Assembly: GCF_022549215.1 (NCBI RefSeq)
Contig: NZ_JAKZFC010000001.1
Coordinates: forward strand, 1,116,001-1,180,000
Direction: 5' to 3'
DNA from: Solibacillus palustris
Lineage (GTDB): Bacteria > Bacillota > Bacilli > Bacillales_A > Planococcaceae
Length of the DNA: 64,000 bases
A model generated the notes under the pieces. The model was given only the letters and a program-made list of their open reading frames with translations, made no database searches and was not told where the DNA came from. Every line of letters begins with the position of its first letter. Position 1 is the first letter of the stretch. The translations under genes were made by a program, and so were the position numbers. Shown here piece after piece: positions 1 through 64,000 of the stretch.

Positions 1-378
1 GCCTCAGAACTCGAAAAAATTTGGATGAATGTCTATTTAGAAGATAATGACTTTCCGTTATGGAAAATTATTGTACTAACAGTTTTGGTTTGCTTTGTAG
101 TATTTGTTTGGAAAAGAGAAAGAGTAGCGTTCAAGAAAAGAAAAACTGCTTCAATGGTAGTGAATATAGTATTGTTCGTCTTACTATTTTCAAGCTATAA
201 CTTGTTTTTTAAATGGTATGGTGTAGCAAATTTAGCGATATTTTCACTTTTTATGGCCTTTTATATGACGGTGGATTACATTGTGGATAGGAAATTTAAT
301 CAATCTAAGTTGTCATGGAACCAATACTTAATAGGATTAGTACTTACTTTAGGAATAGTATTTGTCTTATTCGTATAA
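1..378 (+). CDS. Membrane protein of unknown function, 5' end outside window
   Basis: The reading frame is open from the first base of the window. The first internal ATG (position 25) has no ribosome site, so this is probably the 3' part of a longer gene. The visible product has about four hydrophobic segments separated by short basic stretches (for example KRERVAFKKRK), as in a small polytopic inner-membrane protein. No motif is recognised. It ends just before a strong hairpin shared with the convergent cheX-like gene. No function can be assigned. Confidence 0.6.
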   Translation, partial: ASELEKIWMNVYLEDNDFPLWKIIVLTVLVCFVVFVWKRERVAFKKRKTASMVVNIVLFVLLFSSYNLFFKWYGVANLAIFSLFMAFYMTVDYIVDRKFNQSKLSWNQYLIGLVLTLGIVFVLFV

Positions 379-416
379 AAAATCGCTCGCATGCTTCTAT
401 GCGAACGATTTTTTTG
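379..416. terminator. Bidirectional intrinsic terminator
   Basis: A 13-bp stem with one mismatch (AAATCGCTCGCAT / ATGCGAACGATTT) has a short loop and a T-run on the + side and an A-run on the left. It sits between two convergent genes and can serve both. Confidence 0.85.
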
Positions 417-419
417 TTT

Positions 420-878
420 TTAGTTTTCATCATCAATTGTGTATAAAATGCAAATGTCACCAATGCCTTCGATTGTAGCAGGTAACTTAAATGCTTGTTG
501 GAAGCCAAATAGTTTCGTGTGGCCGACCATCACTGTTGGAGGGGTAATATCTAGCTCTAAATCATTCTGGCCGGTAAATGTACATAAATTACCTGCAATC
601 ATATTACCAAGCTCCCCCGTAAATGATTCAAGCATTGGACCCTCAAGTGGCATACCGAACATGCCTGAACCAACTGCACCGAAAATTTCAGGTGATCCAT
701 CGATAATAATACGTCCCTTTAAATCGCCAACTAAGCCGATTAAAACACCCATTTCCTTTTGCTCATATGGCTCATTAGCAATACTGGGTGATTTCACGTC
801 TATATTCATAGGTAAAATAGTTTTTAATGAATGTATGGTCCCATTTAAAATCGTTTGAATATGTTTCGAAGCGTTCAA
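420..878 (-). CDS. CheX-family chemotaxis phosphatase-like protein
   Basis: This 152-residue protein has the layout of the CheC/CheX/FliY phosphatase superfamily. Near residue 88 it reads ESFTGELGNMIAGN, which matches the family's E-x2-N active-site helix used to dephosphorylate CheY-P. CheX-type proteins of this length act as cytoplasmic dimers. The start is TTG at 878: an in-frame TAA lies just upstream and the N-terminus then fits the family, although GGAGG lies about 13 nt away. The gene is alone, with no chemotaxis neighbours, so its partner response regulator is unknown. Confidence 0.8.
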   Translation of the reverse strand: MNASKHIQTILNGTIHSLKTILPMNIDVKSPSIANEPYEQKEMGVLIGLVGDLKGRIIIDGSPEIFGAVGSGMFGMPLEGPMLESFTGELGNMIAGNLCTFTGQNDLELDITPPTVMVGHTKLFGFQQAFKLPATIEGIGDICILYTIDDEN

Positions 879-991
879 AAATTAACACGTCCTCCCATGA
901 ACCTTTACAATATTTTACCACTATTTTCGACAAAATGTATAGATAAAATGTCGAATAATTGAACTTGATTTAACCGAGGTGGAATTGATTA

Positions 992-1020
992 TTGACGTAT
1001 GATAATATAATCATTATAAT
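992..1020 (+). promoter_or_regulatory. SigA-type promoter of the Fur-box unit
   Basis: TTGACG (992-997) and a perfect TATAAT (1015-1020) are separated by exactly 17 nt. The Fur-like box starts 6 nt after the -10, so a bound repressor would cover the transcription start. Confidence 0.8.
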
Positions 1021-1025
1021 GATAT

Positions 1026-1040
1026 TGATAATTATTATCG
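1026..1040 (+). promoter_or_regulatory. Fur box
   Basis: TGATAATTATTATCG matches the Bacillus 7-1-7 Fur consensus TGATAATNATTATCA at every position but the last. It overlaps the expected +1 of the promoter at 992-1020, the classical position for iron-dependent repression. Confidence 0.75.
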
Positions 1041-1063
1041 ATTGATAAAGGGCGGTGTAACAA

Positions 1064-1144
1064 ATGCTTTATACATTGATTGGAGCAACGGTGCTAGCGT
1101 ATTTAGCGATTGGCAATTATGTATTAAAAAATACAGTGAAATAA
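1064..1144 (+). CDS. 26-residue membrane micropeptide, predicted Fur-regulated
   Basis: This short ORF has its own promoter, Fur box, ribosome site (AAAGGGCGGTG, about 8 nt before the ATG) and terminator, so it forms a complete unit of roughly 190 nt. The product begins MLYTLIGATVLAYLAIGN and has one hydrophobic segment followed by a short polar tail ending in Lys, like a single-pass membrane micropeptide. B. subtilis is known to make small Fur-regulated products (FsrA, FbpA, FbpB, FbpC), but I see no clear similarity to them. The RNA itself could instead be the functional product, with the ORF secondary. Confidence 0.55.
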   Translation: MLYTLIGATVLAYLAIGNYVLKNTVK

Positions 1145-1182
1145 TACCGCAATCTATAACTTTAAAAAATAAATCATTCCAT

Positions 1183-1214
1183 CGCATTGTCACAATTGAT
1201 AATGCGCTTTTTTT
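1183..1214 (+). terminator. Terminator of the Fur-box unit
   Basis: A 10-bp stem (CGCATTGTCA / TGATAATGCG, one G-T pair) with a CAAT loop is followed by CTTTTTTTA. It closes the transcript that carries the 26-codon ORF. Confidence 0.8.
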
Positions 1215-1331
1215 ATAGCTATTTCTATAAAAACCTAATCGATAATAAGTAATAAATGAAGCTTGTTGATATGATTCAATTTACAGTTAGAAATCGTACA
1301 AAGCATTTAGAAAGATTTAACAGGAAATGAT

Positions 1332-1361
1332 CATTTTCGATTTTGAAAATGGCCTTTTTTC
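1332..1361 (+). terminator. Orphan hairpin with T-run
   Basis: CATTTTC / GAAAATG followed by GGCCTTTTTTC looks like an intrinsic terminator, but no gene precedes it closely on the + strand. Otherwise the 1215-1540 stretch shows nothing convincing except AT-rich DNA upstream of dynA. Confidence 0.5.
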
Positions 1362-1543
1362 TTAACTGTCAATTATCGGAAAATAGCAATTTAGATACAT
1401 AAAGTTAAGTGAATTCAAGGAATTTATGGAAAAAAATGATTCTGACAATAATTTTTGCGAAAACGTGCCGATTTTCTCTAAAAATCATGGTACTATAGAT
1501 TTGTGACAAAACTAAGGCAAAACCGTATAAAGGGGAAACAAGT

Positions 1544-4500
1544 ATGACATTGTTTGATGATAAAATTCAAGGATTGTTACAACAATCTGCATTACAATAC
1601 ATAATTTATAAAGAAAACGAAGATACAGAGCGCATTGAAAAATTAAACCTTTTCGCGCGCAAATTATTACAAAAAGAATTCGTAATTGGTTTTGCGGGGC
1701 ACTTCTCTGCTGGTAAATCAAGTATGATCAATGCATTATCTGGAGAGAACATTTTAGCAACAAGTCCAATTCCGACAAGTGCTAACATCGTAAAGGTGCA
1801 TAAATCAGATGAGGACTTTGCAATTCTTTATTTACACAACGAAAAGCCAGTTAAATTTGAGGCTGGTTATGATATTAAGCAAGTAAAAGAACTAAGTAAA
1901 AATGGTGAGCTCGTTTCACAAATTGAAATTGGCCATAGTACATCAAGTTTGCCAGAAGGTGTAACCGTAATGGATACACCAGGGGTTGACTCAACAGATG
2001 ATGCACACGCGATGAGTACAGAGTCTGCACTACATATTGCAGATATGGTGTTCTATACAATGGACTACAATCACGTCCAATCCGAGTTAAACTTTCAATT
2101 TACGAAGCAATTGATGAAATATAATCCAAACGTCTATTTAATTGTTAACCAAATTGATAAGCACCGTGATACAGAGCTATCTTTCGAAGATTTCAAACAA
2201 TCAGTGCACAATTCATTCGCAGCGTGGGGCGTTTATCCGAAAGATATTTTCTTCACGTCTTTACGTGAAAAAGAATTACCAAATAACGATTTCGATAAAG
2301 TGAAAAAAATCGTTATGGATTCAATGAACGATTGGCAGGATCAATTAATTTTAACAGCGGAAAACACGCTAACAAAATTACAGCATGAGCATGAAACATA
2401 CTTGGAAGAAGAGAAGCAAGATCGTTTCACAACGTATGCAGAAGTGGTGTCAGAAGATGATTGGCAGCACCGTGATGATATTTTAGAGCAATACGATAAA
2501 TTAACGCGTCAAACGGAACTTTTCTCATTTGACGTATTTGATAAGCAATTTGATGAAAACCGTAAAGAACTTCTTGCAAACGCTGCCATTATGCCAGCTG
2601 ATGTACGTGAAAAATTACGTGAGTATTTGGAAAGTCAGCAAGATGATTTTAAAGTGGGCGGTCTATTCACAGCCAAAAAGAAAACTGCAGAAGCGAAAGT
2701 ACAGCGTCAAGAAGATGCGTATGTGGCATTTAACCACGTTGTACAATCACAAATTACGGGTCATATGAAGGCATTAATGAAAACAGCATTAAAGGATGTA
2801 GGTGCACTAAACGATGAGCGTGCAGCAGCCATTGATGCGAAGGAATTTAACTTCCCATTTTCAATTATAGAAGACCAAGTACAAAAAAGTGCGGTCATTA
2901 CAGGGGATGCGGTACTGAACTTTGCTAACCGTGTGTCTGAAGCGGTAAAACGTTACTTCATTCAAATGACAGACGCTTGGAAGCTAGAGCAAAAAGCAAC
3001 ATTAGAACAAGTAGCAGCCGAAGCAGCAGCGCCAGTCAAATTAAAAATTAATGCGATGACAGAAAAAGTACAAGCATTAAAACACATCATTCAAGTTGAA
3101 CAATTCCAAGCATTTAGCAATACGCTAATGAAGCAAGTATCAAACGAAATTCGCGCGGAATCAAAAATTCATTTAGAAAAATGGACGCGTGAGCATGAGC
3201 AGGCGTTAAAGGATATTCGTCCGTTTGATGAATCGATGTTACTAACGAATACAGCAGCAGAGGAAATCGTTGAAGACCAACAGCTTGAAAAAATCGGCTC
3301 AGGTTTAAATATTGAAAAAGTTACAGAGCGTGCATTAAAAACAGCTCATATTTTATCAGATGTGCAGGGCTTTAAAGAGGTTTCGAACTTCTTGACGAAA
3401 AAGGTCGAACGTTTGCAAAAACGTGATTTTACAATCGCTTTATTCGGTGCGTTCTCTGCAGGTAAATCAAGCTTCTCGAATGCATTAATGGGTGATAGAG
3501 TATTACCAGTTTCACCAAACCCAACAACTGCAGCGATTAACAAAATTCGCCCAGTAACACCAGACCATCCACATGAAACAGCGGATGTGCACTTAAAAAC
3601 AGAAGGGCAATTATTAGAAGATATTAAAAGTTCATACGCGGCAATTGGCTTAACGGTTAATTCGTTACAAGAAGCGTTTGACCGTGCAGCGGAAGGTTTA
3701 GCGGTGCAATTGTCTGATGAGCGCTTAAATGTCCATAAATCATTTATTCGTGCCTATTCTGAAGGATACGAAACATTCTTGCCGAAATTAGGTACGACAT
3801 TACGTGTAAACCGACATGATTTCGAAAAGTATGTAGCGCAAGAAAATCGTTCATGTTTCGTTGATAATATTGATTTCTATTTTGATTCTCCACTTACTCG
3901 TATGGGTGTTACATTAGTCGATACACCAGGTGCAGACTCAATTAACGCACGTCATACAGGGGTTGCGTTTGATTATATTCGTAATGCGGATGCGATTTTA
4001 TTCATTACGTATTACAACCATGCCTTCGCAAAAGCTGATCGTGAATTCTTAATTCAATTAGGTCGTGTAAAGGATGCCTTCGAGTTAGATAAAATGTTCT
4101 TCATTGTCAATGCGATTGATTTAGCGTCAACAATGGAAGAAGAGGAAGAAGTAAAAGGCTATGTACGCACAGAGTTACAACGCTTCGGAATCCGTTTCCC
4201 AAGACTTTACGGCGTATCAAGCTTACTTGCATTAAAAGAAAAGCAAGAACAAAAAGAACATGAATCAGGTATGGCACCGTTTGAAGATGCATTCCATCAC
4301 TTCTTAAACGACGAGTTAATGGGCATTGCGGTACAAGCCTTACAAGAAGAAATAGAGAAAACAGAGGACCGTCTGCATGATTTAATTACGCAAACCGAAG
4401 ACAACTTAAAGCGTAAAGATGAGCGTTTAGGAGAACTTGCACACTTAGAGCAGCACGTGCGCGGAAAATACCAAACAACGCAAACATCGATGGTAGAAAG

Positions 4501-5155
4501 TGACTCAAAGCAAGAGCTAGATGAACTACTTTATTACGTATTACAGCGTGTGTACTACCGTTACCCTGATTTCTTCCGCGAAAGCTACAACCCGTCGACA
4601 TTTGCACAAATGCCGGTACAGCAAGCGTTAGAAACAGCGCTAAAAGAAGTGTTACAAGCATTAAGCTTTGACTTTGCACAGGAATTACGTGTAACGAACT
4701 TCCGTTTAGCACAATTTGTTGAAAAGAAAATGAATGAACGCTACAAAGATGAAGCACGTGATTTAAAAGAGTTAAACCCAAGCTTTGCATTTATGGCTTA
4801 TGAAACGGGCGAGCCAGAAATTTTGGATTACACAGGACCATTTAACGACCCAGCCCCATATGTAGGCGTGAAATCAAACTTCAAAAATGTTAAAGCCTTC
4901 TTCGAGAAAAACGAAAAAGAACTATTACGTGACGCGTTAGAGCAATTAACAAAGCCAGATGCACAAAAATATTTGGATACAGAAAAGGTCAAATTAATCG
5001 AATGGGCGAATCGTTTCATTGCAATTGAAGCAGAAGGGTTACGTCAACATATGCTAGAACAAGCCGTCGAGCAAATTGAGACAGAGCGCTTGTTATTACA
5101 AGAAGAAAGCCGTTTAGCAGTTTGGAAAGATATCTACGCACAATTAAAAGCGTAA
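1544..5155 (+). CDS. dynA: Double dynamin-like GTPase (DynA/YpbR type)
   Basis: This 1203-residue protein carries two complete dynamin GTPase modules in tandem, as in B. subtilis DynA (about 1190 residues). The first has the P-loop GHFSAGKSS at residues 52-60 and switch motif DTPGVDS near 146. The second has GAFSAGKSS at 635-643 and DTPGADS. Long helical stalk regions follow each G domain. DynA is known to tether and fuse membranes without nucleotide-dependent cycling and to protect the membrane during phage or antibiotic stress. The start has AAAGGGG 8 nt upstream. It lies 12 nt before a rhodanese gene, so the two are probably cotranscribed. Confidence 0.93.
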   Translation: MTLFDDKIQGLLQQSALQYIIYKENEDTERIEKLNLFARKLLQKEFVIGFAGHFSAGKSSMINALSGENILATSPIPTSANIVKVHKSDEDFAILYLHNEKPVKFEAGYDIKQVKELSKNGELVSQIEIGHSTSSLPEGVTVMDTPGVDSTDDAHAMSTESALHIADMVFYTMDYNHVQSELNFQFTKQLMKYNPNVYLIVNQIDKHRDTELSFEDFKQSVHNSFAAWGVYPKDIFFTSLREKELPNNDFDKVKKIVMDSMNDWQDQLILTAENTLTKLQHEHETYLEEEKQDRFTTYAEVVSEDDWQHRDDILEQYDKLTRQTELFSFDVFDKQFDENRKELLANAAIMPADVREKLREYLESQQDDFKVGGLFTAKKKTAEAKVQRQEDAYVAFNHVVQSQITGHMKALMKTALKDVGALNDERAAAIDAKEFNFPFSIIEDQVQKSAVITGDAVLNFANRVSEAVKRYFIQMTDAWKLEQKATLEQVAAEAAAPVKLKINAMTEKVQALKHIIQVEQFQAFSNTLMKQVSNEIRAESKIHLEKWTREHEQALKDIRPFDESMLLTNTAAEEIVEDQQLEKIGSGLNIEKVTERALKTAHILSDVQGFKEVSNFLTKKVERLQKRDFTIALFGAFSAGKSSFSNALMGDRVLPVSPNPTTAAINKIRPVTPDHPHETADVHLKTEGQLLEDIKSSYAAIGLTVNSLQEAFDRAAEGLAVQLSDERLNVHKSFIRAYSEGYETFLPKLGTTLRVNRHDFEKYVAQENRSCFVDNIDFYFDSPLTRMGVTLVDTPGADSINARHTGVAFDYIRNADAILFITYYNHAFAKADREFLIQLGRVKDAFELDKMFFIVNAIDLASTMEEEEEVKGYVRTELQRFGIRFPRLYGVSSLLALKEKQEQKEHESGMAPFEDAFHHFLNDELMGIAVQALQEEIEKTEDRLHDLITQTEDNLKRKDERLGELAHLEQHVRGKYQTTQTSMVESDSKQELDELLYYVLQRVYYRYPDFFRESYNPSTFAQMPVQQALETALKEVLQALSFDFAQELRVTNFRLAQFVEKKMNERYKDEARDLKELNPSFAFMAYETGEPEILDYTGPFNDPAPYVGVKSNFKNVKAFFEKNEKELLRDALEQLTKPDAQKYLDTEKVKLIEWANRFIAIEAEGLRQHMLEQAVEQIETERLLLQEESRLAVWKDIYAQLKA

Positions 5156-5167
5156 AGGGGAATCGAT

Positions 5168-5980
5168 ATGCAATCAACGATTTTTGTATCAGCCAATAAA
5201 ATGGAACGTAACGGACGAATCATTGACGTCCGTTACGATTTAACAAATGAACAATTTGGCAAACAATTATATAAGGAAGGGCATATTGAAGGCGCAATTT
5301 ATTGGGATTTAAACGATGACCTTTCCGATATGACACGTGATGAAGGACGTCATCCACTTCCAAGTAAAGAGCAACTACAACAGCTTTTCGAGCAAAATGG
5401 ATTATATGTTAATGATGCCATTTACATTTATGACCAAGGTGCATCACCATTCGCAACTCGTGCCTGGTGGATTCTACACTATGCTGGCTTTAATCATGCT
5501 TACGTTGTAAACGGTGGCTTTGAAGCAATGAAGGGGGCAGGATTTTCTATATCGAAGGAAGTTCCTATATTTGCTCCTACAATGTTGAATTTACAATGGA
5601 ATGACGAGATATTATTGAAACGTTCGGACATGGTACGATTAATTAATGGCGAATCTAAGACAACCATACTGGATGCTCGTGCAAATGCGCGTTACCGTGG
5701 GGAGATAGAGCCACTAGATGCCATTGCAGGCCACATCCCAACAGCAAAAAACTACGATTGGGAACAGCTACGCGAAGGTAAAGACTTAGTTATAACGTCA
5801 TCCTTATTAGCAAAAGTAAAAAAAGACGAGGATATTGTTGTGTACTGTGGTTCAGGTGTAACTGCTACTCCAGTTTATTCGATTTTAAAACAGGCGGGCT
5901 ATGAAAAAGTAAAAATTTACATGGCTGGCTATAGTGACTGGGTAAAGCACGAAACAGTTGAACAAAGCGAGAATTTGTAA
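5168..5980 (+). CDS. Two-domain rhodanese (thiosulfate/mercaptopyruvate sulfurtransferase)
   Basis: This 270-residue cytoplasmic protein has two rhodanese folds. The C-terminal domain carries the active loop CGSGVTA with the catalytic Cys at residue 227. The CGSGVT form is typical of the SseA/mercaptopyruvate sulfurtransferase branch. It transfers sulfane sulfur to cyanide or thiol acceptors; the true substrate is not known. RBS AAAGGGG precedes the ATG, 12 nt after dynA, and a perfect 12-bp terminator follows, which marks a two-gene operon. Confidence 0.88.
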   Translation: MQSTIFVSANKMERNGRIIDVRYDLTNEQFGKQLYKEGHIEGAIYWDLNDDLSDMTRDEGRHPLPSKEQLQQLFEQNGLYVNDAIYIYDQGASPFATRAWWILHYAGFNHAYVVNGGFEAMKGAGFSISKEVPIFAPTMLNLQWNDEILLKRSDMVRLINGESKTTILDARANARYRGEIEPLDAIAGHIPTAKNYDWEQLREGKDLVITSSLLAKVKKDEDIVVYCGSGVTATPVYSILKQAGYEKVKIYMAGYSDWVKHETVEQSENL

Positions 5981-6013
5981 GCACAACGGAATTAGCTCAA
6001 AGAAAAAGATTTA

Positions 6014-6048
6014 GCGCAATTTTTCATAACTTGAAAAATTGCGCTTTT
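6014..6048 (+). terminator. Terminator of dynA-rhodanese operon
   Basis: A perfect 12-bp stem GCGCAATTTTTC / GAAAAATTGCGC with a 7-nt loop is followed by TTTTC. Confidence 0.88.
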
Positions 6049-6140
6049 CATTTGTAAAATTTATGCAAAAATGAGTCGCTATTCATAAAATGTGATAAAG
6101 TATATATAAATGAGATTGCAGAATAAAGGAGTGAAAAGTT

Positions 6141-6950
6141 ATGTTTTTTAAGAAAAAATCTGAACAGCATACACAATCTGGTGTAAATATGGTCAATGGA
6201 TTTGTATCATTTCAGGCAATTAAGCTTAATGTACATTGCTTTGAAATTGACGGTGTATTAATCGATACTGGCTCGGCATCACTCTTACAGGAATTTAAGC
6301 CATTTTTCTCACAGCTTGATATCGATCAAATTGTGCTAACGCATTATCATGAAGATCATTCAGGAGGTGCGCATTATTTACAAACAAAATATAATGTACC
6401 TGTTTATATGAGTGACGTTCGTCGCCAAGAGTGTACATATAAAGCAAGATATCCGTTATACCGCAAGCTATTTTGGGGTAGTCGTGAGCCGTTTGAAGCA
6501 AATGGGATTGGTAACCGTTTTTCATCACGTACGGCAAACTGGCAAGTAATTAAAACACCTGGGCATTCAGATGATCATTTAGCATTTTTAAATGAACAAA
6601 CGGGCCAGCTATTTACAGGAGATTTATATGTAACACCAAAAACAAAGGTTGTATTACGTGAGGAAAGTATTCCACAAATTATATCTTCCATAGAGCGTGT
6701 ATTAACCTATGATTTTGGCGAGGTATTTTGTAACCATGCAGGCTATATAAAGGACGGAAAACAAGCGTTACGTACGAAGCTAGATTATTTACAAGATTTA
6801 CGTGGCAAAATTGAAATGATGAATGACGAAGGGCTGTCTGTGAAGGAAATTACTGGGCAACTTTTCGAGAAAAAATATCCGATTATGAAACTGTCGTTAG
6901 GTGAATGGGACTCAGCGCATATTGTGTCATCGGTATTACGTAAAAGCTAA
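6141..6950 (+). CDS. MBL-fold metallohydrolase
   Basis: This 269-residue member of the metallo-beta-lactamase superfamily has the HYHEDH metal motif at residues 68-73, GHSDDH for the next ligand, GDLYV for the bridging Asp and a late NHAG His. Two metal ions in a hydrolase centre are expected. No signal peptide is visible, so it is cytoplasmic. The substrate is unknown; the closest general type is the glyoxalase II-like group. The gene is monocistronic: RBS AAAGGAGTG lies upstream and a hairpin terminator downstream. Confidence 0.82.
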   Translation: MFFKKKSEQHTQSGVNMVNGFVSFQAIKLNVHCFEIDGVLIDTGSASLLQEFKPFFSQLDIDQIVLTHYHEDHSGGAHYLQTKYNVPVYMSDVRRQECTYKARYPLYRKLFWGSREPFEANGIGNRFSSRTANWQVIKTPGHSDDHLAFLNEQTGQLFTGDLYVTPKTKVVLREESIPQIISSIERVLTYDFGEVFCNHAGYIKDGKQALRTKLDYLQDLRGKIEMMNDEGLSVKEITGQLFEKKYPIMKLSLGEWDSAHIVSSVLRKS

Positions 6951-6958
6951 AAAATGGG

Positions 6959-6996
6959 GAGAATTTCTTATGCGAGTTATAGAAATTCTCTTTTTT
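6959..6996 (+). terminator. Terminator of MBL gene
   Basis: GAGAATTTCT / AGAAATTCTC stem followed by TTTTTT. Confidence 0.85.
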
Positions 6997-7245
6997 GTTG
7001 ATTGATAAATATGCAATAAAATCTTTACAATTCCTTTACAATTAAAATAATTGTAAAAAGGGTAAGATAATATTTAATAATTAATTAGATATTTTTTTTG
7101 TCGAAAATGTCGAATTTCGTCATATTATTATCTTTTTTTGTTGTTGTTCTGAAAATTCCGGCGAGTTTGTAGTGCCTACATGAAAAAGAAGTAACGAACC
7201 GATTGTTGCGCATTGTAAATATTTTGTTAAGAACAACTAGAAGTA

Positions 7246-7275
7246 TTGAAGATATTGAAAAATAGATGTTATGAT
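7246..7275 (+). promoter_or_regulatory. SigA-type promoter of the DUF47-pit operon
   Basis: TTGAAG (7246-7251) and TATGAT (7270-7275) are 18 nt apart, about 48 nt before the start codon. The 7000-7245 stretch is AT-rich and shows no further feature I can name. Confidence 0.55.
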
Positions 7276-7322
7276 AGCAAAGGTTTTGATTTACAAACTT
7301 AACTTTAGGAGGATTCACATCC

Positions 7323-7943
7323 ATGTTTAACTCAAAAAAACCAGATCCATTTTTCGAAGGATTATTAAATATTGCTAAAAATGTACAGCAAGGTGTTGAC
7401 TTCGCAAAAGAAAGTACAATCACAAATGTTGCTGACTTAAAACAAATTCAAATTAAAATGAAATCATTTGAAACAGCAGGTGACAAATTAATTCACGAAT
7501 TAATAGTTAAACTAAACGATTCATTCATGACGCCAATCGAGCGTGAAGATATTTTAGCTTTAGCCATTAAATTAGATGACATTTTAGATGGGATTGAAAA
7601 CACAATCGCGCATTTCGAAATGTATGCTTTTACAGAAGTGAACCAACATATGCGTGATTTCGTAGACTATATTGCAAAATCTTCAGTTGAAGCAGTGAAA
7701 GCGATGGAGCTATTAAACAAAAAGGATTTAATTGGCATGCGACAACATGCGATTTTAATAAAGGATTACGAACGTGAATGTGACGAAATTTTCCGGAAAT
7801 CGATTACAGAGTTATTCCAAGTGGAAAAAGATCCAATTCGTTTAATCATTTTTAAAGATTTATATGAGCAGTTAGAGGAAATTGCAGACTACTGCCAAAA
7901 TGTAGCAAACACAATTGAATCTATTATTATGCGTAACGCGTAA
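7323..7943 (+). CDS. DUF47 / PhoU-like regulator of Pit phosphate transport
   Basis: This 206-residue, almost all-helical protein is the YkaA (DUF47, PhoU-like) type. It has conserved acidic positions such as DDILDGIE and the C-terminal RDLYE-like helix KDLYEQLEEIADYC. Proteins of this family sit next to Pit transporters and are thought to modulate them, probably through bound metal. A TTTAGGAGG ribosome site is well placed. It is followed after 16 nt by the pit gene, as in B. subtilis ykaA-pit. Confidence 0.9.
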   Translation: MFNSKKPDPFFEGLLNIAKNVQQGVDFAKESTITNVADLKQIQIKMKSFETAGDKLIHELIVKLNDSFMTPIEREDILALAIKLDDILDGIENTIAHFEMYAFTEVNQHMRDFVDYIAKSSVEAVKAMELLNKKDLIGMRQHAILIKDYERECDEIFRKSITELFQVEKDPIRLIIFKDLYEQLEEIADYCQNVANTIESIIMRNA

Positions 7944-7959
7944 CAAAAAGGAGTAAACT

Positions 7960-8976
7960 ATGGATACGTTATTAATTATTACCGTCCTTGTAGTCATCTT
8001 TGCGTTAGCATTCGATTTTATTAACGGCTTCCACGATACAGCGAATGCGATTGCGACTTCTGTTTCAACACGTGCGTTAAAACCTCGTGTGGCAGTTCTG
8101 ATGGCGGCAGTTATGAACTTTATCGGTGCGATAACGTTTGTAGGTGTAGCAAAAGCGGTAGCGTCAGGCATCGTTGATCCGTTCTCGTTAAACGCATTTG
8201 AAGGTGATGTAACGGGCTCGGTTGTTATTTTAGCAGCACTTAGCTCAGCGATTACATGGAACTTATTAACATGGTATTTCGGGATTCCATCAAGTTCTTC
8301 ACATACTTTAATTGGTTCAATCGCAGGTGCGGCAGTAGCATCAGCAGGCTTTGGCATTTTAAACTATGAAGGTTTCTTAAAGATTTTACAGGCGTTAATT
8401 ATTTCACCAATTATCGCATTAGCGCTTGGTTACGTTGTGATGAAAATTTTCAAATTTATCTTCCAGCGTTCACCATTATATTCAACAACTAAAGCTTTCC
8501 GTTTAACGCAAATTGGTACAGCCGCATTACAATCATTCACGCACGGTACGAACGATGCGCAAAAAGCGATGGGTATCATTACAATGGCGTTAATCGCAGC
8601 AAACTGGCAATCGACAGATGAAGTACAAGGTTGGGTACGCTTCGCCTGTGCATTAGCAATGGGTCTTGGTACATCAATAGGTGGATACAAAATCATTAAA
8701 ACAGTAGGCGGTAAAATTATGAAAATCCGTCCAATTAACGGGGTTGCAGCAGACTTGACTTCTGCATCGATTATTTTCGGTGCGACAGTGATCGCTTTAC
8801 CAGTCTCGACAACGCACGTAATTTCTTCTGCAATTATGGGTGTAGGTGCTGCACAACGTGTGAAAGGTGTTAACTGGGGCATGGCGCGTAAGATTGTTAT
8901 TACGTGGTTCATCACATTACCAATTTCAGCGGTTATGGCAGGTTTATTCTACTTCTTATTCAGTTTAATTTTCTAA
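7960..8976 (+). CDS. pit: Low-affinity inorganic phosphate transporter, PiT family
   Basis: This 338-residue integral membrane protein has about ten hydrophobic segments and the two inverted PiT signature repeats: GFHDTANAIATSV near the N-terminus and FTHGTNDAQKAMGI in the second half. It imports metal-phosphate complexes with protons. The length matches the short Gram-positive Pit proteins. It lies in an operon with the DUF47 protein and is closed by a strong terminator. Confidence 0.93.
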   Translation: MDTLLIITVLVVIFALAFDFINGFHDTANAIATSVSTRALKPRVAVLMAAVMNFIGAITFVGVAKAVASGIVDPFSLNAFEGDVTGSVVILAALSSAITWNLLTWYFGIPSSSSHTLIGSIAGAAVASAGFGILNYEGFLKILQALIISPIIALALGYVVMKIFKFIFQRSPLYSTTKAFRLTQIGTAALQSFTHGTNDAQKAMGIITMALIAANWQSTDEVQGWVRFACALAMGLGTSIGGYKIIKTVGGKIMKIRPINGVAADLTSASIIFGATVIALPVSTTHVISSAIMGVGAAQRVKGVNWGMARKIVITWFITLPISAVMAGLFYFLFSLIF

Positions 8977-8981
8977 TACAA

Positions 8982-9018
8982 AACGGCGCTCACTAATGAC
9001 TGTGAGACGCCGTTTTTT
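8982..9018 (+). terminator. Terminator of the pit operon
   Basis: AACGGCG-CTCAC / GTGAGACGCCGTT stem with one bulged base, followed by a T-run. Confidence 0.87.
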
Positions 9019-9038
9019 TAATGAAACTCATTTATCAA

Positions 9039-9177
9039 TTACGCCTCTGCGTAATTGCGTCCAGATTTTTTTCGAGCTTGATCGAAAAACTCCTTTAAAA
9101 AATCTGTGACATCCGCCGGGGCATTAACTTGATTCAGCCAGGCTTTGAACCTCGTTAAACGCAGGATATACTTAGAT
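9039..9177 (-). other. Coding-like tail downstream of the protease, no clear start
   Basis: Directly past the protease stop, another frame runs about 46 codons and reads like protein (ESKYILRLTRFKAW ... FLKEFFDQARKKSGRNYAEA), mostly amphipathic helix. An AGAGGGG ribosome-like site lies at the junction, but no ATG, GTG or TTG follows it in this frame at usable distance. It could be a small gene with an unusual start, or a former C-terminal part of the protease cut off by a frameshift. I cannot decide from the sequence. Confidence 0.35.
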
Positions 9178-10020
9178 TCATTCCCCTCTTTTAGAAGTGG
9201 AGGATTTTTGCTGAAGCAAGTTAAATTGACTATGCACATTTTCAATTGGGATAAATAAACCGACTTTTCCATAATTTTCACGGCTACCTGTTGCGAACAC
9301 GACACCAATAACCTCGCCCGCCTCATTAATTACAGGACTTCCACTATTTCCTCTGTAAACGGGTGCATTCATCATAATAATATCTGGTGTAACACCAATT
9401 GCATTAGTGTAGCCTAGTATTTCGCCTTCATTAGCAATGCCGCTAAACGCAAGTGGATTGCCAATGAAATAAACATGCTCGTTTTGCTTGAAGGAACTAG
9501 AATCTGCTAATTTTAAATAAGGGATATCGGTAGCTTCGATTTTTAATAGCGCTAAATCAAAATCCTCATAGCTTTCAATGATTTGTGCCTTGTATAGTGT
9601 GTCATCAGGAAAGACTACAGTGATCGTTAAGGCATTGTCAATGACGTGCTCATTGGTAATTATGTAGCCATCCTCTGAAACCGCAAAGCCCGTCCCTTTC
9701 CCTGAATCAGTATTAATCGTAACGACTGCTTTTTTATATAGCTGTACATCTTCTTGATTTGATAATTTTGCTGATACTTTTAAAAATTCAATAGCAGGAA
9801 TGGAGTATATATTAAAAATAACCGCAAATGTATTAAAAATTAATGTTAGTGCCATGAGCCAAACGACGATGAGCACAACTGGCTTTTGGCGCCTTGGTTT
9901 GTTAGGGACAGGATTTAACCGGCGTTCGCGTTCTTTAGCGAGCGCTTTTTCTTGTTCATCTAACACAAGTTCTAAAAATTCTTCTTCTGTGAGCTCTTCG
10001 GTTGTTTTGTTTTCAGCCAT
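9178..10020 (-). CDS. Membrane-anchored trypsin-like serine protease (HtrA/DegP type, no PDZ)
   Basis: The 280-residue protein has an acidic N-terminus, one transmembrane segment (about residues 46-70, VVLIVVWLMALTLIF), then an S1C protease domain outside the membrane. The triad is visible: His in ITNEHVID, Asp in YEDFDLALLK, Ser in GNSGSPV. No PDZ domain follows, unlike classical HtrA. ATG at 10020 is chosen because GGAGGG lies 6 nt upstream; the frame is open further upstream without a ribosome site. The family degrades or senses misfolded exported proteins. Confidence 0.85.
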   Translation of the reverse strand: MAENKTTEELTEEEFLELVLDEQEKALAKERERRLNPVPNKPRRQKPVVLIVVWLMALTLIFNTFAVIFNIYSIPAIEFLKVSAKLSNQEDVQLYKKAVVTINTDSGKGTGFAVSEDGYIITNEHVIDNALTITVVFPDDTLYKAQIIESYEDFDLALLKIEATDIPYLKLADSSSFKQNEHVYFIGNPLAFSGIANEGEILGYTNAIGVTPDIIMMNAPVYRGNSGSPVINEAGEVIGVVFATGSRENYGKVGLFIPIENVHSQFNLLQQKSSTSKRGE

Positions 10021-10337
10021 GTCATTCCCTCCGATATGTATTATTCTAACAAATTGCGAGAAATTTTTGACGATATCTTTTTGAATAAATATTTTTTTTA
10101 TGAAGTTTGTGAATTTCTTCATATTACACGAGCAAAAATACTTCGTGCAAACAATCACACACTTTAGCCCTTTAATGCGCTAGTTTGAAAATTATAGCAC
10201 TTGCATTTATTATTTTAATATAATTGATTGTGTAAAAATGAGCAAACTTTTAAGAAGTGATAAAAATGACTTAAGTATTGGTGTTAAAGGGTTTTGTGTG
10301 TGTTTTAATGGTTTTTCTTGGGTTTTAAATGTTATCG

Positions 10338-10366
10338 TTGACAAAATAATAAAAACACCATAACAT
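10338..10366 (+). promoter_or_regulatory. SigA promoter of the malic enzyme gene
   Basis: Perfect TTGACA (10338-10343), 17-nt spacer, TAACAT (10361-10366). Confidence 0.65.
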
Positions 10367-10412
10367 ACGTAATTATAAATAAAATTCAAATAATAAAAAA
10401 AGGGTGATGAAG

Positions 10413-11627
10413 ATGGATTTAATGAAAAAGTCATTAGAGATGCATGAAAATTTTGGTGGTAAGATGGAAATTCGCGCAAAGGTTCCTGTTCAAGACAAAT
10501 ACGATTTAAGTTTAGCGTATTCGCCAGGCGTAGCAGCACCTTGCTTGGAAATTGAAAAAAATCCATCAAAAGTGTATGACTACACAATGAAGGGCAATTT
10601 AGTAGCAGTTATTACGGATGGGACAGCAGTGTTGGGATTAGGGGATATTGGGCCAGAAGCAGCATTACCGGTTATGGAAGGGAAGGCACTACTATTAAAA
10701 CGTTTTGCCAATGTTGATGCCGTTCCAGTTTGTTTAAATACAAAAGATGTTGATGAAATTGTGCAAGTAGTAAAAGCGATCGCGCCAACTTACGGGGGCA
10801 TTAATTTGGAGGATATTTCAGCACCGCGTTGTTTTGAAATTGAAGACCGTTTACGTGCTGAATGTAACATTCCCGTATTCCATGACGATCAGCATGGTAC
10901 AGCAATTGTCGTAGGGGCAGCGTTGATCAATGCATTAAAAATTGTTAAAAAGCAGCCAGAAAATATGAAGGTTGTCATTAATGGTGCTGGTGCAGCGGGC
11001 ATCGCGATTTTACGCATTTTAATTCAGATGGGTTATGTAAATGTACTAATGTGTGATACGAAAGGGATCATTTACGAAGGCCGACAAGAGGGGATGAACC
11101 CGATTAAAGAGCAAGTCGCAAGTTTAACGAACCCATACCAATTACGAGGAACGTTAGAGGAAGCGCTAGTTGATGCAGATGTATTCATTGGCGTATCTGC
11201 TGCTGACTTGTTGAAGGAGCACCATATTAAATCAATGGCAGCAGAACCAATCGTTTTTGCCTTAGCCAATCCAAATCCTGAGGTGACCCCTGAAAATGCA
11301 AAAAAATGGGGAGTAAAAATTATCGGTACAGGACGCTCAGATTATGCTAATCAAATTAACAATATGCTTGCATTCCCTGGTATTTTCCGTGGTGCATTAG
11401 ATGTACGGGCAACAGATATTAATGAGGACATGAAATTAGCTGCGGTTGAAGCAATTGCCTCTTTGGTGACAGATGAAGAGTTAAACGAAGACTTTATCGT
11501 GCCAAGCTCAATGGATGAGCGTGTGGCAGGTGTTGTTGCAAAAGCTGTAGGTTCTGCGGCTATTGGATCAGGCGTGTCAGATTTGTTCCAACAAACATCA
11601 GTTGTACAAGATATAATTGCAATTTAA
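10413..11627 (+). CDS. NAD(P)-dependent malic enzyme
   Basis: This protein of about 404 residues converts malate to pyruvate and CO2. It has the N-terminal malic domain (SLAYSPGVAAPC, ITDGTAVLGLGDIGP, NLEDISAPRCFEIE, FHDDQHGTAIV for substrate and metal) and an NAD(P)-binding Rossmann segment VINGAGAAGIAIL. Length and sequence resemble the short YtsJ type of B. subtilis, which prefers NADP, but the cofactor cannot be read safely here. GTG at 10404 and ATG at 10407 are also in frame; ATG 10413 is best spaced from AAAAAAGGG. The gene is monocistronic. Confidence 0.92.
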   Translation: MDLMKKSLEMHENFGGKMEIRAKVPVQDKYDLSLAYSPGVAAPCLEIEKNPSKVYDYTMKGNLVAVITDGTAVLGLGDIGPEAALPVMEGKALLLKRFANVDAVPVCLNTKDVDEIVQVVKAIAPTYGGINLEDISAPRCFEIEDRLRAECNIPVFHDDQHGTAIVVGAALINALKIVKKQPENMKVVINGAGAAGIAILRILIQMGYVNVLMCDTKGIIYEGRQEGMNPIKEQVASLTNPYQLRGTLEEALVDADVFIGVSAADLLKEHHIKSMAAEPIVFALANPNPEVTPENAKKWGVKIIGTGRSDYANQINNMLAFPGIFRGALDVRATDINEDMKLAAVEAIASLVTDEELNEDFIVPSSMDERVAGVVAKAVGSAAIGSGVSDLFQQTSVVQDIIAI

Positions 11628-11652
11628 CTTGCTTCGATGCGTAATAGATTAA

Positions 11653-11688
11653 AAGCGATGGGAACATTTTTTTAATGTCCCATCGCTT
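11653..11688. terminator. Shared terminator, malic enzyme / pepF
   Basis: AAGCGATGGGAACATT / AATGTCCCATCGCTT stem with one bulged A and a T-rich loop, lying between convergent genes. The T-runs after the stem are modest on both sides. Confidence 0.75.
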
Positions 11689-11692
11689 ATTA

Positions 11693-13501
11693 TTATATTT
11701 TAGTTTCGATTTCTGCTGTTAGTTCTTCAAGCTGTGTTATTAACTCACCAATAAATGCAATTGTATCGTGTAAAGGCTGTTCCGTTGAAATATCTACACC
11801 GGCCAATTGTGCTAACTCTAGCGGGGTTTTTGTACCACCAGCTTTTAATACTTCAATCCAGTCTGCAACCGCTGACTCATCACCACTAGAAATACGACGA
11901 TATACTTGTGTAGAAATTGTTAAACCTGCTGAATACGTATATGGATATAAGCCCATGTAGTAGTGTGGTTGGCGCATCCAAGTAAGCTCAGCACCTTCGT
12001 TAATTTCTACTGTATCACCCCAGAATGCTTCTAATACTTCGCGTTTTAATTCGTTAAGCTTTGGTGCGTTTACTGTACCACCAGTGTCTACGATTTCATA
12101 CACTTTACGTTGATAAGCTGCTTCTAGCAAATGTGTGACAAAGTTGTGGTAATAAGTACGGCTAATAATTGTTGAAATGACCCAACGTTTGAAGCGTGCA
12201 TCTGTTGAGTTTTTCAGCAAATAGTTGGCCATTAACATTTCATTCATTGTTGATGGTGCCTCGATAAAATAAAGTGATGAGCGTGCATTGAAAATGTTCT
12301 GTGCGTCGTTTGCTAAATAGAAGTGGCCAGCGTGACCAAGCTCATGCGCAAGAACGAATACTTCATTCATACGGCTTGTCCAAGAAATTAAAATATATGG
12401 GTGTACACCATATGGGCTTGAGCAAAATGCCCCTGTTGATTTTCCGGCATTTTGTGCGAAATCAATCCAGCGCTCATCAAATGAACGATCCAGCATGTAG
12501 GCATAATCTTCGCCCATAATTGCTAAGCCGTCTTTCATGTATTTGCGCGACTCTTCGATTGTAATCTTGGGCTCATATGTTGGGTCTAATGAAATTTTAA
12601 GATCGGCAAATGTCATACTGTCTAAGTTATGTGATTTTTGAATAAGTTTTGCATAACGGCGCATATGTGGTGCTAGCTCCGATGTGATAAGGTCGATTTG
12701 ACGGTCATACATTGTGCGGTCTACTTCCTGGTCTTGTAATAATGAATCGAAAATGGACTCGTAGCCGCGTAAATCTGCCTCTGTTTTTTCCATTTGAATA
12801 TGTGTGTTGTATGTTTTTGCAGTTGTGTGTTGATAGTCGCGTAATTTGCTAGAGAATGCATCAAAAGCAGCGCGGCGTTTTTCTGTATCCGTTTCTAGCT
12901 CCCAATCACCTTCGAATAAGTTGTAGCTCATTGGGTAAGATTCGCCATCTACCTCGAAGTTAGGGAATTGCATATCCACTAATTTTGTCGTGTTATAAAG
13001 CTCGTATGGTGCGTTAAATGTTGCGCCAAATGCAGCTAATGCTTTTTCGGCCTGTGGGTGTAATTGGTGCGGTTTTTGTACTAATAATTTATCAATAAAG
13101 TTTTTGTATTCAGGCTTTACGTTTTGAGCTTCTTTTAATACGGCTTCATCTAATGCTAGTAAATCACTTGTAACAAATGAAAGCTTTGTCGCGATTGCAG
13201 CTGCTAAAGAGCCAAAGCCTGCTGAACGCAATTGATTTTCTGTATTCGTTTGCTCTACACTAATAGCAAGGTTTGCATATGTTCCGATTGGGATCATTTT
13301 CTCACGGATTTTTTCAGTTGCTTCAATTGCCTTAATGGCACCATCCGCATCCGTAATAATACCTGCTAAGCTTGTTGCGGCTTCATCTACAATTGCTTTT
13401 AGGTCTGCAATAGCAGCCGTATAAGCCTCTTCTGTTGTGAATAAATCTTGTAAATTCCATGTTTCTTGCAAAGTTACATCGCTACGCTTTACTGTTGACA
13501 T
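11693..13501 (-). CDS. pepF: Oligoendopeptidase F (M3 family zinc peptidase)
   Basis: This 602-residue cytoplasmic M3B metallopeptidase has HELGH at residues 386-390 (two zinc His plus catalytic Glu) and the downstream NEMLMANYLL helix that supplies the third ligand. It cleaves short peptides of about 6-18 residues and recycles amino acids. Full length for PepF. AGGAGG lies 7 nt before the ATG. It is monocistronic and divergent from the patatin gene. Confidence 0.95.
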   Translation of the reverse strand: MSTVKRSDVTLQETWNLQDLFTTEEAYTAAIADLKAIVDEAATSLAGIITDADGAIKAIEATEKIREKMIPIGTYANLAISVEQTNTENQLRSAGFGSLAAAIATKLSFVTSDLLALDEAVLKEAQNVKPEYKNFIDKLLVQKPHQLHPQAEKALAAFGATFNAPYELYNTTKLVDMQFPNFEVDGESYPMSYNLFEGDWELETDTEKRRAAFDAFSSKLRDYQHTTAKTYNTHIQMEKTEADLRGYESIFDSLLQDQEVDRTMYDRQIDLITSELAPHMRRYAKLIQKSHNLDSMTFADLKISLDPTYEPKITIEESRKYMKDGLAIMGEDYAYMLDRSFDERWIDFAQNAGKSTGAFCSSPYGVHPYILISWTSRMNEVFVLAHELGHAGHFYLANDAQNIFNARSSLYFIEAPSTMNEMLMANYLLKNSTDARFKRWVISTIISRTYYHNFVTHLLEAAYQRKVYEIVDTGGTVNAPKLNELKREVLEAFWGDTVEINEGAELTWMRQPHYYMGLYPYTYSAGLTISTQVYRRISSGDESAVADWIEVLKAGGTKTPLELAQLAGVDISTEQPLHDTIAFIGELITQLEELTAEIETKI

Positions 13502-13588
13502 CGTATTACCTCCTATTTGTTACGAGTTTCGAAATAAATAATAACATATTTCAGAATATTTAGGAAGTAAATGCGAATAATAAATACT

Positions 13589-13617
13589 TTGTTGTAATTT
13601 TGGGATAACCTTATAAT
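13589..13617 (+). promoter_or_regulatory. SigA promoter of the patatin gene
   Basis: TTGTTG (13589-13594), 17-nt spacer, perfect TATAAT (13612-13617). Confidence 0.65.
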
Positions 13618-13652
13618 GGAGTTAAGTATTTTCATAATAATGAAAGAGTGTG

Positions 13653-14513
13653 ATGTCAGTGAATGAAGTTAGGGATTGCAGTTTAATTTTAGAAGGGGGT
13701 ACATTCCGAACGGTATATACAGCGGGAGTGCTTGATGCGTTAATGGAGGAAAAAATCATTATGCCGTATATTGCAGCGATTTCGGCTGGTGCGATTAATG
13801 CGGTATCATATATGTCGAATCAACCAGAGCGTACGATGCGTGTATTAACGACATACCGAAATGATCCACGCTACATGGGAACGCGCAACTTTTTAAAGGA
13901 AAAGAGTATTTTCGGGCTCGATTTTGCTTACAATGTCGTGCCAAATGAGCTCGATTTATTTGATTGGGATGCATATTATAATTACCCAGGTGAAGTGGAA
14001 TTTGGCGTAACGAATGCTTATACCGGAAAGGTGGAGTACAAGCAAGCACATACGATGACAAAGACATGTGATATTTTACAAGCAACATGCGCGATTCCAC
14101 TATTATTCCCAGAAATTAAAATCGGCAACGCGCCTTATTATGATGGTGGATTAGCTGATTCTATTCCGGTGAAGCGTGCAATTGAAAAGGGCTTTGAAAA
14201 ACATTTACTCATCTTAACACGTGAACCAGGCTATTTAAAAGCGGCATCAAAATCTTCAAGTTGGGCGACAAAGCTATTTAAAAAACGCTACCCACGTTTA
14301 GCGGCTGCAATGAATCAAAGACCAGACATGTATAATGAAACTATGCAGTTTATTAGTGAACTTGAACAAGACGGGAACGCGTTCATTTTCAAACCTGAAC
14401 GCGCACTAAAAAGCTTTGAAAGTAAGGTAGATCAAATGAAGGCGAACTATCATATGGGCTACGAGCAAGCAACAAAGCAAATGCAGGAGTTGAAGCAATT
14501 TTTAGGGATTTAA
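13653..14513 (+). CDS. Patatin-like phospholipase (YjjU type)
   Basis: This 286-residue protein is a patatin-fold acyl hydrolase. The oxyanion motif EGGTFR lies near the N-terminus, the nucleophile Ser44 sits in AISAGAIN (Ala replaces the first Gly of GxSxG, as often seen in the YjjU group), and the second dyad residue lies in YYDGGLADS. It is expected to release fatty acids from membrane lipids. It has no signal peptide. ATG 13653 is chosen over the GTG at 13650, which abuts the weak GAAAGAG ribosome site. Confidence 0.85.
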   Translation: MSVNEVRDCSLILEGGTFRTVYTAGVLDALMEEKIIMPYIAAISAGAINAVSYMSNQPERTMRVLTTYRNDPRYMGTRNFLKEKSIFGLDFAYNVVPNELDLFDWDAYYNYPGEVEFGVTNAYTGKVEYKQAHTMTKTCDILQATCAIPLLFPEIKIGNAPYYDGGLADSIPVKRAIEKGFEKHLLILTREPGYLKAASKSSSWATKLFKKRYPRLAAAMNQRPDMYNETMQFISELEQDGNAFIFKPERALKSFESKVDQMKANYHMGYEQATKQMQELKQFLGI

Positions 14514-14521
14514 AATATGAA

Positions 14522-14555
14522 AAACGCACTCGCAAAAATGCTAGTGCGTTTCTTT
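14522..14555 (+). terminator. Terminator of patatin gene, overlapping nhaC 3' end
   Basis: Perfect 9-bp stem AAACGCACT / AGTGCGTTT followed by CTTTTG. Its right arm includes the stop codon of the convergent transporter gene. Confidence 0.8.
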
Positions 14556-15920
14556 TGTAATGGTGATATTCAGCCAGCCAAATAAAATCGTCATGACTGG
14601 ACTAAGTAAGCAGAAAAATGCGAACGGTAAGTAATCAAGTACGGAAACATTCAGAGTAGATGCGATAAATAAACCACATACACTCCAAGGAACAAGCGGG
14701 TTTATGACCGTTCCTGCATCTTCAATTGTGCGTGCTAAGTTTTTTGGGTGAAGCTTTAGTTGCTTGAACTTATCTTTAAATGCTTCTCCGGTTAATAGTA
14801 GCGATAAATATTGCTCGCCAATTGTTAAGTTAATAGCGATAGCAGTAAACGCCGCACCTGTAATAACAGAACCAACTGATTTTAATTGGTTTTGTAATGC
14901 TTCCAGAAGTGCTTGAATAATGCCGAGTGCAAATAATAGACCACCCATCGAGAGTGACAGCACAATTAAAATAATGGTAAACAGCATGCTATTCATGCCA
15001 CCACGTGATAACAGCGAATCAATTGCGGCTACACCTGTTTCCATAGAAAAACCGTTATATAAAATCGAAAATAGTTCATTTAAAGGAATCGTGCTATGGA
15101 AATATGCAAGTACAATTCCGCTGATTGCACTAATTGCAAGTGTGACAAGACTCGGCGCTTTAAATAATGTACAAACGATCAACACAATGAGCGGTAACAC
15201 AGAATACCAATGAATTAAATTTGTCGCAAGCAGTGTTTCCTTGTAGTTACTAATAAGCGCGGTATCAATTTCCTGGACACTTGGCGAAAGCAATGCGTAA
15301 CCAATGAGCGAAAGTATAAATGCTGGAATCGTTGTGTACATCATATTTTTGATATGTGTAAAAAGGTCAACACGAACGACACTTGCTGCAAGATTGGTTG
15401 TATCAGATAGCGGTGACATTTTATCCCCGAAAAAAGCCCCCGATACAATCGCACCGGCCGTAATAACAAGAGAGGCTTCAATAGAGCTTGCGACACCAAG
15501 CATTGCGACACCAATTGTAGCTACAGTCGTAAGTGAGCTGCCGATCGCAGTTCCGATAATACTTGTAATGATAAAAACAATCGCATAAAAGAAACTCGCA
15601 GAAACAATAGACAAACCAATATATAGTAGCGTCGGAATCGTCCCCCCAATGAGCCAGCTACTAATTAAAACACCGATTAATAGAAAAATATAAATCGCGC
15701 CAATGCTTGAGGAAACAGAATGAACCATACTTTGTTCCATTGTTTTATAGGGCACTTTTTTAAGGGTACCGTAGACAATTAACAATGTAATCGAAATTAA
15801 TATTGGGATATGGGGCACGCTTTCAAGCTTGATAATTGAATAAGAAATAATCGCAATAATGCTAAGCATAAGGAGCAATGCCTCGATTACATGAGGTTTT
15901 ACGTGCTGAGATTGATTCAT
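14541..15920 (-). CDS. NhaC-family Na+/H+ antiporter
   Basis: This 459-residue polytopic membrane protein has about 11-12 hydrophobic segments and the NhaC-type core GAFFGDKMSPLSDTTNLAASV near the middle, with paired acidic residues typical of the ion site. It exchanges internal Na+ (or with some homologues malate/lactate) for protons. The ATG at 15920 follows AAAGG by 10 nt. In its leader a nested hairpin (TTTCG...CGAAA around CTTC...GAAG, 15949-15981) could affect expression. Beyond the hairpin, the leader to 16184 holds nothing clear. Confidence 0.85.
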   Translation of the reverse strand: MNQSQHVKPHVIEALLLMLSIIAIISYSIIKLESVPHIPILISITLLIVYGTLKKVPYKTMEQSMVHSVSSSIGAIYIFLLIGVLISSWLIGGTIPTLLYIGLSIVSASFFYAIVFIITSIIGTAIGSSLTTVATIGVAMLGVASSIEASLVITAGAIVSGAFFGDKMSPLSDTTNLAASVVRVDLFTHIKNMMYTTIPAFILSLIGYALLSPSVQEIDTALISNYKETLLATNLIHWYSVLPLIVLIVCTLFKAPSLVTLAISAISGIVLAYFHSTIPLNELFSILYNGFSMETGVAAIDSLLSRGGMNSMLFTIILIVLSLSMGGLLFALGIIQALLEALQNQLKSVGSVITGAAFTAIAINLTIGEQYLSLLLTGEAFKDKFKQLKLHPKNLARTIEDAGTVINPLVPWSVCGLFIASTLNVSVLDYLPFAFFCLLSPVMTILFGWLNITITKETH

Positions 15921-16184
15921 GAATTCAAAACCTTTCAGAATAATAATTTCGCGCTTCAACGCGTCGAAGTACGAAAGTAAGTGTAACATTATTTGTTGTA
16001 AAAGGGAAGGGGAAAAAAGAAAGACAACGCAATTCCTTTCGAATCACGTGATTTTCTTGTTGGTTTAATAATATATTAAGCTGATTTCCTTACAAATAAT
16101 TTCATGTAATCAAATATTAAAACAACAGAAGCACTTAGGTTATTTCCAAAATGGAATGGCACAACGATTGATAAATAGATACAT

Positions 16185-16217
16185 TAAAAAAGCGCAAACC
16201 GATTTTCGGTTTGCGCT
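16185..16217 (-). terminator. Terminator of purC
   Basis: AGCGCAAACCG / CGGTTTGCGCT 11-bp stem with a 5-nt loop, followed on the minus strand by TTTTTTAATG. Confidence 0.88.
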
Positions 16218-16229
16218 AAAGTTAACCAA

Positions 16230-16916
16230 TTACTTCGCTAACATAATTTGTTCTAATTCTAATGGCTCGATATAAGTAGCACCTTTGTATGCGCGCATAT
16301 TTCCGCCAGAAATTTCATCTATTAATATTATTTCGTTTGTTTTTGCATCGCGACCAAATTCTAATTTAATATCGTAAAGTGTTAAGTCTTTTTTCGCTAG
16401 CTCTGCACCAACGAATTTTGCGATTTCAATTGTACGTTCTTTTAAGATTGCATATTCTTCGTGTGTTAAAAGATTTAACATTGCTAATGCATCTTCTGAA
16501 ATTGGAGGATCTTGTCGGTCATCGTCTTTAATAGTTACTTCCACAAACGCATCTAAATCTTGGCCTTCCGTAGCGTAAGCTCCGTAACGACGTAAGAATG
16601 AGCCAACTGCTTTGAAGCGGCAAATAACTTCTAAACCTTTTCCAAATACTGTTGCAGGTTTTACAGTCATAGTTTGCTCTTCGAAGTTTGCATCTACATA
16701 GTGTGTAGGTACTTCAAGCTCGTTTAATTTAGAGTAGAAGAACGATGTTAATTTTAAGCCAGCTAAACCAGCGCCGTCGATTGTTAAACCAACTGTGTTA
16801 GCACCTGGATCGAACACACCGTTTTCACCTGTTACATCATCTTTGAATTTTAATAAGTAAAGTTCGTTTTCTAATTTAAATACATCTTTTGTTTTACCAG
16901 TATAAATTAATTCCAC
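16230..16916 (-). CDS. purC: SAICAR synthetase, stand-alone and divergent type
   Basis: This 228-residue SAICAR synthetase joins CAIR and aspartate in purine synthesis. GKTKDVF, the CRFKAVGSFLRRYG segment, DIKLEFGRD and LIDEISGGNMR are the family's nucleotide and substrate loops. Its text (VFDPGANTVGLTIDGAG, DDDRQDPPIS) resembles, from memory, the clostridial form rather than B. subtilis PurC. It is monocistronic rather than part of a pur operon. The start is GTG at 16916 with GGAGG 9 nt upstream. It may be a second copy; the rest of the genome is not visible. Confidence 0.9.
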   Translation of the reverse strand: MELIYTGKTKDVFKLENELYLLKFKDDVTGENGVFDPGANTVGLTIDGAGLAGLKLTSFFYSKLNELEVPTHYVDANFEEQTMTVKPATVFGKGLEVICRFKAVGSFLRRYGAYATEGQDLDAFVEVTIKDDDRQDPPISEDALAMLNLLTHEEYAILKERTIEIAKFVGAELAKKDLTLYDIKLEFGRDAKTNEIILIDEISGGNMRAYKGATYIEPLELEQIMLAK

Positions 16917-16947
16917 GCTAAAAAACCTCCAATTTGAATTCATTTAT

Positions 16948-16977
16948 ATTGTAACACGAATGTTATTTGGTTGTGAA
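16948..16977 (-). promoter_or_regulatory. Candidate SigA promoter of purC
   Basis: On the minus strand: TTCACA (16977-16972), 18-nt spacer, TACAAT (16953-16948). Confidence 0.5.
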
Positions 16978-16983
16978 CACAAA

Positions 16984-16996
16984 AATGTTCGTTTTT
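16984..16996 (-). promoter_or_regulatory. PurBox-like site (PurR)
   Basis: On the minus strand AAAAACGAACATT matches 12 of 13 positions of the PurBox AWWWCCGAACWWT, just upstream of the purC -35. A poorer inverted half (CGAA at 16957) lies nearer the gene, but the spacing is not the standard 16-17 nt. PurR control is therefore plausible, not certain. Confidence 0.5.
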
Positions 16997-17095
16997 ATAA
17001 GAAAGATATATATCGACAGTTGCATAAAGTGGAAATTGCACTGCCAATCATTAAGTACATTTGGTATACTACAAATAAGGAAAGGAGTGGTAATT

Positions 17096-17518
17096 ATGGT
17101 AGAAATCTATCGCAATGTTGTCGTAGCAGTTGACTTTTCAGAAAAAGCGAAAATTGCATTTGAACGCGGTGTACACATTGCAAAATTAACTGGAGCATCA
17201 CTTCACCTAGTTTGTGTAATTGATACACATTCGTTTGGTTCAGTTGAAGCATATGATTTAAAATATGCGAAAGAGTTAAAAGAAAAAGCTGCAGTACATT
17301 TAGATGAATACAAAGCAAAAGCTGTTGAAGCAGGTGTTGAGAATATCCGAACAATCGTTGAAGAAGGCTCACCCAAAGTTATTTTAACAAGCTTAACCGA
17401 ATCGGATTTAATCATTGTTGGTGCAACAGGGCTAAACCGTGCAGAACGTTTCTTACTTGGCTCTGTATCAGAAAATGTAGTACGTAATGCGAAATGTGAC
17501 GTATTAGTCGTACGTTAA
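17096..17518 (+). CDS. Universal stress protein, UspA family
   Basis: This 140-residue cytoplasmic UspA fold protein has an N-terminal VVAVDFSEKA strand-loop and C-terminal ATP-binding pattern GATGLNRAERFLLGSVSENV (G-x2-G-x9-G-S). That indicates a nucleotide-binding type. The start ATG 17096 has AAAGGAGTGG in front; the open frame upstream has no ribosome site. It is monocistronic, between divergent purC and a terminator shared with gdhA. Its role in stress or starvation survival is general for the family and not specific here. Confidence 0.9.
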   Translation: MVEIYRNVVVAVDFSEKAKIAFERGVHIAKLTGASLHLVCVIDTHSFGSVEAYDLKYAKELKEKAAVHLDEYKAKAVEAGVENIRTIVEEGSPKVILTSLTESDLIIVGATGLNRAERFLLGSVSENVVRNAKCDVLVVR

Positions 17519-17527
17519 GCGAATTTG

Positions 17528-17566
17528 AAAACCGCAATCTCCTATACGGAGTTGCGGTTTTAATTT
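17528..17566. terminator. Shared terminator, usp / gdhA
   Basis: AAAACCGCAA / TTGCGGTTTT stem with inner CTCC / GGAG pairing, between convergent genes. Confidence 0.87.
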
Positions 17567-17577
17567 TATTAAATATT

Positions 17578-18942
17578 TTAATACACGCCTTCAACAAGCA
17601 TTCCGTTTGCTACTTTAACAAAGCCTGCAATGTTAGAGCCTACTACTAGGTTACCTTCATAGCCATATTTTTTCGCTGCTTCTGAACTTTCAGTGAAAAT
17701 TGATTTCATAATATTGTGTAATTTTGAATCAACTTCTTGGAATGACCAGTACGTACGGCTAGAGTTTTGTGCCATTTCTAATGCCGATACTGCTACGCCA
17801 CCAGCATTTGCAGCTTTTGCGGGTCCAAATAATACACCGTTATCTAAGAATTCATTAATTGCTTCTAAGTTCGAAGGCATGTTTGCACCTTCTGCAACGA
17901 CTTTTACACCGTTTGCGATTAATGTACGTGCTTGCTCGCCGTTAATTTCGTTTTGAGTTGCGCAAGGTAGGGCAATATCACATGGAATTGTCCAAATACC
18001 ATCGCAGCCTGCTGTAAATACAGCTTTAGGACGGTATGTTACATATTCACTAATACGATTGCCTTCTACTTCTTTTAATCGTTTTACAATTTTTAAATCA
18101 ATGCCTTCAGCATCGTAAATATAACCTGAAGAGTCAGAGCAAGCGACTACTTTAGCACCAAAATGTTGTGCTTTTTCGATTGCATAAATTGCAACGTTAC
18201 CTGAACCAGAAACAACTACTTTTTTGTTTAAAATTGTGTCATTTGCCTCACGTAGCATTTCGCTTACGAAGTATATTAAACCATAGCCAGTTGCTTCTGT
18301 ACGAGCTAATGAACCACCGTAACCCGGTTTTTTACCAGTTAACACACCTGCTTCGTATGCACCGCGAATACGCTTGTATTGACCCCATAAGTAACCAACC
18401 TCACGAGCACCTACACCGATATCACCTGCTGGAACATCGACATCTGGACCAACATAACGGTATAATTCTGTCATGAATGCTTGGCAGAAGCGCATAATTT
18501 CTGCATCTGATTTCCCTTTTGGATCGAAGTCAGAACCACCTTTACCACCACCAATAGATTGACCAGTTAATGCATTTTTGAAAATTTGTTCAAACGCTAA
18601 AAACTTCATAATTGATTCATTTACAGTAGGGTGGAAGCGTAGGCCTCCTTTGTATGGCCCGATTACATTATTGTATTGTACACGGTAACCACGGTTTACT
18701 TGTACATCGTTGTTATCATCTTGCCAAGCAACGCGGAACGAAACGATGCGGTCAGGTTCTACGATACGTTCTAAAATATTATGTTTGATATATTCAGGAT
18801 GTTGTTCGAATACAGGAACTAATGAAAGGAAAATTTCTTCCGCAGCTTGTAAGAATTCTGGTTGGTGTGCGTTCTTTGTTTGTAATTTTGAGAATACGTT
18901 ATCAACGTATTGTTTTGCATTATTAAGCAATGCTGTTGTCAT
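17578..18942 (-). CDS. gdhA: NADP-type glutamate dehydrogenase
   Basis: This 454-residue enzyme reversibly converts 2-oxoglutarate plus ammonium to glutamate. Length and sequence are those of the hexameric NADP-specific E. coli GdhA class (small subunit, not the 410-residue RocG/GudB class). The substrate loop GPYKGGLRFHP, catalytic Lys in GGGKGGSDFDPKGKS, and nucleotide loop VVSGSGNVA are visible. GGGGG precedes the ATG. It is monocistronic. A cre-like site lies about 100 nt upstream, so carbon control by CcpA is possible. Confidence 0.95.
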   Translation of the reverse strand: MTTALLNNAKQYVDNVFSKLQTKNAHQPEFLQAAEEIFLSLVPVFEQHPEYIKHNILERIVEPDRIVSFRVAWQDDNNDVQVNRGYRVQYNNVIGPYKGGLRFHPTVNESIMKFLAFEQIFKNALTGQSIGGGKGGSDFDPKGKSDAEIMRFCQAFMTELYRYVGPDVDVPAGDIGVGAREVGYLWGQYKRIRGAYEAGVLTGKKPGYGGSLARTEATGYGLIYFVSEMLREANDTILNKKVVVSGSGNVAIYAIEKAQHFGAKVVACSDSSGYIYDAEGIDLKIVKRLKEVEGNRISEYVTYRPKAVFTAGCDGIWTIPCDIALPCATQNEINGEQARTLIANGVKVVAEGANMPSNLEAINEFLDNGVLFGPAKAANAGGVAVSALEMAQNSSRTYWSFQEVDSKLHNIMKSIFTESSEAAKKYGYEGNLVVGSNIAGFVKVANGMLVEGVY

Positions 18943-19045
18943 TTTGTAACCCCCAAATTTGTTAATAGCTATACATTAGTATGAATTATCTCGCAATTCA
19001 ATTTAATTTTATATGACATAGGCTTGTAAAATTGATGTGAGAAAG

Positions 19046-19059
19046 GGAAAACGTTTTCA
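19046..19059. promoter_or_regulatory. cre-like site (CcpA)
   Basis: GGAAAACGTTTTCA matches the pseudo-palindromic cre consensus TGWAANCGNTNWCA at all but the first fixed position. It lies between divergent gdhA and the YaiI-family gene and could act on either. Confidence 0.5.
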
Positions 19060-19113
19060 TAAAATTATATCGAAATAATAAAAATTACTTAATTTCAGAA
19101 GGGGTTGATATTT

Positions 19114-19581
19114 ATTTTAAAGCTTTTAATTGATGCGGATTCCTGTCCGGTTGTTGATTTGGCGCTGTTTGTTTCATCTCAATTTGAGATAATACCCATC
19201 TTATTCTGCGATACGTCTCATCGCATTGAGCGAGAAAATGTAAAAACTATTATTGTTGACAAAGGACCAGATTCGGTCGACTTTAAGCTCGTGAGTGAGC
19301 TTAAACGAGGAGATATTGTCATTACAGGAGATTATGGACTTGCTGCTATGTGTTTGGCAAAAGGTGGAATTGTCCTCACACATAACGGAAAAGAACTGAC
19401 GTCTGACAATATAGATCAGCTGTTGGCATCTCGTTATGAAAATGCGAAAATAAGACGTGCAGGAGGTCGCACAAAGGGGCCTAAAAAGCGTACTGAAGAA
19501 AACAATTTGGCGTTTGAAATGAAATTTCGACAAATTTGTGAACGTGCGATTTTGCAGAAGGAGGAGAACAACCATGGGTGA
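19114..19581 (+). CDS. YaiI/YqxD family protein (DUF188), probable ATT start
   Basis: This product of about 155 residues is a NYN/PIN-like DUF188 protein, with LLIDADSCPV at the N-terminus, VITGDYGLA in the middle and RTKGPKKRT near the end. The family's biochemical role is not established. The only common start codon, TTG at 19105, touches the AAGGGG ribosome site. ATT at 19114 is 9 nt from it and gives an N-terminus of the usual family length, so I favour ATT. The 3' end overlaps the next gene by 8 nt. Confidence 0.78.
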   Translation: MLKLLIDADSCPVVDLALFVSSQFEIIPILFCDTSHRIERENVKTIIVDKGPDSVDFKLVSELKRGDIVITGDYGLAAMCLAKGGIVLTHNGKELTSDNIDQLLASRYENAKIRRAGGRTKGPKKRTEENNLAFEMKFRQICERAILQKEENNHG

Positions 19582-20902
19582 ACAGAAAATCGATGTAAAC
19601 GCTTTAACAGCAAGCTTTCCATTAATTGAGAAGCTGCAAATGCAACAATATGTATTTTGGATAAATGAGCAATTAAATAAAGAAAAGCAAACGATTTCAT
19701 CTATTTCTATGGAAATGATTCGGGAAGCAGAGCAAAAATTGCAACGCTTTTCTTCATATATAAAGGAAGCGTTTCCGATTACAAAGTTTTCTAACGGTCT
19801 GATTGAATCGGAATTAAAGGAAATTCCAAATATGAAAAAGTTAATCGAAGGTCGCCGTGGATTTGCAATTCCAGGGACACTCATGTTGAAATGTGACCAT
19901 GCTTTACCTATTGCTGGTTCTATTAAAGCACGTGGGGGCATTTATGAGGTATTAAGTCACGCCGAAAAGCTAGCACTTGATGCTGGACTTATCTCAAAAA
20001 CAGATGATTATGCCAAATTTACAACAGATAATATGCGTGCGTTTTTCAACCAATACAAAATTGCTGTTGGATCGACAGGGAATTTAGGGTTAAGTATTGG
20101 GATGATCAGTGCTAGATTAGGCTTTCAAGTAACGGTGCATATGAGTGTAGAGGCTAAACAATGGAAAAAGGATTTATTGCGTAAAAACGGTGTAGAAGTT
20201 ATTGAACATAAAACAGATTATACAGAGGCAGTGCGTCAAGGTCGAATTGCAGCTGAAAAGGATAACACATGCCACTTTATCGATGATGAAAATTCAGTTG
20301 ATTTGTTTTTAGGCTACGCAGTTGCTGGACTTCGTTTACAGGAACAGTTAAAGCAAGCGAAAGTAAAGGTTGATGCAGATCATCCATTATTTGTGTATTT
20401 ACCTTGTGGTGTTGGTGGTGGCCCTGGTGGTGTCGCATACAGTTTGAAGCAAATTTACGGTAAGGATGTGCATATTTTCTTTGGTGAGCCAATGCAGTCA
20501 CCTTGTATGCTATTAGGGATGATGACAGGCTTACATGATGAAATTAGTGTTGGGGATATTGGTTTAACCAATCAAACAGAGGCTGACGGATTAGCAGTTG
20601 GTCGCCCATCACGCTTTGTAGGGACAGTAATGGAATCCGTAATTAGTGGATGCTATACTGTGGACGATAGCTTTTTGTTTAGAAGTTTAAAAGGGATGTT
20701 CGAAACGGAAAATATTTTTATGGAGCCATCTGCACATGCGGGGGTTTATGGACCAATCGAATTAATGATGCAAGGTGTTACGTATTTAGAGAAACACAAT
20801 TTACAACAAAAGCTAGATAGCGCAACGCACATTATTTGGTCTACTGGTGGTGACTTGGTGCCAGAAGAACTACGCCAGCAGTATTTACAGACAGAGATTT
20901 AG
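19574..20902 (+). CDS. dsdA: D-serine ammonia-lyase (D-serine dehydratase)
   Basis: This 442-residue fold-type II PLP enzyme deaminates D-serine to pyruvate and ammonia. The PLP lysine is Lys118 in AGSIKARGG; GSTGNLGLSIG binds the phosphate, and PCGVGGGPGG is the DsdA glycine loop. ATG 19574 follows GGAGGAGAACAACC and overlaps the YaiI-family gene by 8 nt, so the pair is translationally linked. The normal role is detoxification and use of D-serine. Confidence 0.93.
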   Translation: MGEQKIDVNALTASFPLIEKLQMQQYVFWINEQLNKEKQTISSISMEMIREAEQKLQRFSSYIKEAFPITKFSNGLIESELKEIPNMKKLIEGRRGFAIPGTLMLKCDHALPIAGSIKARGGIYEVLSHAEKLALDAGLISKTDDYAKFTTDNMRAFFNQYKIAVGSTGNLGLSIGMISARLGFQVTVHMSVEAKQWKKDLLRKNGVEVIEHKTDYTEAVRQGRIAAEKDNTCHFIDDENSVDLFLGYAVAGLRLQEQLKQAKVKVDADHPLFVYLPCGVGGGPGGVAYSLKQIYGKDVHIFFGEPMQSPCMLLGMMTGLHDEISVGDIGLTNQTEADGLAVGRPSRFVGTVMESVISGCYTVDDSFLFRSLKGMFETENIFMEPSAHAGVYGPIELMMQGVTYLEKHNLQQKLDSATHIIWSTGGDLVPEELRQQYLQTEI

Positions 20903-20916
20903 AGGGGAAGACAGCT

Positions 20917-21267
20917 GTGTTAATATTTATTGTCATTGTAGCGTTATTTGCGGCAGGGATGCTAGATTTAAAGCTACGCAAGAAATTTAATATCGAAAAG
21001 AACCAAAAATTCATGGATCAGTATGTGGGCATTTGGCATTTGTTTTTAGAAGTGTTCCTATGCTTTATGTTCCTATCATTTGTAACTGTAAATCTATTTG
21101 ATCAGAAAACAGTCTACGCATTGTTGATGGCATTCATCATGCTGTTATTTATGATTCGTGGATTCTTTGAATTTTTATTTAGACGTGATAAGCGTCGTCA
21201 TATTATCTCATTTACATACGTTGCGCTTTGTGCGGTATGTAGTGTAGCGATTGCGTTGTTTATGTAA
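20917..21267 (+). CDS. Small membrane protein, DUF4181-like
   Basis: This 116-residue protein has four hydrophobic segments and a basic cytoplasmic stretch FRRDKRRHI, resembling the DUF4181 group of Bacillales. The start is GTG 20917 with AGAGGGGA about 9 nt upstream. It lies 14 nt behind dsdA and is closed by a terminator, so it is probably the last gene of that operon. No function is known. Confidence 0.65.
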   Translation: MLIFIVIVALFAAGMLDLKLRKKFNIEKNQKFMDQYVGIWHLFLEVFLCFMFLSFVTVNLFDQKTVYALLMAFIMLLFMIRGFFEFLFRRDKRRHIISFTYVALCAVCSVAIALFM

Positions 21268-21270
21268 TGA

Positions 21271-21321
21271 AAACAAGGTATGCCACTTACGAAATCACGT
21301 AAGCGACACACCTTGTTTTTT
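21271..21321. terminator. Terminator between DUF4181-like gene and prenyl synthase gene
   Basis: AACAAGGT / ACCTTGTT outer stem and CTTACG / CGTAAG inner stem with a small internal loop, followed by a T-run on the + strand. Confidence 0.82.
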
Positions 21322-22142
21322 TAATCCTGTTGTACTTCTTCCACAGTTGCTTCTACTTCGGCACGGGACATTTTTTCACGGCCATCACGCATTGCTTGTA
21401 GCGTTTTATGGGCTAATGCGAGTGGGAGTTTGCAGAACAACTTAATGGAACGTTTGTCTAAATCTTTCATGTAAAGGTCGGCTTTTTCTAAGTTTTCCTC
21501 GGCGTAAGCAAACAGCTCGGCGCGTGTCCAGTTATCAGGTACGAAGCTTACACCACGATCATCTAAATCTTCTTGCTCATTACGTAAAATATTCACTGCC
21601 TGTAAGCCACGACCATAACCAATTGCAAGCTCGCGGTCTGTTTTTGTGCCTGCGCTCCATTCCCAAAGGTCAGAAAGCATGACACCTACTAAGCCGGCTA
21701 CGTAATATGTATAGTCGTCTAAATCTTCCTTCGTATGCACTTGCCAGTTTGCGAGTGCCCATTTAGCCATACCCTCAGCCATTTCGCTCGTTGCTGACAT
21801 GACGATTGTACGCGCATCTTGTGGACATACTTCTAGCCAGTCTGCTAAACGTGTTGTTACCTCAGGCATTTTATCTGCTACAGGCGCTAATGCCTCGATG
21901 TAAGCAGCGTTATCGAATGTAGGGGCTTTTAAAATCGCTGCTACTCTTAATAAGGTTGTGTTTTTTATTTCATTTGAAACGTCTTCGTGGTCTTCAATTT
22001 CATCAATAGCACGCATAGCTAAATAGGCGGCTGCGACCGTTAGTTTTAATTCTTTATCTAAAAAGGTAATTGGGATATAAAATGTACGGCTCGTTTCTTT
22101 TAATACGCGCATCGCATCTTTTTGTAATTGTTTGATTGTCAT
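21321..22142 (-). CDS. Squalene/phytoene synthase family protein
   Basis: This 273-residue all-helical protein shows both aspartate-rich motifs of head-to-head prenyl synthases, AIDEIEDHED near residue 51 and NEQEDLDD near 180, plus TSRTFYIPI at the N-terminus. Family members condense two C15 or C20 prenyl diphosphates. B. subtilis YisP, a relative, instead hydrolyses farnesyl diphosphate. No desaturase or hopene cyclase lies nearby, so the product is unknown. The start is ATG 22142 with GGAGG 9 nt upstream. Confidence 0.8.
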   Translation of the reverse strand: MTIKQLQKDAMRVLKETSRTFYIPITFLDKELKLTVAAAYLAMRAIDEIEDHEDVSNEIKNTTLLRVAAILKAPTFDNAAYIEALAPVADKMPEVTTRLADWLEVCPQDARTIVMSATSEMAEGMAKWALANWQVHTKEDLDDYTYYVAGLVGVMLSDLWEWSAGTKTDRELAIGYGRGLQAVNILRNEQEDLDDRGVSFVPDNWTRAELFAYAEENLEKADLYMKDLDKRSIKLFCKLPLALAHKTLQAMRDGREKMSRAEVEATVEEVQQD

Positions 22143-22349
22143 ACGAAGCATCCTCCAATATCTATTGCATCCATCTATTATCGTAACGCAAATTGACAAA
22201 AAGTGAAAATAAAAGTTCTGTTAATGTTTTTGCTAGTGGTGAAATGTGGATATTTATCTGTATTTGACTGTCTAAATTTTTAAAATCATATGGAATTTTG
22301 TTAAAGAATATAGAAAATTATTGTAATATAAATGGGAGGAGTGAGGAAA

Positions 22350-22973
22350 TTGAAATTTTTACAATTTATTGTGGTTGGCGCAATTATTGGACTGATTGTT
22401 GGGATGTTGAACTTAACGTCATATACCATCGCAATCGCAGCAGTAGTACTTTTTATTGGGATTATGGGGAACTTTTTTTACGTTACCATGTATACGAAAA
22501 ATCTAAAGAAGATTGAAAAGGTTATAAAGAGCAATCGAAAAAATCCAATATATCGTAGTTTGCAGCTATTAGCTGAAGGTACAGATGAGGAACTTGAGGA
22601 AAGCTTAGAGGCCATATTAAAAAAATATAGAAATACAAAATACGAGGGGACATATGGTGCACTGCTTGCGATGATGCAGGGAGATTTTGAGCAAGCACAT
22701 CGTTACAATGAACGCCTATTACATAAAGAAGTTGGGCAATATACTAATTATATTATTGATATTGTAGCAGGAAAAGAAATTGAAGACGTTCCTGCATTTA
22801 AACAGAGCTGGATGAATTCGAGTATTGAAGCACATAAAGCGTTTATGGAGCAAGACGTACATGCCTTTGAAGATTTCTCAAAACAAGCAACAGAGCAAGC
22901 TAAAGGTATTCAATATTATGGGAATTATTATACGTTTAAGCGGATGCGGAATAAACTATCAGAAGATATTTAA
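22350..22973 (+). CDS. Hypothetical membrane protein with cytoplasmic helical domain
   Basis: This product of about 207 residues has two N-terminal transmembrane segments (residues 1-45) followed by a soluble helical region with TPR-like character (EGTYGALLAMMQGDFEQAHRYNERLL). TTG at 22350 is chosen since GGAGG lies 10 nt upstream; ATG 22332 has no ribosome site. It is closed by a strong terminator. No family is recognised with certainty. Confidence 0.65.
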   Translation: MKFLQFIVVGAIIGLIVGMLNLTSYTIAIAAVVLFIGIMGNFFYVTMYTKNLKKIEKVIKSNRKNPIYRSLQLLAEGTDEELEESLEAILKKYRNTKYEGTYGALLAMMQGDFEQAHRYNERLLHKEVGQYTNYIIDIVAGKEIEDVPAFKQSWMNSSIEAHKAFMEQDVHAFEDFSKQATEQAKGIQYYGNYYTFKRMRNKLSEDI

Positions 22974-23035
22974 ACTTTATAGAAAAAGTGGCGTATTTGT
23001 TTAAAAATGGCTAAAATAGCTAATGAACACCAAGC

Positions 23036-23087
23036 AAGTGTATGAAAACTTCTTCTTATGGGAGAGGGCTTTCATACACTTTTTTAT
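23036..23087 (+). terminator. Strong intrinsic terminator
   Basis: Perfect 12-bp stem AAGTGTATGAAA / TTTCATACACTT followed by TTTTTATT. Confidence 0.88.
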
Positions 23088-23096
23088 TAACAAGCT

Positions 23097-23438
23097 TCAC
23101 ATACTCGAAATAATTTTTGCGAACATATAAAAACTGCCATTAATTAAGCAAATGATTAATGCTGAAAATGCATATGATTTACTGTTTTTAAATTCGTAAA
23201 TAAAGGTGATTACACCGAGAATAAATAAACCAATCCAGCTACTATCCCACAAAATACTTGCTAATTTATCAGGGAAAAGCGTGTAAACGCCAGTTAAAAA
23301 ACAGGTCCAAATAACAGCAGTTGAACTGAAAAAAATGTAACTTAATTTAGATGCCTTTACTGTATTGCCTTTTACTAAATAAAGCGTGGCAACAATACAA
23401 ATGCTTATGAAAACAACGATTAGAAGTATAAGTGACAA
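23097..23438 (-). CDS. Small four-helix membrane protein behind amj
   Basis: This product of about 113 residues has four hydrophobic segments and no recognised motif. TTG 23438 lies 8 nt after GGAGG; the in-frame TTG at 23453 overlaps that ribosome site. It follows the amj gene by about 18 nt, so it is probably cotranscribed and may share its envelope-stress control. Function unknown. Confidence 0.6.
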   Translation of the reverse strand: MSLILLIVVFISICIVATLYLVKGNTVKASKLSYIFFSSTAVIWTCFLTGVYTLFPDKLASILWDSSWIGLFILGVITFIYEFKNSKSYAFSALIICLINGSFYMFAKIISSM

Positions 23439-23456
23439 AACGTTATCCTCCAATAT

Positions 23457-24272
23457 TTAGCCAATGAATTTGGCGAACCATGCAACATAATGTGAAGCAG
23501 GAATAAAGATTATTTGGGCAAATAGTGTACCTAAAAATCTTGAGCTCATCATCATAATGGAAGCCCTTTTTAAATGTACATAGCTTCCTTGATTATTAAT
23601 GACTGCATCTGCAAGTAGAGATATTTTTGGATCAATGAAAACAATTAATAACATCGTTCCAATACCGTTTATAAGTCCGGAAGCCATAATGGCTGTTGTT
23701 TTATATTCAGGTACTAATAAGCTTGCATATAATGCGGAAAACACACCGGTTGTATAAACTGCTGTCACGATAACGTTAATTAGAAATAACCTTTTTGGTA
23801 CATCTTTTAATCCGATGCCTCGTAAATATGAAAAACGAGGCTTACGAATATGTCCTACTGCACGACGTAAATATTCGAATGATATCCCTTTTTTGAATAA
23901 GGCGGGAATAGACCCACGTTCTGCGACTAAATGAATAATGGCTCTAGAAAAGATTGCGACAAATGTAGGGAGTAATAGCATTCCAATTAATGTGCCTAAT
24001 GAGGCAGAACCCAGAATAAAACGAAATTGATTTTCTACAAATTGAAGTGTGTTTTCAGGAGGGGCGTTATCGATTAAACTCCCTGTAAAAGGTTGCTGCA
24101 TCATGTTTGATAATCTTGAAAACATCACCATAATATTGAAAAGTGATAATGCAGAGGCTAATAAACGTGCACGCGCTCCAGATAATCGAACAGCATAAGC
24201 CAGTGTTTCGATTGAATGGATAATCAAAATAAATAAAGCAATAATAATAACCTTTCCTGTTATCAGTTCCAT
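23457..24272 (-). CDS. amj: Lipid II flippase Amj
   Basis: This 271-residue polytopic protein matches the Amj (YdaH) family in length and sequence layout (IHSIETLAYAVRLSGARA at the start, RGSIPALFKKGISFEYLRRA in the middle). Amj is the alternate lipid II flippase of B. subtilis that can replace MurJ and is induced through SigM. ATG 24272 has GGGAG 10 nt upstream; the in-frame TTG at 24281 is too close. An ECF-type promoter is visible 35-60 nt upstream, consistent with that regulation. Confidence 0.88.
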   Translation of the reverse strand: MELITGKVIIIALFILIIHSIETLAYAVRLSGARARLLASALSLFNIMVMFSRLSNMMQQPFTGSLIDNAPPENTLQFVENQFRFILGSASLGTLIGMLLLPTFVAIFSRAIIHLVAERGSIPALFKKGISFEYLRRAVGHIRKPRFSYLRGIGLKDVPKRLFLINVIVTAVYTTGVFSALYASLLVPEYKTTAIMASGLINGIGTMLLIVFIDPKISLLADAVINNQGSYVHLKRASIMMMSSRFLGTLFAQIIFIPASHYVAWFAKFIG

Positions 24273-24306
24273 TTTACACAAACTCCCAAATGTTATTTTG
24301 TGGTTT

Positions 24307-24332
24307 GACGTTTTGTTTGGAAAATAGTTTCT
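24307..24332 (-). promoter_or_regulatory. ECF-sigma (SigM-type) promoter of amj
   Basis: On the minus strand AGAAAC (24332-24327), exactly 16 nt, then CGTC (24310-24307). This matches the SigM/W/X-type consensus TGAAAC-N16-CGTC at all but the first base. Confidence 0.7.
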
Positions 24333-24469
24333 AGTGGTTTTATAGGAATGTTAGAACTTTTATTTTGAAATGAACGGTTTGGAGTATTTTTTCACGATCT
24401 TAGGAACATTGTTTTATTAGCTTATTAGCTCAAATTTATACTGTTAAATAATACAATTTTATAAAATTA

Positions 24470-24519
24470 TTGAAACTGACAACCTTGTCACTTTATAATA
24501 GTGACAAGGTTGTCAGTTT
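24470..24519 (+). promoter_or_regulatory. Promoter inside a 47-bp palindromic operator (TetR-type)
   Basis: Two perfectly complementary 20-nt arms (24473-24492 and 24500-24519) flank a 7-nt centre that is itself the -10 (TATAAT 24494-24499). TTGAAA (24470-24475) gives the -35 at 18 nt. The symmetric core is TGACAAGGTTGTCA-like. A bound dimer pair would block the -10. The right arm is followed by a T-run, so a read-through transcript from upstream could also terminate here. Confidence 0.8.
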
Positions 24520-24549
24520 TTTGCTTTATATTATGAAAAGGGGGACATT

Positions 24550-26412
24550 ATGATGACTAGTGTTACTTATTCAACGCATCTGTATAAAAATAAGTCTTTT
24601 TTATTTTTAATTGCCTCTCAAATTGTTTCGGCTATTGGTAATTGGTTGGATATTTTAGCCATTATGACTTTGGTTGCTGTAAAATGGAATGCTTCACCAT
24701 TGGCGGTGTCTGGTGTCATGCTAGTGTTTGTTGGTCCTATGGTTTTGTTTGGTCCGATTAGTGGGGTTCTAAGTGATCGTATTGAAAGACGATTCATCAT
24801 GGTACTATCTGATTTAGTGTGCTTGGTTCTCGTTCTAGGGGTAGCTTTTTCAACAGAGTTATGGCAAGTATATGTTTTGTTGTTTTTGAAAAGTTCATTT
24901 GTTGCATTATTTATTCCCGCAAAAAATGGTAAATTAAAAGAAATCGTAGAAGAAGACCAAATTCAAACTGCAATGGGAATTAGCGCAATGATTGATAATG
25001 GGGCAAAAATTATTGGCCCCGTACTTAGTGGAATGGTTGTTGCTACGTTAGGCATTCAATTGGCATTTTATATTGATGCGTTTACGTTTGCTTTGTCAGC
25101 CCTATTACTACTTGGAGTCCCAAAGTATGATCGTAAAGTTGTAGCAAAGGAAATCGAACAAAAGAAGTTGATGATATTTTCAAATTTACTAGTAGAGATG
25201 AAAGAAGGTTTTACTTTCCTTAAAGGGATTCCTGTTATTTTAGTTAGTTTGATTATTAGTACATTACTGCTTCTCGTTTTACAAATTGCCGATACACAAT
25301 TTATGGTCCTTTTAAGGGAGATCTTTAAAGATCCAGTAACCGTTGCGGGTTATAGCATGGCAGCTAGTGGTGGAGGAATGTTTATAGCATCCGCTATCTT
25401 TACAAAAAAACAAATTCATTCGACGCTAAATTGTATGTTTTTTGGAGCTTTTGGCCTTGGAATTTCATTGATAGCAGTTGCTGCTATGTCACATCTTTCC
25501 ACTACATTTCTTACAATTGCCTATCCTATGTTATTTTTTTTAGCTGGCTTTTCATTTGGTTCAGCGATTATTCCTTTAAATATCCTTGCACAAAAAATTA
25601 CTCCAGTAGATAAAACTGGGCGTGTGTTCGGAATAATCAACAGTATGACGACACTTGGGACATTAATTGGAATGGTTTTAGGGGGAATTCTATCCGAAGT
25701 GTTTGGTGTTGTAATGACATTCATTGTATCAGGTACATCCTTGGTTGTGGTGAGCTTGTTAACCATTATTATTAAATCTCTATCGAAAGTAGGTATCGAA
25801 ATGTCACCTAAAGTATCGCAACAATATAAAGAAAATCGCAAACATGAGCTATTGAAGGCTGCAGAATCGGCATTCTGTCAAAAGGGGTTCGAACCAACAA
25901 CAATGAAAGATGTTGTTGAATTGTCAGGGATGAGCCGAGGCGGAGTATATCAATATTTTTCTAGTACAGAAGAAATGTTGAAGAGCATTCTGGCAGAAAG
26001 AGACGAACAGTTTGAAAAGAAAATTCATGATTTTATCAAAAGTAATCAACCTGTTTGGGAAACGATAGAGACTATATTAGATGCGTATAATAAAGAATCA
26101 TTCCATAAAATTAGCGCCGTTACTTATGAATATTTTGTTACGGGGTGGCGAAGTGAAGGAATGGAGCGTATTCCTTATTTATTAACACGCTTTAATCGTG
26201 CAAGGGAGAACTATATTAAACTGCTTGAAAAAGGAGTGGAAACAGGTGAATTTGATCCGATACAGCCACTTCATACGATTGCTACCTTTTTAATCAATGT
26301 TACTGATGGCATCTTATTACAAACACATCTCGCTGGAAATAAGGAAGTTGACACAGAAGGACAGTTAGAAGCTTTGAAACTATACCTTAGAACGGTGTTA
26401 CAAATAAACTAG
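24550..26412 (+). CDS. In-frame fusion of MFS exporter and TetR-family regulator
   Basis: This 620-residue protein has two parts. Residues 1 to about 410 form a 12-helix MFS exporter of the DHA3 type, with GVLSDRIERR as the loop 2-3 motif. Residues 418-620 form a complete TetR regulator with helix-turn-helix TTMKDVVELSGMSRGGVYQYF, starting MSPKVSQQY exactly where free YfiR-like repressors start. B. subtilis has neighbouring separate YfiS (MFS) and YfiR (TetR) proteins; here the two are one chain. There is no stop or frameshift between them. An internal ATG (25801) behind AAAGTAGG could also make free repressor. ATG 24550 follows AAAAGGGG. Confidence 0.88.
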   Translation: MMTSVTYSTHLYKNKSFLFLIASQIVSAIGNWLDILAIMTLVAVKWNASPLAVSGVMLVFVGPMVLFGPISGVLSDRIERRFIMVLSDLVCLVLVLGVAFSTELWQVYVLLFLKSSFVALFIPAKNGKLKEIVEEDQIQTAMGISAMIDNGAKIIGPVLSGMVVATLGIQLAFYIDAFTFALSALLLLGVPKYDRKVVAKEIEQKKLMIFSNLLVEMKEGFTFLKGIPVILVSLIISTLLLLVLQIADTQFMVLLREIFKDPVTVAGYSMAASGGGMFIASAIFTKKQIHSTLNCMFFGAFGLGISLIAVAAMSHLSTTFLTIAYPMLFFLAGFSFGSAIIPLNILAQKITPVDKTGRVFGIINSMTTLGTLIGMVLGGILSEVFGVVMTFIVSGTSLVVVSLLTIIIKSLSKVGIEMSPKVSQQYKENRKHELLKAAESAFCQKGFEPTTMKDVVELSGMSRGGVYQYFSSTEEMLKSILAERDEQFEKKIHDFIKSNQPVWETIETILDAYNKESFHKISAVTYEYFVTGWRSEGMERIPYLLTRFNRARENYIKLLEKGVETGEFDPIQPLHTIATFLINVTDGILLQTHLAGNKEVDTEGQLEALKLYLRTVLQIN

Positions 26413-26457
26413 TTATTTATAAATGTTTCCTTTATTAAATATTTTTAAATTACCCTT

Positions 26458-26541
26458 AAGACCAATCTGTATTGAACTCCACCTTAATTGTTAGGGCATC
26501 TAATTTTAAGGTTAAATCATTCACGGAAATTGGTCTTTTTG
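26458..26541 (+). terminator. Long-range hairpin with T-run after the fusion gene
   Basis: AAGACCAAT (26458-26466) pairs with ATTGGTCTT (26529-26537), which is followed by TTTG. Inside, ACCTTAA pairs with TTAAGGT (26481-26512). The nested layout is longer than a usual terminator and may be a decayed mobile-element end; I cannot tell. Confidence 0.45.
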
Positions 26542-26590
26542 TATTTCGGAATATCTAATGAATAGATCTAAAAAACTTCTTACTACTATC

Positions 26591-26619
26591 TTACAATTTA
26601 TGTAATTATGGTGTATATT
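26591..26619 (+). promoter_or_regulatory. Candidate promoter of the leader-MFS unit
   Basis: TTACAA (26591-26596), 17 nt, TATATT (26614-26619), about 30 nt before the leader ORF. Confidence 0.5.
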
Positions 26620-26649
26620 TTACTAATCAAATTAAAAGGAGAGAGGAAT

Positions 26650-26703
26650 ATGTTAGCCATTACTTTAACAATCAAAAACGAATCGGAGGATATGTTGGTT
26701 TAA
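26650..26703 (+). CDS. 17-residue leader peptide of the MFS gene
   Basis: MLAITLTIKNESEDMLV follows a good AAAGGAGAGAGGA ribosome site. It lies between the promoter and the MFS start. Codons 11-14 lie in the first of three mutually complementary RNA segments, so translation of this peptide could decide which hairpin forms. The layout resembles the translational attenuators of antibiotic-resistance genes; the inducing drug cannot be guessed. Confidence 0.55.
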   Translation: MLAITLTIKNESEDMLV

Positions 26704-26764
26704 TTTAATATTGTCACTTATTCTCCGATTTGAGTTTCATATTCGACTCAAAAAATTCGGAGGG
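26681..26764 (+). promoter_or_regulatory. Competing hairpins controlling the MFS ribosome site
   Basis: Segment 1 (26681-26690, AATCGGAGGA) can form a 10-bp helix with segment 2 (26721-26730, TTCTCCGATT). Segment 2 can alternatively pair with segment 3 (TCGGAG 26757-26762), which is the ribosome site of the pump gene. A separate 7-bp hairpin (TTTGAGT / ACTCAAA) lies between 2 and 3. Confidence 0.55.
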
Positions 26765-26771
26765 CAAAAAA

Positions 26772-27956
26772 TTGGACATTAAAAACATTTATTATTTTTT
26801 ATCGAGTTCACGTTCGTTTTGTATTCATATCGTATTTACATTAAATGCGATTTATTATGTTTCTCAAGCAGGTTTGAACCCGTTACAGTTGGTTTTAATT
26901 GGAACGATTATGGAATTGGCCATCTTATTCTTTGAAATACCGACTGGATTAGTTGCTGATTTTTGGGGACGAAAAAAATCATTTGTTATTGGGACTTTCA
27001 TTATAGGTGTTGCGCATCTATTAGAAGGAAGTTTCCCCGAATTTTGGGCAATTGCAATAGGTGCTGCTTTATGGGGCATTGGATGGACATTCATTAGTGG
27101 TGCAGAAACGGCATGGATTGCGGACGAGTTAGAAAATAATGAATTAGATTCTGTTTTTCTAAAAGGCGCTAGGTATGGCTCAATTGGTAGTTTCTTGGGG
27201 ATTATTGTTAGCGTCCTTTTAGCTACTGCTTTTTCGGTGCAAATTGCAATCTTAATAGCGGGTGGATTGCTCGTTGTCATTGCAATGATTTCTTTAAGAA
27301 TCGTACCTGAAACAAAATTTGTGCGGATGGCCAATGATGAGACGACAGGTTTTCATCAAATGCAGCAAGCAATCAAGGGCGGATTTGCTCAAATAAAAGG
27401 TAATTCAATTTTACTTGGTCTTGCTGCTATTACGTTATTTGTGGGATTGGCTAGCGAAGGTTTTGATAGACTTTGGGGTGCTCATTTTATAGAAGGTTTT
27501 CAATTGAAGGCAGAAGAAGCAGTTTACTGGTTTGGTGCATTTTACGCAATTGCCTTTTTATTAAATATAGGTATTTTAAAAGTTGTCGAAACGTATGTGA
27601 AAAAACGTTTTACGTGCCTTTTACTAGTACTTAATGGATTGCTCGTCATGGCTATGCTGTTCTTCGCAATGAGTGAGGAGTTTATACTGGCAATATTACT
27701 ATACTGGGTAATTGCTTCGCTACGAGCAGTAAATTCACCATTAATAACTGTTGTAACGAATAAACAATTACAATCACAAGGTCGTGCAACTGCGCTTTCC
27801 ATGTATGGTCAGCTTGATGCATTTGGTCAAGTAGCTGGCGGACCATTAGTAGGGATGGTTGCTCTTTATACATCGGTTCAAGGTGGAATTATTATGTCTG
27901 CTATTTTAATCATTCCTACAGTGTACTTTTTATGGAGAATGCGGAAAATAGCTTAA
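26772..27956 (+). CDS. MFS efflux transporter
   Basis: This 394-residue, 12-helix MFS exporter has the drug-efflux loop motif GLVADFWGRKKS after helix 2. It starts with TTG at 26772, 8 nt after CGGAGGG; the open frame upstream would read through the leader hairpins without a ribosome site. It is preceded by a leader peptide and alternative hairpins and followed by a strong terminator. It belongs to the drug:H+ antiporter group; the substrate is unknown. Confidence 0.82.
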   Translation: MDIKNIYYFLSSSRSFCIHIVFTLNAIYYVSQAGLNPLQLVLIGTIMELAILFFEIPTGLVADFWGRKKSFVIGTFIIGVAHLLEGSFPEFWAIAIGAALWGIGWTFISGAETAWIADELENNELDSVFLKGARYGSIGSFLGIIVSVLLATAFSVQIAILIAGGLLVVIAMISLRIVPETKFVRMANDETTGFHQMQQAIKGGFAQIKGNSILLGLAAITLFVGLASEGFDRLWGAHFIEGFQLKAEEAVYWFGAFYAIAFLLNIGILKVVETYVKKRFTCLLLVLNGLLVMAMLFFAMSEEFILAILLYWVIASLRAVNSPLITVVTNKQLQSQGRATALSMYGQLDAFGQVAGGPLVGMVALYTSVQGGIIMSAILIIPTVYFLWRMRKIA

Positions 27957-28021
27957 AGAAACAGTTTGTAATAAGGAATGATTGTATACTGGGTTTCTCG
28001 AATTGGAAATTTGTTGAAAAT

Positions 28022-28058
28022 AAAAAGGAAACGTTGACTTTACAGCGTTTCCTTTTTT
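28022..28058 (+). terminator. Terminator of the MFS gene
   Basis: Perfect 12-bp stem AAAAAGGAAACG / CGTTTCCTTTTT, T-run included. Confidence 0.9.
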
Positions 28059-28135
28059 GTGGATAGGAAAGTATAAATTCTCAAGGAAGTCTACAAAGAT
28101 GCGACGACATTTGGCGCGAAATGTATATCTTTAAA

Positions 28136-28606
28136 TTAGGTCTCACTTTTTAAAAAGGATTGTATTTGTTTCATATGGTGAATATCATGTTCCATTAAAC
28201 CTTTTAAATAAGTATAAAGGGATAATGTAGATTGGTTAATGTTCAATTCAGCTAACCAATTTTCTTCAGGGAGCTCGTTTAATGTTTCAATTAATTCAGT
28301 CCGAATACGAATGCATTTTTCAAATGTGTGTTGAGCAGGTTCCTTCCTTGCTAGATGAGCTGAACGTAAATTTAAATCGTCAGCGTTTGGACTTGGTGGG
28401 AAACTGCTATTAGTTAATAAGTAAGGAAGCCTATTTTGCAAGACAAATTCATCCCAAGGGTAAAAGTGACCAATTATTTCGATGGCCGACCATTTTCCAT
28501 CACATATCGGTGTTAGTATAACATTTTCATTAATTTGTTCTAAGCTTTGTATGAAATTAAGAAAGTTACGTTGATGTGCTAGTATTTCGGATTTTTCTAT
28601 AAGCAA
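28136..28606 (-). CDS. DinB-family protein
   Basis: This protein of about 156 residues has the DinB/YfiT four-helix-bundle layout. WSAIEIIGHFYPWDE carries the first metal His, and MEHDIHHMKQIQ the C-terminal pair. Members are metal-dependent thiol-transferase or hydrolase-like proteins; the substrate is unknown. TTG 28606 sits 8 nt after AGGAGG; the GTG at 28615 overlaps it. In B. subtilis a DinB gene (yfiT) also lies near yfiR/yfiS, so this neighbourhood is partly conserved. Confidence 0.75.
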   Translation of the reverse strand: MLIEKSEILAHQRNFLNFIQSLEQINENVILTPICDGKWSAIEIIGHFYPWDEFVLQNRLPYLLTNSSFPPSPNADDLNLRSAHLARKEPAQHTFEKCIRIRTELIETLNELPEENWLAELNINQSTLSLYTYLKGLMEHDIHHMKQIQSFLKSET

Positions 28607-28656
28607 GTTAATCACCTCCTAAAGACCTTTTCTTTTAAGAGCAAATAGATATGTAA

Positions 28657-28818
28657 TGCGAACAATTTACAGATTCAGTTACAAGGTTTTATAAAGCACT
28701 GGAGTTTGGGTATGAAAAAGGGTTGTTAGGCTTGTTGAATATCGTAATAAAAAAAGAGCCAGTTGCTTGTTTTAAAAAAGTTATTCAATCAATTAGACAA
28801 TTGAATAACTTTAGGTAA
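28657..28818 (+). pseudogene. Possible gene remnant (53 codons, no start)
   Basis: Between the DinB and hydrolase genes a + frame reads like the C-terminus of a soluble protein (FTDSVTRFYKALEFGYEKG ... FKKVIQSIRQLNNF) but has no start codon and begins right after a stop. Its 3' end overlaps the terminator hairpin of the opposite gene. It may be chance; support is weak. Confidence 0.25.
28771..28812 (-). terminator. Terminator of the alpha/beta hydrolase gene
   Basis: Perfect 13-bp stem AAAGTTATTCAAT / ATTGAATAACTTT; the T-run lies on the minus-strand side. Confidence 0.85.
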
Positions 28819-28850
28819 GGTATAAATTAGATTTTAAACATGAAAAATTA

Positions 28851-29648
28851 CTAATATCCCACATTATAGTTAAGCCATCTAGTTACTTCTTTCGCTATTT
28901 TATCTGGATGAACACGATGTAAATAATGATGACCTTCCAACAAAATATAAGTAGTGTTATTTCCAGCATATTCAGAGCAACGGTATTCCTTTTCGCGAAA
29001 AGGTTGTAAAAATATTAGTACAGGTAAATTCTTATTTTTAGGTAATTGCGAAATACTTTGTAAATTTTTTTGTCCCATTAAATATTCATTAAATAATGTA
29101 CTGCCTTCAGTGATATGTTTTGCAGTTCGTTCTTCCTCTAGCTTTTCATTTTCTGTCCATTCCGAGTCGATGAAAATCTGATTACGCTCCTCAGGGGAAA
29201 GCTTATCCATCCAGGAAATCGCTTCTTTATATGCCTTTGTTTGAAACAAAAATTCGCCATCTTTTGTGGTAGGCTCAATACCGATTATGCCAAGTACGTC
29301 CTCTGGATATGCATGCTGATAGGCGAGAGCAAGAGGACCATTTGCTGAATGGGCAAAAAATAAAATAGGATTTTGTTCAACATGTTTGATTAACTCATGA
29401 ATTTCAAATACGATGTTTTCCCAAGTTCTCTCAACATCTGTTTCATCACTTTCACAAACACCTAAGCGATCAATAAATAATTTTGGATAACGAGTATCTA
29501 TTCTCTTTGCTATATTTTTTAAGCCTAAATAATTGCTTGCTCCTCCAAATCCGTCCATAAAAATAATTGTTGGAAAATCTTTTTTTCCTTCAATTTTTAC
29601 ATATGACATTTTACCGTGACAACCGTTAAAAAATTGTTTTGCAACCAA
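28851..29648 (-). CDS. Alpha/beta hydrolase
   Basis: This product of about 265 residues has the alpha/beta-hydrolase fold. TIIFMDGFGG forms the oxyanion strand, FAHSANGPLAL the nucleophile elbow (A-H-S-A-N, so one Gly of GxSxG is replaced), and EGHHYLHRVHP the catalytic His region. It is soluble and the substrate is unknown. TTG 29648 is 7 nt after AAAGGAG, which decides the start over longer forms. It ends at a strong terminator. Confidence 0.78.
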   Translation of the reverse strand: MVAKQFFNGCHGKMSYVKIEGKKDFPTIIFMDGFGGASNYLGLKNIAKRIDTRYPKLFIDRLGVCESDETDVERTWENIVFEIHELIKHVEQNPILFFAHSANGPLALAYQHAYPEDVLGIIGIEPTTKDGEFLFQTKAYKEAISWMDKLSPEERNQIFIDSEWTENEKLEEERTAKHITEGSTLFNEYLMGQKNLQSISQLPKNKNLPVLIFLQPFREKEYRCSEYAGNNTTYILLEGHHYLHRVHPDKIAKEVTRWLNYNVGY

Positions 29649-29828
29649 CAAAAGTCTCCTTTCATTATTAATCTTCGAAATTATCGGAAAAACCCTCAAT
29701 TGCATTTAAATCGTTGCGAGTGTTTTATTTAGCGCTTAAGAAAATTTTCTTCCTTTTATTTGTAGTATATCTTTTTTGATTGAAATATGGTAATATTAAA
29801 ATAATTTAAATGAACGGAGGTGAACAGA

Positions 29829-29960
29829 ATGAATAAGTTAGCTATGGAGACAGGTGTAAAAGTAGATACTGCTATGTATTTTGCACGTGTCATTACGTTT
29901 AAATTTACGTCTAACGGGATAGGTATGCCCTTTTTTAGACAATTTAAAAATCATGCGTAG
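29829..29960 (+). CDS. 43-residue ORF upstream of the ABC-F gene
   Basis: The ORF begins MNKLAMETGVKVDTAMYF behind a perfect GGAGGTGA ribosome site 8 nt away and ends 35 nt before an intrinsic terminator. It resembles no family I know. Because that terminator lies between this ORF and the ABC-F gene, and no separate promoter is obvious after it, the ORF may be a regulatory leader whose translation controls read-through. It may equally be an independent small protein. Confidence 0.55.
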   Translation: MNKLAMETGVKVDTAMYFARVITFKFTSNGIGMPFFRQFKNHA

Positions 29961-29994
29961 CTAATTAACCTCATTCTTTTCACCATAACAATGG

Positions 29995-30028
29995 AAAGAC
30001 TGTTTCGTTAAGGAGCAGTCTTTTTTTC
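29995..30028 (+). terminator. Terminator or attenuator ahead of the ABC-F gene
   Basis: AAAGACTG / CAGTCTTT stem with a 13-nt loop followed by TTTTTTTCG, 53 nt before the ABC-F start codon. Confidence 0.78.
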
Positions 30029-30080
30029 GTGGAGAAAATAAGAAATTTAATTCTAAGCTACGCTGTGGAGGCGTAGAAAT

Positions 30081-31694
30081 ATGCAGTTAAAAGCAGAAAA
30101 TATAACGAAAACAATGGGTGGTAACACCATTTTTAAAGATCTTTCATTTGAAGTGAATACGGGAGAACGCGTGGCGATAGTAGGTCGGAATGGTAGTGGA
30201 AAAACGACACTCTTTAAAGTGCTAGCAGGAATCGAACAACCTGATCAAGGTCGCATTATTAAAGCGAAGGGGCAAACAATTGGCTATTTGCATCAAATTC
30301 CGAGCTACACAAATGCAACCGTTTTTGAGGTATTATCTGAAGCGTTTGCCGAATTACATGCAATGAAAGCAAGACTTATGGATTTAGAGCAGCGTATGCA
30401 GACGGATATGTCGGAGAAAATTCTTAATCAATATGGTGAAATACAGGAGCAATATCTTGCCAATGGCGGATATGAAATAGAGGCGAAAATTGCTTCCATT
30501 GCGAATGGATTAAAGGTTACTAAGTTATTAGAGCAACCATTTGATGCGTTAAGTGGTGGAGAAAAAACGAAGGTCATGCTTGCACAAATATTATTGCAAC
30601 AGCCGAGTATCCTTCTTTTGGATGAACCAACAAATCATTTAGATTTAGCTGCAACGGAATGGCTGGAAGACTATTTACATTATTTCAAAGGGACGGTCAT
30701 TGTGATTTCACATGACCGAATGTTTTTAAACAACATTGTGCAGTATGTTGCTGAAATTGAAGACGATGAAATTTGGGTGAGCAAGGGGAATTACGATCAA
30801 TACCTTCAAAATAAAGAGGCAAAAATAGCTCAACAATTTGCAGACTATGAAGAACAGCAGAAAAAAATTCAAAAAATAAAAGAGGCGATTCGTCGACTAC
30901 GTCAATGGGCGAATGAAGCGTCGCCACCGAATCCAGATTTATACCGAAAAGCAAAAACGATGGAAAAAATGCTTGCTCGCATGGAACTAGTAAAAAAGCC
31001 AAAAAAAGAACGCCAAATGAATTTACAACTAAAAACAGAGGATCGAACAGGGAAAGAAGTGTTTATGTTAACCGATGTTTCGCATGGTTTTGCCCAAGAT
31101 TTTTTATTTATGGATATTCAGTTGTCCGTTTATTTTCAAGATCGTTTAGCAATCGTCGGAAATAATGGGACAGGGAAATCGACGCTTATGAAAATCATGC
31201 TTGGACAATTGCAGCCACTAGATGGGCACATAAAGCAAGGGAGCAATTTGAAAATTGGCTACCTCGCTCAGCAATTTGACCAATTCGATGGTAAGCAACG
31301 ATTAATCGATGCGTTTCGCGAACAAGTGTCATTAACGGAATATGATGCGCGGCATATGTTGGCACAGTTTTTATTTTATGGTCATGATGTATTTAAAAAA
31401 GTCGAGCAGCTTAGCGGTGGAGAAAAAATGCGACTTCGTTTAGCGCAACTTATGGTTCAGAAATGCAATGTTCTTGTGTTGGATGAACCAACGAATCATT
31501 TAGATATTGAATCAAGAGAAGCACTAGAAGAAGCGCTTGAAAAATTTGAAGGAACCATAATTACGATTAGCCATGACCGCTACTTTTTACAAAAATTATT
31601 TACGAGAACGGCATGGCTAGAAAATCAGCAACTAACCGTCCATGAAGGTCCATTTGAATGGGCGAAATCGAAACAAAAGGAGTTAAACAGATGA
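30081..31694 (+). CDS. ABC-F family ATPase (ribosome-acting)
   Basis: This 537-residue protein has two ABC domains and no membrane segments, which defines ABC-F. Walker A motifs are GRNGSGKTT (about residue 36) and GNNGTGKST; both halves have LSGGEK and LLDEPTNHLD or VLDEPTNHLD. The linker between the domains is basic and helical (RLRQWANEASPP), as in proteins that reach into the ribosomal E site. Some relatives (VmlR, Msr, Lsa) give resistance to ribosome antibiotics. Which role this one has is not readable. RBS GGAGG; it overlaps the next gene by 4 nt. Confidence 0.88.
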   Translation: MQLKAENITKTMGGNTIFKDLSFEVNTGERVAIVGRNGSGKTTLFKVLAGIEQPDQGRIIKAKGQTIGYLHQIPSYTNATVFEVLSEAFAELHAMKARLMDLEQRMQTDMSEKILNQYGEIQEQYLANGGYEIEAKIASIANGLKVTKLLEQPFDALSGGEKTKVMLAQILLQQPSILLLDEPTNHLDLAATEWLEDYLHYFKGTVIVISHDRMFLNNIVQYVAEIEDDEIWVSKGNYDQYLQNKEAKIAQQFADYEEQQKKIQKIKEAIRRLRQWANEASPPNPDLYRKAKTMEKMLARMELVKKPKKERQMNLQLKTEDRTGKEVFMLTDVSHGFAQDFLFMDIQLSVYFQDRLAIVGNNGTGKSTLMKIMLGQLQPLDGHIKQGSNLKIGYLAQQFDQFDGKQRLIDAFREQVSLTEYDARHMLAQFLFYGHDVFKKVEQLSGGEKMRLRLAQLMVQKCNVLVLDEPTNHLDIESREALEEALEKFEGTIITISHDRYFLQKLFTRTAWLENQQLTVHEGPFEWAKSKQKELNR

Positions 31695-32131
31695 ATAAGA
31701 TTGAAGCATATTGGAAGCGTTTTTGTGAACTAGAAGGATTAATAAATATTCAATATACAGAGGCGTTCCAGTTTGGGGAGAAAGCAGATTGGTTAGCAAG
31801 CCTAGTAGTGGATGGAACAAAAACAGCGACTTGTTCAAGCTATCCTTTATATGAAATTGAGGGAGAAGCTTTACCTGCAGTAGGTGATTATCAAATTGTC
31901 TTAAACAGTCAAGGTGAACCTGTTGCAATTATTAAATCGTATTCAATAGAAATTTATCCATTTAATGAAGTGCCCGTTGATTTTGCATTAGCAGAAGGTG
32001 AAGGAACTTATGAACAATGGAAAGAGGCTCACATCGCATTCTTTGGTAATATTTTACTTGAATACAATATGGAATTTTCAGAAAAAATGCTAACAGTTTG
32101 TGATCGATTTGAAAAAGTGTATCCGAAATAG
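31691..32131 (+). CDS. ASCH-domain protein
   Basis: This 146-residue product has the ASCH fold layout: an N-terminal helix, LVVDGTKTATCSSYPLYE, and PAVGDYQIVLNSQGEPVAIIKSYSIEI. ASCH domains are thought to bind RNA or modified nucleosides; YqfB-type members hydrolyse N4-acetylcytidine. ATG 31691 overlaps the ABC-F stop (ATGA), so the two are translated together. That coupling to a ribosome-acting ATPase is suggestive of an RNA-related job. Confidence 0.82.
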   Translation: MNKIEAYWKRFCELEGLINIQYTEAFQFGEKADWLASLVVDGTKTATCSSYPLYEIEGEALPAVGDYQIVLNSQGEPVAIIKSYSIEIYPFNEVPVDFALAEGEGTYEQWKEAHIAFFGNILLEYNMEFSEKMLTVCDRFEKVYPK

Positions 32132-32268
32132 TTAACGTCTCATTAAAATAGACGCAACGCTGCTCGTAAATGACATCATTAGCGTATAAAATGTGGTTTA
32201 GTGAAAACGAATTCTCAAAATTTAAAATTATATTATTTTTCTTTTTGAATCTAAATCCGCTCAAATTC

Positions 32269-32294
32269 CGCAACCTTTGTAACTGCAAATCGTT
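32269..32294 (+). promoter_or_regulatory. Possible ECF-sigma promoter of ltaS
   Basis: CGCAAC (32269-32274), 16 nt, CGTT (32291-32294): partial match to TGAAAC-N16-CGTC. It is weaker than the amj site. Confidence 0.35.
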
Positions 32295-32393
32295 TCATAA
32301 TAGTTGCATAAAACATAGATTTTTTGATATAGTGATTAATGTTTTTCAAACAATATTGAAAAGCTTTTGAACAAAGAAAGAGTGATCAAAGAG

Positions 32394-34301
32394 ATGAAAG
32401 ATTTAGTAGGAAAAAAAGGAGTTCAATTGAACGGCTTTTTAGGGATTTATCTATTAGCTGTCTTTATGATTTGGATAAAAACCTATATAACGCAATTGAC
32501 ACAATTTGATTTAAGCGTTGAGGGAACGCTTCAGCATTTTTTATTATTAATTAACCCACTAGGTTCAGCACTATTATTTTTATCAGTAGCCTTTTTATTT
32601 AGAGGCAAAAGAAAAATGAGCATTTTGGTAGTCGTCTATACACTAATGACGATTTTATTATATTCAAATGTCGTGTATTACCGATTCTTTAGCGACTTTA
32701 TTACGTTACCAACGATTTATCAACCGCAAAACTTTGGGGATTTAACCGGTAGTGTGTTTGCGCTGATTCGCCCATTGGATTTATTGTATTTCATTGATGT
32801 TGCCTTACTTATCTACTTACGTATTGCAAAAAAAGAGCAGTTTAAGCAAGTAAAAACGGGCTTCAAAATGCCAGTCATCGCGGTTGCCTTGGCATTGATC
32901 GTTTCTTCGATGAATTTATTATTAGCAGAAAAAGATCGTCCAGATTTACTAGCACGTGGTTTTGACCGTAGTTATATTGTGAAGTATTTAGGGATGTACA
33001 ATTATGCGATTTACGACACAGTAAAAACGGCAGAAGCATCTTCAGAACGTGCACTTGCGGATAGTAGTGACATCACGGAAATTATCAACTATACAAAATC
33101 AAATTATGCTGAACCAAATCCTGAATATTTTGGCAAAGCAAAAGATATGAACGTTATTTATTTACATTTAGAATCTATGCAATCATTTTTAATTGATTAT
33201 GAGTTAAATGGTCAGCAAGTAACACCGTTTTTAAATTCATTAGCGAAAAATGAAAATACAATGTTTTTTGATAATTTCTATCATCAAACAGCACAAGGGA
33301 AAACATCTGATGCTGAGTTTATGCTAGAAAATTCATTGTACGGCTTGCCACAAGGTTCGGCCTTTATTACGAAAGGGCAAAATAAGTACGAAGCAGCACC
33401 GACGATCTTAAAAGACTACGGTTATACATCTGCAGTATTCCACGGCAACAGTGGTACGTTCTGGAATCGTAACATTATTTATGATCAATTTGGATATGAT
33501 GAGTTTTTCAGTGCAGATAGCTATGACACAAGCGATCCTAAAAACATGGCGGAATACGGCCTATTAGATAAACCATTTTTCGAGCAGTCACAGAGTTTAT
33601 TAGAAACATTGCCACAGCCGTTTTATACAAAATTTATTACGGTTGCGAACCATTTCCCATTTAAAATGGATCAAGATTTAGTGACAATTGACAAAGCGAC
33701 AACGGGTGATACAAGTGTCGATAATTACTTCCAAACAGCGCGCTATGCGGATGAAGCAATCGAGGAGTTCTTTACGTATTTAAAAGAATCAGGTCTTTAT
33801 GACAACACGATGATTGTTATGTATGGCGACCATTATGGTATTTCCGATAATCATAACCGTGCTATGTCGGAGATTATCGGTGAAGAAGTAACACCTGTTG
33901 TAAACGCCGATTTACAACGTGTTCCGTTACTAATTTATGTGCCGGGCATGGAGGGTGGCATTAACCACACGTATGCTGGACAAATGGACCTTTTACCAAC
34001 CGTGCTACATTTATTAGGTGTGGAGACACAAAACAATATTCACTTTGGTTCAGATATTTTATCTGCAGATCATAGCGAAGTTATTCCATTTAGAAATGGT
34101 AACTTTGTCAGCCCAACGATTTATTCGTTAGACGGCAAATATTATGATCGTAAAACGGGATTAGAATTAGATCCTTCACAATATGAACAGGCTGAGAAAT
34201 TACATGCTATGGTTCAAGAAAAACTAAATTATTCTGATAAAGTTGTAAACGGAGACTTATTACGTTTTTATTCAAAAGACGGAAAAGTTCTTTCGGAATA
34301 A
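32394..34301 (+). CDS. ltaS: Lipoteichoic acid synthase (LtaS type)
   Basis: This product of about 635 residues has five N-terminal membrane helices followed by an extracellular sulfatase-fold domain. The catalytic Thr lies in QGKTSDAEF (about residue 303), with further metal-site segments HLESMQSF, FHGNSGTFWNR and YGDHYG. It polymerises glycerol phosphate from phosphatidylglycerol. ATG 32394 is preferred because the N-terminus then matches B. subtilis LtaS; the open frame starts with TTG at 32367 without a good ribosome site. It is monocistronic. Confidence 0.92.
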   Translation: MKDLVGKKGVQLNGFLGIYLLAVFMIWIKTYITQLTQFDLSVEGTLQHFLLLINPLGSALLFLSVAFLFRGKRKMSILVVVYTLMTILLYSNVVYYRFFSDFITLPTIYQPQNFGDLTGSVFALIRPLDLLYFIDVALLIYLRIAKKEQFKQVKTGFKMPVIAVALALIVSSMNLLLAEKDRPDLLARGFDRSYIVKYLGMYNYAIYDTVKTAEASSERALADSSDITEIINYTKSNYAEPNPEYFGKAKDMNVIYLHLESMQSFLIDYELNGQQVTPFLNSLAKNENTMFFDNFYHQTAQGKTSDAEFMLENSLYGLPQGSAFITKGQNKYEAAPTILKDYGYTSAVFHGNSGTFWNRNIIYDQFGYDEFFSADSYDTSDPKNMAEYGLLDKPFFEQSQSLLETLPQPFYTKFITVANHFPFKMDQDLVTIDKATTGDTSVDNYFQTARYADEAIEEFFTYLKESGLYDNTMIVMYGDHYGISDNHNRAMSEIIGEEVTPVVNADLQRVPLLIYVPGMEGGINHTYAGQMDLLPTVLHLLGVETQNNIHFGSDILSADHSEVIPFRNGNFVSPTIYSLDGKYYDRKTGLELDPSQYEQAEKLHAMVQEKLNYSDKVVNGDLLRFYSKDGKVLSE

Positions 34302-34310
34302 CTAAAATGG

Positions 34311-34351
34311 AGACACTGCCTAATTTTATTAAATTTCGCAGTGTCTTTTTT
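34311..34351 (+). terminator. Terminator of ltaS
   Basis: AGACACTGC / GCAGTGTCT stem followed by TTTTTTATTG. Confidence 0.87.
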
Positions 34352-34428
34352 ATTGTTTCTTTTACAAAAGGCACCTTTTGATATATGTTAAGTTAAGATC
34401 TTTTTAATAGAGACAGTAGGTGATCTAA

Positions 34429-35001
34429 ATCAAACAAAACATAGACATACGCGTAATGAAGACAAGGAAAAAGCTGTTTGCTGCGTATTTATCGTTGCTT
34501 AAACAACAAACACCAGAGAGAATGACAATTCAAATGTTAACGACGAAAGCTAATATCAATCGCGTGACATTTTATAAGCATTTTCACAATTTAGTGGAAT
34601 TTCATGAACAATTTATTGAACATTATATTTTAGAGCTTTACGAATTTATGAAGCCGCTTAATTATAAAACGTATACGAAAGGCTTTGAGTATGACGCGTT
34701 ATTGCAGCTATTAGAGCATATCAAAGCAAATCAAAAAACCTATAAAATTTTGTTAACATCGCAAAATATTACAGGTTTTAATAAGGCATTATTAGCGCAT
34801 TTTCAACAGCGTATTTCAAAGCATACGACAGATCTTGCGAAATTTGATTTTCCGGGGACAGGTGTCGATCAAATTATTGTATCGTGGTACGGGGTTTCGG
34901 CATTATTCGGTACTATCATAATGTGGGCGGAGTCTGATTATAAATATTCTCCTGAGCAATTAGTGAATGCGATTGTCAGATTATCTCCGCATTCAGATTA
35001 G
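34429..35001 (+). CDS. TetR-family transcriptional regulator
   Basis: The helix-turn-helix MTIQMLTTKANINRVTFYKHF is followed by a TetR_C_8-like ligand domain; total about 190 residues. The first ATG (34456) has no ribosome site and begins inside the family's usual N-terminal helix. The frame extends back to ATC at 34429, 8 nt after AGG of AGTAGGTGA, and the added residues (NIDIRV) fit the family. A rare ATC start, or a mutated start, is therefore possible. It lies 87 nt before a dehydrogenase gene that it may control. Confidence 0.78.
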   Translation: MKQNIDIRVMKTRKKLFAAYLSLLKQQTPERMTIQMLTTKANINRVTFYKHFHNLVEFHEQFIEHYILELYEFMKPLNYKTYTKGFEYDALLQLLEHIKANQKTYKILLTSQNITGFNKALLAHFQQRISKHTTDLAKFDFPGTGVDQIIVSWYGVSALFGTIIMWAESDYKYSPEQLVNAIVRLSPHSD

Positions 35002-35087
35002 TTTGGCTACATTTTAATAGAATTTGTTTATTATTTATCTGTTAATTTGTCTTATACTGAATGCAAATAAACAAGGGGGTTAATAAA

Positions 35088-36110
35088 ATGACAAACTATC
35101 AAGCTGGAATTTATAAAGGTGCTAATTTAGTAGAAGTAGATGAGCGCCCAATGCCAAAAGTTGGTCCAAATGATGTCTTATTGCGTAATTTACGTGGAGG
35201 TATTTGCGGTACGGATATTAATATCGTGAAATACGGTTCTGAAATGGGCATTCGTTTTGAGCAGGAATTCGGCCATGAATTTGCGGGCATTATTGAAGCG
35301 AAAGGGGAAAATGTAGCAGATTTAGAAGTAGGGATGTTTGTTGCTGTTAACCCGATTACAGCAAAACGCGCGGGTCGTCGTTATTCTTTGGAAGCGGGCG
35401 GGTTTTCACAATATATTTTAATAGAAGATGCAAAAAAGCATCATAATTTATATCCGTTAAACGACGATGTATCACCTGAAGAGGGGGCATTAGTGGAGCC
35501 GATGAGTGTAGGCTGTCACGGTGCATTTTCTGTGAAGCCACAAACAGGTGAAAATATTGTTATTTTAGGTGCGGGTCCAATTGGTTTATCGGCTGCAGCG
35601 ATGTTAATCGGTGAAGGTATTACAAATGTTGCAGTTGTAGATATGGTAGACTGGCGTTTAGAAAAGGCAAAAGAAATTGGCGCAACCGTTGTGGATACAT
35701 CAAAGGTGTCGTTAGTAGAAGGTCTTTCTGACATTTTTGGGACAGTAAATGTATACGGTGTAGATGTACCAAATGTAGATGCTTTTGTTGATGCTGCAGG
35801 TGCGGCACCATTATTTACACAAGTGATGGAAATTGTTAAACCAAATGCACGAATTGCAGTTATTGCGGTGTATAAAAATGAAGTACCTTTAAGCTTAGCG
35901 CAAGTAATGAGTAAAGAGGTGCAAATTGTTGGGGCGTCAGGTTATACGAACGAGGATATTATAAAAGTAATTAATCACTTAAACAACAAGAAAACAAATA
36001 TTGCAACAATGGTAACGCAAGTGTATCCGCTAAGCGAAATTCAAACAGCGTTTGATACAGCAATTGCTGGGAAGGATTCAATCAAAGTAATTGTTGATGT
36101 AACGAACTAA
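35088..36110 (+). CDS. Zinc-type medium-chain dehydrogenase
   Basis: This 340-residue MDR enzyme has GGICGTDINI (catalytic zinc Cys), GHEFAG (zinc His/Glu), EPMSVGCHGAF and the NAD-binding loop ILGAGPIGLSAA. The four structural-zinc cysteines normally found near residue 90-110 are absent (the segment reads ITAKRAGRRYSLEAGGF). The substrate, a secondary alcohol or polyol, is unknown. ATG 35088 follows AAGGGGG. It lies behind a TetR gene and ends in an 18-bp terminator. Confidence 0.87.
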   Translation: MTNYQAGIYKGANLVEVDERPMPKVGPNDVLLRNLRGGICGTDINIVKYGSEMGIRFEQEFGHEFAGIIEAKGENVADLEVGMFVAVNPITAKRAGRRYSLEAGGFSQYILIEDAKKHHNLYPLNDDVSPEEGALVEPMSVGCHGAFSVKPQTGENIVILGAGPIGLSAAAMLIGEGITNVAVVDMVDWRLEKAKEIGATVVDTSKVSLVEGLSDIFGTVNVYGVDVPNVDAFVDAAGAAPLFTQVMEIVKPNARIAVIAVYKNEVPLSLAQVMSKEVQIVGASGYTNEDIIKVINHLNNKKTNIATMVTQVYPLSEIQTAFDTAIAGKDSIKVIVDVTN

Positions 36111-36115
36111 TTAAG

Positions 36116-36157
36116 AAAGTAAGCGCCTGCTTCGTAATAGAAGCAGGCGCTTACTTT
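36116..36157. terminator. Very strong bidirectional terminator
   Basis: Perfect 18-bp stem (36116-36133 with 36140-36157) and a 6-nt loop, between convergent genes. Confidence 0.88.
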
Positions 36158-36158
36158 G

Positions 36159-37193
36159 TTATTCTACCGCATTTTCTAAAATCGAAAACGTCTTATTGTC
36201 ACAATCAATTTCAGCAAGTACACCGTATGGCAAAATAAACTTCGGCTCTGTATGGCCGAAATTCATGTTATATAGTACTGGTAAATGTTCAAGGTTATAT
36301 TCTTTTAGTACTTTTAAAATTTCGGTTTTATATTCTTCGTAATACTTCTCGTTTTGGGGTTTACCGAATATGATGCCGTTTGCTTGCTGTAAAATACCTT
36401 GTAAAGCATAGTTTCGTAGCCAGTAGCGTAAATTATTTGGCTTGGGCAGTTCTTCAGACGTTTCGAAAAAGAGAATGCTATCTTGCCAATGACCTTTGTT
36501 TGGCCAAAGTGAAGTGCCATTCACGAAATTTAACACTTCAATACAGCCACCGATTAAGCGTCCTTGTACTGTACCGAATCCTTGTAGTAACTCATAGCCT
36601 CTGTTATTATTGCGCATTGTACGGCGTGTATATTTGTTTGATTGACTCCAATCTAAAAATTCACTCGTCCATTTAGGAGCGGGTAAGATTTCACCAATTA
36701 CCTCACTTGAAAACAATGTGCGCTCAATTGATTCAATTGTATAAGGGTCCATTTCAACATTTTCCGCAAAATCAGTTAAAATAGATGGTCCATAGAATGA
36801 CGATATGCCTGCATTTAAGCAAAATAAGTGCGAAATTGTTGTATCAGAATACCCCATAAAAATCTTTGGATTGTCACGAATCACATCAAAATCTATATAT
36901 GGTAGTAGCCGAACACTATCCTCACCACCGATATTTGCGATGATGGCTTTAATATTGGAATCCTGAAACGCCGCCATTAAATCTGCGGCGCGTGCTTCTG
37001 GATGCTCGTATAAATACTGTGCACCTTTCAAACTGTTTGGCATGGCAATAACGTTCAAGCCAAATACTTCCTCAAGCCTTCTTACCCCTTGTTCATAGCG
37101 CCAGCGTAAATCGATTTCACCTGCTCCACCCCATGAAGGGCTAATTGTGGCAACGGTATCACCACGCTTAAGTTTTGTTGGTTTCTTTAGCAT
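36159..37193 (-). CDS. S66 peptidase (LD-carboxypeptidase / MccF-like)
   Basis: This 344-residue protein shows the S66 layout: MGYSDTT holds the nucleophile Ser, GGCIEVLN the Glu, and NFGHTEP the His. Family members are LD-carboxypeptidases trimming murein tetrapeptides, or MccF-type enzymes that inactivate microcin C-like peptide-nucleotides. The long C-terminal variant here is closer to the MccF-type group. No signal peptide is visible. ATG 37193 is 8 nt after GAGG. Confidence 0.85.
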   Translation of the reverse strand: MLKKPTKLKRGDTVATISPSWGGAGEIDLRWRYEQGVRRLEEVFGLNVIAMPNSLKGAQYLYEHPEARAADLMAAFQDSNIKAIIANIGGEDSVRLLPYIDFDVIRDNPKIFMGYSDTTISHLFCLNAGISSFYGPSILTDFAENVEMDPYTIESIERTLFSSEVIGEILPAPKWTSEFLDWSQSNKYTRRTMRNNNRGYELLQGFGTVQGRLIGGCIEVLNFVNGTSLWPNKGHWQDSILFFETSEELPKPNNLRYWLRNYALQGILQQANGIIFGKPQNEKYYEEYKTEILKVLKEYNLEHLPVLYNMNFGHTEPKFILPYGVLAEIDCDNKTFSILENAVE

Positions 37194-37365
37194 CCTCATC
37201 ACCTCATATGGATTAGTAAGTAAAAATATGTAAATGCTATTGTAGCGGATTCTGAGACAATTTGCTAGAGAAAATTGCATTACTTGTTTTTCTAACTTTT
37301 CTTTTCGCTTAAAGATACGGTATGATACAGGTTATACATAGTTTCAGCATGAAAGGACGATAACA

Positions 37366-38385
37366 ATGGGGAGTGAATTTGATTTATTCGAACATACGAA
37401 TGAGCAGGTAATGGTTTCGTCAGCACCAGTTGTTGAAGCGATGGCATTATTAATAGCTTATGAAGTATCCAATAAAGCAGCTATTTTTAAAGAATATCAA
37501 CAGCTAATACAACTTGTTGAACAGCATCCATTTACGGCATTTTTGAAACCGATGCCGGTCAATCAACGTTATCAGTTATTGAACTATTTACTTCCAGTAC
37601 CGCAACTCACATCAACACAATTATTTGCAAATAAATTGCGCGAATTGAAAAATGAATATGTACTGTACTATTTTTGGGATGAAGCTATTCCACTTAAAAC
37701 AATTCAAGAACTGATAGAAAATCCTTCACAAATTACACAAATAGAGCGTACCTATTATTGGCAAGATGATGAAGCAATAGCTTTCGCTCAACTTTTATTA
37801 GAAAATGTTACAATTTTTAAGCAACAGTTAGCTGAATTATTGATGAAAATTGGAGACCATTCAGTCTTCTTAGCGTTATTAAATAAAAAAAAGGATTCGA
37901 TAAATCAAGCAATCTCGACAGTTGAAAACTTAAAATTAGAACCGTTAGCACGTGCGCAATATGTTATGGGAAAAACGTTTAGACGTGTGCACGATTATAA
38001 ACTGTATCATTTTATTCCGAGCTACTGCATGTCACCGTATCGTGTTCGCATTTTTAATGATGATGTGTGTTATATCATTTTCGGAACGACAACACCTGTT
38101 GAAGATAAGCGTGAAAAAAGTGAGCACCTAGCAAAGCAGCTAAAGGCAATCGGTGACCCTAATCGCTTGTTAATGTTAAATATGCTGGCATCAAATAAAG
38201 AATACGGGGCAAAGCTTGCAGAATATTTAGGGATTACAACAGCTACTGTATCGCACCATATTGAAATATTGAAAAAAGTTAATCTTATTACGGAAGAAAA
38301 AATCGGGACAATAAAATATTTTACTGCAAACAAAGAACAGCTAAACGAGCTACTTCAAGCAATGCAGCACTTTTTAAAAGCTTAA
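37366..38385 (+). CDS. ArsR-type winged-helix regulator with long N-terminal domain
   Basis: This 339-residue protein has a C-terminal ArsR winged helix (LKAIGDPNRLLMLNMLA ... TATVSHHIEILKKVNLI) and a roughly 240-residue helical N-terminal domain of unknown role, probably ligand or protein sensing. It lacks the metal Cys motif of true ArsR. It stands ahead of a three-gene ABC exporter with an inverted-repeat promoter between them and is therefore its likely repressor. RBS AAAGGACG. Confidence 0.82.
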   Translation: MGSEFDLFEHTNEQVMVSSAPVVEAMALLIAYEVSNKAAIFKEYQQLIQLVEQHPFTAFLKPMPVNQRYQLLNYLLPVPQLTSTQLFANKLRELKNEYVLYYFWDEAIPLKTIQELIENPSQITQIERTYYWQDDEAIAFAQLLLENVTIFKQQLAELLMKIGDHSVFLALLNKKKDSINQAISTVENLKLEPLARAQYVMGKTFRRVHDYKLYHFIPSYCMSPYRVRIFNDDVCYIIFGTTTPVEDKREKSEHLAKQLKAIGDPNRLLMLNMLASNKEYGAKLAEYLGITTATVSHHIEILKKVNLITEEKIGTIKYFTANKEQLNELLQAMQHFLKA

Positions 38386-38405
38386 TCGAGATGATTAAGC
38401 TTTTT
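38376..38405 (+). terminator. Terminator overlapping the regulator stop
   Basis: AAAGCTTAATC / GATTAAGCTTT stem followed by TT; it includes the stop codon. Confidence 0.8.
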
Positions 38406-38422
38406 CATTTTTCTAATAACTG

Positions 38423-38471
38423 TTGCAATTTATATATTAGATGACTATCATATTAGATATCAATCTAATAT
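38423..38471 (+). promoter_or_regulatory. Promoter and ArsR-type operator of the ABC operon
   Basis: TTGCAA (38423-38428) and TATCAT (38446-38451) are 17 nt apart. Three copies of ATATTAGAT lie here: 38434-38442, 38450-38458 (16 bp apart, same direction) and inverted at 38463-38471. The last two form a 9-4-9 palindrome overlapping the -10. Confidence 0.65.
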
Positions 38472-38485
38472 TGGGGGTCAATCAG

Positions 38486-39457
38486 ATGAAGAGTGCAGTA
38501 ATTGAAGTGGAAAATGTCCAAAGAACATATCAAATCAAATCTGGATTTTGGAAAAAGTCGACGAATCAGGTTGAAGCGGTAAAGGGGATTTCATTTGAAG
38601 TCAACAAAGGAGAAATTTTTGGGCTACTCGGTCCGAACGGTGCTGGAAAAACAACAACAATCAAAATGCTCACGACAATGCTTATTCCGAGTGCTGGTAC
38701 TATCAAAATTTTTGGATTAGACCCGGTGAGTGAATATAAAGCGCTTCGACCACGTATTAATTTCATTTTAGGTGGAGAGCGTAATTTATATTGGCGCTTG
38801 TCAGCCTATGACAATTTAGCGTATTTCGCAGATTTATATAAAATTCCGCGAGCGGTACAACAAAACAAAATTCCAGAGTTACTAAGGCTTGTAGAGCTAG
38901 AAGAAGCTGCACATCGCAAAGTGGAAACATTTTCAAAAGGCATGAAGCAGCGTTTACAAATTGCACGTGGCTTATTAAATAATCCAGAAATCTTATTTTT
39001 AGATGAACCATCAATCGGTTTAGATCCGATAAGTGCGCGTAAATTACGTGATTTAATCAAAAATTTAAATGCACAAGGTACAACGATTGTATTAACAACG
39101 CACTACATGTTTGAGGCAGATGAACTTTGCGACCGTATTGCGTTTATAAACAATGGTGAAATTATTGCCATTGATACGCCGAAAAATTTGAAACAACATA
39201 CGAATCAGCAATCGATTGTCGAATGTACAATTGTCGGTTCTCCTGAACAGGAGCTACGCGATTCATTAGCGGAAAAACAAATTAACGTAATGGAAATGCA
39301 GCCATTACAAAATGGTGTGAAGGTAAGAATAGCAACAGAGCAGCCTCAGCAAATTGTAATGGTGTTATATAGTTCGGCACAATTTCATGTTGTCGATTTA
39401 GCTATCACAAAGCCGACACTTGAAGATGCATATATTGCGATGATTGGAGGGAACTAA
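38486..39457 (+). CDS. ABC transporter ATP-binding protein (DrrA/NodI type)
   Basis: This 323-residue ATPase has Walker A GPNGAGKTT, signature FSKGMKQRL (variant of LSGGQ, typical of the multidrug CcmA/DrrA group), Walker B ILFLDEPSIGLDP and H-loop TTHYMFEA. ATG 38486 lies after GGGGG. It is followed by two permease genes 1 nt apart each and is under an ArsR-type operator. The exported compound is unknown. Confidence 0.9.
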   Translation: MKSAVIEVENVQRTYQIKSGFWKKSTNQVEAVKGISFEVNKGEIFGLLGPNGAGKTTTIKMLTTMLIPSAGTIKIFGLDPVSEYKALRPRINFILGGERNLYWRLSAYDNLAYFADLYKIPRAVQQNKIPELLRLVELEEAAHRKVETFSKGMKQRLQIARGLLNNPEILFLDEPSIGLDPISARKLRDLIKNLNAQGTTIVLTTHYMFEADELCDRIAFINNGEIIAIDTPKNLKQHTNQQSIVECTIVGSPEQELRDSLAEKQINVMEMQPLQNGVKVRIATEQPQQIVMVLYSSAQFHVVDLAITKPTLEDAYIAMIGGN

Positions 39458-39458
39458 T

Positions 39459-40232
39459 ATGCACGCCTTTTTACATAGTATTGTACTGCAAATGAAGCTT
39501 TCAATGGCGCGCCCGATGTTTCAATTTACGATTTGGATATCGCCACTTTTTTATGCAACGATCACCTATTTTATTTATGGTAATCAATCACCTGAACGCA
39601 TTTTCCAATATGTTGTATTAGGGGCGGGCTTTATGGGATTATGGACCTCGATTGTTTATTCTTCTGCAAGTGATATTAATAGGGAGCGCATGTATGGCAC
39701 ATTAGAAAATATATTTGTGGCGCCTGCATCATTCGCAGTAATTTTAATGGGAAAAATTGTTGGGAATACGATTTGGGGTTTTATTTCGATGGTGCTAGCA
39801 TTTTTCTATTTAGCCGTTGTGTTTCAAATAAAAATGCCAGCTGTAAATATTGCATTTGTTGTGTTAGCACTACTCGTAGTGATGATGGCAATTTCAGTTT
39901 TTGCATTTGTCATGGCACTTATTTTTACATTATCTCAACAGGCTGAAGCGTTAATGAATTTTATTGAATACCCGATTTTTTTAATTTGTGGGTTTTTATT
40001 TCCAATCTCCATTTTACCGTTTTGGATACAGCCGATTTCTTATCTATTGCCGCCAACTTTTGCGATTGAGCTATTACGCGCTGTGACGAATGGAAATTCT
40101 ACCATAAATGATATAACTGAGGCCTTTTTACACCTTGGTGCAGTGACGCTAGTTTACTTCATTATTGGGGTTGTTACGTATAAAGCAGTGGATCATAAAG
40201 CTAGAATTGATGGAAAGCTAGGTGTTTATTAA
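39459..40232 (+). CDS. ABC-2 type permease, subunit 1
   Basis: This 257-residue membrane protein has six hydrophobic segments in the ABC-2 exporter pattern, including the RERMYGTLENIFVAPAS loop after the third segment. GGAGGG lies 7 nt before ATG 39459. It pairs with the next gene to form a heterodimeric channel. Confidence 0.88.
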   Translation: MHAFLHSIVLQMKLSMARPMFQFTIWISPLFYATITYFIYGNQSPERIFQYVVLGAGFMGLWTSIVYSSASDINRERMYGTLENIFVAPASFAVILMGKIVGNTIWGFISMVLAFFYLAVVFQIKMPAVNIAFVVLALLVVMMAISVFAFVMALIFTLSQQAEALMNFIEYPIFLICGFLFPISILPFWIQPISYLLPPTFAIELLRAVTNGNSTINDITEAFLHLGAVTLVYFIIGVVTYKAVDHKARIDGKLGVY

Positions 40233-40233
40233 T

Positions 40234-41022
40234 ATGGAAAATTTACTAAGATTTACTCGGCATGCAAAGCTTTCTTACACAGCACTATTCGGTTTTTTAA
40301 ATCCGAGAACCTATATACTCGTGATGCTATTAAACCCGTTAACGCAAATTTTGTTTTTCGGGATGCTTGTAAATTACGTGTATGAGGGAGAAGGGCTAGC
40401 TGGCTATATTGCTGCCAATGCACTGCTGTTATGTGTGATGAGCGCGGTATTTGGCATGATGTCTGTTGTAACATCTGATCGTGGAATGGGGACATTACCA
40501 ATAGTAATGGCTTCACCTGCTTCTAAAAGTGTGCTATTTTTCGCAAGGTCCGTGCCGCATATTTTAAATGGTGTTTTCACAGCTTGCTTAGGACTTGGAT
40601 TTGGGCTGTTATTATTTAATATTTCGATTCCTGTTTCAGCTGTATTACCACTAATCGTTGTTTGGTTTGTTTCGATTTTTTCTGCATGCTGTCTAGGTCT
40701 CATATTAGCATCATGCAGCTTTTGGACGCCCTCGATGCATTTGTTGTCAAATCTATTAGGCAGTGTCTTACTTCTATTAAGTGGGGCCAATTATTCGTTA
40801 TCTGTCATGCCAAGCTGGTTAAGTGAGCTGGCAAAGTATTTTCCATTAACGCGTGGAGTAGAGTTAACAAAAGCACTTGTAACGGAAGGGCATGCGCCGC
40901 AATTTTTTCAACTCATGACACAGGAATTATTACTTGGTTGTCTCTATTTTATCATTAGCCTTGTTGCCATTCGATATGCTGAGTATTTGGCAAGGGTAAA
41001 GGGGACAATGGAGTTAAGTTAA
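40234..41022 (+). CDS. ABC-2 type permease, subunit 2
   Basis: This 262-residue membrane protein also has six segments and the ABC-2 loop SDRGMGTLPIVMASPAS. It starts 1 nt after the previous stop, so translation is coupled; AGGTG lies about 10 nt upstream. It is the last gene of the operon. Confidence 0.87.
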   Translation: MENLLRFTRHAKLSYTALFGFLNPRTYILVMLLNPLTQILFFGMLVNYVYEGEGLAGYIAANALLLCVMSAVFGMMSVVTSDRGMGTLPIVMASPASKSVLFFARSVPHILNGVFTACLGLGFGLLLFNISIPVSAVLPLIVVWFVSIFSACCLGLILASCSFWTPSMHLLSNLLGSVLLLLSGANYSLSVMPSWLSELAKYFPLTRGVELTKALVTEGHAPQFFQLMTQELLLGCLYFIISLVAIRYAEYLARVKGTMELS

Positions 41023-41036
41023 TAGCGATAAATGAA

Positions 41037-41074
41037 AAGACTTGCATCCGGTTATAGTACCGAATGTGGGTCTT
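41037..41074 (+). terminator. Probable terminator of the ABC operon
   Basis: AAGAC / GTCTT outer stem with GCAT / ATGT and GGT / ACC inner pairs; the T-tract after it is weak. From 41075 to 41450 I see only AT-rich DNA and no further gene. Confidence 0.55.
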
Positions 41075-41479
41075 ATTTACTTTTTCAATACATGTCAGTG
41101 ATAGAAATACGTTAATGGATATGCTTGTCATAATGTGAATATTCAAGGGAAAAGCGCGAGTCCACAAAGGATGTGTAAGTAGTAATAGTTTTAGATAACG
41201 ATTTTATATTACGCGAATTTTTGTAGAAAAGTAATGGTGAAAACAAATGCATTTGAAGTAATTTTGTATATATAGTACCGTGTAAAAAATTTAGTTAGGT
41301 AAAATAATACTATTGGGTATAAAGGTTTAGCTCTAATTTGTTAGTTATTTATAAATTTTACTAAAGAAATGTGCATAAAGAATGATGTCGGTACAAAGTT
41401 GATATGATATATTGGGGAAATAATTAATATATTAGGAAAATATATGCGATTTTTTGTGATAGAGAGGGGTATCTTTATA

Positions 41480-43171
41480 ATGAAACAATTTAGTTTCAAA
41501 TCAGTTAGGGCAAAAATATTAAGTGCTTTTTTTGTAGTAATCATTTTCATTTTCGGGTTTAGTACATACAGTTATTTTGCAAATGCTCGAGTTATTACGA
41601 CCGCTGAAAATATCATTGAAAAAGAGCTACAACTGTTAACAGCGAGTGAAAAATTGTCGTCATCGATAAGCAATCGTACATCAGCAGCGAAAAGCTATGT
41701 ATTGTTAGGAAATTCTGGCGCTAAAGACTCGTTTGATGAGTATGTAAAAATTGCAGAAGAAAATGTTGCAATTATAAATGAATTGGAAAAAAATGAAAAG
41801 TTAACTAACCTTGTGGATAAGGCAAGAGAATGGCGAGAAAGTGTCAAAACTGAAGTATTTGATGTTTACGATCAGGGGAATAAGGAGCTTGCCATTCAAA
41901 ATTTAGCAAAGACCGATTTACTCGCAAGGGAAGTAATGACCGGTTATGAGGAATTCGCAAATTCAAAAAAAGAGTCTATCAATAAACTTGGTAAAGAGAT
42001 GGTTGAACAGTCGAAGGTAACAATGTACTTAGGTGCATCCATTGGCACGCTAATTATTATACTATCAGTTATCGTGGCCATCATTACAGCGCGCATTATT
42101 ACTACACCGATTAAGGAAGTTGTAAAGAAAATTACAGCGATGGCAGACGGCGATATGAGCCTACCACCATTAAAACAAAAAACGCAAGATGAGATTGGAT
42201 TACTTGTCCAATCAACGAACACAATGAATGGTAAGCTACATGACTTATTAAGCACAATTCATGGAGTTTCTGCAAATGTAGCGGCAAGTAGTGAGGAACT
42301 GGCACAATCAGCTGCTGGTGTAAAAGACGGCTCACAGCAAATTGCAATGACAATGACAGACTTGGCGGAAGGTTCCGAGTCGCAGGCTAGCAGTGCAAGT
42401 GATTTAGCCAATATGATGGAAAGCTTTAAAGTAAATGTGCAGCAAGCTACAGAACAAGGAACGACAATGGCCAATGGTTCTCAAACGGTATTACGATTAA
42501 CAGAAACAGGTCAAGGGTTGATGAATGCCTCTACAGAGCAAATGTATACAATTGACCGCATCGTACAAGAAGCAGTATCAAAGGTAGAGGGATTAAATAG
42601 TCAATCACAAGAAATTTCAAAATTAGTAGAAGTAATTGACGGCATTGCAAATCAAACAAACTTACTCGCACTGAATGCGGCGATTGAAGCGGCAAGAGCG
42701 GGAGAACAGGGGAAAGGCTTTGCGGTAGTAGCAGATGAAGTACGTAAATTAGCAGAGCAAGTATCCCTTTCTGTCACAGATATTTCTTCGATTGTAACAC
42801 GTATTCAAAGCGAAACAACGAATGTCACAATGTCTCTACAAACAGGCTATGACGAAGTGAAAAAAGGTACCGCACAAATAACTGAAACTGGTGAAACGTT
42901 TGGTACAATTTCGACAGCTGTGAATCGTATGTCGACGAATATTCAAAATATCACGGAAAATCTACAAGGAATTTCTGCGACGACAGAGCAAATTAACCAC
43001 TCAATTGACGAAATTGCAGCAATTACCCAGGAATCGGCTGCCGGTGTAGAACAAACAACGGCTACGATTGATGAGACAGTAGGTACCATGGAAGAAATCG
43101 TTACTAGCTCGGAACGACTAGCTACAATGGCTGAAGACTTAAATACACAAATGCAACGATTTAAGCTATAA
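41480..43171 (+). CDS. Methyl-accepting chemotaxis protein
   Basis: This 563-residue transmembrane receptor has TM1 at about residues 10-30, a helical four-helix-bundle sensor domain of about 145 residues, TM2 near 178-200, a HAMP linker ([19 protein letters not shown]) and a long signalling coiled coil with the hairpin tip [20 protein letters not shown]. It relays ligand binding to CheA. ATG 41480 lies behind AGAGGGG. It is monocistronic; the ligand is unknown. Confidence 0.93.
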
Positions 43172-43180
43172 AAGTAAAGT

Positions 43181-43226
43181 AGTCTTCATATGTATGTGGA
43201 TATGCATACTATGAAGGCTTTTTCTT
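43181..43226 (+). terminator. Terminator of the MCP gene
   Basis: AGTCTTCATA / TATGAAGGCT stem with an inner TATG / CATA pair, followed by TTTTTC. Confidence 0.8.
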
Positions 43227-43471
43227 TTGACGATTGTTGCTTAGATTCCATTGCGTAAAATTTTGATTTATTTGTAGAGTAGAATTATTTAAACACATCT
43301 TTTCTGAAAACGCTACAAATGTACAAGCAGAACAAAGTGTATTCGCCTCTTATCCAGAACTATGCAAATTTAGGTGATTTGGGATTTATTTAAAGATAAA
43401 ACAAAAATTGAATTCTTATAATTATTCATATACAATAATATTTATAAACGGACGTAAGAGGGGATCAATTT

Positions 43472-43492
43472 TTGGAAGAAGTGTTTCAATGA
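43472..43492 (+). CDS. 6-codon mini-ORF coupled to the LysE gene
   Basis: TTG at 43472 lies 8 nt after the strong AAGAGGGG site and encodes MEEVFQ. Its TGA overlaps the ATG of the exporter gene (ATGA). The strong ribosome site therefore seems to serve this mini-ORF, and the exporter start would depend on re-initiation. It may be chance. Confidence 0.35.
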   Translation: MEEVFQ

Positions 43493-44121
43493 GTTTATAT
43501 TTTGGTTATGTTTTAATAGGGCTTGCAATTGCAATGCCTGTAGGGGCAATTACTGTTGAAATGACAAAACAAGGTTTAAAAAATGGTTTTATTTATGGAT
43601 GGGCTGTTGGAATTGGAGGCATGACGATTGATGTGCTATTAATCGTTGCCTTGTACTTTGGGCTTGCGAAGTTTTTAGCTTTGCCGTATATTCAAATGCC
43701 GCTTTGGATTATAGGAGCACTCTTTTTATTTATGCTTGCTTATGATTCTATTAAAAATGCCGATAAGGACATTACACTAGCCGGTGAAAAAGTGGATAAA
43801 TCTTTTTTTACGACGTATCGAAATGGTTTGTTAGTTGCTGTTTCTCCAGGGAATTTAGTGTTTTGGATTTCCGTTTTTGGAGCAGTACTGGCAGATTCCT
43901 ATAATGTAAGTGGTACAAATCAGTTTATTATCGTAGCATTAGGGATATTATCGGGAATTCTATTACATGATATCGGCTTATTAACAATTGTTGCATTAAC
44001 AAGAAAAGTAATGAATCGTCAAATGATTAAGTGGGCATCAATCATTGCTGGCGTGTTATTATTTGGATTTGGGTGTTATTTTATTTATGAATTTATTATT
44101 GATTTAAAAAGCTATCTTTAA
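43489..44121 (+). CDS. LysE/RhtB-family amino-acid exporter
   Basis: This 210-residue protein has six membrane segments and the LysE start pattern (LIGLAIAMPVGAITVEMTKQGLKNGFIYGW). It exports amino acids or derivatives by proton exchange; the substrate is unknown. ATG 43489 gives the usual family N-terminus; the open frame upstream is not protein-like. Convergent with the pro-peptide gene and separated from it by a shared terminator. Confidence 0.85.
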   Translation: MSLYFGYVLIGLAIAMPVGAITVEMTKQGLKNGFIYGWAVGIGGMTIDVLLIVALYFGLAKFLALPYIQMPLWIIGALFLFMLAYDSIKNADKDITLAGEKVDKSFFTTYRNGLLVAVSPGNLVFWISVFGAVLADSYNVSGTNQFIIVALGILSGILLHDIGLLTIVALTRKVMNRQMIKWASIIAGVLLFGFGCYFIYEFIIDLKSYL

Positions 44122-44144
44122 AATTTAATTGTGTGACAATAAAA

Positions 44145-44185
44145 AACCTACATCCTTTGAATTATATTTTCAAAGTGTGTAGGTT
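44145..44185. terminator. Bidirectional terminator, LysE gene / pro-peptide gene
   Basis: AACCTACA / TGTAGGTT outer and CTTTGA / TCAAAG inner stems; T-run TTTTTTATT on the minus side, CATTTTTT on the plus side. Confidence 0.85.
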
Positions 44186-44213
44186 CATTTTTTGATGCTT
44201 TATAATATGAATT

Positions 44214-44378
44214 TTAAAAATCTTTAGGTGAATATGTATTTTCTTGGGGAATAACAATATTTTTAACGCCAATTGGAGGTAATTCATTTTCTGCATGGGC
44301 AGAACTAGTAAATTGCAATAAAGATAAGCCTATTCCAAAAACAAATAGTAAGTTAAATAAAATTCTTTTTTTCTTCAT
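44214..44378 (-). CDS. Secreted pro-peptide, probable quorum-sensing signal (NprX/Phr-like)
   Basis: This 54-residue product has a basic start (MKKKR), a hydrophobic core and a signal-peptidase site SSAHA followed by ENELPPIGVKNIVIPQ..., so about 25 residues are released outside. It starts by TAATG overlap with the stop of the HTH-TPR regulator, and GGGAGG lies inside the regulator's last codons. In RRNPP systems such as NprR-NprX and PlcR-PapR a coupled gene of this size and place encodes the pheromone precursor. The active oligopeptide cannot be fixed from sequence alone. Confidence 0.8.
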   Translation of the reverse strand: MKKKRILFNLLFVFGIGLSLLQFTSSAHAENELPPIGVKNIVIPQENTYSPKDF

Positions 44379-45652
44379 TATAAATCCTCCCAGTAGCCGA
44401 CAGTTTGATTTTTAGAGAAAGTCGCGCGTTCATAATAGTGTGTTGCTAACTTATACTTTTGCTGTTGTTTTAATATTTCAGCCACTTTAATACCATATTT
44501 ATAGACATGGCGAGCATCTTTTATATTTTCAAAGTGACTTATAGCTTCATGAATAAACTTCAAATCATCAAGTTGAATAAATAATTGATAGTACAATTTG
44601 AAATGGTAATTGTAAGATCTGTATCGTTCACGATTTTCTACTAGCGATATCCCTTTATCAATCCACGTTTCCATAGTAACATAATTTTCTAATTTTGAAT
44701 ATATTTGTATAATAGAAAAAATCGTAATTAGTTGTTTTTCTAAAGTGACTTTCATTTCATAGCTTTTAAAATAATAATCAAGTGCCTCTTCTAAATTACC
44801 TAAGGAAGAATTCACAGATCCAAGGTTTTGATAAATCGCAGGAATGGTATTGTTGTATTGCAGGTTTTCAGCTAAATTAAGAGCCTTACTATAAATTTCC
44901 TGCGCTTTTTCTAAGCTTTTTAATTTTTGATGGGCTATACCTTCGATTAGTAGGCATTCGATAAGGCGAGAAAAATTAACTTTATTCATAAAATATTGAG
45001 TAGGGTAGGTTAAATATTCAATACACTGCAAATATTGATTGTTTGCTAACAATGCTAAAGACCTTATATAAGATAAGTCTGCTTTTTCAATTTCCCCAAA
45101 ATGCTCAAAAGGTAGTTTTTGAGCTGCTCGATCAAAGGCATCACATGCACGGCTAAATTGATTGTTATTATAACAATGAATACCGAGGCACTTTTCAAAC
45201 AGATAGCCCTGTTTGTGGTCGAAACTTTGGACATTACTTGAAAGCACAGCAATTTGTGAATCGATTTCATCACAATTTGTTCCTATATTAAGTAACAAAT
45301 AAAGTTGCAGTATTTTAAAATCAAAAAATGTTTCTTTAGAAAAATAATTAGATCGTTTATCACTTAAATATGAAAGCATCTCTTTTGTATACGATGCAGA
45401 ACGTTTTTGAATAACCTCCTTATAAATGGAGAAAAATTCTTCATGATATACATGATGATTTTCTATATCGGATTTCGTCAAATCCAGATTTAAATTAAGT
45501 CGATTAGCTAGCAATTGTAAGATTTCAGAATTTGGCGCAACTTGATTATTTTCTATTTTACTTAAATATGAAGCAGAACAAATTCCTTTTGCTAATACAT
45601 TTTGTTTCTTACCTTGCTTAATTCGTTCTGATTTTATAAGTTTGCCTATCAA
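44378..45652 (-). CDS. RRNPP quorum-sensing regulator (NprR-like HTH-TPR protein)
   Basis: This 424-residue cytoplasmic protein has an N-terminal XRE helix-turn-helix (residues about 5-58, KQNVLAKGICSASYLSKIENN) followed by eight or nine TPR-type repeats, for example TIPAIYQNLGSVNSSLGNLEEALDYYFKSYE. Length and domain order match NprR, which binds re-imported peptide and switches from sporulation inhibitor to activator. The start is TTG 45652 with AGGAGAG upstream. Its stop overlaps the start of the pro-peptide gene. A 25-bp palindrome precedes it. Confidence 0.88.
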   Translation of the reverse strand: MIGKLIKSERIKQGKKQNVLAKGICSASYLSKIENNQVAPNSEILQLLANRLNLNLDLTKSDIENHHVYHEEFFSIYKEVIQKRSASYTKEMLSYLSDKRSNYFSKETFFDFKILQLYLLLNIGTNCDEIDSQIAVLSSNVQSFDHKQGYLFEKCLGIHCYNNNQFSRACDAFDRAAQKLPFEHFGEIEKADLSYIRSLALLANNQYLQCIEYLTYPTQYFMNKVNFSRLIECLLIEGIAHQKLKSLEKAQEIYSKALNLAENLQYNNTIPAIYQNLGSVNSSLGNLEEALDYYFKSYEMKVTLEKQLITIFSIIQIYSKLENYVTMETWIDKGISLVENRERYRSYNYHFKLYYQLFIQLDDLKFIHEAISHFENIKDARHVYKYGIKVAEILKQQQKYKLATHYYERATFSKNQTVGYWEDL

Positions 45653-45670
45653 ATTACTCTCTCCTAACGA

Positions 45671-45695
45671 AAAATTTCATGAAATATGAAATTTT
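45671..45695. promoter_or_regulatory. Palindrome upstream of the HTH-TPR regulator
   Basis: AAAATTTCAT-N5-ATGAAATTTT is a perfect 10-5-10 inverted repeat, 19 nt upstream of the regulator start. The inner part ATTTCATGAAAT is a second palindrome sharing half sites. It fits an autoregulatory operator of the XRE domain. Confidence 0.55.
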
Positions 45696-45904
45696 ATTCT
45701 CAATAGTTCTATTTAATTGTGCAATTTTATGAGGAATTTCCCAACTTAATTACGTTTATTACCATATAGATAGTGTATATAATATTAATATATTATAAGC
45801 CAATTGTAATGAAAAGTTGTTTTATTAATCACTTTACCATTTGTACTCTCTAGAAAACTGATCTTACTTGTTAATACATAATGTGCTAGTTTGAAGGTGA
45901 TTTG

Positions 45905-45970
45905 ATGAAGAAACATATTTATATTTTATTGGGATCCGCATCTGATCTTGGCGAAATGAATAATGCATAA
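45905..45970 (+). CDS. 21-residue ORF, possible PurE-like 5' remnant
   Basis: ATG 45905 follows GAAGGTGA. The short product contains ILLGSASDLGEM, which looks like the N-terminal phosphate loop of PurE-type carboxylases (MGSxSDxxxM) but stops after 21 residues. It may be a remnant of such a gene or an independent small peptide. The rest of 45696-46080 is AT-rich and holds nothing else I can support. Confidence 0.3.
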   Translation: MKKHIYILLGSASDLGEMNNA

Positions 45971-46116
45971 GGGTTACTTGTAGTTTAGTCTATCTTGATT
46001 AATATGGTAACAATTAATATAGTTTGAAATAGTTTTGGGATTAATGAAGTAGTATTTTTTTAATTGGAAAAAGTGTACATACTGAGTTTACATGAGGCTA
46101 ACAGGAGGCAAACATA

Positions 46117-46425
46117 ATGACTTATTTAAAATTTGAGGTGATTGGCCATTTACAAGAACATTTTACAGACCGTGAAACGACGATTCTTCAAATGGCAATT
46201 TTAAATATAGCTGCGGTGACAAACGTTCTAATTTTTGAAACAGGGATAATGTTAAATCCACCTGATGAAGGGGCAATTGGAATTACACTTTCTTGTGAAT
46301 GGGAAGTTGAAAGGGCAAAAGAAAAAGAATTTTGTGAAGCATTTATATGCAAAATAAATACTTTCTTTCAAATGTCAAATTTAAATTTACATATGGACCT
46401 TGTTAATAATAGATACATATCATAA
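46117..46425 (+). CDS. Hypothetical protein, 102 residues
   Basis: A strong ribosome site ACAGGAGG lies 9 nt before the ATG. The product looks like a compact alpha/beta protein with two Cys residues and no membrane segment or signal (FEVIGHLQEHFTDRETTIL ... GITLSCEWEVERAKEKEF). No family is recognised. It is divergent from the quorum regulator about 460 bp away and could be a target of it, but nothing proves this. Confidence 0.65.
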   Translation: MTYLKFEVIGHLQEHFTDRETTILQMAILNIAAVTNVLIFETGIMLNPPDEGAIGITLSCEWEVERAKEKEFCEAFICKINTFFQMSNLNLHMDLVNNRYIS

Positions 46426-46445
46426 ATAGTAAAAATCAAATTTTA

Positions 46446-46471
46446 ATTTTATCATTCACATATGATAAAAT
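46446..46471 (+). terminator. Hairpin after the hypothetical gene
   Basis: Perfect ATTTTATCAT / ATGATAAAAT with a 6-nt loop, 20 nt past the stop codon. No T-run follows it. Confidence 0.4.
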
Positions 46472-46485
46472 GTAAGTATTTGTCG

Positions 46486-46519
46486 AATAGCGCCCCCTGA
46501 AAAACAGGTGGGCGCTATT
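46486..46519 (+). repeat. GC-rich inverted repeat
   Basis: AATAGCGCCC with CCTG / CAGG and GGGCGCTATT forms a 14-bp stem with one bulge. It lacks a T-run, so it is either a poor terminator or a protein or mobile-element site. Confidence 0.5.
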
Positions 46520-46641
46520 TGACGTTTACGTAAAATCAGTTAAAATTGAAACCCTAAATCTTCATGAAAGTAACTAAAAAGTCATGCTTTCAGCTTTGCA
46601 TATAAAATTAACCCAGTCCAATTTATTAAATATGGAGGAGG

Positions 46642-46725
46642 AATAATTACGCAAAAGGTATAGAAATCCTAGAAGACAGGTTATTACTAGGCGTTTATGG
46701 TTCAATATGTGTTGGCCTATTTTGA
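46642..46725 (+). pseudogene. Possible remnant of a membrane-protein gene
   Basis: GGAGGAGG (46634-46641) looks like a genuine ribosome site but no start codon follows in any useful frame. One frame then reads NNYAKGIEILEDRLLLGVYG and ends in a hydrophobic stretch before TGA. This looks like the beginning of a lost membrane-protein gene. Apart from the hairpins and this, 46426-46773 is empty. Confidence 0.3.
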
Positions 46726-46773
46726 TAAATTTTAAAAGCTGTACCAATAAAATGTATAAAGCTTAAATATGCT

Positions 46774-47472
46774 TTACTTTTTAAATAAGCAAACAACAAA
46801 ATCCTCTAAACCAAATTCATCGTGCGTTAAATTGTCGTAATGCATATCTCGTATTTCAATTTCTTCAAATCTTTTAAAAATTTTTTTTAATTTTTCCTTC
46901 GAGTAGCCAATACCACCATGTAAGCTTCGATCGATATAATATTGCTCATCTGCAAGAGCGGAGCCACCGTATTTACCATTTTCTTTAAAGGTACTAATTG
47001 AAAAATAGCCATCATGTTTTAAATGGTGATGAAGAAATTGTATGTAAGTAATTCTTCGGTGTGGTGGTAAGTGATGAAAACAGCCGGAATCATAAATGAA
47101 ATCAAATGACTCATTTGGAAATTTTAAATTGAAAATATTTTCACAGTAAAATTCTATATCCACATTTTGCAAGCTAGCCTGTTGTGTCGCCCAATTTATA
47201 GCCTCCTGTGATAAATCAACTGCTGTTACCGAGAAGCCTTTTTTTGCTAAATAAATTGCATTTCGTCCATTGCCGCAGCCAATTTCAAGTACGCGACCAC
47301 GTTGAATCATATTGTTTTTAACATACTTCTTTAAATGCTCGTCAACGCGGTTACAAAAAAATGGAATTTCCTTATCTTTACGATCCTTATAAAACGAATC
47401 CCAAAATTGTGTGGGCTCTCTTAATAAAGAGTCTAATAAGTCATATACATCCTGTTCATCCTTCACTAACAT
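46774..47472 (-). CDS. Class I SAM-dependent methyltransferase
   Basis: This 232-residue cytoplasmic enzyme has motif I VLEIGCGNGRNAIYLAKKG, motif II acidic AVDLS, and motif IV FDFIYDSGCFHHLP. The N-terminal FWDSFYKDRKDKEIPFF is similar to the thiopurine/tellurite-type small-molecule methyltransferases. Substrate unknown. AGGAGGG lies 5 nt before ATG 47472. It is monocistronic. Upstream, 47473-47768 shows no recognisable element. Confidence 0.85.
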   Translation of the reverse strand: MLVKDEQDVYDLLDSLLREPTQFWDSFYKDRKDKEIPFFCNRVDEHLKKYVKNNMIQRGRVLEIGCGNGRNAIYLAKKGFSVTAVDLSQEAINWATQQASLQNVDIEFYCENIFNLKFPNESFDFIYDSGCFHHLPPHRRITYIQFLHHHLKHDGYFSISTFKENGKYGGSALADEQYYIDRSLHGGIGYSKEKLKKIFKRFEEIEIRDMHYDNLTHDEFGLEDFVVCLFKK

Positions 47473-47768
47473 CGAATCCCTCCTTTAATAGTAAAAATTG
47501 TAATATAATATGAATTGAGGAATGTTACATATAGTTTATAAACATATTAAATCGATTGTTTTTTAGGTGTTAATACGCGGTGGAAATGCATTTTAACATG
47601 GTTAGTTTTATTGATTTGGAGTTTTTATCCATTAATTGAGGGAAAGTAAGTGAAATGATGACAAATTGACTGGGTGGAAATGGGAGATATTCACGGTACC
47701 TTATTAATATTGGAGTATGACATTTGTTACAAATATTACTATTAAGATAAATGAAAGGATGGTATTTT

Positions 47769-48203
47769 ATGAAAATTCGTCAATTCAAAAACGAAGATAT
47801 TCTTGAACTAACACAATTAATGACACAGCTCGGTTATCCTACGACCTCTTCGACACTGCAAAATCGTTTTGAAAAGCTAATAAATTCACCAAACTATCAC
47901 ATCTTTATTGCTGAGCTTGAAGGGGAAGTAGTTGGGTTTGCCGGATTTATGAAACAATGGGCATTTGAATTTGATGAGCCATATGTAAGGGTTTTAGCGT
48001 TAGTTGTAGATGAAAAGCATCGTCGAAAGAATATCGGGCAGTGCTTAATGCAGGAAGTAGATAATTGGGCAGGTAACAACGATTGTGTGGCAGTTACATT
48101 AAATAGTGGAAATCGAGAAGAACGTAAGGCAGCACATCAATTTTATGAGCGATTAGGATACGCTGCGAAAAGTACAGGATTTTTGAAAAAATTGAGGAGC
48201 TAA
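47769..48203 (+). CDS. GNAT-family N-acetyltransferase
   Basis: This 144-residue protein has the GNAT acetyl-CoA motif A (VLALVVDEKHRRKNIGQCLMQEVDNWA) and a C-terminal YERLGY segment. It is expected to acetylate a small amine; the substrate is unknown. ATG 47769 is chosen because AAAGGATGG lies 6 nt upstream; ATG 47751 has no ribosome site. It lies 3 nt from the next gene, so they form an operon. Confidence 0.88.
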   Translation: MKIRQFKNEDILELTQLMTQLGYPTTSSTLQNRFEKLINSPNYHIFIAELEGEVVGFAGFMKQWAFEFDEPYVRVLALVVDEKHRRKNIGQCLMQEVDNWAGNNDCVAVTLNSGNREERKAAHQFYERLGYAAKSTGFLKKLRS

Positions 48204-48206
48204 AGT

Positions 48207-48446
48207 ATGAAATTTATCGAATTTGGCATCGGTAATAGATGGCTTTTACGAACAGAAACGGAATTAGCGGATGGCACAGAATACGAAGAGAAAGGTATTG
48301 TTGGTCCAATTCAATTTCAGTCTGCCTATATACGAGTTTGGATTTGGAGAACGGTGCTTATTATTGATTTAAAGGAAGGCATAAAGTTTAAAGAGAAGAA
48401 TCGAAATGAATTTAAGTTGATTTTTGGTATTGTAAGTAATGATTAA
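48207..48446 (+). CDS. DUF3977-like small protein
   Basis: This 79-residue soluble protein reads MKFIEFGIGNRWLLRTETEL and EEKGIVGPI, a pattern I associate with DUF3977 of Bacillales. No function is known. It is cotranscribed with the GNAT gene and followed by a strong terminator. Confidence 0.75.
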   Translation: MKFIEFGIGNRWLLRTETELADGTEYEEKGIVGPIQFQSAYIRVWIWRTVLIIDLKEGIKFKEKNRNEFKLIFGIVSND

Positions 48447-48480
48447 AACGTCTTCGAAATTCCTATGAAGACGTTTTTTT
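48445..48480 (+). terminator. Terminator of GNAT-DUF3977 operon
   Basis: Perfect 11-bp stem AAAACGTCTTC / GAAGACGTTTT followed by TTT. Confidence 0.9.
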
Positions 48481-48489
48481 ATTACCTTA

Positions 48490-49659
48490 TCACACATTAT
48501 CTACACTAATAGAATACATGTTTCGAATTAAGAAGTACGAAGCTGTTGAAATAACCGCTAATATTAAAAAAATATAGTTCGTTCCAATAACAGAGGCAAT
48601 GACACCTAAGAGTGGACTAATACAAACAACACTTCCTTGATTGATAATCATTCGAAAGCTCGCCATTTTACCATTAAAACCCGTAGCAGTATGCATTTGT
48701 TGAACTGCTTGAAAGTGGCTTCGAATCCATGTTGTTAACAAACCTATTAAAAATAAGCTAATACCAATAACAATATAACTTTTACTAAATACACAAAGTA
48801 TCAAAGCTAGGCTAAGTAGCGAAAATGCAATGTGTGAGAGAATATTGTTTAATTTTGTTATGAATTTCTTTGAACATAATCCGATTGAGATGCCACCTAT
48901 CGTTAATATTACTTGTAAATAGCCATAAACAGTCGCATTATTTGCAAACGTTTCATACGTATAGGCAGCTAAAAATCCTGTTGTGCAATGAGTAATAACT
49001 TGACCAGAGCCAAGTATAACGAAGAGTTTCCAAAATATCGGCTTAGATTTAATGTAACGAAAGCCATCTTTCAAATCTTGATGAATTGTAGTTTGAATCT
49101 GTGTTTTTGCTTGAACTGTATTAGGTAATGTGTAAGTAATTGCTAAAGTAATTGCTATGCAACAAAGCATGAGTAGTAAAATAGATATATTCGAGTAATC
49201 TATAAGTTGACTGGCGATAAATGTACCAACTACTCCGCCAAAAATTGAAATAGAGGCGGACTTTGTATATAGGTAAGGTAATTGGTCGTGTTCAAACAGC
49301 TGTGTCATATACACTTGTACGGATGGTCTAAAAATACTACCACCTAGTTGTAAAAGCATTTGTGATATATACAGCACATAAATTGTATCCATTTGAAAAC
49401 TAAATAGCGTATTTAAAAGTGCGATTGCTATAACAATTATGGCAATTTGAATCATCTTTTTGCTATCTCGTCGATCGACAATCGCTCCAACATAAAGATT
49501 GGCAACTAGGCTTGGAACAAATCCTAAGCTAACGTAAAGCCCAGTTAAAAGCAAGCTTCCGGTCGTTGCAAAAATAGTCCAAGAGCTTAACACTAAAAAT
49601 GCACCGCTTATTAAATCAAGCGAAAATTGAATATAAAATATTTTTTTAACATAGGGCAT
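48490..49659 (-). CDS. MFS transporter (DHA3 type), partner of SgrR-like regulator
   Basis: This product of about 389 residues has 10-12 membrane segments and the loop motif GAIVDRRDSKKM after helix 2. It is likely an exporter of sugars or drugs. It is divergent from a SgrR-type regulator gene 104 bp away, an arrangement that recalls the E. coli pairing of SgrR with SetA-type efflux. ATG 49659 is chosen; GTG 49668 is in frame but lies only 3 nt from AAAAGG, so the start is uncertain. Confidence 0.8.
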   Translation of the reverse strand: MPYVKKIFYIQFSLDLISGAFLVLSSWTIFATTGSLLLTGLYVSLGFVPSLVANLYVGAIVDRRDSKKMIQIAIIVIAIALLNTLFSFQMDTIYVLYISQMLLQLGGSIFRPSVQVYMTQLFEHDQLPYLYTKSASISIFGGVVGTFIASQLIDYSNISILLLMLCCIAITLAITYTLPNTVQAKTQIQTTIHQDLKDGFRYIKSKPIFWKLFVILGSGQVITHCTTGFLAAYTYETFANNATVYGYLQVILTIGGISIGLCSKKFITKLNNILSHIAFSLLSLALILCVFSKSYIVIGISLFLIGLLTTWIRSHFQAVQQMHTATGFNGKMASFRMIINQGSVVCISPLLGVIASVIGTNYIFLILAVISTASYFLIRNMYSISVDNV

Positions 49660-49762
49660 CCCATTCACCAGCCTTTTCTATATAATGAAACTATAAAGTA
49701 GACATAGGGAATTAAAAATGGACAATTACATTGAAAATGTCCCCTTTTAAATGGTGATGTAA

Positions 49763-51166
49763 ATGATCAATTTATTGAAATTATGGGCTTTAAATTCAGA
49801 ATCATTAGCAATTCATGACATAGCTGAGTGTTTACAATTAAGTGTGAAACAAGCGGCTCGTAATTTAAAAAAGTATGAGCACCAAGGTTGGCTAACATAT
49901 ATACCTGGTAAAGGGAGAGGCAACAAATCGAAAATTATTTGGCATAAAAATGTTGAAAAAATGATAGAGGTAAGTTTAAACGACCCTAAATTAACAAGTG
50001 CAATCTTAAAAAGCATAGATGTTGAACCTTTTCCTGAAGCACTCGTTACAACTATCTTTTCATCATTGTTTTTCGCGAAAAATCAATTGCCAAGCCAATT
50101 AACAATACCGATTTATAATGCACAACTTATCATAAATCCACTTACGGTCAATGATACAGAATCAGCTTGGATTGTCTATCATTTATTTAGCAGACTAGTT
50201 GATGAACATGGTGAAGGGGATTTGGCTTATCACTGGGAACAAAAACAAGGAAAATTTATTTTTTATATAAGGTCCAATCTATATTGGCATACAGGACAAC
50301 CAATGAAGATGCAGCAAATTGTCAATTCGTTGTTAAAGTCCTTTAATCATGGAAGCTATATGCAATATCGAGCGAAATTAAAGGGCATTCACTATTCAAA
50401 TCAATGTCTAATTATTGATTACAATGGCCCATTACAAGAGCTTTTGTTAGTACTTGCTCAATTCGAATTTTCGATACAATACGATGGAGTTTTTTCGGGT
50501 GCATTTGTAATAAAACAAACTGAGGTAAATCAATATGTATTAACTGCAAACCCAAATTATCATTTAGTAAAACCAATTATATGTAATGTTATGCTACAGA
50601 CAATTCCTTCTCAAATGGCAAGGAAAATATCGTCATCGAATGTAGATGTATTGAATTGGATGGAGAAGCGAGAATATGGGGGGACTTTTTATCTTTATTA
50701 TAAAAGTGAAGTTTCAAAACAGCACGAGCAGCATTTACAACAATTTTTCTTTCATTTTGCCAATGAGGTATCTATATTAGATGAATCAAAAATTGCCCTG
50801 CAAAGTAACACAAATGATATTGAAACTCCTTTAGCGTCATTAAAAGTAGGCTATATCGTTAATAAAGAAAAGTTTGTTGATCTATTAAGATTAATGGGTA
50901 GTCCACTTATACTAGTGGATCATTTAACAGTGAAGGATGCTCAAAATGCAGAGAAACTTGTAGATTATGATTGCTTAATTGTTCCAATATATCCGAACTT
51001 GTTGGAGTATTCTAGGGATAGCTTTGAAACGATTTTTACTAATAGATTTGCTTTATATGACTCTTATCGTAAAATGTATTATCCAAAAAATTTTATTCGA
51101 AAGGGGCATGATTTGTTCGGCTATCCGAATTTGAAGGAAAGCTATATAGTTGAAGAAATTACATAG
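49763..51166 (+). CDS. SgrR-family transcriptional regulator with solute-binding domain
   Basis: This 467-residue protein has an N-terminal winged helix of the SgrR_N type (VKQAARNLKKYEHQGWLTYIPGKGRGNKSK) and a C-terminal domain like periplasmic oligopeptide-binding proteins (SAWIVYHLFSRLVDEHGEGDLAYHWE). Such proteins sense a small molecule, a sugar phosphate in E. coli SgrR. It is divergent from the MFS gene, its probable target. No signal peptide; the binding domain is intracellular. Confidence 0.83.
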   Translation: MINLLKLWALNSESLAIHDIAECLQLSVKQAARNLKKYEHQGWLTYIPGKGRGNKSKIIWHKNVEKMIEVSLNDPKLTSAILKSIDVEPFPEALVTTIFSSLFFAKNQLPSQLTIPIYNAQLIINPLTVNDTESAWIVYHLFSRLVDEHGEGDLAYHWEQKQGKFIFYIRSNLYWHTGQPMKMQQIVNSLLKSFNHGSYMQYRAKLKGIHYSNQCLIIDYNGPLQELLLVLAQFEFSIQYDGVFSGAFVIKQTEVNQYVLTANPNYHLVKPIICNVMLQTIPSQMARKISSSNVDVLNWMEKREYGGTFYLYYKSEVSKQHEQHLQQFFFHFANEVSILDESKIALQSNTNDIETPLASLKVGYIVNKEKFVDLLRLMGSPLILVDHLTVKDAQNAEKLVDYDCLIVPIYPNLLEYSRDSFETIFTNRFALYDSYRKMYYPKNFIRKGHDLFGYPNLKESYIVEEIT

Positions 51167-51181
51167 AAGGAAATAAAGGGG

Positions 51182-51386
51182 CTGCGCGAAAAGTAAATAC
51201 TTCACGCGCAGTGCTTCGTTCGTGTATTAATTATCCGCTGCAGGCGGTGCTTCTGCGGTGGTCGAAATAGGAACGAATGCTAAAATCGTCACATCGTGTG
51301 ACAACGCATTCATGACCAGCTTCGTGCTGGCCTCCATCCTCGGCGCAAAGGAGGTGTCTCAGAATCACTTCTCGGACACCACCTTT
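51182..51386. ncRNA. GC-rich multi-hairpin intergenic element
   Basis: This element is much richer in GC than its surroundings and has at least five successive hairpins: CTGCGCG / CGCGCAG (51182-51211), CCGC / GCGG (51235-51247), GAATGC / GCATTC enclosing GTCACA / TGTGAC (about 51275-51312), CCAGC / GCTGG (51316-51330), and AAAGGAGGTGTC / GACACCACCTTT (51347-51386). No ORF reads like protein. It could be a structured RNA or a dispersed repeat; strand unknown. Confidence 0.45.
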
Positions 51387-51434
51387 GTTTAGAAGTGGTG
51401 AATGATAGGATTTTGGTAAATAGCCATTGCTAAG

Positions 51435-51641
51435 TTAGAGTTTTGGTAGTTGTAATTCATTCAACGCCTGCATAAAATTCGCTTTTGAAATCGGTCCTAG
51501 TGAATCGATATTTCCGTTGAAAAATTGATTTACCATATAGTTTTTCAGCGTCTCAATTTCAACAATTTCTGCTTGTATCAATAACTGCATATAAGCAATG
51601 AAAAAATGTGTCGACTTATTTCCTGAATGGTGTATGCGCAT
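51435..51641 (-). CDS. Small protein coupled to arsC, unknown function
   Basis: This 68-residue product starts by TAATG overlap with the arsC stop codon, with AGGG about 8 nt upstream inside arsC. It has no Cys, so it is unlikely to bind arsenite through thiols. It is mostly helical (FFIAYMQLLIQAEIVEIETLKNYM, then NFMQALNELQLPKL). No family recognised. The tight coupling argues for a real gene in the ars operon. Confidence 0.55.
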   Translation of the reverse strand: MRIHHSGNKSTHFFIAYMQLLIQAEIVEIETLKNYMVNQFFNGNIDSLGPISKANFMQALNELQLPKL

Positions 51642-52051
51642 TATTTTGGCCCTGCAAAATCTTTAATGCGTGCTTCAATCGCATTGCGAACCTGTTGGAA
51701 CACGAGCCACTTTTCTTCGTCTGTCCCTATAACTTTAGCAGGGTCATCAAAGCCCCAGTGTTCGCGGCGTATATGTGGTGGTGTCATCGGACATTTATCC
51801 GCTGCATCACCGCAAAGTGTTACGATAAGCGTTGAGTTATTTAAAATGGTTTCGTCAATGATATCTGAAGTGTGATTAGATATATCAACTCCGACTTCTG
51901 CCATCGCTTTGATTGCAGTTGGATTTAAGCCATGCGCTTCAATACCCGCGCTTTGTACTTTCCAATCAGGTAAATATTTTTTCGCAAAACCTTCTGCCAT
52001 CTGTGAGCGACACGAATTGCCTGTACATAAAAAGTAAATCGTTTTCTTCAT
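51641..52051 (-). CDS. arsC: Arsenate reductase, thioredoxin-coupled
   Basis: This 136-residue protein is the low-molecular-weight phosphatase-like ArsC. The P-loop CTGNSCRS holds the first catalytic Cys (Cys9), and [12 protein letters not shown] holds the redox pair (about Cys79 and Cys86). It reduces arsenate to arsenite for export by ArsB and is recycled by thioredoxin. It lies 9 nt behind arsB in an arsR-arsB-arsC order. Confidence 0.95.
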
Positions 52052-52060
52052 AATAAGCTC

Positions 52061-53350
52061 CTAATATAGTATTAGTGATACATATAGCCCGAGTAATGTA
52101 ATGAATAAAATGGGAATCGTTAAGATGATTCCTGTTTTAAAGTAAGTGCCCCAAGAAATTTTGATGCCTTTTTCACTTAACACATAGAGCCAAACGAGTG
52201 TTGCAAGTGAGCCGATGGGTGTAATTTTTGGTCCCAAATCAGAGCCGATAACATTTGCGTAAATTAGTGCATCTTTTATTGCACCGTTCGTAGTAGTTTC
52301 GGCGATTGCTAACGCATTGATCATCACAGTTGGCATATTATTCATAATGCTCGATAAAAAGGCAGCTAAAAAGCCCATTCCGATTGTGGAAAATAATAAT
52401 CCTTGATTGGCTGTCCATTCAATTAGTTTGGCTAAATAGTTTGTTAAGCCGGCGTTACCGAGGCCGTACACAACGACATACATACCGATTGAGAAAAAGA
52501 CAATATTCCAAGGTGCGCCTATTATCACCTTTTTTGTATCTACCGCTGGACGATTTCGAGCAAGTAATAGTGTAATCACGGTAATAAATCCTGCAATGAA
52601 GGAAACCGGCACACCTAAGGATTCACTTGAAAAGTAACCAATAACAAGTAACAAAAGGATCGGCCAAGACCATTTGAACAGAAAAGGGTCTTTAATTGCG
52701 TGCTTTGGTTCTTTTAATAGCGCTTGTGAAAACTGCTTTGGTATGGATTTACGGAAATAAATCAGGAGTACTGAAATGGTGGCGATAATCGAGAATAGGT
52801 TTGGTATCACCATGCGTAGCGCATATTCAACAAAGCCGATTTCAAAATAGTCTGCAGAAACAATATTCACTAAATTACTAACGACAAAAGGCAAACTTGT
52901 CGTATCGGCAATAAAGCCACTGGCGATAACGAACGGGAAAATAATTTGCTCTTTAAATTGTAAATGGCGCACCATTGCAAGAACAATCGGCGTTAAAATA
53001 AGTGCAGCCCCATCATTGGCAAAAAGCGCGGCAACGATTGCTCCAAGTAAACTTATGTAAATAAAGAGCTTTAAGCCGCTACCTTTTGCGATTCTTGCCA
53101 TATGTAGAGCAGCCCATTCAAATAAGCCGATCTCATCTAATATGAGTGAAATAATAATGATGGCGATAAACGATAGTGTTGCATTCCACGTAATATCAAT
53201 AACGGTTGCAACATCTGACAAATTAACGACTCCACATAAAAGGGCAATGGTAGCCCCCGCCATCGCAGACCAACCGATATTTAGGTTCTTGGGTTGCCAA
53301 ATAACAAAAATAAGTGTCACGATAAAAATAACAGCAGCTATGATGAACAT
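52061..53350 (-). CDS. arsB: Arsenite efflux pump ArsB
   Basis: This 429-residue membrane protein has about 12 hydrophobic segments and the ArsB/NhaD-type patterns [16 protein letters not shown] and [18 protein letters not shown]. It exports arsenite and antimonite by proton exchange. ATG 53350 overlaps the arsR 3' end by 13 nt, so it is cotranscribed and coupled. Confidence 0.94.
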
Positions 53351-53643
53351 GACGTACCCTCACAACGGCATGTTGTAGTCGGAAGTTCATTTAACACAAC
53401 ATTCACTACTTCGGGTAATTGCTCTGCTAAACGATAATATGTCCAAATGCCCTTTTTTCTTTCTAAAATAATGCCAGCTTCCTTTAACTTTTTAAGCTGT
53501 TGACTTACTGCTGGCTGTGAGATTTGAAGCACCTCAACCAAATCACAAACACAGACCTCGCCATTTTTCAAGCAAGAAAGTAGTGTTAATCGGTTTTTAT
53601 CTGCTAATGCTTTCAACTGTTTTTCAAGTAAATGTACGTCCAT
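53338..53643 (-). CDS. arsR: Arsenic-responsive repressor ArsR
   Basis: This 101-residue winged-helix repressor has the metalloid site [11 protein letters not shown] in its recognition region (Cys pair) and a C-terminal [13 protein letters not shown] with more Cys, followed by [13 protein letters not shown] as the DNA helix. Arsenite binding releases it from DNA. TAGGAGG precedes the ATG. Two identical-type inverted repeats upstream are its probable operators. Confidence 0.93.
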
Positions 53644-53656
53644 TGCTTCCTCCTAA

Positions 53657-53710
53657 ATAAGTAATTGCTTATATAAGGTAGCATAGCTTTTTATATAAGT
53701 AAATGCTTAT
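53657..53710 (-). promoter_or_regulatory. Twin ArsR operators and ars promoter
   Basis: ATAAGTAATTGCTTAT (53657-53672) and ATAAGTAAATGCTTAT (53695-53710) are near-identical 16-bp imperfect palindromes with starts 38 bp apart. Between them on the minus strand TTTACT and TACCTT are 17 nt apart, a plausible weak promoter. Confidence 0.7.
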
Positions 53711-53717
53711 ATTGGTT

Positions 53718-53830
53718 ATTAGAACCATTCGAGCGGATATTAGAAGAAAGGTCGGGGATATTAGAAGAAACTTGGATTATATTAGAACATTTCGAGCACT
53801 TATTAGAACAATTGACAAGGATATTAGAAA
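53718..53830. repeat. Six-unit 21-bp tandem array with ATTAGAA core
   Basis: ATTAGAA occurs at 53718, 53739, 53760, 53781, 53802 and 53823, exactly 21 bp apart each time. The 14 bp between cores vary (several contain TTCGAGC or end in GAT). Because 21 is divisible by 3 an ORF with IR every seven residues arises, but it has no ribosome site. The period equals two helical turns, so the cores face one side of the DNA. Confidence 0.9.
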
Positions 53831-53982
53831 CTCCATTTATTTGAAGCAGCTCAGCATTTTATGCCACATCATTTTTGTCGTAGTAGGACATAAGTATAGG
53901 CTAAGATTATTGAAATCACATGGTTATCCGCATCAAAATTGATTTATAATAAAAATATAACAATTTAGGAGGGTAAGTTATT

Positions 53983-54381
53983 ATGAGGAAAATTACGCCA
54001 TTTTTAATGTTCCAAGATGGAAAAGCAGAAGAGGCAATGAATTTTTATACATCCATTATTGAAGATTCAGCAATTACTCATATTATTCGATACGGAGCAA
54101 ATGAAGCTGGCGGAGACGAAGGAACGGTGATGCAGGCTACTTTTAAATTAAAAGGGCAAGAATTTATGTGCATTGACAGTAATATTAAACATCAGTTTAC
54201 TTTTACTCCTTCGTTCTCGATTTATATTACATGTGATTCCGAGGAGGAGCTGGACAATCTGTACGAGCAGCTAAGCGAAGGCGGCCAAGCACTCATGCCA
54301 TTAAACAATTACGGCTTTAGTAAAAAATTCGGCTGGATAAATGACCGTTTTGGTGTTTCGTGGCAAATTAATCTTCCTTAA
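53983..54381 (+). CDS. VOC-family protein (PhnB/YjdN-like)
   Basis: This 132-residue protein of the glyoxalase/bleomycin-resistance superfamily, PhnB subtype, shows ITPFLMFQDGKAEEAMNFYTSI, the FTPSFSIYITCDSEEE middle and FGWINDRFGVSWQIN end. A single domain, probably dimeric. Substrate unknown. AGGAGGG lies 9 nt before the ATG. It is monocistronic and followed by a hairpin. Confidence 0.87.
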   Translation: MRKITPFLMFQDGKAEEAMNFYTSIIEDSAITHIIRYGANEAGGDEGTVMQATFKLKGQEFMCIDSNIKHQFTFTPSFSIYITCDSEEELDNLYEQLSEGGQALMPLNNYGFSKKFGWINDRFGVSWQINLP

Positions 54382-54389
54382 ATCAAATT

Positions 54390-54428
54390 CATAAACCGCA
54401 TTTTTTTTTGTGAAATATGCGGTTTATG
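54390..54428 (+). terminator. Hairpin after the VOC gene
   Basis: Perfect 12-bp stem CATAAACCGCAT / ATGCGGTTTATG; the T-run lies in the loop rather than after the stem, so terminator function is likely but not typical. Confidence 0.6.
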
Positions 54429-54505
54429 CAAAATGACAGTTTACCCGAAAAGACTGAGGCGATATTTACACAAGAATACTGTCAGTACCTCGGAATTGTA
54501 TGTTA

Positions 54506-54985
54506 CTAAAAAATCTGGATATAATGCTTATTTATTTGAAATTCAAGCTCTATAATACTAGTATTTGATTCTGCATCGAGATTGTTTATTTCAATTGTAA
54601 CCTTGTTCCACTCTTCTAAATAAGCACGCTTTACACACTTTTGAAACCCCCTGACCCCAGAATGCTTCTCAAAATAAAGAGGCTCTTCATGAGATAAATT
54701 ATAAATGCTTTCATCAATTTTCCATTGCCCGAATTGAATAATAATATTTCAATCAAATTTATTTTGTGTATTAAAACCAAAAAACATTTCTTCTGCTACT
54801 TCGTTAAAGGTAACGCCCATTATTTTTAAATAAAAATCGTTATCATTCATCAGTAATAATTGAATGCCTACATGATCTTTTTCTTCTCCAACAAATTTTT
54901 GCCACTGTTCTTGAGTCCATGTATCCATTTTAGTTGTATCAAATGCTTTCATCGGTAAGGCTACTTTAATAATTTCTTTTGTCAT
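54506..54985 (-). pseudogene. Hypothetical gene interrupted by one in-frame TGA
   Basis: The gene starts with ATG 54985 behind AAAGGAG and runs 78 codons to TGA (54751-54749). The same frame then continues for another 80 protein-like codons (NIIIQFGQWKIDESIYNL ... LEFQINKHYIQIF) to TAG at 54506. A single nonsense change therefore splits a protein of about 159 residues. No family is recognised. It is probably a fresh pseudogene; TGA read-through or a sequencing error cannot be excluded. Confidence 0.65.
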
Positions 54986-55139
54986 TTTCTAAACTCCTTT
55001 TACGCTCATTAATAGTAGTTGTCATGAATCAAATGGTTTTGGTTAATTGCACCAAAATATTCTAAAGGTATTATGGAAGAATTTACATAATAAGAAATGG
55101 ATTATGTTACGCTATGAATAAAATTATTTGATTGTTTTT

Positions 55140-55166
55140 TGCAACTTTTTGGAGCGTTTATTCGAG
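55140..55166 (+). promoter_or_regulatory. Possible autoregulatory ECF promoter
   Basis: TGCAAC (55140-55145), 17 nt, CGAG (55163-55166) just ahead of the sigma gene resembles an ECF site with poor -10. Speculative. Confidence 0.3.
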
Positions 55167-55189
55167 GATAAGGTGAAAGGTGGGAAGTA

Positions 55190-55669
55190 ATGGAACTGGA
55201 ACGACTTTACTCGACCTATGTAAATGATATTTATCGCTACTTATTTTCACTTTGTCGACACCCCGAGACAGCTGAAGATTTGTTACAAGATACGTTTTAT
55301 AAAGTGCATGTGACATTGCTTGCTCAACCCATTTACGAACTAAAACCCTGGCTTTTTAAAGTGGCCTATTATTCATACATTGACCATTGCCGCAAAGAAA
55401 AGCGGAGTGAGTCGTATGAGCTTTTGGAGCTGGTTGACTATACAACACCGGAAATGATTTTTATACAGAAAGATAGTTTTACAACGCTGTTAAATTTATT
55501 GGATCAATTAAATTCACTTGAAAAGCAGGCCATTTTATTATGCGATATTCAAAATTGTACAAATGAACAGGCAGCACAAATATTGGATTTAAAGCTAAAC
55601 ACATTGAAAAGCCATTTGCTAAGAGGGCGTAAAAAAATGAGAAGTTTAATTGAAAAAGGAGGTTTGTAG
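55190..55669 (+). CDS. sigM: ECF sigma factor, SigM type
   Basis: This 159-residue sigma70-like protein has region 2 (YVNDIYRYLFSLCRHPETAEDLLQDTF) and region 4 (LNSLEKQAILLCDIQNCTNEQAAQILDL ... LKSHLLRGRKKM) and no region 3, which defines ECF sigma. The two following genes match YhdL and YhdK, the membrane anti-sigma pair of B. subtilis SigM, so I assign it as SigM. SigM responds to cell-wall stress. RBS AAAGGTGGGAAG; 1 nt separates it from the next gene. Confidence 0.8.
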   Translation: MELERLYSTYVNDIYRYLFSLCRHPETAEDLLQDTFYKVHVTLLAQPIYELKPWLFKVAYYSYIDHCRKEKRSESYELLELVDYTTPEMIFIQKDSFTTLLNLLDQLNSLEKQAILLCDIQNCTNEQAAQILDLKLNTLKSHLLRGRKKMRSLIEKGGL

Positions 55670-55670
55670 G

Positions 55671-56660
55671 ATGGATGAGTACGAAAAATTAATCGCCGCG
55701 AGTAGAGAGCATCAGATTGAACAGGAAGAGCAGCAGAAGCTTACGAAACAAATGAAACGTACCGTGTCACTGTCAAAAATTAAGCTTGTGTTAGGGATGC
55801 TCACGGTGCTACTAATGATTTTACCGGTAAGCTATATGTTTACATTTTTTTATTATGCATTTGTGACGAAATCGACTACATTAATGGATGTGACAAGTCA
55901 AACATTGTACGTGACAGAGCCGAATACATCATTGGAAGAAATGGAGTTTGATATGGAATTCACGCCATTTTCGATGCAACTGAAGTTTGACCAATATAAG
56001 CGAATTGGGAAAGAGGATTTTAAAGTGAACGCCTATGATATGCGCTATACACTTGGTGGTTTGACGAAAAAAGAGGTGAATTCATCGTTAGAACGTGTTT
56101 CAAGAAAATATCCAACGGAAACAAGTCCTTGGCTTACACATCCGGATAATCAATCAGAAATTAATTCGTCAAAAGAATGGAAGATATTAAGCGGACTTCC
56201 AGCTGAAACTGTTGTTGAAGCATATATTTCACTAAATGACCTCTCTACAGTTGATGAAATCCGCCGCAGTTTTCAAAATGTGGATGTCGTTTGGGCGGCA
56301 GTAGATACTGGTGTGGAGCATTCGAATTTAAGTGCGGATGGTAAAGTTGTATCACCAATCGGTTATCCAGTGCAAGTTGACAATACGTACTGGTCTCCAT
56401 TTAGAAACGCAGAAAGTAACGAGCAAGCATTTAAAGACATTTTAAATTTTATCGTTCAATATGAAGAGCTGGCAACTGAGGTATCGAGCGCTAAAAACTT
56501 AGAACTAAACGAACGCATTGCTTATATAAATGAACATGGTATTAAAACATATGCGGTCGTTGTGACTGGACCAAAAAAAGAAATCGAAAAGCTACGTGAA
56601 ACAAATTTAATTCGCACAATGAAAATAGGTGAGGTGAAATTATGGAACTGGGCAATTTAA
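55671..56660 (+). CDS. yhdL: Membrane anti-sigma factor (YhdL-like)
   Basis: This 329-residue protein has a short cytoplasmic N-terminus, one membrane segment (about residues 38-62), and an extracellular domain in two parts (Sigma_reg_N near the membrane, Sigma_reg_C in the second half). The N-terminus would hold the sigma factor at the membrane. It starts 1 nt after sigM behind AAAGGAGG and overlaps the third gene by 19 nt. YhdL is known as the main SigM inhibitor in B. subtilis. Confidence 0.8.
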   Translation: MDEYEKLIAASREHQIEQEEQQKLTKQMKRTVSLSKIKLVLGMLTVLLMILPVSYMFTFFYYAFVTKSTTLMDVTSQTLYVTEPNTSLEEMEFDMEFTPFSMQLKFDQYKRIGKEDFKVNAYDMRYTLGGLTKKEVNSSLERVSRKYPTETSPWLTHPDNQSEINSSKEWKILSGLPAETVVEAYISLNDLSTVDEIRRSFQNVDVVWAAVDTGVEHSNLSADGKVVSPIGYPVQVDNTYWSPFRNAESNEQAFKDILNFIVQYEELATEVSSAKNLELNERIAYINEHGIKTYAVVVTGPKKEIEKLRETNLIRTMKIGEVKLWNWAI

Positions 56661-56938
56661 AGCAAGCAATATTTCCAACAATCGCTGCATGGATATCGAT
56701 TGTTAGTGGTTTATTTATCTTACTATTGTTTAATATAGATATGTTGACGAATTACTCGATGGTGCTGTTAGATTATTTTATTATTTTTATTGGCATTGGA
56801 TTTATTTTCGCATGGCCCGCCATTTTTTCGAAAAACACTCGTTTTTTAGGTTTTTGGGGGCTTGGGATATCGTTATTTTTATTGTTATTTATCTTTGTTT
56901 CATTTGTATTAGGATGGATGATCTTTCCGTTTCCGTAA
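56642..56938 (+). CDS. yhdK: Small membrane anti-sigma partner (YhdK-like)
   Basis: This 98-residue protein has three hydrophobic segments and position and size match YhdK, which assists YhdL in holding SigM. The start ATG 56642 lies inside the anti-sigma gene behind GGTGAGGTGA, so the two are coupled. Assignment rests mostly on context. Confidence 0.65.
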   Translation: MELGNLKQAIFPTIAAWISIVSGLFILLLFNIDMLTNYSMVLLDYFIIFIGIGFIFAWPAIFSKNTRFLGFWGLGISLFLLLFIFVSFVLGWMIFPFP

Positions 56939-56953
56939 TAATAGGGAGTAATA

Positions 56954-57037
56954 TTGAAATTTACTGATCGAAGTAAACGCATATTAAAAAGGCTGAACAT
57001 TTCGCACAACAAACATCGTTTATCCGAATCCAATTAA
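56954..57037 (+). pseudogene. Truncated degenerate copy of the Clp_N-GNAT gene start
   Basis: TTG 56954 behind TAGGGAG begins KFTDRSKRIL, the same as the gene at 63284, then diverges after about 12 codons through small indels and stops after 27. DNA identity with 63284 onward is nearly complete for the first 36 bases. It is a decayed duplicate. Confidence 0.75.
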
Positions 57038-57061
57038 TAAGTGTTGTACACAATTATGGGT

Positions 57062-58099
57062 TCACAAATGTTTCCGAACGACTTTAATAATTCTTTTGAC
57101 ATCCTCATTTCGAAGTGAAGGGTAGATTGGTAATGAAACCGTATTGTGAATCCAATAAGAAGCATTTGGATAGTTGTCTTTTGATCCAACTAATTCTGAC
57201 TGTTGCATGGGGATGGCTGCTGTAATATTATTTTTTGCTAGTGCGGTGATAATTTCAGCTTGTTTCGGTGTTTGTAAAATAGCTCGGAATCGAACGGGTT
57301 GTATACCACTTTCATTATTGAGTAAGGGGAGATTTGCGTCTTGATATCGAAGGTAAATCTCTTCTCTTCTTTTCATGAATTTTGTAAATTGTCGTAATTG
57401 TGCACTCCCAATGGCGGCCTGTAAATCCGTCATTTGAAAATTAAACAAGTGTTTTTGAACGTCCAATTGATTGAATGTTCGATAGTTTATTAGTTCTTCA
57501 ATAAAGGCAGAATCTCTAGATACAATCATACCGCCTTGACCACCAGAAGTGATTAATTTTGTCGCATAAAATGAAAATATACCGACATCACCTTGCAATC
57601 CAATAGGAACATCATCTACATAGGCACCTAATGACTGCGCACAATCTTCAATAATAAAGGTTTTGGAAAGACCTTTGGATATTTTTTGTGGTATTCCAAA
57701 AAGATGTGGAATGATGGCAATGTCCATAGAAGGAACAATGGTCTCCATATTAATATTGGGAGAATCCATTTTACTGTCCACTAAAATTGGGTTCCCGCCA
57801 GCTAATGTTACGGCATTTCTTAACGACGAACAACAGTAATATGGAATGGCGATATTTTTTTCTTTTGCATTGTAAATAGCGAGTGTCATATAAAGAGCAG
57901 CAGTGCCGCTTGAAACGGCAACTGCTGAACCTGGAGGTAAACCTAAATACTGACATATATCGTTTTCGAAATTTTCTACAGCATTACCTTGGGCTATCCA
58001 GCCTGATCGAATTACTTCTACTGCAACTTTTTCCTCTTGCTTCCCTAAAGTTGGTCGATTATGTGGAATAAATTTTTTTTTTATATTTTTTTTAGTCAT
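57062..58099 (-). CDS. DegT/DnrJ/EryC1-type sugar aminotransferase
   Basis: This 345-residue PLP enzyme has the internal aldimine Lys in FYATKLITSGGQGG, SSGTAALYMTL for phosphate binding and EDCAQSLGA for the pyridine Asp. Such enzymes aminate keto-sugars bound to nucleotides. RBS GAGGAG. It is the last gene of a four-gene glycan operon with a GT2 synthase, a WbqC protein and a PIG-L deacetylase, so it probably makes an amino sugar for that polymer. Confidence 0.87.
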   Translation of the reverse strand: MTKKNIKKKFIPHNRPTLGKQEEKVAVEVIRSGWIAQGNAVENFENDICQYLGLPPGSAVAVSSGTAALYMTLAIYNAKEKNIAIPYYCCSSLRNAVTLAGGNPILVDSKMDSPNINMETIVPSMDIAIIPHLFGIPQKISKGLSKTFIIEDCAQSLGAYVDDVPIGLQGDVGIFSFYATKLITSGGQGGMIVSRDSAFIEELINYRTFNQLDVQKHLFNFQMTDLQAAIGSAQLRQFTKFMKRREEIYLRYQDANLPLLNNESGIQPVRFRAILQTPKQAEIITALAKNNITAAIPMQQSELVGSKDNYPNASYWIHNTVSLPIYPSLRNEDVKRIIKVVRKHL

Positions 58100-58136
58100 G
58101 GAAAAGTCTCCTCTCCATTATTTTATGAGAAGGTCG

Positions 58137-58820
58137 TTAAAGAATATGAGAACGTAATATATAATACTTTTCTGCATATGGAATGCCGATTTCAAACCCT
58201 CTCATTTCTGCCCATTTCAAGACACTTTCAGGTGAAAGAAGGTTTCTAGGAGGGCGTCTTTGGGAGGCGTGTTTTAAAAAGGCATCGATTTTCTTCTGAT
58301 ATGTTTGAGAAATATCTAAATATAATTCGCCCGTATTCCAAAATTTTTGGTATTGCCATGAAATAAGCGGATATTCATACATAGCAATTAATTTTATATT
58401 TTGGTTTGTACGCGGTCTAAGTGCAGCAAAACAGGTTTCAAATAAAACGTTATGGTCTTGGTGATAGCTAGGGAGGGGAATAAATACCATAGTAGGTTGA
58501 TAACTACTGATAATTTTATCTATTTTAGCAACCAGTTCATTTTTAGGGATGGTGTCAAGTAAGGAATCTTTATCATTATAGATCACTTCGAAATCGTAAC
58601 AACCCAGAACTTCCAAAGCATCTTGCAGTTCTTTAATACGGGTTGAAGCCAATACAAGTTGATTGTTATGGGTGTGAATAATATCCCCAACAGCAACAAC
58701 AATGACTTTGACTTGATTATTATGTCGGCAAGCTTTTTCAATAAGTCCACCACAGCCAAGCACTTCATCATCAGCATGTGGAGCAATGATTAATATTCTT
58801 TCAGCTCCTAATGTAATCAT
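58137..58820 (-). CDS. PIG-L/LmbE-type deacetylase
   Basis: This 227-residue zinc-dependent N-deacetylase has PHADDE (zinc His/Asp plus catalytic Asp) at residues 14-19 and YHQDHN for the third ligand. Family members remove acetyl from GlcNAc-type groups. AGGAGG lies 6 nt before the ATG. It has no signal peptide, so it acts in the cytoplasm on a precursor. Second-last gene of the glycan operon. Confidence 0.9.
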   Translation of the reverse strand: MITLGAERILIIAPHADDEVLGCGGLIEKACRHNNQVKVIVVAVGDIIHTHNNQLVLASTRIKELQDALEVLGCYDFEVIYNDKDSLLDTIPKNELVAKIDKIISSYQPTMVFIPLPSYHQDHNVLFETCFAALRPRTNQNIKLIAMYEYPLISWQYQKFWNTGELYLDISQTYQKKIDAFLKHASQRRPPRNLLSPESVLKWAEMRGFEIGIPYAEKYYILRSHIL

Positions 58821-58857
58821 CGATTCACCTCCTGTTATTGTCTTTATTCAATCGAAA

Positions 58858-59541
58858 TTAAAGTCGATTATGACGAATGATGTTAATTGTTTCAGGTCCG
58901 CAATTAAAGAGCATATCGATTATGGAAAGATTAGGCTGGAAATTCCCAAAACGTTGAGGGTAAATAGGATGTTTGAAATTTTGATAGACAAGTTGGATTT
59001 GCTGAGCATGGAATTCGCTAGGATCGTTATAAACTTGTGCACCCGTACCGGATACATAAACATCACCATTTAAATAAGATGTGATGTTTACATTTCGTGA
59101 ATTTCTTTGACCAAAATCTATTTCGAAATCAGATTCGAGCAGTAGTTCAGTTTTAATCGTTAATAGCGATTTAAAGTGCTCGATGAGTGCAATATTTAAC
59201 GTTGCGATTTTATCCCATTTAATGCTGTAAATTTGTTCAAATCCATTCCGATAATCGCTCCAGTACGGGCATTTTTTATAGTTAGTTTCAATTATTTTCC
59301 AATGAATTTCTTGCCATTTACTATTGTTCGCAATGTGAATTTCATTTATGGGTATTTGCTTCGTTTTTAATGGTACAGTTAGCATGAATTCGCCTTCTGG
59401 AGTTTTGATTTTATTTCGGTTAAGAAATCCACTTTTTGAATGGTGTGCTTTATCTATTAATACAAATTTATCTACTTGATCTATTTTGTCGAAGAAGCCA
59501 ATCCAAGGAATATAGTTTGGTTGGTGAATAGCAATTTTCAC
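58858..59541 (-). CDS. WbqC-family protein
   Basis: This product of about 227 residues begins KIAIHQPNYIPWIGFFDKI, the WbqC signature, and has the FVLIDKAHHSKSGFLNRNKIK segment. WbqC proteins occur in O-antigen and capsule clusters and are thought to modify sugar-linked amino groups; the reaction is not established. GTG 59541 lies behind GAGGGAG; the longer frame has no ribosome site. Third gene from the operon end. Confidence 0.87.
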   Translation of the reverse strand: MKIAIHQPNYIPWIGFFDKIDQVDKFVLIDKAHHSKSGFLNRNKIKTPEGEFMLTVPLKTKQIPINEIHIANNSKWQEIHWKIIETNYKKCPYWSDYRNGFEQIYSIKWDKIATLNIALIEHFKSLLTIKTELLLESDFEIDFGQRNSRNVNITSYLNGDVYVSGTGAQVYNDPSEFHAQQIQLVYQNFKHPIYPQRFGNFQPNLSIIDMLFNCGPETINIIRHNRL

Positions 59542-59615
59542 AGTATCACTCCCTCGGAATAGGATATTCAACATATCTAATTACATATAGGTATTTACTC
59601 TATTTTTAAGAGAAC

Positions 59616-60998
59616 TTACTTGTAATTGTTATTTCCTGTCCGTTTTAATGGATCCCAGCGTACATGATTTCCACGTATAGCCGCGATTAACGCTTTCCAT
59701 GTGACATAACCTAGCAAATAACGATAGCCGAATCTTTGTAAAAAAATCCATAGCAGCGGTTTCATTTTTTCTTTTTCAATCTTAAATGCTATAAACGAAT
59801 TTAAGGTGTCTGTAAAATAAAATAGTAACGCAAACAAATATATGCTCGTTGACCCTGTTAAAATGGCAAGGATAAAAAGGATATCGATAATTGGAGCGGT
59901 TAAAAAAAGTAAATAGGAAAATAACAAGCTTGGTATAGCAAAATATTTTAGTGGTTTGTTACGAGATATATGGATGGATTTTTTATGTTTCCATGCGGCT
60001 TGTAAGATACCATAAGACCACCGATAGCGCTGCTTTACGAATTCCTTAATCGTTTCAGGACTTTCCTCGTAAGAAATGGCACGATCATCATACATAATTT
60101 TGTGACCAGCATTCAAAATTCTAATTGTAAGTTCCGTATCTTCTGCTAGAGTATCATGATGAAAATACCCAAGTTGCTCGATGACGCTTTTACGCCATGC
60201 ACTATTTGAACCGGATACAACTGTTATACAATCTAGTTCCTCAAAGGCCCTTTTGTCTAAATTTTGTGTCGTAACAAACTCGATATGTTGCCAAATTAGC
60301 AATTGATTATGCATATTCCCGATTTTGCAATTTCCTGTAACGGCGGCGACACGCGAATCGGAAAAGTTTTTAACTAATTCCGAAATAGCAGTGGGCGTAA
60401 AAATTGTATCTGCATCACTGGTAATAATAATATCTCCTAGCGCTTTTTGAAAACCAAGGTTCAATGCGGAAGCCTTTCCCCCATTCTCTTTTTGAACTAA
60501 TTTGACTTTTGGAGTGTGAAAAAAATATTTTTTGATGATGTAGGCTGTTCGATCCTTCGATCCATCATCAATAACAAGAATTTCTGTTAATGGGTAGTCA
60601 CTTTTTAATAGTGCTTTAATCGTTCGTCTAATGATCACTTCTTCGTTATATACAGGTACAATCACACTAACTCGCGGTCTAAACAGTTTTAGATAAGGCT
60701 TATTTATGGCATAATACTCCTGTAAAATTTTCTTTCTTCTCTGTTGTCTAAAACAAAAAAAGATGATGATTAGCATTCGTAGGAAGCTTAGTATGATTGT
60801 AATAAATAAATAGTATATAAAAATTTTTTTTATAACAGTAACAAAATTTGTAGTGATAACATTGATTAATGGTAAATGAATAATTTTGAAATGATTTAAT
60901 CCATAGAGTGACAGTGCAATAAGAAAGGTAAATAGGGCCATTGATAAAAAAATTTTTATTTTTAACCAACGCTGACCGGTAGTATCTTCAAAAATCAT
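59616..60998 (-). CDS. Membrane glycosyltransferase 2 (IcaA/PgaC-like polymerase)
   Basis: This 460-residue protein has two N-terminal membrane helices, a GT2 catalytic domain (VSVIVPVYNEE, VIDDGSKDRT, TSDADTIF for the DxD, LAEDTELT for the base, QRYRWSYGILQ) and several C-terminal helices. The layout is that of processive synthases such as PgaC/IcaA. It probably polymerises or transfers a sugar at the inner face while exporting it. Start ATG 60998 after GGTGG. First gene of the glycan operon. Confidence 0.9.
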   Translation of the reverse strand: MIFEDTTGQRWLKIKIFLSMALFTFLIALSLYGLNHFKIIHLPLINVITTNFVTVIKKIFIYYLFITIILSFLRMLIIIFFCFRQQRRKKILQEYYAINKPYLKLFRPRVSVIVPVYNEEVIIRRTIKALLKSDYPLTEILVIDDGSKDRTAYIIKKYFFHTPKVKLVQKENGGKASALNLGFQKALGDIIITSDADTIFTPTAISELVKNFSDSRVAAVTGNCKIGNMHNQLLIWQHIEFVTTQNLDKRAFEELDCITVVSGSNSAWRKSVIEQLGYFHHDTLAEDTELTIRILNAGHKIMYDDRAISYEESPETIKEFVKQRYRWSYGILQAAWKHKKSIHISRNKPLKYFAIPSLLFSYLLFLTAPIIDILFILAILTGSTSIYLFALLFYFTDTLNSFIAFKIEKEKMKPLLWIFLQRFGYRYLLGYVTWKALIAAIRGNHVRWDPLKRTGNNNYK

Positions 60999-61103
60999 GT
61001 AATTTCCACCAACCTTTTGAAGTATTAATATGTCTGTTTAATCCATTGGTTTGTACATCTGTTTACTTTTTAGGGAAAATTTTGTGGATAAATAAATAAA
61101 AAC

Positions 61104-61149
61104 AAAGCTGCTTGAAATCGGCATGATTACAACGATTTCAAGCAGCTTT
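61104..61149. terminator. Orphan strong hairpin in a divergent promoter region
   Basis: A perfect 17-bp stem (61104-61120 with 61133-61149) has T-rich flanks on both sides. It lies between the divergent glycosyltransferase and LTA-synthase genes, where no transcript should end, so it may be an attenuator of the glycan operon or the remnant of a lost gene. The rest of 61000-61366 is AT-rich with no further feature. Confidence 0.65.
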
Positions 61150-61366
61150 TTATGATTAAGAATAAACGAGGTAGAAGTAATTTATCGTATTTTGCACAAA
61201 TGGATACTTTCATTTAGTGCTGTGTTCAATGCAGGATAATTTCTACGAATATTAGAAGCTAAAAAAAATTGAAATTCCGTAATTATTGTCCAGCTTCTTC
61301 AAAAGAATTTTAAATAAAATACAACAGGTTACATTTCAAAAATTTTAAGAAAAGAAGGTTGGTATT

Positions 61367-63190
61367 ATGAAAAAATTTAAAAATGGTGGTCTGACTATTT
61401 TATTTTTACTCGTAGCGCAATTCATTTTACTTACTTTTCATAGTCAGTTTCATTTTCAAGATGTCTGGGAAAATACGGTCTATTATTGGCAGCGTTATCT
61501 GTTTGGGGTTTTGGTGTTATTTGTGTTTTATCTATGTGGTCTTGTTGTATTTAATCGTCAAAAGTATGCTTGGTTTTCGTTTTTTAGCATGGTCATGTTA
61601 TTCGCATTCGCAGATTATTTGAAGATAAGCTATCGAAGCGAACCACTATTACCAAGTGATTTTACTCAAATTTTTGAGATAACTTCTATTATTAAAATGC
61701 TGAACGAAATTCATGTGATGATTTTATTCGTTATTTTTGGATTACTAGTAGGAGCTTTTCTACTCGTTACAAAAATCAAATCAAATGTGATTTTTACGAC
61801 GAAACAGAGAATAGGAAGTGCATTCATTTTAATGTTAATTATTATGAGTATGTATTATAGTAATCACCCATTTAGTCCATTTCGAGTAATGGCATCAGCT
61901 TTCGGTATTACTGATGTTTATTGGGATTTGACGGAAGATTACAGTTCAAATGGTCCAATTGTAGGTTTTATAAAAAATCTAGATATTCAAGTGATGGGGG
62001 AGCAGCCTGAAAACTATTCCTATGAAGCTGTGAGAAAAATTGTTAACGAATATAAAGAAAAGGCTAAAGCAGGGAATGACGGAAAGGATAGTTTAAAAAA
62101 TCACATTGTTATTTTTATTTTAAGTGAAAGTTTTGTTGACCCTTTGAGAATTCCTTCACTGCAACTTTCTGATGATCCGATTCCGTACATTAGGTCGTTA
62201 AAGTATGAAACAACTTCAGGGGTAATGTTGGGTTCCGGTTACGGTGGTGGGACAGCCAATGTTGAATATGAAGTTTTAACAGGGTTTAGCACAACTTATT
62301 TCGATTCATCACTAACGATTCCTTACACATTGCTTGTACCTAACTTAAAAGAAGCGCCGAATCTAACCAATGTATTTTCTCAAAAAACGGCCGTGCACAC
62401 TTATAATGCAGGCCTATATAGGAGGAAAGAGGTTTTTGAAAAGTTTGGATTTGATCGCTTTTATTATGATGGAGGCGATCTAGATCTATCCTATAAGGAA
62501 ATGGTCGATAATAGTGAGTATATAAGCGACAAATCAGCTTATCAAGAAGTGTTAGATATTGTAAAAGATCAAGAAGATAATAATTTATTTATGTTGTTAA
62601 CAACGATGCAAAATCATCTTCCTTATAAAGAGGGGCAGTATTCTAATCAATTTCAAGTATTGAATGAGTTAGATGAACAAAAGAAATCTGCAATCGAAAC
62701 ATATGTTCAAGGTATTCATTATACAGATGTGGAGACTGAGAATTTTATAGAGGAAATTAATCAAATCGATAAGCCTATAACAGTGTTCTTTTTCGGGGAT
62801 CATTTGCCATCAGATATATTTGAAAGTTTTGATGAGAGTAAACACGAGAATTTAGCCTTTTATCAAACGGATTATTTTGTTTATAGCAATTTTGAAACGC
62901 CTGCCTTAGATTATTCCATTGTTAGCCCGAATGTCATGAGTTCGATTGTTTTGGAGCAGTTGAATGTAACGTTAACACCCTATTATGTCATGCTGGATGA
63001 AGTCAAAAAAACAGTACCAGTTATTCGTTGGGGAGAGTATTTAGTACAATCAGACGGGGAATTTGTTACGGAAGATGAATTGTCAGAAGATGCACAGAAG
63101 CTGGTAAATATGTATCGAATGATTCAATATGACATTAATGAAGGCGAACAATATTCAATTGAGCTGGGGATGTTTGAATTTGAGCAATAA
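61367..63190 (+). CDS. LTA-synthase-family sulfatase-fold membrane protein
   Basis: This 607-residue protein has five N-terminal membrane helices and an extracellular alkaline-phosphatase/sulfatase-fold domain. The nucleophile is Thr296 in GSGYGGGTANVEYE; other metal segments are ILSESFVDP, HTYNAGLYRR and FFGDHLPSD. It resembles the second branch of LtaS-like proteins, so it may polymerise or transfer phosphoglycerol to a lipid or glycan. It is divergent from the glycan operon, which suggests a role in decorating that polymer. RBS AAGAAGG. Confidence 0.85.
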   Translation: MKKFKNGGLTILFLLVAQFILLTFHSQFHFQDVWENTVYYWQRYLFGVLVLFVFYLCGLVVFNRQKYAWFSFFSMVMLFAFADYLKISYRSEPLLPSDFTQIFEITSIIKMLNEIHVMILFVIFGLLVGAFLLVTKIKSNVIFTTKQRIGSAFILMLIIMSMYYSNHPFSPFRVMASAFGITDVYWDLTEDYSSNGPIVGFIKNLDIQVMGEQPENYSYEAVRKIVNEYKEKAKAGNDGKDSLKNHIVIFILSESFVDPLRIPSLQLSDDPIPYIRSLKYETTSGVMLGSGYGGGTANVEYEVLTGFSTTYFDSSLTIPYTLLVPNLKEAPNLTNVFSQKTAVHTYNAGLYRRKEVFEKFGFDRFYYDGGDLDLSYKEMVDNSEYISDKSAYQEVLDIVKDQEDNNLFMLLTTMQNHLPYKEGQYSNQFQVLNELDEQKKSAIETYVQGIHYTDVETENFIEEINQIDKPITVFFFGDHLPSDIFESFDESKHENLAFYQTDYFVYSNFETPALDYSIVSPNVMSSIVLEQLNVTLTPYYVMLDEVKKTVPVIRWGEYLVQSDGEFVTEDELSEDAQKLVNMYRMIQYDINEGEQYSIELGMFEFEQ

Positions 63191-63283
63191 GCCGAGGGAT
63201 AAATCAAATAGAAGGGAATATTTTAGGTAATGAAGAATAATAAGAAAATTAGAAAATGAGTTGTATGGGTAGGGGGAATTTGG

Positions 63284-64000
63284 TTGAAATTTACGGATCG
63301 AAGTAAACGTATCTTAACAAAAGCTGAGGATATTGCGCGAGTAACAACAGGGCTTTTGTATCCAGTGCATATTTTACTTGCGATGTCAGAAGAGCAAACA
63401 GGAGTTTGTGCGGAATTAAATAGGAGTTATCCGCAGTTGAAGGATGTATTACATGAGAAAATCAATGAGCTATATCGAGTAGATTCTGTTGAAGGAACAA
63501 ATATTGAACCGTTTATGATGAAAGTATCAGAGGCAACAAGGCAAGTGCTTGAAATCGCCGAGCAGCGTATGCATCGTTATGGTCAGCTTGTCATCAACGA
63601 AGGGCATTTGGCAGATGGAATTTTTAGAAGTGATGATCCAAAAACGCTAGAAATTTTAAAAGGGCTCGATGTCCCGGGGATGCACGATATTGTTTGTAAA
63701 GCACGTGATATGATTGTGCATTTACGAAACTATATATTTCCGAGTAATCTTAATAAGCAAACGACATTTCGCCGAGCACATCCAACAGATCAAATAGCGA
63801 TTGTTGACTTTGTCGAGACGCAGTTTGGTGTTGGATGGGTAGAATCAATTGAAAACGGTTTTGCACAGGAGCAAATTCCAATTTTTCTTGCACTAGAAGA
63901 TGAGCATATTATCGGCTTCGCTTGCTATGATGTGTCCCGTAACAGGAAAGGAATATTTGGGCCAATGGGAACGTTAAAGACAAACCGTTCTCGCAAGGTA
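63284..64000 (+). CDS. Clp N-domain fused to GNAT acetyltransferase (3' end outside window)
   Basis: TTG 63284 lies behind AGGGGG and the frame stays open to the last base (239 codons). Residues 1 to about 145 are a Clp_N double repeat (KFTDRSKRILTKAEDIARV, then EATRQVLEIAEQRMHRYG), the substrate-adaptor domain of ClpC. From about 165 a GNAT fold begins (FRRAHPTDQIAIVDFVETQFG ... FLALEDEHIIGFACYDV). There is no AAA domain. The joined role is unknown; acetylation of Clp-type substrates is only a guess. Confidence 0.75.
   Translation, partial: MKFTDRSKRILTKAEDIARVTTGLLYPVHILLAMSEEQTGVCAELNRSYPQLKDVLHEKINELYRVDSVEGTNIEPFMMKVSEATRQVLEIAEQRMHRYGQLVINEGHLADGIFRSDDPKTLEILKGLDVPGMHDIVCKARDMIVHLRNYIFPSNLNKQTTFRRAHPTDQIAIVDFVETQFGVGWVESIENGFAQEQIPIFLALEDEHIIGFACYDVSRNRKGIFGPMGTLKTNRSRKV

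Follow-up and report, generated by a model that had tools for sequence, protein, structure and literature searches.

An MFS exporter joined in frame to a YfiR-type TetR repressor in Solibacillus palustris, with a probable second start for free repressor and paired candidate operators around the promoter

The window, i.e. the whole 64,000-nucleotide stretch of Solibacillus palustris DNA under analysis, contains a single gene in which a Major Facilitator Superfamily (MFS) exporter is followed, in the same reading frame, by a complete TetR-type repressor. The coding features are as follows.

24550-26412, forward strand: fused ORF of 620 amino acids, MFS exporter plus YfiR-type TetR (basis: ORF, Pfam, YfiR alignment, conservation in the genus)
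24583-25779, forward strand: MFS exporter part, residues about 12-410, last helix predicted at 387-415 (Pfam, model)
25801-26412, forward strand: TetR repressor of 203 amino acids with its own ATG at 25801, expected as a second product (Pfam, YfiR alignment, internal Shine-Dalgarno)

The ORF is read from end to end with no internal stop, and above the curated cut-offs of Pfam it holds MFS_1 at residues 22-370 (147.3 bits, cut-off 33.4), TetR_N with its helix-turn-helix at residues 434-479 (46.2 bits, cut-off 24) and a full-length TetR_C_17, the C-terminal ligand domain, at residues 519-601 (77.3 bits, cut-off 26.1). Residues 1-202 of YfiR from B. subtilis (1rkt_A) align on residues 418-620, that is on 1-202 of the TetR part and over its whole length (E=4.2e-49), and since the alignment sets out from the first residue of YfiR, Met418 corresponds to the beginning of that protein. 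Both the 620-residue in-frame ORF and the start of its TetR part at the place where free YfiR-type repressors start, as claimed in a preliminary description of this DNA, were thereby borne out. Only the window ORF, out of 17 matches in the whole genome, covers both halves. The best NCBIfam model for the pump was TIGR00900 (H+ antiporter 2A0121) with 173.8 bits, a score so far under its cut-off of 319.6 that the substrate class of the pump is left without assignment. The AlphaFold model of the 620-residue chain has a mean pLDDT of 76.9, with the MFS part mostly confident and much of the TetR part under 50; in this model, mostly of low confidence in its TetR half, a four-residue break separates the last pump helix (387-415) from the first TetR helix (420-444), suggesting a short linker. 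A DNA-binding domain and transmembrane helices are thus found in one chain, as in ToxR/CadC-type proteins, judging from the single ORF and the helices of the model.

The surroundings of the gene include the following element.

26458-26540, forward strand: terminator-like hairpin AAGACCAAT...ATTGGTCTTTTTG after the ORF (folding -26.4 kcal/mol over 26420-26545, z -3.3)

This hairpin does not figure in the list of the simple terminator scan. Directly upstream of the locus, on the other strand, lies a gene of the Amj family (Alternate to MurJ; 23457-24281, 321 bits). Downstream, the MFS gene at 26730-27956 is by its sequence akin to tetracycline exporters: it matches TetA(P) at E=1e-82 and Tet(40) at 1e-69, in either case with a score far short of the NCBIfam cut-off. 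Its likely start is TTG 26772, with Shine-Dalgarno GGAGGG. Ahead of this gene is a leader ORF of 17 residues, which has a good Shine-Dalgarno and contains AATCGGAG, and a predicted fold at 26650-26785 pairs the Shine-Dalgarno of the MFS gene with the upstream CTCCGATTTGAGT (z -2.2, 5 of 200 shuffles as good), so that this leader region looks like a translation attenuator.

Within the genus, the uninterrupted fused frame was recovered in 4 of 16 genomes belonging to three species: the window genome (G000), G001 of the same species (96% identity to the window gene), and G007 (82%) and G011 (80%) from two other species, the latter three assembled in 1-2 contigs each. The full-protein and the C-terminal search both remained without a match in at least 11 of the 16. 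The fused gene lies between the Amj-family gene and the TetA(P)-like MFS gene in G000 and G001, and in a different neighbourhood, common to both, in G007 and G011. Over five genome pairs with dS of 0.13-1.24, dN/dS was 0.09-0.14 for the MFS half and 0.07-0.15 for the TetR half, while the linker gave 0.4-1.0 in four pairs and an undefined value in the fifth, weak data from some 12 codons that partly lie across a frame difference. It is therefore exceedingly unlikely that the joined frame is a sequencing error or a pseudogene: four assemblies agree, no stop interrupts the gene and both halves are under purifying selection. A frame break near 25790, which the preliminary description had allowed for, was not seen in any of the four. 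In G003, another species of the genus, only about the last 77 TetR residues are left (L070, 1501-1731), with 64% identity and two stops, adjoining relatives of the window genes 21321-22199 and 23097-23453; as judged from this sequence context, the remnant is a decayed copy of the fused-gene locus at the same chromosomal place.

Upstream of the fused ORF, the promoter region is composed of four overlapping features.

24470-24499, forward strand: sigma-A-type promoter, -35 TTGAAA at 24470-24475, 18-nt spacer, -10 TATAAT at 24494-24499 (11/12 consensus matches)
24473-24519, no strand assigned: 47-bp inverted repeat with arms 24473-24492 and 24500-24519 of 20 nt each and a 7-nt gap (arms 100% complementary)
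24477-24490, no strand assigned: candidate operator O1 TGACAACCTTGTCA, between -35 and -10 (shared motif)
24502-24515, no strand assigned: candidate operator O2 TGACAAGGTTGTCA, directly past -10 and 25 bp from O1 (shared motif)

The nine other promoter-like sites in 24300-26750 match 9 consensus positions each. As ten such sites are what shuffled sequence also gives (mean 10.1), it is the quality of the match and its place that support the promoter, and the TATAAT between the arms had rightly been read as its -10. The same preliminary reading took the repeat for one giant palindromic operator. Computation confirms the two perfect 20-nt arms; the single operator was rejected, and two 14-bp TetR sites around the -10 are predicted in its stead. 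Each arm is itself a 14-bp palindrome, TGACA-N4-TGTCA, and among the four fused genomes perfect complementarity of the 20-nt arms is found in the window genome only, though the 14-bp sites are kept in G001, G007 and G011, with one end base of the second site altered in G011. By this comparison of sequences, what is conserved is the 14-bp site that each arm contains. A role of the repeat as an RNA hairpin was likewise rejected, because a transcript starting after 24499 would not include the left arm, which precedes the -10; an Rfam match to MIR6288 at the repeat (20.9 bits, gathering score 74, E 0.87) is due to chance.

The relation of these sites to TetR was followed through a survey of 73 MFS loci, composed of the 4 fused genes and 69 loci from the class, the order of G572 and the family of G350; from the class search only the best 30 loci were taken, and L014-L021 as well as L022-L024 (27-28% identity, no TetR match) were left out. 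A TetR gene or domain directly follows the pump in 51 of the 73 loci, 4 fused and 47 split. When scanned with YGACA-N4-TGTCR, one mismatch between half-sites being allowed, 47 of these 51 loci had at least two sites upstream of the pump and the other four had one, whereas 21 of the 22 loci without TetR had none and the remaining locus had one. This contrast partly reflects kinship, given that 20 of the 22 TetR-less loci come from the class search and encode more distant pumps (36-42% identity); the two nearer ones, L093 and L097, are also without sites. Of the 47 loci with at least two sites, 45 have TATAAT between the first and the second (exceptions L038 and L092), and the spacing of the sites, 25 bp in the fused genes, is 24-36 bp in all others except L092 (44 bp). 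The strict pattern TGACAN4TGTCA occurs at five places in the genome, two of them at this locus, and a reversed control pattern occurs five times as well; hence it is the clustered pair and not the single site that is striking, and the count gives no pointer to a wider regulon. The co-occurrence of predicted operators and TetR across loci ties the repressor to this promoter more firmly than a single repeat could, and supports TetR as its cognate repressor.

The split relatives also disclose how the two frames could have been joined. In every one of the 47 split pairs, all from outside the genus, TetR occupies the +1 frame relative to the pump, and it starts 20-56 nt before the pump stop in all 46 pairs whose start can be placed (L092 left out). 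In 35 of the 46 the pump frame reads GAA/GAG exactly 13 nt before the TetR start, the motif being unmatched or matched elsewhere in the other 11. At the junction of G000 and G001 the 13 nt are kept and GAA is out of pump phase, equivalent to one base fewer before the Shine-Dalgarno, while in G007 and G011 the phase is kept and the distance is 12 nt, equivalent to one base fewer after it. Since the two lineages join the frames at different places, the fusion probably arose twice by independent one-base deletions, which is also the simplest history, counting two events against at least three for a single fusion with compensation. The four fused genes form one clade (support 99/97), and in view of this a single fusion followed by compensating indels is a possible alternative.

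The overlap of pump and TetR, 20-56 nt long and invariably in the +1 frame, extends across many families of the class (L080-L119, L025-L038) and is longer than the usual gene overlaps of 1 or 4 nt (PMC10666635). Other arrangements were met among the loci left out of the survey: in L014-L018 (Sporolactobacillus) TetR follows, without overlap, a separate ORF (414-508 aa) with no match to the window MFS at 1e-6, L019, unlike these, has no separate ORF before TetR, and L020 (Streptohalobacillus) has the reversed order, TetR before MFS. The preliminary statement that relatives keep the two proteins separate thus stands for all 47 split pairs in other families of the class.

A further feature was found at the junction.

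25786-25793, forward strand: internal Shine-Dalgarno AAAGTAGG, 7 nt before the repressor ATG (duplex energy -10.3; 0/88 other starts as good)

All four fused genomes have AAAG(T/A)AGG 6-7 nt before the TetR ATG, with one base in G000 different from the other three, and its pairing with the 16S rRNA tail is worth -9.9 to -10.3 kcal/mol; other start codons of the pump gene are as good or better in 0/88, 0/90, 2/73 and 0/84 cases. The longer motif GAAAG(A/T)AGGT is retained despite a difference in its translation, SKVG/SKEG in G000/G001 but ERR in G007/G011, and its persistence across different reading frames argues for selection on the nucleotides and not on the protein. A downstream start with its own Shine-Dalgarno inside the upstream gene is likewise present in the nine split pairs for which the energy was computed, at -9.3 to -12.6. 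Outside the genus, homologues are accordingly two genes with strong internal starts, the situation that the preliminary description had set against its fused chain, and the start is equally strong inside the genus. Given the strong Shine-Dalgarno and ATG in all four genomes, we infer initiation at ATG 25801, and free TetR is very probably still made from it; with no stop between the halves, a ribosome finishing the pump would continue into TetR, so the tethered form is expected too. The one gene thus probably yields two proteins, a pump tailed by the repressor and the repressor alone.

Taken together, these observations make it quite probable that the locus is an autoregulated efflux operon in which two overlapping genes were joined by a one-base indel, leaving a nested gene and two products. 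Free TetR dimers made from ATG 25801 would bind the two YGACA-N4-TGTCR operators bracketing the -10 and shut the promoter, O1 covering the -35/-10 spacer and O2 the expected transcription start, so that RNA polymerase would be excluded, until a ligand, at a guess by analogy an amphiphilic one, releases the dimers and lets the pump be synthesised. Each pump molecule would then bear a TetR domain on its cytoplasmic C-terminus, ribosomes starting at 25801 would supply the free TetR, and the tethered domain would presumably be tolerated or at most modulate the free repressor, for instance by pairing with its subunits.

What the TetR tail does can be conceived in several ways. The preliminary description had the tethered domain as the working repressor, acting beside the pump with sensing and transport coupled. 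Such a role, in which little or no free TetR would be made, would draw on tethered TetR being made whenever the pump is, on the retention of the fusion in three species and on two different indels each having given a fusion. It is nevertheless improbable, and that claim was not upheld, as the strong internal start is kept in 4/4 fused genomes, the linker drifts (on the weak data given above) and a repressor is needed before any pump exists, a need more simply answered by a free product.

TetR proteins act as dimers, and both forms are expected from one mRNA; the fused form could consequently serve as a decoy, with membrane TetR pairing free subunits or competing for ligand; making the pump would in this way draw down free repressor and sharpen the switch or make it bistable. 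The apparent double origin of the fusion speaks for a decoy. With the pairing geometry left unsettled by the AlphaFold model, we hold a decoy to be unlikely, though less so than a tethered working repressor. The same modest likelihood is given to tethered and free repressor working together, the tethered subunits catching free subunits or ligand at the membrane. If this were true, the promoter would receive direct feedback from how much pump there is and from its transport state, and the two distinct one-base deletions within a single genus would amount to repeated selection for pump-repressor coupling.

Clearly more plausible, at slightly less than an even chance, is a tail that is a neutral passenger, inert or clipped off, in a lineage whose +1 overlap was one deletion away from fusion. 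The +1 frame of all 47 split pairs and the overlap measured in 46 of them accord with a passenger, as do the retained internal start, which keeps up the supply of repressor, the fused form having been found in one clade of one genus only and the mere TetR remnant kept by G003 at the locus. Against it, the joined frame has lasted over the divergence of G007 from G011, with dS of 0.37 for the pump and 0.66 for TetR, and of G000 from G001, the 12-codon linker being a weak test of this. The autoregulated operon with two products and a tolerated or modulating tail remains our preferred account.

Fusions elsewhere were sought within the TetR_C_17 family and the phylum of the window. In 398 genomes of the phylum, PF17922 gave 47 listed matches, with an open frame over 269 aa in G000 only. 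Searches with the full protein (261, 398, 249 and 193 genomes, in overlapping sets) and with the C-terminus (261 genomes) listed no match outside the genus spanning both halves in one open frame; these searches score in full only the best 3-7 candidates per genome, so a distant fusion could escape them. In one of the full-protein searches 31 of 61 rows, two of them L030 and L033, were judged by their open frame alone (at most 467 aa), and matches whose locus was not retrieved did not enter the junction survey. Among the long open frames, those of G342 (599 aa) and G465 (539 aa) were inspected and carry no TetR tail; others belong to G529 (518 aa) and to G402 (559 aa), where the match contains one stop. 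Among plasmids, 150 records matched and none had one place over 80% of the query. At the level of titles and abstract openings among the matches listed, the literature search yielded no MFS-TetR single chain. The preliminary remark that no fused case had been characterised agrees with these genome, plasmid and literature searches, which gave none outside the genus. While its parts and logic are those of standard systems, the locus stands apart by the obligatory union of pump and repressor together with the nested start.

The locus therefore offers a natural and conserved case of a pump obligatorily carrying a repressor beside dozens of split, overlapping relatives, and with them naturally matched pairs in which to ask if regulation changes once sensing and transport are physically coupled. 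It illustrates that one-base indels in overlapping genes can give fusions that are safe because the downstream start is kept, and provides a well-supported operator motif with its cognate regulator for an efflux operon of many class families.

With reference to known systems, the nearest is YfiR of B. subtilis (1rkt), to which the TetR half is alike from end to end; YfiR is a separate protein (chain of 205 residues), whereas the window has a single chain. YfiS, which we take to be the neighbour and pump of YfiR, is presumably the counterpart of the window pump. The yfiS gene is a separate one in B. subtilis, its product is reported to resemble the lipopeptide exporter KrsE and its overexpression raised the surfactin titre, the evidence on which its role as surfactin exporter rests (PMC11124408). 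QacR/QacA and TetR/TetA likewise have a TetR-type repressor of a pump gene with the operator on the promoter, and QacR is a distant sequence relative of the TetR half (E about 3e-6). In both systems the genes are separate and usually divergent; in the window they are co-directional, pump first and repressor second, and fused. Regulators of the ToxR/TfoS type have one or few helices and an extracytoplasmic sensor. Such transmembrane transcriptional regulators place a DNA-binding domain on a membrane protein and can act while anchored (PMC11856585). The window protein differs in having a whole transporter for its membrane part, and its DNA-binding protein is probably also made as a free copy. 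Adjacent genes with homologues fused elsewhere are described as a recognised pattern (PMC3711429). In its split relatives the locus resembles overlapping coupled gene pairs, with co-directional overlap, and departs from the usual pairs by the length of that overlap and by a strong downstream Shine-Dalgarno that the fused form has retained.
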